DNA from: Deltaproteobacteria bacterium
GTDB lineage: Bacteria; Desulfobacterota; Binatia; DP-6
Direction of reading: 5' to 3'
NCBI GenBank assembly: GCA_005879245.1
Contig: VBLA01000049.1
Coordinates: 1 to 16,197 of the forward strand
Length of the DNA: 16,197 bases
The notes beneath the pieces were generated by a model that worked only from the letters and a program-made list of their open reading frames with translations, was not told the DNA's origin and made no database searches. Position numbers and translations under genes: made by a program. Shown in pieces: positions 1-16,197 of this stretch. Numbering within the stretch: position 1 is the first letter of the stretch; the number at the start of each line of letters is the position of its first letter.

Positions 1-76
1 CGGACTCAGTAGGCACCCAGCCCACGGGCATGGCGAATGCTTCCGTTGTAACGCGGGAAGCGACAGCCTCACGGAC

Positions 77-81
77 GGGAG
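77..81 (+). promoter_or_regulatory. Shine-Dalgarno deciding the start at 87
   Basis: GGGAG lies five bases before ATG 87. The earlier in-frame ATG at 30 has no comparable site, and the residues between the two starts look unstructured. This favours 87 as the start of the first gene. Confidence 0.55.
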
Positions 82-86
82 CGACC

Positions 87-383
87 ATGTACCATCCTGG
101 CGACTACGCGTACCTCGAAGACTTGCCGCGGCGTTTTGTCTGCCGCGTCGTGGAGGCCGACAGCTTCGGGGCCGACGCCAGCATGGGGCAGCTCCTGAAG
201 CTCGCTCCTCTCGGAGGCCCCTGGCCGCCGGGGACCATGCTCGTCCGCCTGAGCAGTGCCGTGCGGCCGGCGGAGGATGTCCTGCACGCGGGGCGGGGTG
301 CCATGCGAGGGATGGGGGTGGCGACAGACCACGAGGAGCGCACCCCGTCCCGTGGGCAGAACCAGTCGCACGAGGCGCCATGA
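87..383 (+). CDS. Conserved hypothetical protein, 98 aa
   Basis: I do not recognise a named domain. Residues 1-60 look like a compact beta-rich domain: an N-terminal YHPGDYAYL, then PRRFVCRVVEAD, then QLLKLAPLGGPWPPGT and LVRLSSAVRPA. Short proteins with this PGDY...PRRF...LEGPWPPGT pattern recur, as I recall, as hypothetical genes in GC-rich uncultured bacteria. The last 38 residues are low-complexity and may not be folded. The stop codon overlaps the next start (ATGA at 380-383), so the two genes are probably translated together and may work together. An alternative start at 30 would add 19 residues. It is soluble, with no signal peptide or membrane segment visible. Function unknown. Confidence 0.6.
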   Translation: MYHPGDYAYLEDLPRRFVCRVVEADSFGADASMGQLLKLAPLGGPWPPGTMLVRLSSAVRPAEDVLHAGRGAMRGMGVATDHEERTPSRGQNQSHEAP

Positions 384-883
384 TCGAGCTCGACATCGAA
401 ACCGGATCCTCCGTCCGGACCCCCTCGTGCGGCTGTATCTCGCCGGAGGTGGTGCTCCCCGGCCAGTTCTACGCTAGCGTGCGCAATCGACGTGCCGGGG
501 AGCGCGAGCGTCTCCTCATGCTCGCGGTCCTCGAGGACGCCATCGTCTGCTACCAGCGCTATTCCCGCGCGCGCGGACCCGTTGCACGCCAGCTGTTCGA
601 GGAGGCGCAGGAGTGGCTCGAGTCGCGGGACCGCAGCGTGCTGTTCTCCTTCGAGAGCATCTGCGACACCCTCGAGATCAGCCCGGAGTTCGTGCGCCGA
701 CGCCTGCGCGAATGGGAGGAGCATCAGGGGCGGCTCCCGCGTTCCTCGCGCCGCGCGGTCGCCGAGCCGGGCCGCCGCACGGCCGACGGGCTCAGTGCAA
801 GGGGGCCGGTTCGGGCCCGGTCTCGTGCGTCATCGCCAGTCGGGCCACGAGCGGCCCCAGCATGTCGGGATCGATCGGCTTGA
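380..883 (+). CDS. Conserved hypothetical protein with HTH-like C-terminal segment, 167 aa
   Basis: The core (about residues 38-116) is helical: RERLLMLAVLEDAIVCYQRY, then ARQLFEEAQEWL, then FSFESICDTLEISPEFVRRR. The last piece reads like a helix-turn-helix (short helix, ISPEF turn, Arg-rich recognition helix). From memory, a family with this pattern is common in Rokubacteria-like and Binatota-like genomes without a known function; a role as a small DNA-binding regulator is an inference. The gene overlaps the preceding stop by four bases, indicating translational coupling. Residues after about 117 are Arg/Pro/Ser-rich, and the last 30 codons lie antisense to the 3' end of the histidine kinase gene, so the tail may be read-through after loss of the natural stop. 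Confidence 0.65.
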   Translation: MIELDIETGSSVRTPSCGCISPEVVLPGQFYASVRNRRAGERERLLMLAVLEDAIVCYQRYSRARGPVARQLFEEAQEWLESRDRSVLFSFESICDTLEISPEFVRRRLREWEEHQGRLPRSSRRAVAEPGRRTADGLSARGPVRARSRASSPVGPRAAPACRDRSA

Positions 884-2732
884 CGAGGTGCTGATCGAAG
901 CCCGCCGCGCGAGAGCGCTCCTTGTCCTCGTCGCGCCCGTAGCCGGTCAACGCCACGAGCGCAGGCGTCGTCGGTCCGAGCTCGCCGCGGATGCGCCGGG
1001 CGACGTCGTACCCGTCCATGCCCGGAAGGCCGATGTCGAGCAGCACGATGTCGAAGGTGCCCGTGTGGACGGCGGCCAGCGCTGCGACCCCGTCGTGCGT
1101 GATCTGCACCTCGTGGCCGAACAGCTCGAGGATCATGGCGAGGCTGTCCGCCACGTCGACGTTGTCCTCCACCACGAGGACGCGCGCGCGGCCGGCGACC
1201 ACGTCGGCCGTCGCGGAGACCTCCACCGCCGGCGGAGCGGCCGGTAGTGCCGGCAGGCGCACCATGAACTCCGCTCCCGTCCCCGGGCCCTCGCTGAAGG
1301 CCGCCACCCGGCCCCCGTGCAGCTCGACCAGCTTCTGGACGACGGTGAGCCCGACCCCGAGGCCACACTCGGCGCGATCGAGCGTCCCCTCGGCCTGCGC
1401 GAAGAGGTCGAAGACGCGCGGTAGCATGTCGAGCGCGATCCCTCTCCCGTCGTCGCGCACGCGGAGCACGACCTCCTCCCCCTGGTACTCACCGGTCACG
1501 GCGATGTGGCCGCCGGGGGCGGTGTACTTGGCGGCGTTCACGAGGAGGTTGTCGAGGACCTGCTCCAGCCGCGCCGGGTCGGCCTCGAGCTCGACTCCCC
1601 GGCTGGGAAGCGACACCGAGAGCGCGTGCCCGCGCTCGTCGAGCTGCGGACGGACCCGTTCGACCACGTGCTCGAGGACGGTGGCGAGCGACACACGCTC
1701 CTTCCGCAGCTGAATCCGCCCCTGCGAGATCCGCGTCACCTCGAGCAGATCCTCGACGATCCGTACGAGCTGATCCACCTGGCGCCAGGCGATCTCGAGG
1801 GCGCGCTCGCGGCGTGGCTCGTCGAGTCGGGCCGTGATCACCGCGTTGCGGACGGCGGCCAGGGGATTTCGCAGCTCATGGGTGAGCGTCGCCAGGAACT
1901 CGTCCTTGGCGCGGTTCGCCGACTCGGCCTCCGCACGCGCCCGCTCGGCGATGGCGAGAAGCCCCTGCCGGTCGGCCTCGGCCCGCTTCCGGTCGCTGAC
2001 GTCCTGGGCGAGATAGATGACTCCCGCCGGCTTCCCCCCGTCGCCGGGCAAGGGTGCGTAGGTGACGTCGGCGTAGATCGTCGTTCCATTCGGGAGCGGG
2101 ACGGCCAGCTCTCTCAGGACTGCAGGCTTCCCGGAATCATAGACGCGGTCGATCACCGGGCGGACGACGTGCGCCACCTCCGGCACCAGCTCGTCGATCG
2201 AGCGGCCGAGCAGCTTGGCCGCCGTCGTCCCGCTCAGCTCGACGGTACGGGGGTTCACCATGCGCGCCCGATGGTCCGGCCCCTCGAGCACCCCGATGCC
2301 GATCGGCGCGTTGGCGATGACGAGCTGGGCGAAGTCCCGCTCTCGCTCGGCCTCCGCCAGCGCGGCCTGCTCGCGCGCAACCGATGCGGCGCGATCCTGC
2401 TCCGCGCGGCGGCGGTCGGTGACGTCGTGAATCCCGACCTGCGCCATCGGCCGCCCGATCGCATGCTCGGCACCGTACCCGAAGAGCCGCTCCGCTGCCC
2501 AATTCCAGCTGACGACGGTCCCCTCGCGCGTGAACGAGATGGTCGCGTCTCCGGAGGGCTCGACCACGCGACGACGCCGACGGCCACGAGTCCAACGCCG
2601 AGCACCGCCACGCCGTCGCCCGGCCACCGCCCCCCGCGCTCCATCGGCGACGGGATGATGCGCGCGAACGATGCACGGCGTCAAGCGGGGACCGTCACGC
2701 CAAGCCGGCGACGCGTTGCTCGCCCGGCGCAC
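792..2732 (-). CDS. Hybrid sensor histidine kinase (PAS-PAS-HisKA-HATPase-REC)
   Basis: The domains are a first PAS (about 56-110), a second PAS/PAC (about 131-245), a coiled region, then HisKA with THELRNP and phospho-acceptor H285. HATPase_c follows, with NLLVNAAKY (N box, 395-403), DDGRGI (427-432) and GLGVGL (457-462). A C-terminal receiver carries VLLDIGLPG, with phospho-acceptor D566, and a conserved K in HLVKP. It is a typical cytoplasmic-output hybrid kinase; the signal and final target are unknown. The first PAS is badly shortened: AIGRPM is followed almost at once by GIHDVTDRRRAE, so some 50-60 residues are missing in frame. The first 55 residues are Arg-rich and unlike a protein, whereas a hydrophobic helix (VAVLGVGLVAVGVV) lies in another frame from ATG 2644. 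The true start is therefore uncertain. The GTG at 2732 overlaps the end of the glycosyltransferase gene, suggesting co-transcription with it. Confidence 0.8.
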   Translation of the reverse strand: MRRASNASPAWRDGPRLTPCIVRAHHPVADGARGAVAGRRRGGARRWTRGRRRRRVVEPSGDATISFTREGTVVSWNWAAERLFGYGAEHAIGRPMAQVGIHDVTDRRRAEQDRAASVAREQAALAEAERERDFAQLVIANAPIGIGVLEGPDHRARMVNPRTVELSGTTAAKLLGRSIDELVPEVAHVVRPVIDRVYDSGKPAVLRELAVPLPNGTTIYADVTYAPLPGDGGKPAGVIYLAQDVSDRKRAEADRQGLLAIAERARAEAESANRAKDEFLATLTHELRNPLAAVRNAVITARLDEPRRERALEIAWRQVDQLVRIVEDLLEVTRISQGRIQLRKERVSLATVLEHVVERVRPQLDERGHALSVSLPSRGVELEADPARLEQVLDNLLVNAAKYTAPGGHIAVTGEYQGEEVVLRVRDDGRGIALDMLPRVFDLFAQAEGTLDRAECGLGVGLTVVQKLVELHGGRVAAFSEGPGTGAEFMVRLPALPAAPPAVEVSATADVVAGRARVLVVEDNVDVADSLAMILELFGHEVQITHDGVAALAAVHTGTFDIVLLDIGLPGMDGYDVARRIRGELGPTTPALVALTGYGRDEDKERSRAAGFDQHLVKPIDPDMLGPLVARLAMTHETGPEPAPLH

Positions 2733-3792
2733 TCACCTGCTTCCGCTTCTCCGTGCGCGTCAGCAGCGCGGCCTCGTACACGCGCTCGTAGGCACTGACC
2801 ATCGAGCTGACGCTGAAACGCTCCTCGAACTCGCGCCGGCACGCCGCCCGGCTGAGCGACGCGACGCGGATCGTGGCGGCGGCCATCTGCTTCTCCGTCT
2901 CGCAGAGGAAGCCAGTTCGACCGTGGTGCACGATCTCCAGCACCGAGCCTCGCGGCCGCGCGATCACCGGGGTTCCACAGGCGAACGCCTCGACCAGTGC
3001 GAGGCCGAACGGCTCCGGCCAGTCGACCGGGAAGAGGAGCGCGAGCGCCTGTCCCAGGAGCTCGCCCTTCTGGCGATCGTCGACCTCGCCCAGGAACTCG
3101 ACGAGGGGATGATCGAGCAGCGGACGCACGACCGTCGCGAAGTATTCGACATCGGCCCGATCGACCTTCGCCGCGATCTTGAGGGGGATGCCGGCCTGCG
3201 CCGCGACGCGGATCGCCGCATCCGGCTGCTTCTCGGGCGAGATGCGGCCGAGGAAGACGAGGTAACGGCCGGGCGCCGGGTGGAAGCGATAGAGGTCCGG
3301 CGGCAGCCCGTGGTACACGGTGGCCGCCCAGCGGACGCCGGTGAGCGGGGCGCGCTGCGCGTCGCTCACCGAGACGAACCCGACGCCCGGGGCGGCACGG
3401 TACACGGGATGCACCTCGGGGAGATCGAGCCGCCCGTGGAGGGTCAGCAGGGTGGGCACCCGGCTGGCGCGGGCAAGCGGGAGGCCGAGGTAGTCGGTGT
3501 GGCAGTGGATCACGTCGAACTCGGCGGCGCGGTCGTAGACCTGGAGGAGCATGCCGAGGTGGAGGGCGATGGCATCGTATCCGAGCGGCTCGAGCCGGAG
3601 CCCCCGACGCGCACCCGGCATGAGCTCCGCACGGGTCAGGGAATCGCCGCTCGCGAAGAGGGTCACGTCGTGACCGCTCTCGACGAGCCCTTCGGTCAGG
3701 TAGGAGACCACGCGTTCCGTCCCCCCGTACCGCAGCGGCGGAACGCGTTCATAGAGCGGTGCAACCTGGGCGATGCGAAGAGGCCCCACCAT
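2695..3792 (-). CDS. Family 4 glycosyltransferase, 365 aa
   Basis: It transfers a sugar from an activated nucleotide donor to an unknown acceptor, probably in surface glycan or glycolipid synthesis, with a GT-B fold. The N-terminal domain starts with RIAQVAPLYERVPPLRYGG, then ERVVSYLTEGLVESGHDVTL, and contains HCHTDY. The C-terminal domain carries VFLGRISPEKQPD (donor-site entry), then FPVDWPEPFGLALVEAFACG, which includes the E-x7-E motif, then GRTGFLC. Length is normal and the protein looks intact. I chose ATG 3792 because a GGAGG lies just upstream; a TTG at 3810 would add six residues and destroy that site. The gene reads the same way as the NTF2-like gene before it and overlaps the kinase gene after it. 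Donor and acceptor specificity cannot be read from sequence. Confidence 0.9.
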   Translation of the reverse strand: MVGPLRIAQVAPLYERVPPLRYGGTERVVSYLTEGLVESGHDVTLFASGDSLTRAELMPGARRGLRLEPLGYDAIALHLGMLLQVYDRAAEFDVIHCHTDYLGLPLARASRVPTLLTLHGRLDLPEVHPVYRAAPGVGFVSVSDAQRAPLTGVRWAATVYHGLPPDLYRFHPAPGRYLVFLGRISPEKQPDAAIRVAAQAGIPLKIAAKVDRADVEYFATVVRPLLDHPLVEFLGEVDDRQKGELLGQALALLFPVDWPEPFGLALVEAFACGTPVIARPRGSVLEIVHHGRTGFLCETEKQMAAATIRVASLSRAACRREFEERFSVSSMVSAYERVYEAALLTRTEKRKQVSAPGEQRVAGLA

Positions 3793-3806
3793 ACACCTCC
3801 ATAGGG

Positions 3807-3835
3807 ACAATGAGGTGGCACCGGCGAGGCGTCAA
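3807..3835 (-). promoter_or_regulatory. Predicted sigma-70-type promoter of the glycosyltransferase gene
   Basis: On the minus strand TTGACG (3830-3835) is followed after 17 bases by CATTGT (3807-3812). Transcription would start near 3800, leaving a very short leader that holds the GGAGG ribosome site. The -35 match is good and the -10 match moderate. Confidence 0.4.
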
Positions 3836-3905
3836 TTACCCACTTTCTGCTGCCGCGCCCCCCTCCGCAGCGGCCCGGTGGAGCGAGGTGCGAATCGACT
3901 CCCGC

Positions 3906-4283
3906 TTAGAGCGTGAATACCGCCGGGTTCCAGTATTCTCGCCAGGTGTGGATAAGCCCGTCGTGGATCTCGGCGACGCTCATTCCCCACCATTCGCTGC
4001 GCCGGCCCCCATCGCGGCGCTCGATCGCGATCTTCCATTCGGCGAGCACGGTCGCGCCGTGGACGGCGATGTGCGCGAATTCGAAGGCGACGGGCCGAGA
4101 GAAAGCGAACGAGCGGCGCACGAGCTCACCGAACGCCGCGCGCCCACGGAGCGGCGATTCGTGGACCGGAGACTGGAAGGTCATGTCCTCGGCCCAGAGG
4201 GCAAGGTATGCGTCGACGTCCTCGCCCAGCCAGGCGTCGCGCCGCCGCGCGAACAGGGCGATTGCCTCCTCGTGGCTCGGCAT
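3906..4283 (-). CDS. SnoaL/NTF2-like protein, 125 aa
   Basis: This is a single cone-shaped alpha+beta (NTF2-like) domain. It opens with the helix EEAIALFARRRDAWLGEDVDAYLALWAEDMTF, then SPVHESPLRGRAAFGELV, and ends with strands around AEWKIAIE and EWWGMSVAEIHDGLIHTWREYWNP. The DxxxYLALWAEDMTF and the C-terminal RExWN are typical of the SnoaL-like branch, which includes polyketide cyclases, limonene-epoxide-hydrolase-like and many unassigned enzymes. Length is complete for a stand-alone domain. Family membership does not give the substrate. It diverges from the LigD-type gene with 57 bases between starts and lies 113 bases upstream of the glycosyltransferase. Confidence 0.85.
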   Translation of the reverse strand: MPSHEEAIALFARRRDAWLGEDVDAYLALWAEDMTFQSPVHESPLRGRAAFGELVRRSFAFSRPVAFEFAHIAVHGATVLAEWKIAIERRDGGRRSEWWGMSVAEIHDGLIHTWREYWNPAVFTL

Positions 4284-4291
4284 GCGGCGGG

Positions 4292-4297
4292 GCTAGC
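4292..4297 (-). promoter_or_regulatory. Predicted -10 element, NTF2-like gene (leaderless type)
   Basis: On the minus strand TGCTAGCCC precedes the ATG with TAG starting 12 bases before the start codon and no Shine-Dalgarno between. It closely resembles the element before the divergent LigD-type gene. No clear -35 is seen. Confidence 0.35.
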
Positions 4298-4326
4298 ACG
4301 GCGAGGCATCGACGGGAAGCGCGCGT

Positions 4327-4334
4327 GCTAGACT
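4327..4334 (+). promoter_or_regulatory. Predicted extended -10 element, LigD-type gene (leaderless type)
   Basis: TGCTAGACT contains an extended -10 (TGn followed by TAGACT, 4329-4334) ending six bases before ATG 4341. That geometry would put the transcription start on or beside the A of the ATG. No ribosome-binding site is present. Confidence 0.4.
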
Positions 4335-4340
4335 CGCCCC

Positions 4341-5369
4341 ATGGTCGAGCGCACCCGTCGCGACCCGCCGCGGGTCTCCACGGACCGCCATCCCGCCCTC
4401 CGGCGGCGAGCGAAGCGCGTCCGCCCGGCCCCCGACCTGCCAGCCGGCATCCGCGTCGTCCCCCGCGACCAGGAGGAGGCGATCGTCGACTTCGGGGATC
4501 GCCAGGTGAAGCTCACGAACCTCCGGAAGCCTTTCTGGCCAGCGCTCGGCATCACCAAGGGGGACCTCATCCAATACTACGTCGACGTGGCGACCGTTCT
4601 GCTGCCCCATCTCCGCGATCGGGCCATGGTCATGAAGCGCTACCCGGACGGCGCCGCGGGCCCGTTCTTCTTCATGAAGCGCGCACCTCAGCCCCGCCCG
4701 GACTGGATCGAAATCTGCGCCATCGAGCATGCGTCGGGCAACGTGATCGACTTCCCGATCATCCAGGACCTCCCCGCCCTCCTCTGGGTGATCAACCTGG
4801 GATGCATCGACCTGAACCAGTGGTATGCCCGCTGCGACGACGTCGATCGGCCCGACTACCTCCACTTCGACCTCGATCCGGGCGACGGCGTCGCCTTCGC
4901 GAAGGTGATCGAGTGCGCGCTCATCCTGCACGAGACGCTCGCGGGGCTGGACATGCCGGTCCACGCGAAGACGACCGGCTCGAAGGGAATGCATCTCTAC
5001 GTGCCGATCGTCCGCGGCCCGACGCAGAAGCAGGTCTGGCAAGTGGCCAAGACGGTCGCCCTGGAGGTCGCCCGTCGCCATCCGACCCTCATGACCGCCG
5101 AGTATCGCCTCGCGAAACGGCCGACGGGCCGCGTCCTCATCGACTACAACCAGAACGCCTGGGGCCGCACCCTCGCCTCGGTGTACTCGGTGCGTCCCCA
5201 TCCGCGCGCCTGCGTGTCGACGCCCGTCACCTGGCGCGAGGTCGCACGAGGCCTCGAGGTCGAGGACTTCCGCATCGACAACGTCCCCGCGCGCGTCCGC
5301 CGCCGCGGGGATCTGTGGGCGCCGCTGCTCGCCGCCGAGGGACGCATCGATCTCGCGCGTTTCTCCTGA
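4341..5369 (+). CDS. LigD-type polymerase domain protein (archaeo-eukaryotic primase family), 342 aa
   Basis: It matches the polymerase domain (PolDom) that in bacterial DNA ligase D adds nucleotides and ribonucleotides during non-homologous end joining. The visible order is VKLTNLRKPFWPALGITKGDLIQYY, then YPDGAAGPFFFMKRAP, then the catalytic motif HFDLDPGDG with D177 and D179, KTTGSKGMHLYVP with H218, and VLIDYNQN with the third acidic residue D268. It then ends in the usual RIDNVPAR segment. No ligase or phosphoesterase domain is fused and no ku gene is in the window, so its repair partner, if any, is elsewhere; stand-alone forms of this domain are known. It looks intact. Bases 4853-5041 recur inverted at 6424-6612. 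Confidence 0.9.
   Translation: MVERTRRDPPRVSTDRHPALRRRAKRVRPAPDLPAGIRVVPRDQEEAIVDFGDRQVKLTNLRKPFWPALGITKGDLIQYYVDVATVLLPHLRDRAMVMKRYPDGAAGPFFFMKRAPQPRPDWIEICAIEHASGNVIDFPIIQDLPALLWVINLGCIDLNQWYARCDDVDRPDYLHFDLDPGDGVAFAKVIECALILHETLAGLDMPVHAKTTGSKGMHLYVPIVRGPTQKQVWQVAKTVALEVARRHPTLMTAEYRLAKRPTGRVLIDYNQNAWGRTLASVYSVRPHPRACVSTPVTWREVARGLEVEDFRIDNVPARVRRRGDLWAPLLAAEGRIDLARFS
4853..5041 (+). repeat. Donor copy of a 189-bp inverted repeat (inside the LigD-type gene)
   Basis: This coding segment spans the DxD motif to just past the GSKGMH motif. It is repeated in reverse orientation at 6424-6612 with 187 of 189 bases identical and no indels. Confidence 0.95.
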
Positions 5370-5393
5370 CGCCCGCGACGAGCGTCGGTCAGC

Positions 5394-6161
5394 TCAAGCA
5401 CCCGAGAAGCTCATCTCGTTCACGAGCGCGTCCTTCAGCGGGAGGAAGGTACTCTCCTTCGCGGACTGCTTGCAGGCCCGCACGGCGAGCGGGCCGTTGA
5501 GGCAGATCGTATCGGCGAGCCGGCGCGCCTCGGGCAGGACCTCGGCGCGCGGCACGACGCGGTTGACGAGACCCATCTCGTAGGCGCGCTCGGCGCTGAT
5601 GCGGTCGGCGAGCAGCAACACCTCCATCGCGTTGCACCACGAGAGCTGGCGGACGCTGTGCACGGTCGAGCCGCCGCCGGGGAAGAGGCCGCGGCGCGGC
5701 TCGGCGAGCTGGAACCAGGCCGTGTCGGCGCACACGCGAAGGTCGGTGTTCCACATCATCTCGAGCCCGCCCGCGGCGCAGATGCCGTTGATCGCCGCGA
5801 CCACGGGCTTGTAGAGCTTGAACTCGGTGCCGTCGGGCAGCGTGGCACCGTCGCGCAGCACGGCGACCAGCGAGTGCGCCATCGTGTACCTGGATCCCTC
5901 CACCGTTTCGCGGGACTCCCCCGCCCCCAGGCGGTCCGCACGTTCGGTGACGATCGGGATGAAGCGCTTCAGGTCGGCACCGACGCAGTACACGTCGCCG
6001 ACTCCGGTGAGAATCGCGACGTAGGCGCCGTCGTCGTCCCGGAAGCGCACCCAGCTATCGGCGAGCTGCCCGAAATGCTCGAGGTCGAGGGAGTTGCGCT
6101 GCTCGGGACAGTCGATCGTGATGGTGACGATGTGGCCGTCCTTCTCGTAGTGGATGGGCAC
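5394..6161 (-). CDS. Enoyl-CoA hydratase/isomerase (crotonase) family protein, 255 aa
   Basis: The crotonase fold binds an acyl-CoA and stabilises an enolate in two oxyanion-hole loops. The sequence shows the N-terminal strand ITIDCPEQRNSLD, the first oxyanion loop CVGADLKRF, and the second in INGICAAGGLEMMWNTDLRV. The usual catalytic region follows (FQLAEPRRGLFPGGGS), so the two classical Glu positions are not both present and hydratase activity is not assured. The C-terminal helices stop early: after AVRACKQSAKESTFLPLKDAL the protein ends at NEMSFSGA, where relatives normally run 25-30 residues on to a SEDAxEGxxAFxEKR tail. Start is GTG. It converges with the LigD-type gene, 24 bases apart. 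The substrate is unknown, but the surroundings suggest acyl-CoA catabolism. Confidence 0.85.
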   Translation of the reverse strand: MPIHYEKDGHIVTITIDCPEQRNSLDLEHFGQLADSWVRFRDDDGAYVAILTGVGDVYCVGADLKRFIPIVTERADRLGAGESRETVEGSRYTMAHSLVAVLRDGATLPDGTEFKLYKPVVAAINGICAAGGLEMMWNTDLRVCADTAWFQLAEPRRGLFPGGGSTVHSVRQLSWCNAMEVLLLADRISAERAYEMGLVNRVVPRAEVLPEARRLADTICLNGPLAVRACKQSAKESTFLPLKDALVNEMSFSGA

Positions 6162-6249
6162 GATGACGCCGGTTTACACTGGAGGGCGCCGAGAGCGCCA
6201 GCCAACCCGCGGTCGCGGGACCCCGACCGGGATGCTAGCTTGGCCGCGG

Positions 6250-7199
6250 ATGGCACGGATCCGCGTCCTCTTCGAGAGCGGCGAGCCCGAGCGCGTGATC
6301 GAGTTCGACCCGCGCAAGGCGCCCTTTCAGCACGACGGGCGGCCGGGATCGATCCTCGACGTGCTCCTCGCCCACGGCGTGCCGCTCGAGCACGCCTGCG
6401 GGGGGAACTGCGCCTGCACCACCTGCCAGACCTGCTTCTGCGTGGGGCCGCGGACGATCGGCACGTAGAGATGCATTCCCTTCGAGCCGGTCGTCTTCGC
6501 GTGGACCGGCATGTCCAGCCCCGCGAGCGTCTCGTGCAGGATGAGCGCGCACTCGATCACCTTCGTGAAGGCGACGCCGTCGCCCGGATCGAGGTCGAAG
6601 TGGAGGTAGTCGTCTTCCGACCCGGCCAGTTCATCTCGTGCCTGCTGCCCGTCGGCGAGGAGCGGCTCATCCGCCCCTACTCGATCGCCTCCAGTCCCGA
6701 GGAGGGCGACTGCCTGGAGCTGGTGGTCGATCGGGTCCCTGGCGGACCGGGGTCGCACTACCTCTTCGGGCTCCAGATCGGCGCCACGCTCCGCTTCACG
6801 GGCCCGTGGGGTACCTTCACCCTCGACCGCGCACCGGCGGGCGAAGCCGTCTTCATCGCCGACGGCACGGGCATCGCGCCCATCCGCCCCATGCTCCGGC
6901 GCGCGCTCGCGAGCGCCCCGACACACCCCCTCCGCCTCCTCCACGCCGGAGACGGCCGCGCTCCGCCGCTCTACCACGAGGAGCTGCTCCAGCTGGCGCG
7001 CACGAACCCCGCCTTCACCCTCGACCACGTCGAGTCGCGCACCCTGCTCCGCGAGGTCTGCCGCCGCTGGATCGAATCCGACACCGACCGCACCCGCCAC
7101 TTCTTCATCTGCGGCGTGGGTCTCATCGTGCCGACGTTGCGGGACAGCTTGCGGCAGGCAGGCTACGCGAGGCGCGCCGTGCAGTACGAGAAGTGGTGA
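6250..7199 (+). pseudogene. Ferredoxin/ferredoxin-reductase fusion gene, interrupted
   Basis: The two ends of one electron-transfer protein are visible. From ATG 6250, residues 1-59 are a 2Fe-2S ferredoxin of the ISC/adrenodoxin type, ending in HACGGNCACTTC (ligands Cys50, Cys56, Cys59). From 6612, in another frame, an FNR-type reductase resumes with FRPGQFI, then RPYSIASSP for FAD, DGTGIAPIRPM for the nicotinamide, FFICGVGLIVP, and the C-terminal YEKW. Between them lies the 189-bp inverted LigD-type fragment. The ferredoxin frame stops at 6468; the fourth Fe-S cysteine and the start of the FAD domain, about 100 residues, are missing. A chimeric frame from ATG 6471 could still express the reductase half. 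The neighbouring P450 makes a redox-partner role plausible for the original protein. Confidence 0.8.
6424..6612 (-). repeat. Inverted 189-bp copy of the LigD-type coding segment
   Basis: The reverse complement equals 4853-5041 except at 6444 (synonymous Pro codon) and 6566 (Ala to Thr, giving AFTKV). The copy therefore comes from a slightly different allele. The borders share TGCCA on the ferredoxin side and GTCG on the reductase side with what must have been native sequence. No terminal inverted repeats, transposase or target duplication are seen. Confidence 0.9.
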
Positions 7200-7266
7200 G
7201 GGACCTGCGCGGGCCCGACGGCGTGTCTCCCTGGCGCTCACTTGTCCTCCGCTTGCATCCCGTGCG

Positions 7267-8277
7267 ATGGAATCGCCGATGCCGGCCACCCTCTCCCGCC
7301 TCGGTGCCAGCCTGCCGCTCCCCCCCGACGTCAACATGTGCCGACGCGTCTCGGAGCGGGCCGAGGAGCTCGGCTACGAGAGTCTCTGGATCGCGGATAC
7401 GGGAGCCGGCCCCGACGCCTTCGTCGTCGCGGCGGTGGCGGCTGCCGTGACCCGGCGTGTTCGCATCGGCACGGCCGTCGTGCCGATCTACACGCGCGCC
7501 CTGCCGGTGCTGGCGGCGGGCGCGGGCTCGGTGGCGCAGCTCACCCCGGGTCGCTTCATCCTCGGCCTCGGCATCTCGAGCGAGACGATCGTCGACACCT
7601 GGGGCGGCGTCCCCTTCCGTCGACCCTTCACGCGCATGCGCGAGACGGTCGCCACGCTCCGCCAGATGCTGGCCGGCGAGCGCGTGACGGTCGAGGGGAA
7701 GACGGTGCGCACGCGGAACTTCCGCCTCGTCTCGCCGCCGCCCGCACCGGTGCCCATCTACGTGGCGGCCCTCATGCCGCCCATGCTCGAGCTCGCGGGC
7801 GAGATCGCCGACGGCGTCATCCTCAACTTCATGCCGGTCGAGGCCGTACCGCGCATGCTGGAGCACGTCCGGAAGGGCGCGGCCCGGGCGGGTCGCGATC
7901 CCGCGACGCTCGAGGTCGTGAGCCGCTTCCAGGTGGTGGTGACCGACGACCCGCCCGCCGCGCGGACCGCGCTGAAGCACATGATGGGACCCTACTTCGC
8001 CACCTCGGTCTACAACCGCTTCGTCGCCTGGTGCGGCTTTCCCGACGAGGCGCGCGAGATCGGCGCTGCGTGGCGCGCGAAGGACCGCACCCGGAACGTC
8101 GCCGCCGTCCCCGACGACATGGTCGACCGGCTTGCGATCATCGGGTCCCCGGCGCACTGCCGGGAGCGTCTCGCCGCCTTCGCCGCTGCCGGCGTCACCA
8201 CGCCGATGATCCAGCCCTTTCTCTTCGACGAGGCCGCGATCTGGCGGACGTTCGAGAGCCTGGCACCCGCCGCTTGA
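7267..8277 (+). CDS. LLM class flavin-dependent oxidoreductase, 336 aa
   Basis: This is a luciferase-like TIM-barrel enzyme that uses reduced flavin or F420. The signs are RVSERAEELGYESLWIADTG near the N-terminus, then VRIGTAVVPIYTRALPVLAAGAGSVAQLTPGRFILGLGISS, then PIYVAALMPPMLELAGEIADGVILNF, and the C-terminal IGSPAHCRERLAAFAAAGV. The order and the length fit the F420-binding subgroup, though F420 or FMN use cannot be decided here. The protein appears complete. ATG 7267 and ATG 7279 are both possible starts, with no good ribosome site for either. It lies 67 bases after the broken reductase and 32 bases before the P450, so it may be co-transcribed in a redox/degradation cluster. Substrate unknown. 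Confidence 0.9.
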   Translation: MESPMPATLSRLGASLPLPPDVNMCRRVSERAEELGYESLWIADTGAGPDAFVVAAVAAAVTRRVRIGTAVVPIYTRALPVLAAGAGSVAQLTPGRFILGLGISSETIVDTWGGVPFRRPFTRMRETVATLRQMLAGERVTVEGKTVRTRNFRLVSPPPAPVPIYVAALMPPMLELAGEIADGVILNFMPVEAVPRMLEHVRKGAARAGRDPATLEVVSRFQVVVTDDPPAARTALKHMMGPYFATSVYNRFVAWCGFPDEAREIGAAWRAKDRTRNVAAVPDDMVDRLAIIGSPAHCRERLAAFAAAGVTTPMIQPFLFDEAAIWRTFESLAPAA

Positions 8278-8302
8278 GGCAGCACGGCACGGGGCCTAGA
8301 GT
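8274..8302 (+). promoter_or_regulatory. Predicted promoter of the P450 gene
   Basis: TTGAGG (8274-8279, overlapping the stop codon of the previous gene), a 17-base spacer, then TAGAGT (8297-8302). The -10 ends seven bases before ATG 8310, which predicts a leaderless transcript. Confidence 0.5.
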
Positions 8303-8309
8303 CGGGACC

Positions 8310-9560
8310 ATGCCAGACGTCCCGGCCGGCCCCGCCACGTCGCCCGTCATCCAGCTCTACCACTGGGTCCGCCGGCCCATCCCGTTCATGGAGGAGTGCG
8401 CGGCGCGCTACGGTGACCGCTTCACCATCCGGCTGCCAATCTTCGGCGAGGCGGGCGACCGTCCACCGCTCGTCTTCTTCAGCGACCCCGAGGCGGTCAA
8501 GGAGATCTTCACCGGCAACGACGACGAGCTCCGGGCGGGCGAGGCCAACGCCCCGCTCCTGCCGCTCCTCGGTGAGCACTCCCTCCTCATGCTCGACGGG
8601 GCCCGCCATCTCCACGAGCGGCGCCTGATGATGCCACCCTTCCACGGCGAGCGGATGCAGGCCTACGGCGAGACGATGTGCGAGGTCACCGACGCGTCGA
8701 TCGAGGCGTGGCCCGCCGGGCGGCCGTTCCCCATCCACCCGCACATGCAGCGCATCACGCTCGACGTGATCCTGCGCACGGTGTTCGGCCTCGAGGAAGG
8801 TGCGCAGATGGTCCGGCTGCGCGATCTCCTGACCGAGCTCCTCGCCTTCTCGACCAACCCGCTCGCCCTCCTGCCCTGGTTCCGCGTGGAGCTCGGGGGA
8901 TTCACGCCGTGGGGCCGGCTCATGCGGGCCTCGCGGGCCGTCGACGAGATGCTCTTCGCCGAGATCCGGCGGCGCCGCGAGGTCGGCACGACGGGGCGCA
9001 CCGACATCCTCTCGATGCTGATCGAGGCGCGTGACGAGGACGACCGCCCGATGAGCGACGTCGAGCTGCGCGACGAGATGTTCACCCTCCTCGTCGCCGG
9101 GCACGAGACGACCGCCACGTCTCTCTGCTGGGTGTTTCACCGCATCCTCCGCCGGCCGGACGTGCTGGAGAAGCTCCGCGCCGAGCTCGCCCGCGTCGTC
9201 GGCACGGGGCCCGTCCGTCCCGAGCACGTCCCCGCACTCGAGTATCTCGACGCCACCATCAAGGAGACGCTCCGGCTGAACCCGATCATCCCGATCGTGC
9301 CCGATCCCGAGCGCTTCGACCCCGACCGCTTCGTCGGCCAGCGCGTGAGTCCCTACGCGTTCTTCCCCTTCGGCGGCGGCATCCGGCGCTGCCTCGGCAT
9401 GGCCTTCGCGCTCTACGAGATGCGTGTCGTGACGGCCGAGGTGCTGCAGCGGGTCGTCCTCCGCGCCGCGCCGGGGTACCAGGTGCGCGTCGTGCGACGG
9501 GGCATCACGTTCGCGCCCTCCGACGGCCTGCCCGTGCTGGCCGAGAAGCGCGCCGCCTGA
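8310..9560 (+). CDS. Cytochrome P450 with an internal deletion, 416 aa
   Basis: It is a heme-thiolate monooxygenase needing an electron donor. The I-helix oxygen-binding motif is AGHETT (263-268), the K-helix ETLR is at 319-322, and the heme loop FFPFGGGIRRCLG has the ligand Cys361. Between the K-helix and the PERF motif the sequence jumps from NPIIPIV straight to PDPERFDPDRF. Only 39 residues separate the ExxR Arg from the heme Cys, against 67 in P450cam and 77 in P450 BM3. About 30-38 residues (strands around the substrate pocket and the K'-helix) are gone, in frame. The join at 9281-9306 holds three copies of CCCGATC. With this gap the enzyme is unlikely to fold normally. The remaining sequence is well conserved. 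It follows the LLM gene and precedes a GST. Confidence 0.85.
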   Translation: MPDVPAGPATSPVIQLYHWVRRPIPFMEECAARYGDRFTIRLPIFGEAGDRPPLVFFSDPEAVKEIFTGNDDELRAGEANAPLLPLLGEHSLLMLDGARHLHERRLMMPPFHGERMQAYGETMCEVTDASIEAWPAGRPFPIHPHMQRITLDVILRTVFGLEEGAQMVRLRDLLTELLAFSTNPLALLPWFRVELGGFTPWGRLMRASRAVDEMLFAEIRRRREVGTTGRTDILSMLIEARDEDDRPMSDVELRDEMFTLLVAGHETTATSLCWVFHRILRRPDVLEKLRAELARVVGTGPVRPEHVPALEYLDATIKETLRLNPIIPIVPDPERFDPDRFVGQRVSPYAFFPFGGGIRRCLGMAFALYEMRVVTAEVLQRVVLRAAPGYQVRVVRRGITFAPSDGLPVLAEKRAA

Positions 9561-9635
9561 CCGGGCACGCGCCGGGCCCTCGATGCGCCCCCCAATCTTG
9601 CGTGCCAACTTCGGACTGTGCTCTAGTCCCGCGCC

Positions 9636-10415
9636 ATGGTCGTCCTCTACGAGCACCCGCTCTCGCCCTACGTGCACAAGGTGAAGATCGCGCTCACCGA
9701 GAAGGGCGTGGCCTTCGAGCCCCGTCTGCCCGACTTCGTGGGCGGCCAGGACGCGGCGTTCGCCGGCGCCAGCCCTCGTCTCGAGGTCCCCGCGCTCGAC
9801 GACGGCGCCACGACCGTCTTCGACTCGACGATCATCCTCGAGTACATCGAGGAGCGGTGGCCGACGCCGGCGCTCCTCCCGGCAACGCCCGCCGCACGTG
9901 CCCGCGTGCGAATGCTGGAGGAGCTCTGCGACACCTACTACGAGGCGATCAACTGGGCCGGGTTCGAGGTGCGCGTGTTCCAGCGGGCGACGGGCGAGCT
10001 CGCCGGACGCCTGCTCAAGCGTGCCGCCGAGCAGATCGCGGGCGTGAATGCCTACCTCGAACGACAGCTCGGCGACGCCCCGTACTTCAACGGCGCGTCC
10101 TTCGGCTGGGGTGACCTCTCCGTCGTCCCCGCCGTCCACGCGGCGGCCCTCGGCGACAACCCGCCACCGGCGGGATCACGCCTGGCGCGCTGGCTCGACC
10201 GGGTGCGCGCGCGCCCGAGCGTCGCGACGACGTTCCAGGCGGCGACCGAGAGCATGGCCGGGTTCGAGATGATCCCCCAGCTGATCGCCTCGGGGATCTT
10301 CAAGCGACAGTACCGCGATCATCGCCTGGAGTGGATGGTCCGCAGCGGAGGCCTCGACATCGTCCTCGATGGGCTGCGGCGGAACAACATCCGCTTCACG
10401 ACCGAGCCGCAGTAG
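9636..10415 (+). CDS. Glutathione S-transferase family protein, 259 aa
   Basis: The N-terminal thioredoxin-like domain begins VVLYEHPLSPYVHKVKIAL, in which the SPYVHK helix start is where the activating Ser or Cys sits in bacterial GSTs. It continues with RLEVPALDDG (cis-Pro) and FDSTIILEYIEERWP (glutathione gamma-Glu binding). The all-helical C-terminal domain covers about 85-200, with YFNGASFGWGDLSVVPAVHA, the N-capping-box region. A further 55 residues of C-terminal extension end in NNIRFTTEPQ. It would conjugate glutathione to electrophiles, such as P450 products, or cleave thioethers; the neighbourhood supports detoxification, but this is inference. It starts 75 bases after the P450 and looks intact. 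TCTAGT lies eight bases before its ATG, another likely leaderless start. Confidence 0.9.
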   Translation: MVVLYEHPLSPYVHKVKIALTEKGVAFEPRLPDFVGGQDAAFAGASPRLEVPALDDGATTVFDSTIILEYIEERWPTPALLPATPAARARVRMLEELCDTYYEAINWAGFEVRVFQRATGELAGRLLKRAAEQIAGVNAYLERQLGDAPYFNGASFGWGDLSVVPAVHAAALGDNPPPAGSRLARWLDRVRARPSVATTFQAATESMAGFEMIPQLIASGIFKRQYRDHRLEWMVRSGGLDIVLDGLRRNNIRFTTEPQ

Positions 10416-10526
10416 GGGTTGTGTCGCCGAGGTGCCGTGTGGCAAGACCGCGCGCGGGGCGGGGATCGCGCATCTGATGGGGCACTGTACCCGGTTTCAG
10501 GGGTCGCAATACCCGCGGCAAGCTGC

Positions 10527-10532
10527 TAGCGT
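10527..10532 (+). promoter_or_regulatory. Predicted -10 element, RRM gene
   Basis: TGCTAGCGT holds a TAGCGT hexamer. Here the predicted start lies about 20 bases before the coding region, so unlike its neighbours this mRNA has a leader with a strong ribosome site. No clear -35 is seen. Confidence 0.3.
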
Positions 10533-10550
10533 CGAAAAAACGACCGAGTG

Positions 10551-10564
10551 AGGAGGAGACCATT
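10551..10564 (+). promoter_or_regulatory. Perfect Shine-Dalgarno followed by an ATT start
   Basis: AGGAGG (10551-10556), five bases, then ATT at 10562. No ATG, GTG or TTG is in this frame at a usable distance. The next candidate, TTG 10589, would remove the RNP2 strand of the RRM. Confidence 0.6.
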
Positions 10565-10954
10565 TCGTCAACTGTCTTTATCGGCAACTTGTCCTTCGAG
10601 ACCACCGAGGAAGAGCTCCGCAGCGCCTTGACCGAAATCGATCCGCAAGTGCGGGTCCGACTCGGCACCGACCGCGTGACCGGCAAGGCACGAGGATTCG
10701 CGTTCGCGCAGTTCAGCGATCCCGCGCGCGCTGCCGACGCCATCCGCCGGTTCGACGCCTTCGAGCTCCGCGGGCGACGGCTACGGGTGAATGACGCCGA
10801 CGACAAGCCGCCTCCCCGTGCACCGCGGCCCATGAGCCCCACCGCTGCGGAGCCGTTCGACATGGCACGCTTCGGCGAGCCCGAGCCGCCAGCCTTCCGC
10901 AAGCGCGGAGGGAGCCGGCGCGGACTCCGGGCGAAGAAGCGCAGCCTCCGCTGA
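10562..10954 (+). CDS. RRM-domain RNA-binding protein, 130 aa
   Basis: It is a single RNA-recognition motif of the bacterial/cyanobacterial Rbp type, binding single-stranded RNA. RNP2 is VFIGNL (5-10) and RNP1 is RGFAFAQF (44-51), with the expected alpha-helix between them (TTEEELRSAL) and the closing strand LRVNDAD. After a Pro-rich linker, the C-terminus is strongly basic (FRKRGGSRRGLRAKKR), as in many such proteins. The full domain requires initiation at ATT 10562, behind an excellent Shine-Dalgarno. The coding region ends in a TGA that overlaps the presumed CTG start of phosphoglycerate mutase. A role in RNA metabolism or cold adaptation is likely for the family; the target is unknown. 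Confidence 0.8.
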   Translation: MSSTVFIGNLSFETTEEELRSALTEIDPQVRVRLGTDRVTGKARGFAFAQFSDPARAADAIRRFDAFELRGRRLRVNDADDKPPPRAPRPMSPTAAEPFDMARFGEPEPPAFRKRGGSRRGLRAKKRSLR

Positions 10955-11580
10955 CCAGCACCCGGACTCCCCTCACTCCGGAGCTGATCCTTCTCCGTCA
11001 CGGAGAGTCACAGTGGAACCTCGAGAACCGCTTCACGGGCTGGATCGACGTTCCTCTCTCGCCGCGCGGCGAGGCCGAAGCCCGGCAGGCCGGCGAGAAG
11101 CTCCGCGGGCGCCGGATCGACAAGCTGTACACATCGGTCCTGGTGCGCGCGATCGAGACCGCACGTCTCGCACTTGAAACCGCCGGGATCGGCGCGCTGC
11201 CGACCGAGCGCGATCCGGCCCTGAACGAGCGCATGTATGGTGACCTCCAGGGCCTGAACAAGGCGGAGGCCGCGCAGCGCTTCGGCGCCGAGCAGGTCCA
11301 CCTCTGGCGGCGGAGCTACGACGTCCGGCCCCCCGGCGGCGAGAGCCTGGCCGACACCGCGGCCCGGGTCCTGCCCTACTGGGAACGGCGCATCCTGCCC
11401 GATCTCCGCGCCGGATCGAACGTGCTCGTGGTCGCGCACGGCAACTCGCTGCGCGCCCTCGTCATGCACCTCGACCGGCTGACCCGCGAGCAGGTCCTCC
11501 AGCTGGAGATCCCGACCGGCGTGCCGCTCCTCTACGAGATGGCGACGGACGGGAGCATCGTCGGCAAGCGCTACCTCTGA
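10951..11580 (+). CDS. gpmA: 2,3-bisphosphoglycerate-dependent phosphoglycerate mutase, 209 aa
   Basis: It interconverts 3- and 2-phosphoglycerate in glycolysis/gluconeogenesis through a phosphohistidine. LLRHGESQWN carries the phospho-acceptor H17, followed by RFTGWIDVPLSPRGEAEA. TSVLVRAIET and LNERMYGDLQGLNK hold the acid Glu93, and VVAHGNSLRALV holds the second His163. All family signatures are in order; at about 209 residues it is the shorter form of the enzyme. No ATG, GTG or TTG precedes the RHG motif in this frame. The only sensible start is CTG 10951, overlapping the RRM stop (CTGA), which yields a normal N-terminus TSTRTPLTPELILLRHG. It is therefore probably translationally coupled to the RNA-binding protein gene. 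Confidence 0.85.
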   Translation: MTSTRTPLTPELILLRHGESQWNLENRFTGWIDVPLSPRGEAEARQAGEKLRGRRIDKLYTSVLVRAIETARLALETAGIGALPTERDPALNERMYGDLQGLNKAEAAQRFGAEQVHLWRRSYDVRPPGGESLADTAARVLPYWERRILPDLRAGSNVLVVAHGNSLRALVMHLDRLTREQVLQLEIPTGVPLLYEMATDGSIVGKRYL

Positions 11581-11588
11581 GCCGCGGC

Positions 11589-11619
11589 TTGACGGGTCGC
11601 CGGGTGGGCCGGCTATGTA
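11589..11619 (+). promoter_or_regulatory. Predicted promoter of the SDR gene
   Basis: TTGACG (11589-11594) and, 19 bases on, TATGTA (11614-11619), which lies in the centre of a perfect inverted repeat. The -35 is a five-of-six match; the spacer is longer than ideal. The start codon follows seven bases after the -10, again leaderless. Confidence 0.4.
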
Positions 11620-11626
11620 GCCGGCC
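11607..11626 (+). promoter_or_regulatory. Perfect 9-2-9 inverted repeat abutting the SDR start codon
   Basis: GGCCGGCTA, then TG, then TAGCCGGCC, ending at the base before ATG 11627. It covers the predicted -10. It could be a repressor operator, or, in RNA, a hairpin next to the start codon. No regulator gene is adjacent. Confidence 0.55.
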
Positions 11627-12388
11627 ATGCTCCTCCCCGACAAGAAGATCATCGTGACCGGTGGTGCGAGCGGCATTGGCGCCGCGACCGTGCGCGCCTA
11701 TGCGCGCGAGGGGGCACGGGTGGCCGCGCTCGACGTGCAGGACGCGTCGGGCCGGCGCGTTGCCGCCGAGGCCGGAGACGCGGTCACCTACCACCACTGC
11801 GACGTGTCGAGCCGGGAGGCAGTACACGAGGTCTTCGCGCGCGTCGTCGCAGGGCTCGGGGGCCTCGACGTGCTCGCCCACGTGGCGGGGCTCGAGCGGG
11901 GGACACCCGCCGAGGACATTCCGGACGAGGAGTGGGATCTCGTCTTCGACGTGAACGTCAAGGGTACGCTCTACACGAACCAGGTGGCCTTCCGGCACAT
12001 GCAGGCGCGCGGCGGCCACATCATCAACTTCGGCTCGGGGGCGGGCATCCGCGGCCAGCGCGGCTCGGCGCACTACTCTGCCGCCAAGGCGGCGGTGATG
12101 GGGTGGACGCGGACCGTCGCGCAGGAGTGGGCCCGCTACAACATCACGGTCAACTCGGTCGTCCCCGCGATCTGGACGCCGATGTACGACGCTCACCGCG
12201 CGCGCATGTCGCCCGGAGAGCTGAGCATCCACGACCTCGCGATGCAGCACGTGATCCCGCTCGGCGGGCGGCTCGGGGATCCGGACCGCGACATCGCGCC
12301 CGTCATGGTCTTCCTCGCTGGCGACGGCGCTCGCTTCATCACGGGGCAGGCGATCGCGGTCGACGGCGGCATGATCATGCTCGGGTAG
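11627..12388 (+). CDS. Short-chain dehydrogenase/reductase (classical SDR), 253 aa
   Basis: It is an NAD(P)-dependent oxidoreductase with a Rossmann fold. The cofactor motif is TGGASGIG near the N-terminus, the acidic ALD after the second strand favours NAD(H), and the active-site residues are S137 (INFGSG) and Y150/K154 (YSAAK). The C-terminal DGGMIML is typical. The usual NNAG motif appears as HVAG, which changes the residue that normally stabilises the central sheet. The length is complete. Substrate is unknown; a hydroxyacyl or sterol-type alcohol would suit the neighbourhood, but that is inference. It has its own palindromic promoter and is 46 bases after gpmA, so it is probably separately controlled. 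Confidence 0.9.
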   Translation: MLLPDKKIIVTGGASGIGAATVRAYAREGARVAALDVQDASGRRVAAEAGDAVTYHHCDVSSREAVHEVFARVVAGLGGLDVLAHVAGLERGTPAEDIPDEEWDLVFDVNVKGTLYTNQVAFRHMQARGGHIINFGSGAGIRGQRGSAHYSAAKAAVMGWTRTVAQEWARYNITVNSVVPAIWTPMYDAHRARMSPGELSIHDLAMQHVIPLGGRLGDPDRDIAPVMVFLAGDGARFITGQAIAVDGGMIMLG

Positions 12389-12418
12389 TGGGACTCCAGG
12401 TTGATACCGCTCATGCGC
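12382..12418 (-). repeat. Copy 1 of a 37-bp inverted repeat pair
   Basis: Its reverse complement matches 15128-15164 at 34 of 37 bases, with a 27-base core (12392-12418) at 26 of 27. It overlaps the SDR stop codon. Read on the minus strand it holds ATG followed by codons for SGINLES. The rest of the SDR-MltB gap (to 12510) holds only a small 5-bp GGACC/GGTCC stem. Confidence 0.85.
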
Positions 12419-12510
12419 AAGCGACAATCGTGAGGCCGTCCGCGTGGGTTCCCGTGCCCGCCTCGCCAAGCAAATGCCTGGACCCGTGGTCCGGCGGAGC
12501 TCGCGCACAC

Positions 12511-13527
12511 TTACCGATGCTCAGCCGCCGGTGGCGTGGGAGCGCGGTGCCTCGTGTGATGCAGCGCTCGATGCGCCGGCCGACGCGCAGCCACGACGTG
12601 GCGCTTGACCGACCGGTGCACCAGCGCAGTCGGTGCGCTCTCCGGCGTGTCGATGCGGCGCGCGATCGTCAGGACCGCGTCGATGTATGCGTCGGAGCGG
12701 TTGTACTGCCAGATGACGCGTCGGCGCTGCGCGACCGTCAGGCCGGGATGCCAGCCATGGCTGGCGAGGAAGTGCGCGCACGACGCGGCGGCGTCGGGCA
12801 TGTCGTAGAGGCTCACCCGGCCGTCGCCATCCGCATCGACGCCGAAGCGGAGGAAGCTCGTCGGCAGGAACTGTGGGTAGCCGAAAGCGCCCGACTCGGA
12901 GCCGCGGAGGTCGAGCGGATCGACGTGCAGGCGGGCCGCGACCGTGAAAAGCGCCCGCGCCTCGGGATAGAAGGTGTCCTCGAGGTAGCGCGCGCGGGCG
13001 CGGACCTGGAGCGCGACCGCGGGATCGTCGCCCGCCAAGCGGTCGACATTCGCATCCACGTTCGCCGGCTCGTTCGCCATCGCGAGGCGCGCGAGCCCGG
13101 GCAAGAGAAGGCTCCGACCCGTGTAGTGTCCGCACCCGCTCTCGACGTGGAGGATCGCGGCGACCACGCTCGCCGGGACCCCGTACCGGCGCTCAGCGTC
13201 GGCGAGGGCATCGGTCCAGCGGTGGCGGCACCGACGGGCCTGGGCGACGCTCGCCGGGCGGAGCAGCGCACGATAGAGCGACGCAGGCTCCCGCGGTGCG
13301 AGCGAGAAATACAGCCCGTCGAAGCGGGGTACGCGCGGATCGGCGAACGAGACCACCACCTCCGCCGCAGGCACGCCATCGGCCTCGAGCTTCGCGACCA
13401 GATAGCCCCAGCCCCGCAGGTCGTCGTCCGCGGCTGCGGGCGAGGCGCATACGACCGTGCACAGCACCGTCAGGACGACGGCGGCGGTCGACGAGACACC
13501 TCGGGCGTCGCAGGGTCGCGTGGGCAC
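12511..13527 (-). CDS. MltB-like lytic murein transglycosylase (GH103 type), 338 aa
   Basis: It cleaves the glycan strands of peptidoglycan, forming 1,6-anhydro ends, in the periplasm. From GTG 13527 it has a signal peptide: a basic N-terminus, then AAVVLTVLCTVVCASPAAA, with an AxA cleavage site rather than a proper lipobox. The mature part begins DDLRGWGYLVAKLEADGVP, and the catalytic helix AAILHVESGCGHYTG carries Glu129. GYPQFLPTSFLRFGVDADGDG is the MltB/Slt35 hallmark with an EF-hand-like loop. The C-terminal domain has VIWQYNRSDAYIDAV, then a His/Arg-rich tail. It looks intact. The frame stays open upstream beyond 13527, but that extension is Arg-rich and lacks family similarity. It is convergent with the SDR gene and divergent from the radical SAM gene. 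Confidence 0.85.
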   Translation of the reverse strand: MPTRPCDARGVSSTAAVVLTVLCTVVCASPAAADDDLRGWGYLVAKLEADGVPAAEVVVSFADPRVPRFDGLYFSLAPREPASLYRALLRPASVAQARRCRHRWTDALADAERRYGVPASVVAAILHVESGCGHYTGRSLLLPGLARLAMANEPANVDANVDRLAGDDPAVALQVRARARYLEDTFYPEARALFTVAARLHVDPLDLRGSESGAFGYPQFLPTSFLRFGVDADGDGRVSLYDMPDAAASCAHFLASHGWHPGLTVAQRRRVIWQYNRSDAYIDAVLTIARRIDTPESAPTALVHRSVKRHVVAARRPAHRALHHTRHRAPTPPAAEHR

Positions 13528-13738
13528 GGAATGTCTTTCGCCACGAACGCGCGAAGTCTTCAAGGCAGCAACACCGGCCGTCTCGTCGACACCGAGCGCG
13601 ACTTCGAGCCCCTCTCCGGCATGGCCGCCAGAGCGCCATCCCGGTGCGCGTCCGCGCGCTCGCGCCGGCCGAGCGCGCGGCCTTCGACTGAACTCCCTTG
13701 GGATTGCGTTTCGGTGCGAGGCAGCGCAAGTAACGCCC

Positions 13739-14831
13739 ATGGGGTGGCTCGCGAGGCGGGAGACGACCGCGATCCGTCTCGAGGCGTCGACCATCTGCCA
13801 GCTCAAGTGCCCCATCTGTCCGACGACCGAGGGCCTCATCAAGCAACAGCTCGGCTCGGGCTTCCTCAAGTTCGACGCCTTTCGCCGAATCGTCGACGAG
13901 AATCCGTGGGTGCACGCGATCGAGCTGTCGAACTGGGGTGAGATCTTCACTGAACCCGGAGATCGAGCACATCCTCGCCTATGCGTACCGGCGGAGCGTC
14001 GCCTTGTCGGCGTGGAACGGCGCCAACCTGAACCACGTGAAGGAGCCGGTCCTGGAGGCCCTCGCCCGGTACAAGTTCCGCGGCATCACGTGCTCGATCG
14101 ACGGTATCACCAACGAGACGTACGCCGCCTACCGTCGCACGGGGAACGTCGAGCGCGTGTTCGAGAACATCCGGAAGATCAACGCCAACAAGCGGCGCTG
14201 GAAGACGCGCTACCCGAAGCTCCGCTGGCACATGATCGCCTTCGGGCACAACGCGCACGAGGTCGCCCCGGCGCGGGCGCTCGCCGCCGAGCTCGGCATG
14301 GAGTTCTTTCTGAAGGCCAGCTGGGACCCGAACTACTCGCCCGTCGAGGCGCAGGGGCCCACCGCGCCGACGGCCGTTCCGGACCCCGCCCGCGCGGCCG
14401 CGCCGGCTTCGTCACCGGGCGCGCAGCCGGCGCAGGGCGAGGACCTGACCCGCACGTACTGCCTGCAGCTCTGGGAGCAGCCGCAGATCAACTTCGACGG
14501 CAAGCTGCTCGGGTGCTGCGTGAACTCGTGGGGCGCGTTCGGCCACAACGTCCTCGAGGTCGGGCTTGAGCGCGCGCTCGGCGGCGAGCGCCTCGCCTAC
14601 GCCAAGCGCATGCTCCAGGGGACGGCGCCGGCGCGCGACGACGTCCCGTGCACGGCCTGCGCGACGTACGTCGGACTTGCCGGGGCCAGGCAGTGGATCG
14701 AGGCACCCCCGCCGCCGCAAGGTGTCGCCGGCTTCCTCAAGCGGCACGGCCTGGGTCGGACGGTCGTGTGGATCAACAACCGATACGGAAGCCAGCTCCT
14801 ACCCGTCCTCGAACGGCTCCGGCTGGCGTGA
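13739..14831 (+). pseudogene. Radical SAM/SPASM-type protein, split by one inserted base
   Basis: The 5' part (ATG 13739) has RLEASTICQLKCPICPTTEG with the CxxxCxxC cluster ligands Cys20, Cys24 and Cys27, which generate the 5'-deoxyadenosyl radical, then AIELSNWGEIF. At 13949 one extra A breaks the frame: GAGATCTTC-A-CTGAACCCG. Without it the protein continues EIFLNPEIEHILAYAYRR, through ITCSIDGITNETYAAYRRTG, to a C-terminal auxiliary cluster region (TYCLQLW, LLGCCVNSW, VPCTACATY) ending at 14831. About 363 residues would result. The SPASM-type end suggests modification of a peptide or protein, or a small cyclic substrate, but no precursor peptide is recognisable nearby. A Pro/Ala-rich stretch at 14355-14430 is a linker. 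Whether the indel is real or a sequencing error is open. Confidence 0.8.
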
Positions 14832-14842
14832 GCGTCGCACCT

Positions 14843-15092
14843 CCCCCCCCCAGGAATCCGCGCGCCACGACCTTCAAGCCGAGGATCGGTTTCACGTCCT
14901 CGAAGATCGACAGCACCTGCGCGTCGCGTAGCGCGAGATCGGGAACTCCTCCGCGTAGCCCCAGCCGCCGTGCAGGAGCTGTCCCTCCTGCGTCACCGAC
15001 ACCGCGTCATCGGACGCGAAGAGCTTCGCCATCGACGGCTCGAGCAGCGCGCGGGGTCGCTGTGCGGCGCGGTGGGGGTGCGCGAGGACCAT
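14843..15092 (-). pseudogene. Acyl-CoA dehydrogenase C-terminal remnant
   Basis: On the minus strand the motif SMAKLFASDDAVSVTQEGQL, then LHGGWGYAEEFPISRY, is the family's C-terminal domain, including the arginine and glycine positions that contact FAD. After RY the frame breaks (about 14910, a loss of one or four bases). The other frame continues RDAQVLSIFEDVKPILG, then LKVVARGFLG, the normal end of the protein. It then runs into a nine-base G tract (14843-14851). The N-terminal 300 or so residues are absent; upstream is only a short unrecognised stretch and the 37-bp repeat. It cannot be an active dehydrogenase. Its 3' end lies close to the end of the radical SAM gene. Confidence 0.75.
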
Positions 15093-15127
15093 GAGCCGGC
15101 ACCTCCGGCCCCTGCCCTCCCTCGCCC

Positions 15128-15164
15128 GCGCATGAGCGGTATCAACTTGGAGTCACACTAGCCG
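15128..15164 (+). repeat. Copy 2 of the 37-bp inverted repeat pair
   Basis: It is inverted relative to 12382-12418. It lies just outside the truncated end of the acyl-CoA dehydrogenase remnant. Two of the three differences would be silent if the stretch were read as codons starting at ATG 15132. Confidence 0.85.
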
Positions 15165-15226
15165 TCGACCCGAGCGTCGGGACGCGGGCGCGGCGGATCG
15201 GCCTCGACTTGGGCGGTCGTCCTTGG

Positions 15227-15232
15227 TAGCGA
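15227..15232 (+). promoter_or_regulatory. Possible -10 element, DUF35-thiolase gene
   Basis: TAGCGA lies 14 bases before ATG 15241, with TCGACT a further 17 bases upstream. No ribosome-binding site is present. The match is weak, but the spacing resembles that of the other genes in the window. Confidence 0.3.
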
Positions 15233-15240
15233 TCCGGCCC

Positions 15241-16197
15241 ATGTCGCTCCCCCGTCCGCCGCTTCCCGCTCTCGAGCCCGAGTCCGAGCGGTTCTGGCGC
15301 GCCTGTCGTGAGGGGCGACTCGAGATCAGCCGCTGCCGTGCGTGCGGATGGTACGTGCACCCGCCGCGGCCCGTCTGCCCGCGGTGCCACCTCGCCGAGC
15401 AGGCGGGTCTTCGCCTGACGACGAACCTGGTCGGATGTGCTCCCGACGACGTACGGATCGGTATGCCGGTCCGCGTCCGGTTCGAGCCGGTGAGCGACGA
15501 GATCGCGCTGCCCCTCTTCGAGCCCGACCCCACCGCCGCCACGTCCCCGCCACCTCCCATACCCCGGCCGGTCGCGCCGGCCATCCGGCCGAGCGATGCC
15601 GAGCGGCTCGAGCGGCGCGCCATCATCTCGGGCGTCGGCCAGTCACAGATCGGCCGGCGCCTCCTCCGCACCGACCTCGACCTCACCTGCGAGGCCGCGC
15701 TCCGCGCGATTGCCGACGCGGGCCTCACACCGGCGGACATCGACGGTCTCGCCTGCTACCCAGGTCCCATGGGGGCGGGCGCGCCCGGCTTCGCGGGACC
15801 GGGCACGCCGGAGGTGCAGGACGCCCTCGGGCTCCAGCTCGGCTGGCACGGCTCCGGGGGTGAGGGACCGGCGCAAGTGGCGCCGGTGATGCTCAGCGCG
15901 CTCGCCGTCGCCGCCGGTCTCTGTCGCCACGTGCTCGTCTACCGGACGGTCACGGAGGCGACGGCGCAGGGCGCCGGCGGCCGGGTCGGCATCGGCGCGG
16001 GGTCGCGCGCAGTTTCGGGCTTCGCGCAGTGGGTGATCCCCTTCGGTGCGATGTCGGCGGCGAACTGGCTGGCGCTCCACGCCGTCCGCCACATGCACGA
16101 GTTCGGGACGAAGCGGGAGCATATGGGAGAGATCGCGCTCGCGGGCCGTGCGCATGCCGCCCTCAATCCCGCGGCGATCTATCGCGAGCCCCTGACG
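15241..16197 (+). CDS. DUF35 (OB-fold/zinc-ribbon) fused to a thiolase-like domain, partial
   Basis: It runs off the window with 319 codons open. The N-terminal DUF35 part has a rubredoxin-like zinc ribbon, CRAC (Cys32, Cys35) and CPRC (Cys46, Cys49), then an OB-fold ending VGCAPDDVRIGMPVRVRFEPV. After a Pro-rich linker (about 97-117), the thiolase-like domain starts RRAIISGVGQSQIGRRL, with EAALRAIADAGLTPADIDGL and, later, GSGGEGPAQVAP and LVYRTVTEATAQGAGG. In steroid side-chain catabolism a DUF35 protein pairs with the Ltp2-type thiolase-fold retro-aldolase; a fusion of both parts would fit such acyl-CoA lyase work, but the substrate is not shown. The region where a thiolase nucleophilic Cys is expected reads WHGSGGEG, without Cys. 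CPRCH jumps to LAEQAGLRLTTN, so about 45 residues of the OB-fold are missing. Confidence 0.8.
   Translation, partial: MSLPRPPLPALEPESERFWRACREGRLEISRCRACGWYVHPPRPVCPRCHLAEQAGLRLTTNLVGCAPDDVRIGMPVRVRFEPVSDEIALPLFEPDPTAATSPPPPIPRPVAPAIRPSDAERLERRAIISGVGQSQIGRRLLRTDLDLTCEAALRAIADAGLTPADIDGLACYPGPMGAGAPGFAGPGTPEVQDALGLQLGWHGSGGEGPAQVAPVMLSALAVAAGLCRHVLVYRTVTEATAQGAGGRVGIGAGSRAVSGFAQWVIPFGAMSAANWLALHAVRHMHEFGTKREHMGEIALAGRAHAALNPAAIYREPLT

Follow-up and report, generated by a model that had tools for sequence, protein, structure and literature searches.

An inverted LigD-type gene fragment replacing part of a ferredoxin/ferredoxin reductase gene pair in a draft bacterial genome is most likely a library or scaffolding chimera

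End-joining repair can give a deletion together with filler that was copied from nearby with microhomology, and scaffolding can misplace a small variant contig, in the wrong orientation, inside a gap, where a short-insert library would link less than 1.4 kb. A k-mer assembler cannot join sequences on 3-5 nt unless the reads themselves contain the joins. MDA chimeras are, according to Lasken and Stockwell (2007; PMC1855051), inverted with an intervening deletion in 85% of cases, mostly less than 10 kb apart and started at short complementary sequences. Amplification chimeras can also be rare, since for the inverted ones PMC10945365 reports less than 0.07% of unmapped reads as chimeric. Short-range template-switch mutations, small in scale, are described from ape genomes in PMC7954356. 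Literature searches on bacterial template switching, template-switch mutation clusters, end joining, chimeras in metagenome bins and scaffolding turned up, judged by title, no bacterial case of the size described below, which is not proof of absence.

Here, we analyse a 16,197-nt stretch of DNA (the window), which is the whole of contig C212 in a draft assembly (G000) of 3.19 Mb in 590 contigs, 81% complete and 1.5% contaminated. The window holds an inverted pair with arms of 194 nt at 4853-5046 and 6419-6612 that are 98% identical. The first-pass annotation had described the core of this pair, 6424-6612, as the reverse complement of 4853-5041 with 187 of 189 positions identical, and both coordinates and counts hold (mismatches 2/189; Table 1). 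The two differences are, as likewise claimed, one synonymous change (at 5021) and one change from Ala to Thr (at 4899, GCG in the source and ACG in the copy), while the match beyond the core reaches 5046 with one further mismatch at 5042. The longest exact inverted match measures 121 nt vs 13-17 nt in 20 shuffled versions of the window, permuted in blocks of three bases, and is far above chance.

Table 1. Features of the window, with coordinates, strand and the basis of each assignment.
Feature	Coordinates	Strand	Basis
LigD-type primase-polymerase gene, 342 aa, intact, source gene	4341..5369	+	PF21686 E 8e-84, residues 72-326; length as in relative P0242
Source segment of the inverted copy	4853..5041	+	Pairwise match
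Enoyl-CoA hydratase gene, intact, between source and copy	5394..6161	-	PF00378; 80-87% identity to five relatives
Ferredoxin remnant: 59 native codons to third ligand Cys, 13 copy-derived codons, stop	6250..6468	+	Comparison with relatives
Join 1: overlap TGCCA (5 nt); CCAC(C/T)TGCCA with one mismatch	6419..6428		Cys-His in relatives
Inverted LigD copy, 187/189 identical	6424..6612	-	Codon model calls minus-strand coding 6403-6614
Join 2: overlap at most TCG	6608..6612		Inferred from P0121 protein
FNR remnant without first 31 codons (by P0121); rest 98% identical to P0121	6613..7199	+	Alignment
Cytochrome P450 without 35 codons after 9299, in frame	8310..9560	+	Alignment of relatives
Radical-SAM gene with 1-nt frameshift near 13949	13758..14831	+	Comparison with G003
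ChsH2-type OB domain + thiolase gene without 39 codons near 15390, in frame	15244..16197	+	Comparison with G003

When a 301-nt query from the LigD-type gene was searched against the whole assembly, only the source and the copy matched, and a paralogous origin of the copy was therefore rejected. The source is retained in place 1.4 kb from what is an inverted copy of nearby sequence, as is characteristic of a template switch. An inverted orientation is all that speaks for a mobile element or a programmed inversion, which is disfavoured and in our view scarcely credible: with the source still in place the piece is a copy and not an inversion, nothing else in the assembly matches it apart from that source, and a Pfam scan of 16 window ORFs revealed no element gene. 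We therefore rejected both a mobile element and an invertible switch. An Rfam scan of the window returned 0 matches. The proposed origin from a diverged allele would account for both differences, but later drift would do so too; at the 4899 site, 120 aligned LigD relatives have Thr in 1 case and Ala in 40. Among the LigD proteins, P0241 (533 aa) carries two primase-polymerase stretches in tandem and is possibly another chimera.

The locus hit by the copy consists of two adjacent genes, an Isc-type [2Fe-2S] ferredoxin followed by a ferredoxin reductase (FNR). They had been read as a single ferredoxin-FNR fusion gene, but in the relatives G001-G005 they are separate neighbours in different frames. 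The enoyl-CoA hydratase gene adjoins the pair in all five of these genomes, and LigD adjoins in G002, G003 and G005. From the third ligand Cys to the first aligned FNR codon, the distance is 289 nt in G002, G003 and G005 and 292-298 nt in G001 and G004, vs 200 nt in the window. About 289 nt spanning the ferredoxin end and the FNR start are swapped for about 200 nt, and because of this spacing the ferredoxin end with the fourth ligand and the first 31 FNR codons are gone, the lost DNA being worth ~95 codons. The proposal that the ferredoxin stops after three of its four Fe-S ligands is thereby upheld as to the loss of the fourth, with the stop lying inside the copy; of the four Cys of an intact Isc-type ferredoxin (C-x5-C-x2-C ... 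C, which we take to be the ligands), three are present and the region of the fourth is replaced. Both remnants are without stop or frameshift outside the copy, and their third-position GC is 0.93-0.95. No stop interrupts the FNR frame within the copy; a new gene in this chance antisense frame was dismissed as a candidate, since GC-rich antisense frames often stay open.

The native bases at join 1 were deduced from the Cys-His of the relatives, in which His follows the third Cys (TGC CAY) in 17 of 19 loci, the other two having given no ferredoxin, and those at join 2 from the P0121 protein, which has Leu-Val-Phe where the copy end reads GTAGTCG. Judged by these proteins, the shared sequence TGCCA that had been proposed at the first join would stand, while the GTCG proposed at the second would shrink to TCG at most. 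The anatomy fits template switching, in the cell or in the tube. If it happened in the cell, a strand growing during replication or break repair would have left the ferredoxin at TGCCA, copied ~189 nt of the opposite strand in LigD and rejoined FNR with ~289 nt lost; the mechanism could be fork template switching, microhomology-mediated break-induced replication or Ku/LigD end joining. We consider such a real templated insertion with deletion possible, but less likely than a chimera. The clean two-join anatomy with its 5-nt overlap at join 1, the donor just 1.4 kb away and the long contig flanks on both sides speak for it, as does the repair equipment of the assembly, with Ku present, the LigD PrimPol here, and a LigD phosphoesterase ORF and an ATP-ligase ORF elsewhere. 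Also in its favour are three more near-identical local duplications among the sampled contigs (one direct of 58 bp, one inverted of 66 bp and one tandem of 614 bp).

Including the window, 94 sequences with 656,626 bases contained 4 within-contig pairs with a length of 50 bp or more and an identity of 95% or more, and relatives contained 0 such pairs in 8 stretches of 112,099 bases, numbers too small for a comparison; local duplications were consequently dropped as a marker of bad assembly. The candidate short templated insertions are the 58 bp direct duplication in C411, the 66 bp inverted duplication in C305 (near the contig end and with both arms outside called coding) and the 189 bp inverted copy described here. 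It is conceivable, though improbable, that an uncultured, end-joining-equipped bacterium makes short templated insertions at new sites frequently, 58-200 nt long and from 0.6-1.8 kb away, several of them visible per draft. The 614-bp near-perfect tandem duplication lies in C306 (L146 3357-4567) and has about 10-nt homology at its edges.

A real mutation would have destroyed the assembly's only match to the gene pair, as no other match to ferredoxin or FNR was found there (E 0.001), whereas each gene turned up in five of six same-family genomes, all but G006, which is 82% complete. Near-identical unbroken versions exist elsewhere: P0121 (226 aa, cluster size 31) has a normal N terminus and matches the surviving FNR at 98% identity, P0122 matches the same part at 94%, and P0001, a fragment ending just before the fourth Cys, begins with the identical 59 ferredoxin residues, after which it goes on as ferredoxin. 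The source label of P0001, 'src', presumably denotes a read-level protein catalogue, itself possibly chimeric. In the ferredoxin search, the copy-derived tail shares no 5-residue word with the 120 matches listed of 1,599. In the FNR search, three of the 120 matches listed of 1,243 have a single such word in common with the copy-derived N part, which we attribute to chance because all three have ordinary FNR N termini. Additionally, some listed hits at 57-64% identity cover 90-94% of the FNR query and so reach the copy-derived part, and the 14 of them that were inspected all have ordinary N termini. The junction is absent from these 240 listed proteins, which is weak evidence because the window's own protein is missing from those lists too. 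The unbroken proteins and the missing junction argue for a chimera and against a real mutation, as do the 2 sites at which copy and source already disagree, given that the remnants appear undecayed.

Three further lesions lie in the same 16-kb contig. The 35 codons absent from the P450 gene are present in 4 of 4 usable aligned relatives (11 loci were compared, of which 4 were usable, 4 were dropped for short wrong-frame readings and 3 gave unusable aligned rows), and its closest matches in relatives and two paralogs of its own align in two blocks; the hole lies between the ExxR helix and the PERF region. For the ChsH2-thiolase gene, the 39 codons are present in G003, while the matches of G001, G004, G005 and G006 likewise fall into two blocks and that of G002 covers the second part only. 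At the radical-SAM frameshift site G003 reads through; no other close relative was found. A 43-nt inverted repeat (88%; 12382-12424 and 15122-15164) flanks the block of lytic transglycosylase and radical-SAM genes, and the SDR and ChsH2-thiolase genes, which flank the 12382-15164 block in the window, are adjacent in G003. On another contig (C28), an NtrC-like regulator (L058 6410-7687) is missing 41 codons that are present in G001-G005 (5/5 searched); the missing segment includes the Walker A region, and by comparison with G005 its join would have almost no base overlap. This hole was the one followed up from a Pfam sample of other contigs comprising the first 30 of 65 eligible genes, in which 25 of 30 had a Pfam family at E 1e-10 or better and profile coverage was partial in L045, L060, L075, L083 and L087.

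With the P450 deletion only 2 kb downstream and two further damaged genes (ChsH2-thiolase and radical-SAM) on this contig, the copy could be one of several lesions of genuine decay after selection was lost on a P450 redox set (ferredoxin, FNR and P450). We hold this to be very unlikely: the remnants are otherwise free of stops and shifts at the high third-position GC given above, seven neighbours (the 3906 ORF, LigD, enoyl-CoA hydratase, luciferase-like, GST, RRM and SDR) align approximately end to end with G003, and no result here ties the ferredoxin to this P450.

The features of the draft bear on both sides. Of 126 contigs sampled, 93 hold letters (640,429 bases), with 19 internal N-runs of 5-283 nt that suggest scaffolding, although part of them may be the operators' masking with N. 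Frame switches, at 25 in 584,432 coding bases vs 3 in 100,718 in relatives, are not clearly raised, and with 17 of the 25 on the minus strand the count may be biased. A search for holes used 174 proteins of relatives, of which 51 matched (50% identity, half coverage), 46 of them inside the window; none of the 5 matched outside it had a hole, two of these being covered only to 0.70 and 0.85. A dispersed repeat of ~145 bp, 79-93% alike and in both orientations, was observed at L040 5281-5430 and in nine other sampled contigs.

Most likely, and with moderate confidence on our part, the inverted piece arose as a chimera, in the library or during scaffolding of a strain-mixed draft, and is not a stable feature of one chromosome. 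We infer that the draft represents a metagenome bin of mixed strains, that intact molecules were not covered by reads at the ferredoxin/FNR locus, and that one of two routes made the join. Reads would have been thin or missing over the native ferredoxin end and FNR start. A short piece of LigD from a slightly divergent strain would then have closed this gap in reversed orientation, arriving either as an amplified molecule that was chimeric or as a small variant contig that the scaffolder put in the wrong place. We favour the chimera because the only ferredoxin/FNR pair is hit, unbroken near-identical forms exist, the donor is diverged, the remnants are undecayed and other lesions occur, namely the three in this contig and the NtrC-like hole on another. 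The fragmented, incomplete draft with its internal N-runs adds to this, as do the features of MDA chimeras given in PMC1855051. However, a k-mer assembler needs reads containing the joins, two joins 189 nt apart require a rare double event, and the contig extends 6.4 kb and 9.6 kb past the copy. The unremarkable frame-switch rate, the 0/5 proteins with a hole outside the window and the possible masking likewise weigh against a chimera, and all three codon holes keep the frame, which an artefact would not have to do, although picking open frames favours such finds. Between the template switching and the chimeric join of strain variants that the first-pass annotation had offered side by side, the latter is thus the better supported, though unproven.

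If the piece is an artefact, structural oddities of draft bins can mimic textbook template-switch mutations, and gene-loss calls from draft metagenome bins need read checks. If it is real, it would represent a clean bacterial inverted templated insertion in the kilobase range that removed a conserved electron-transfer pair.

Compared with known systems, the piece resembles scaffolding misplacement in being short, slightly diverged and placed the wrong way in a gap, in a draft with other gene holes, and differs from it in that its source lies 1.4 kb away. With end-joining templated insertion it shares the deletion plus nearby-copied filler and the microhomology, but the join here has no link to Ku/LigD, and that the donor is LigD is probably a coincidence. 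As in the template-switch mutations of PMC7954356, a nearby-templated copy explains a complex local change; those cases are from apes and small in scale, whereas this one is bacterial, 1.4 kb away and 189 nt long. The MDA chimeras, as portrayed in PMC1855051, are like it in being inverted, near their source, with sequence deleted between and short complementary bases at the join; they join two segments, however, while here two joins bound a 189-nt piece, and the likeness presupposes an amplified sample.
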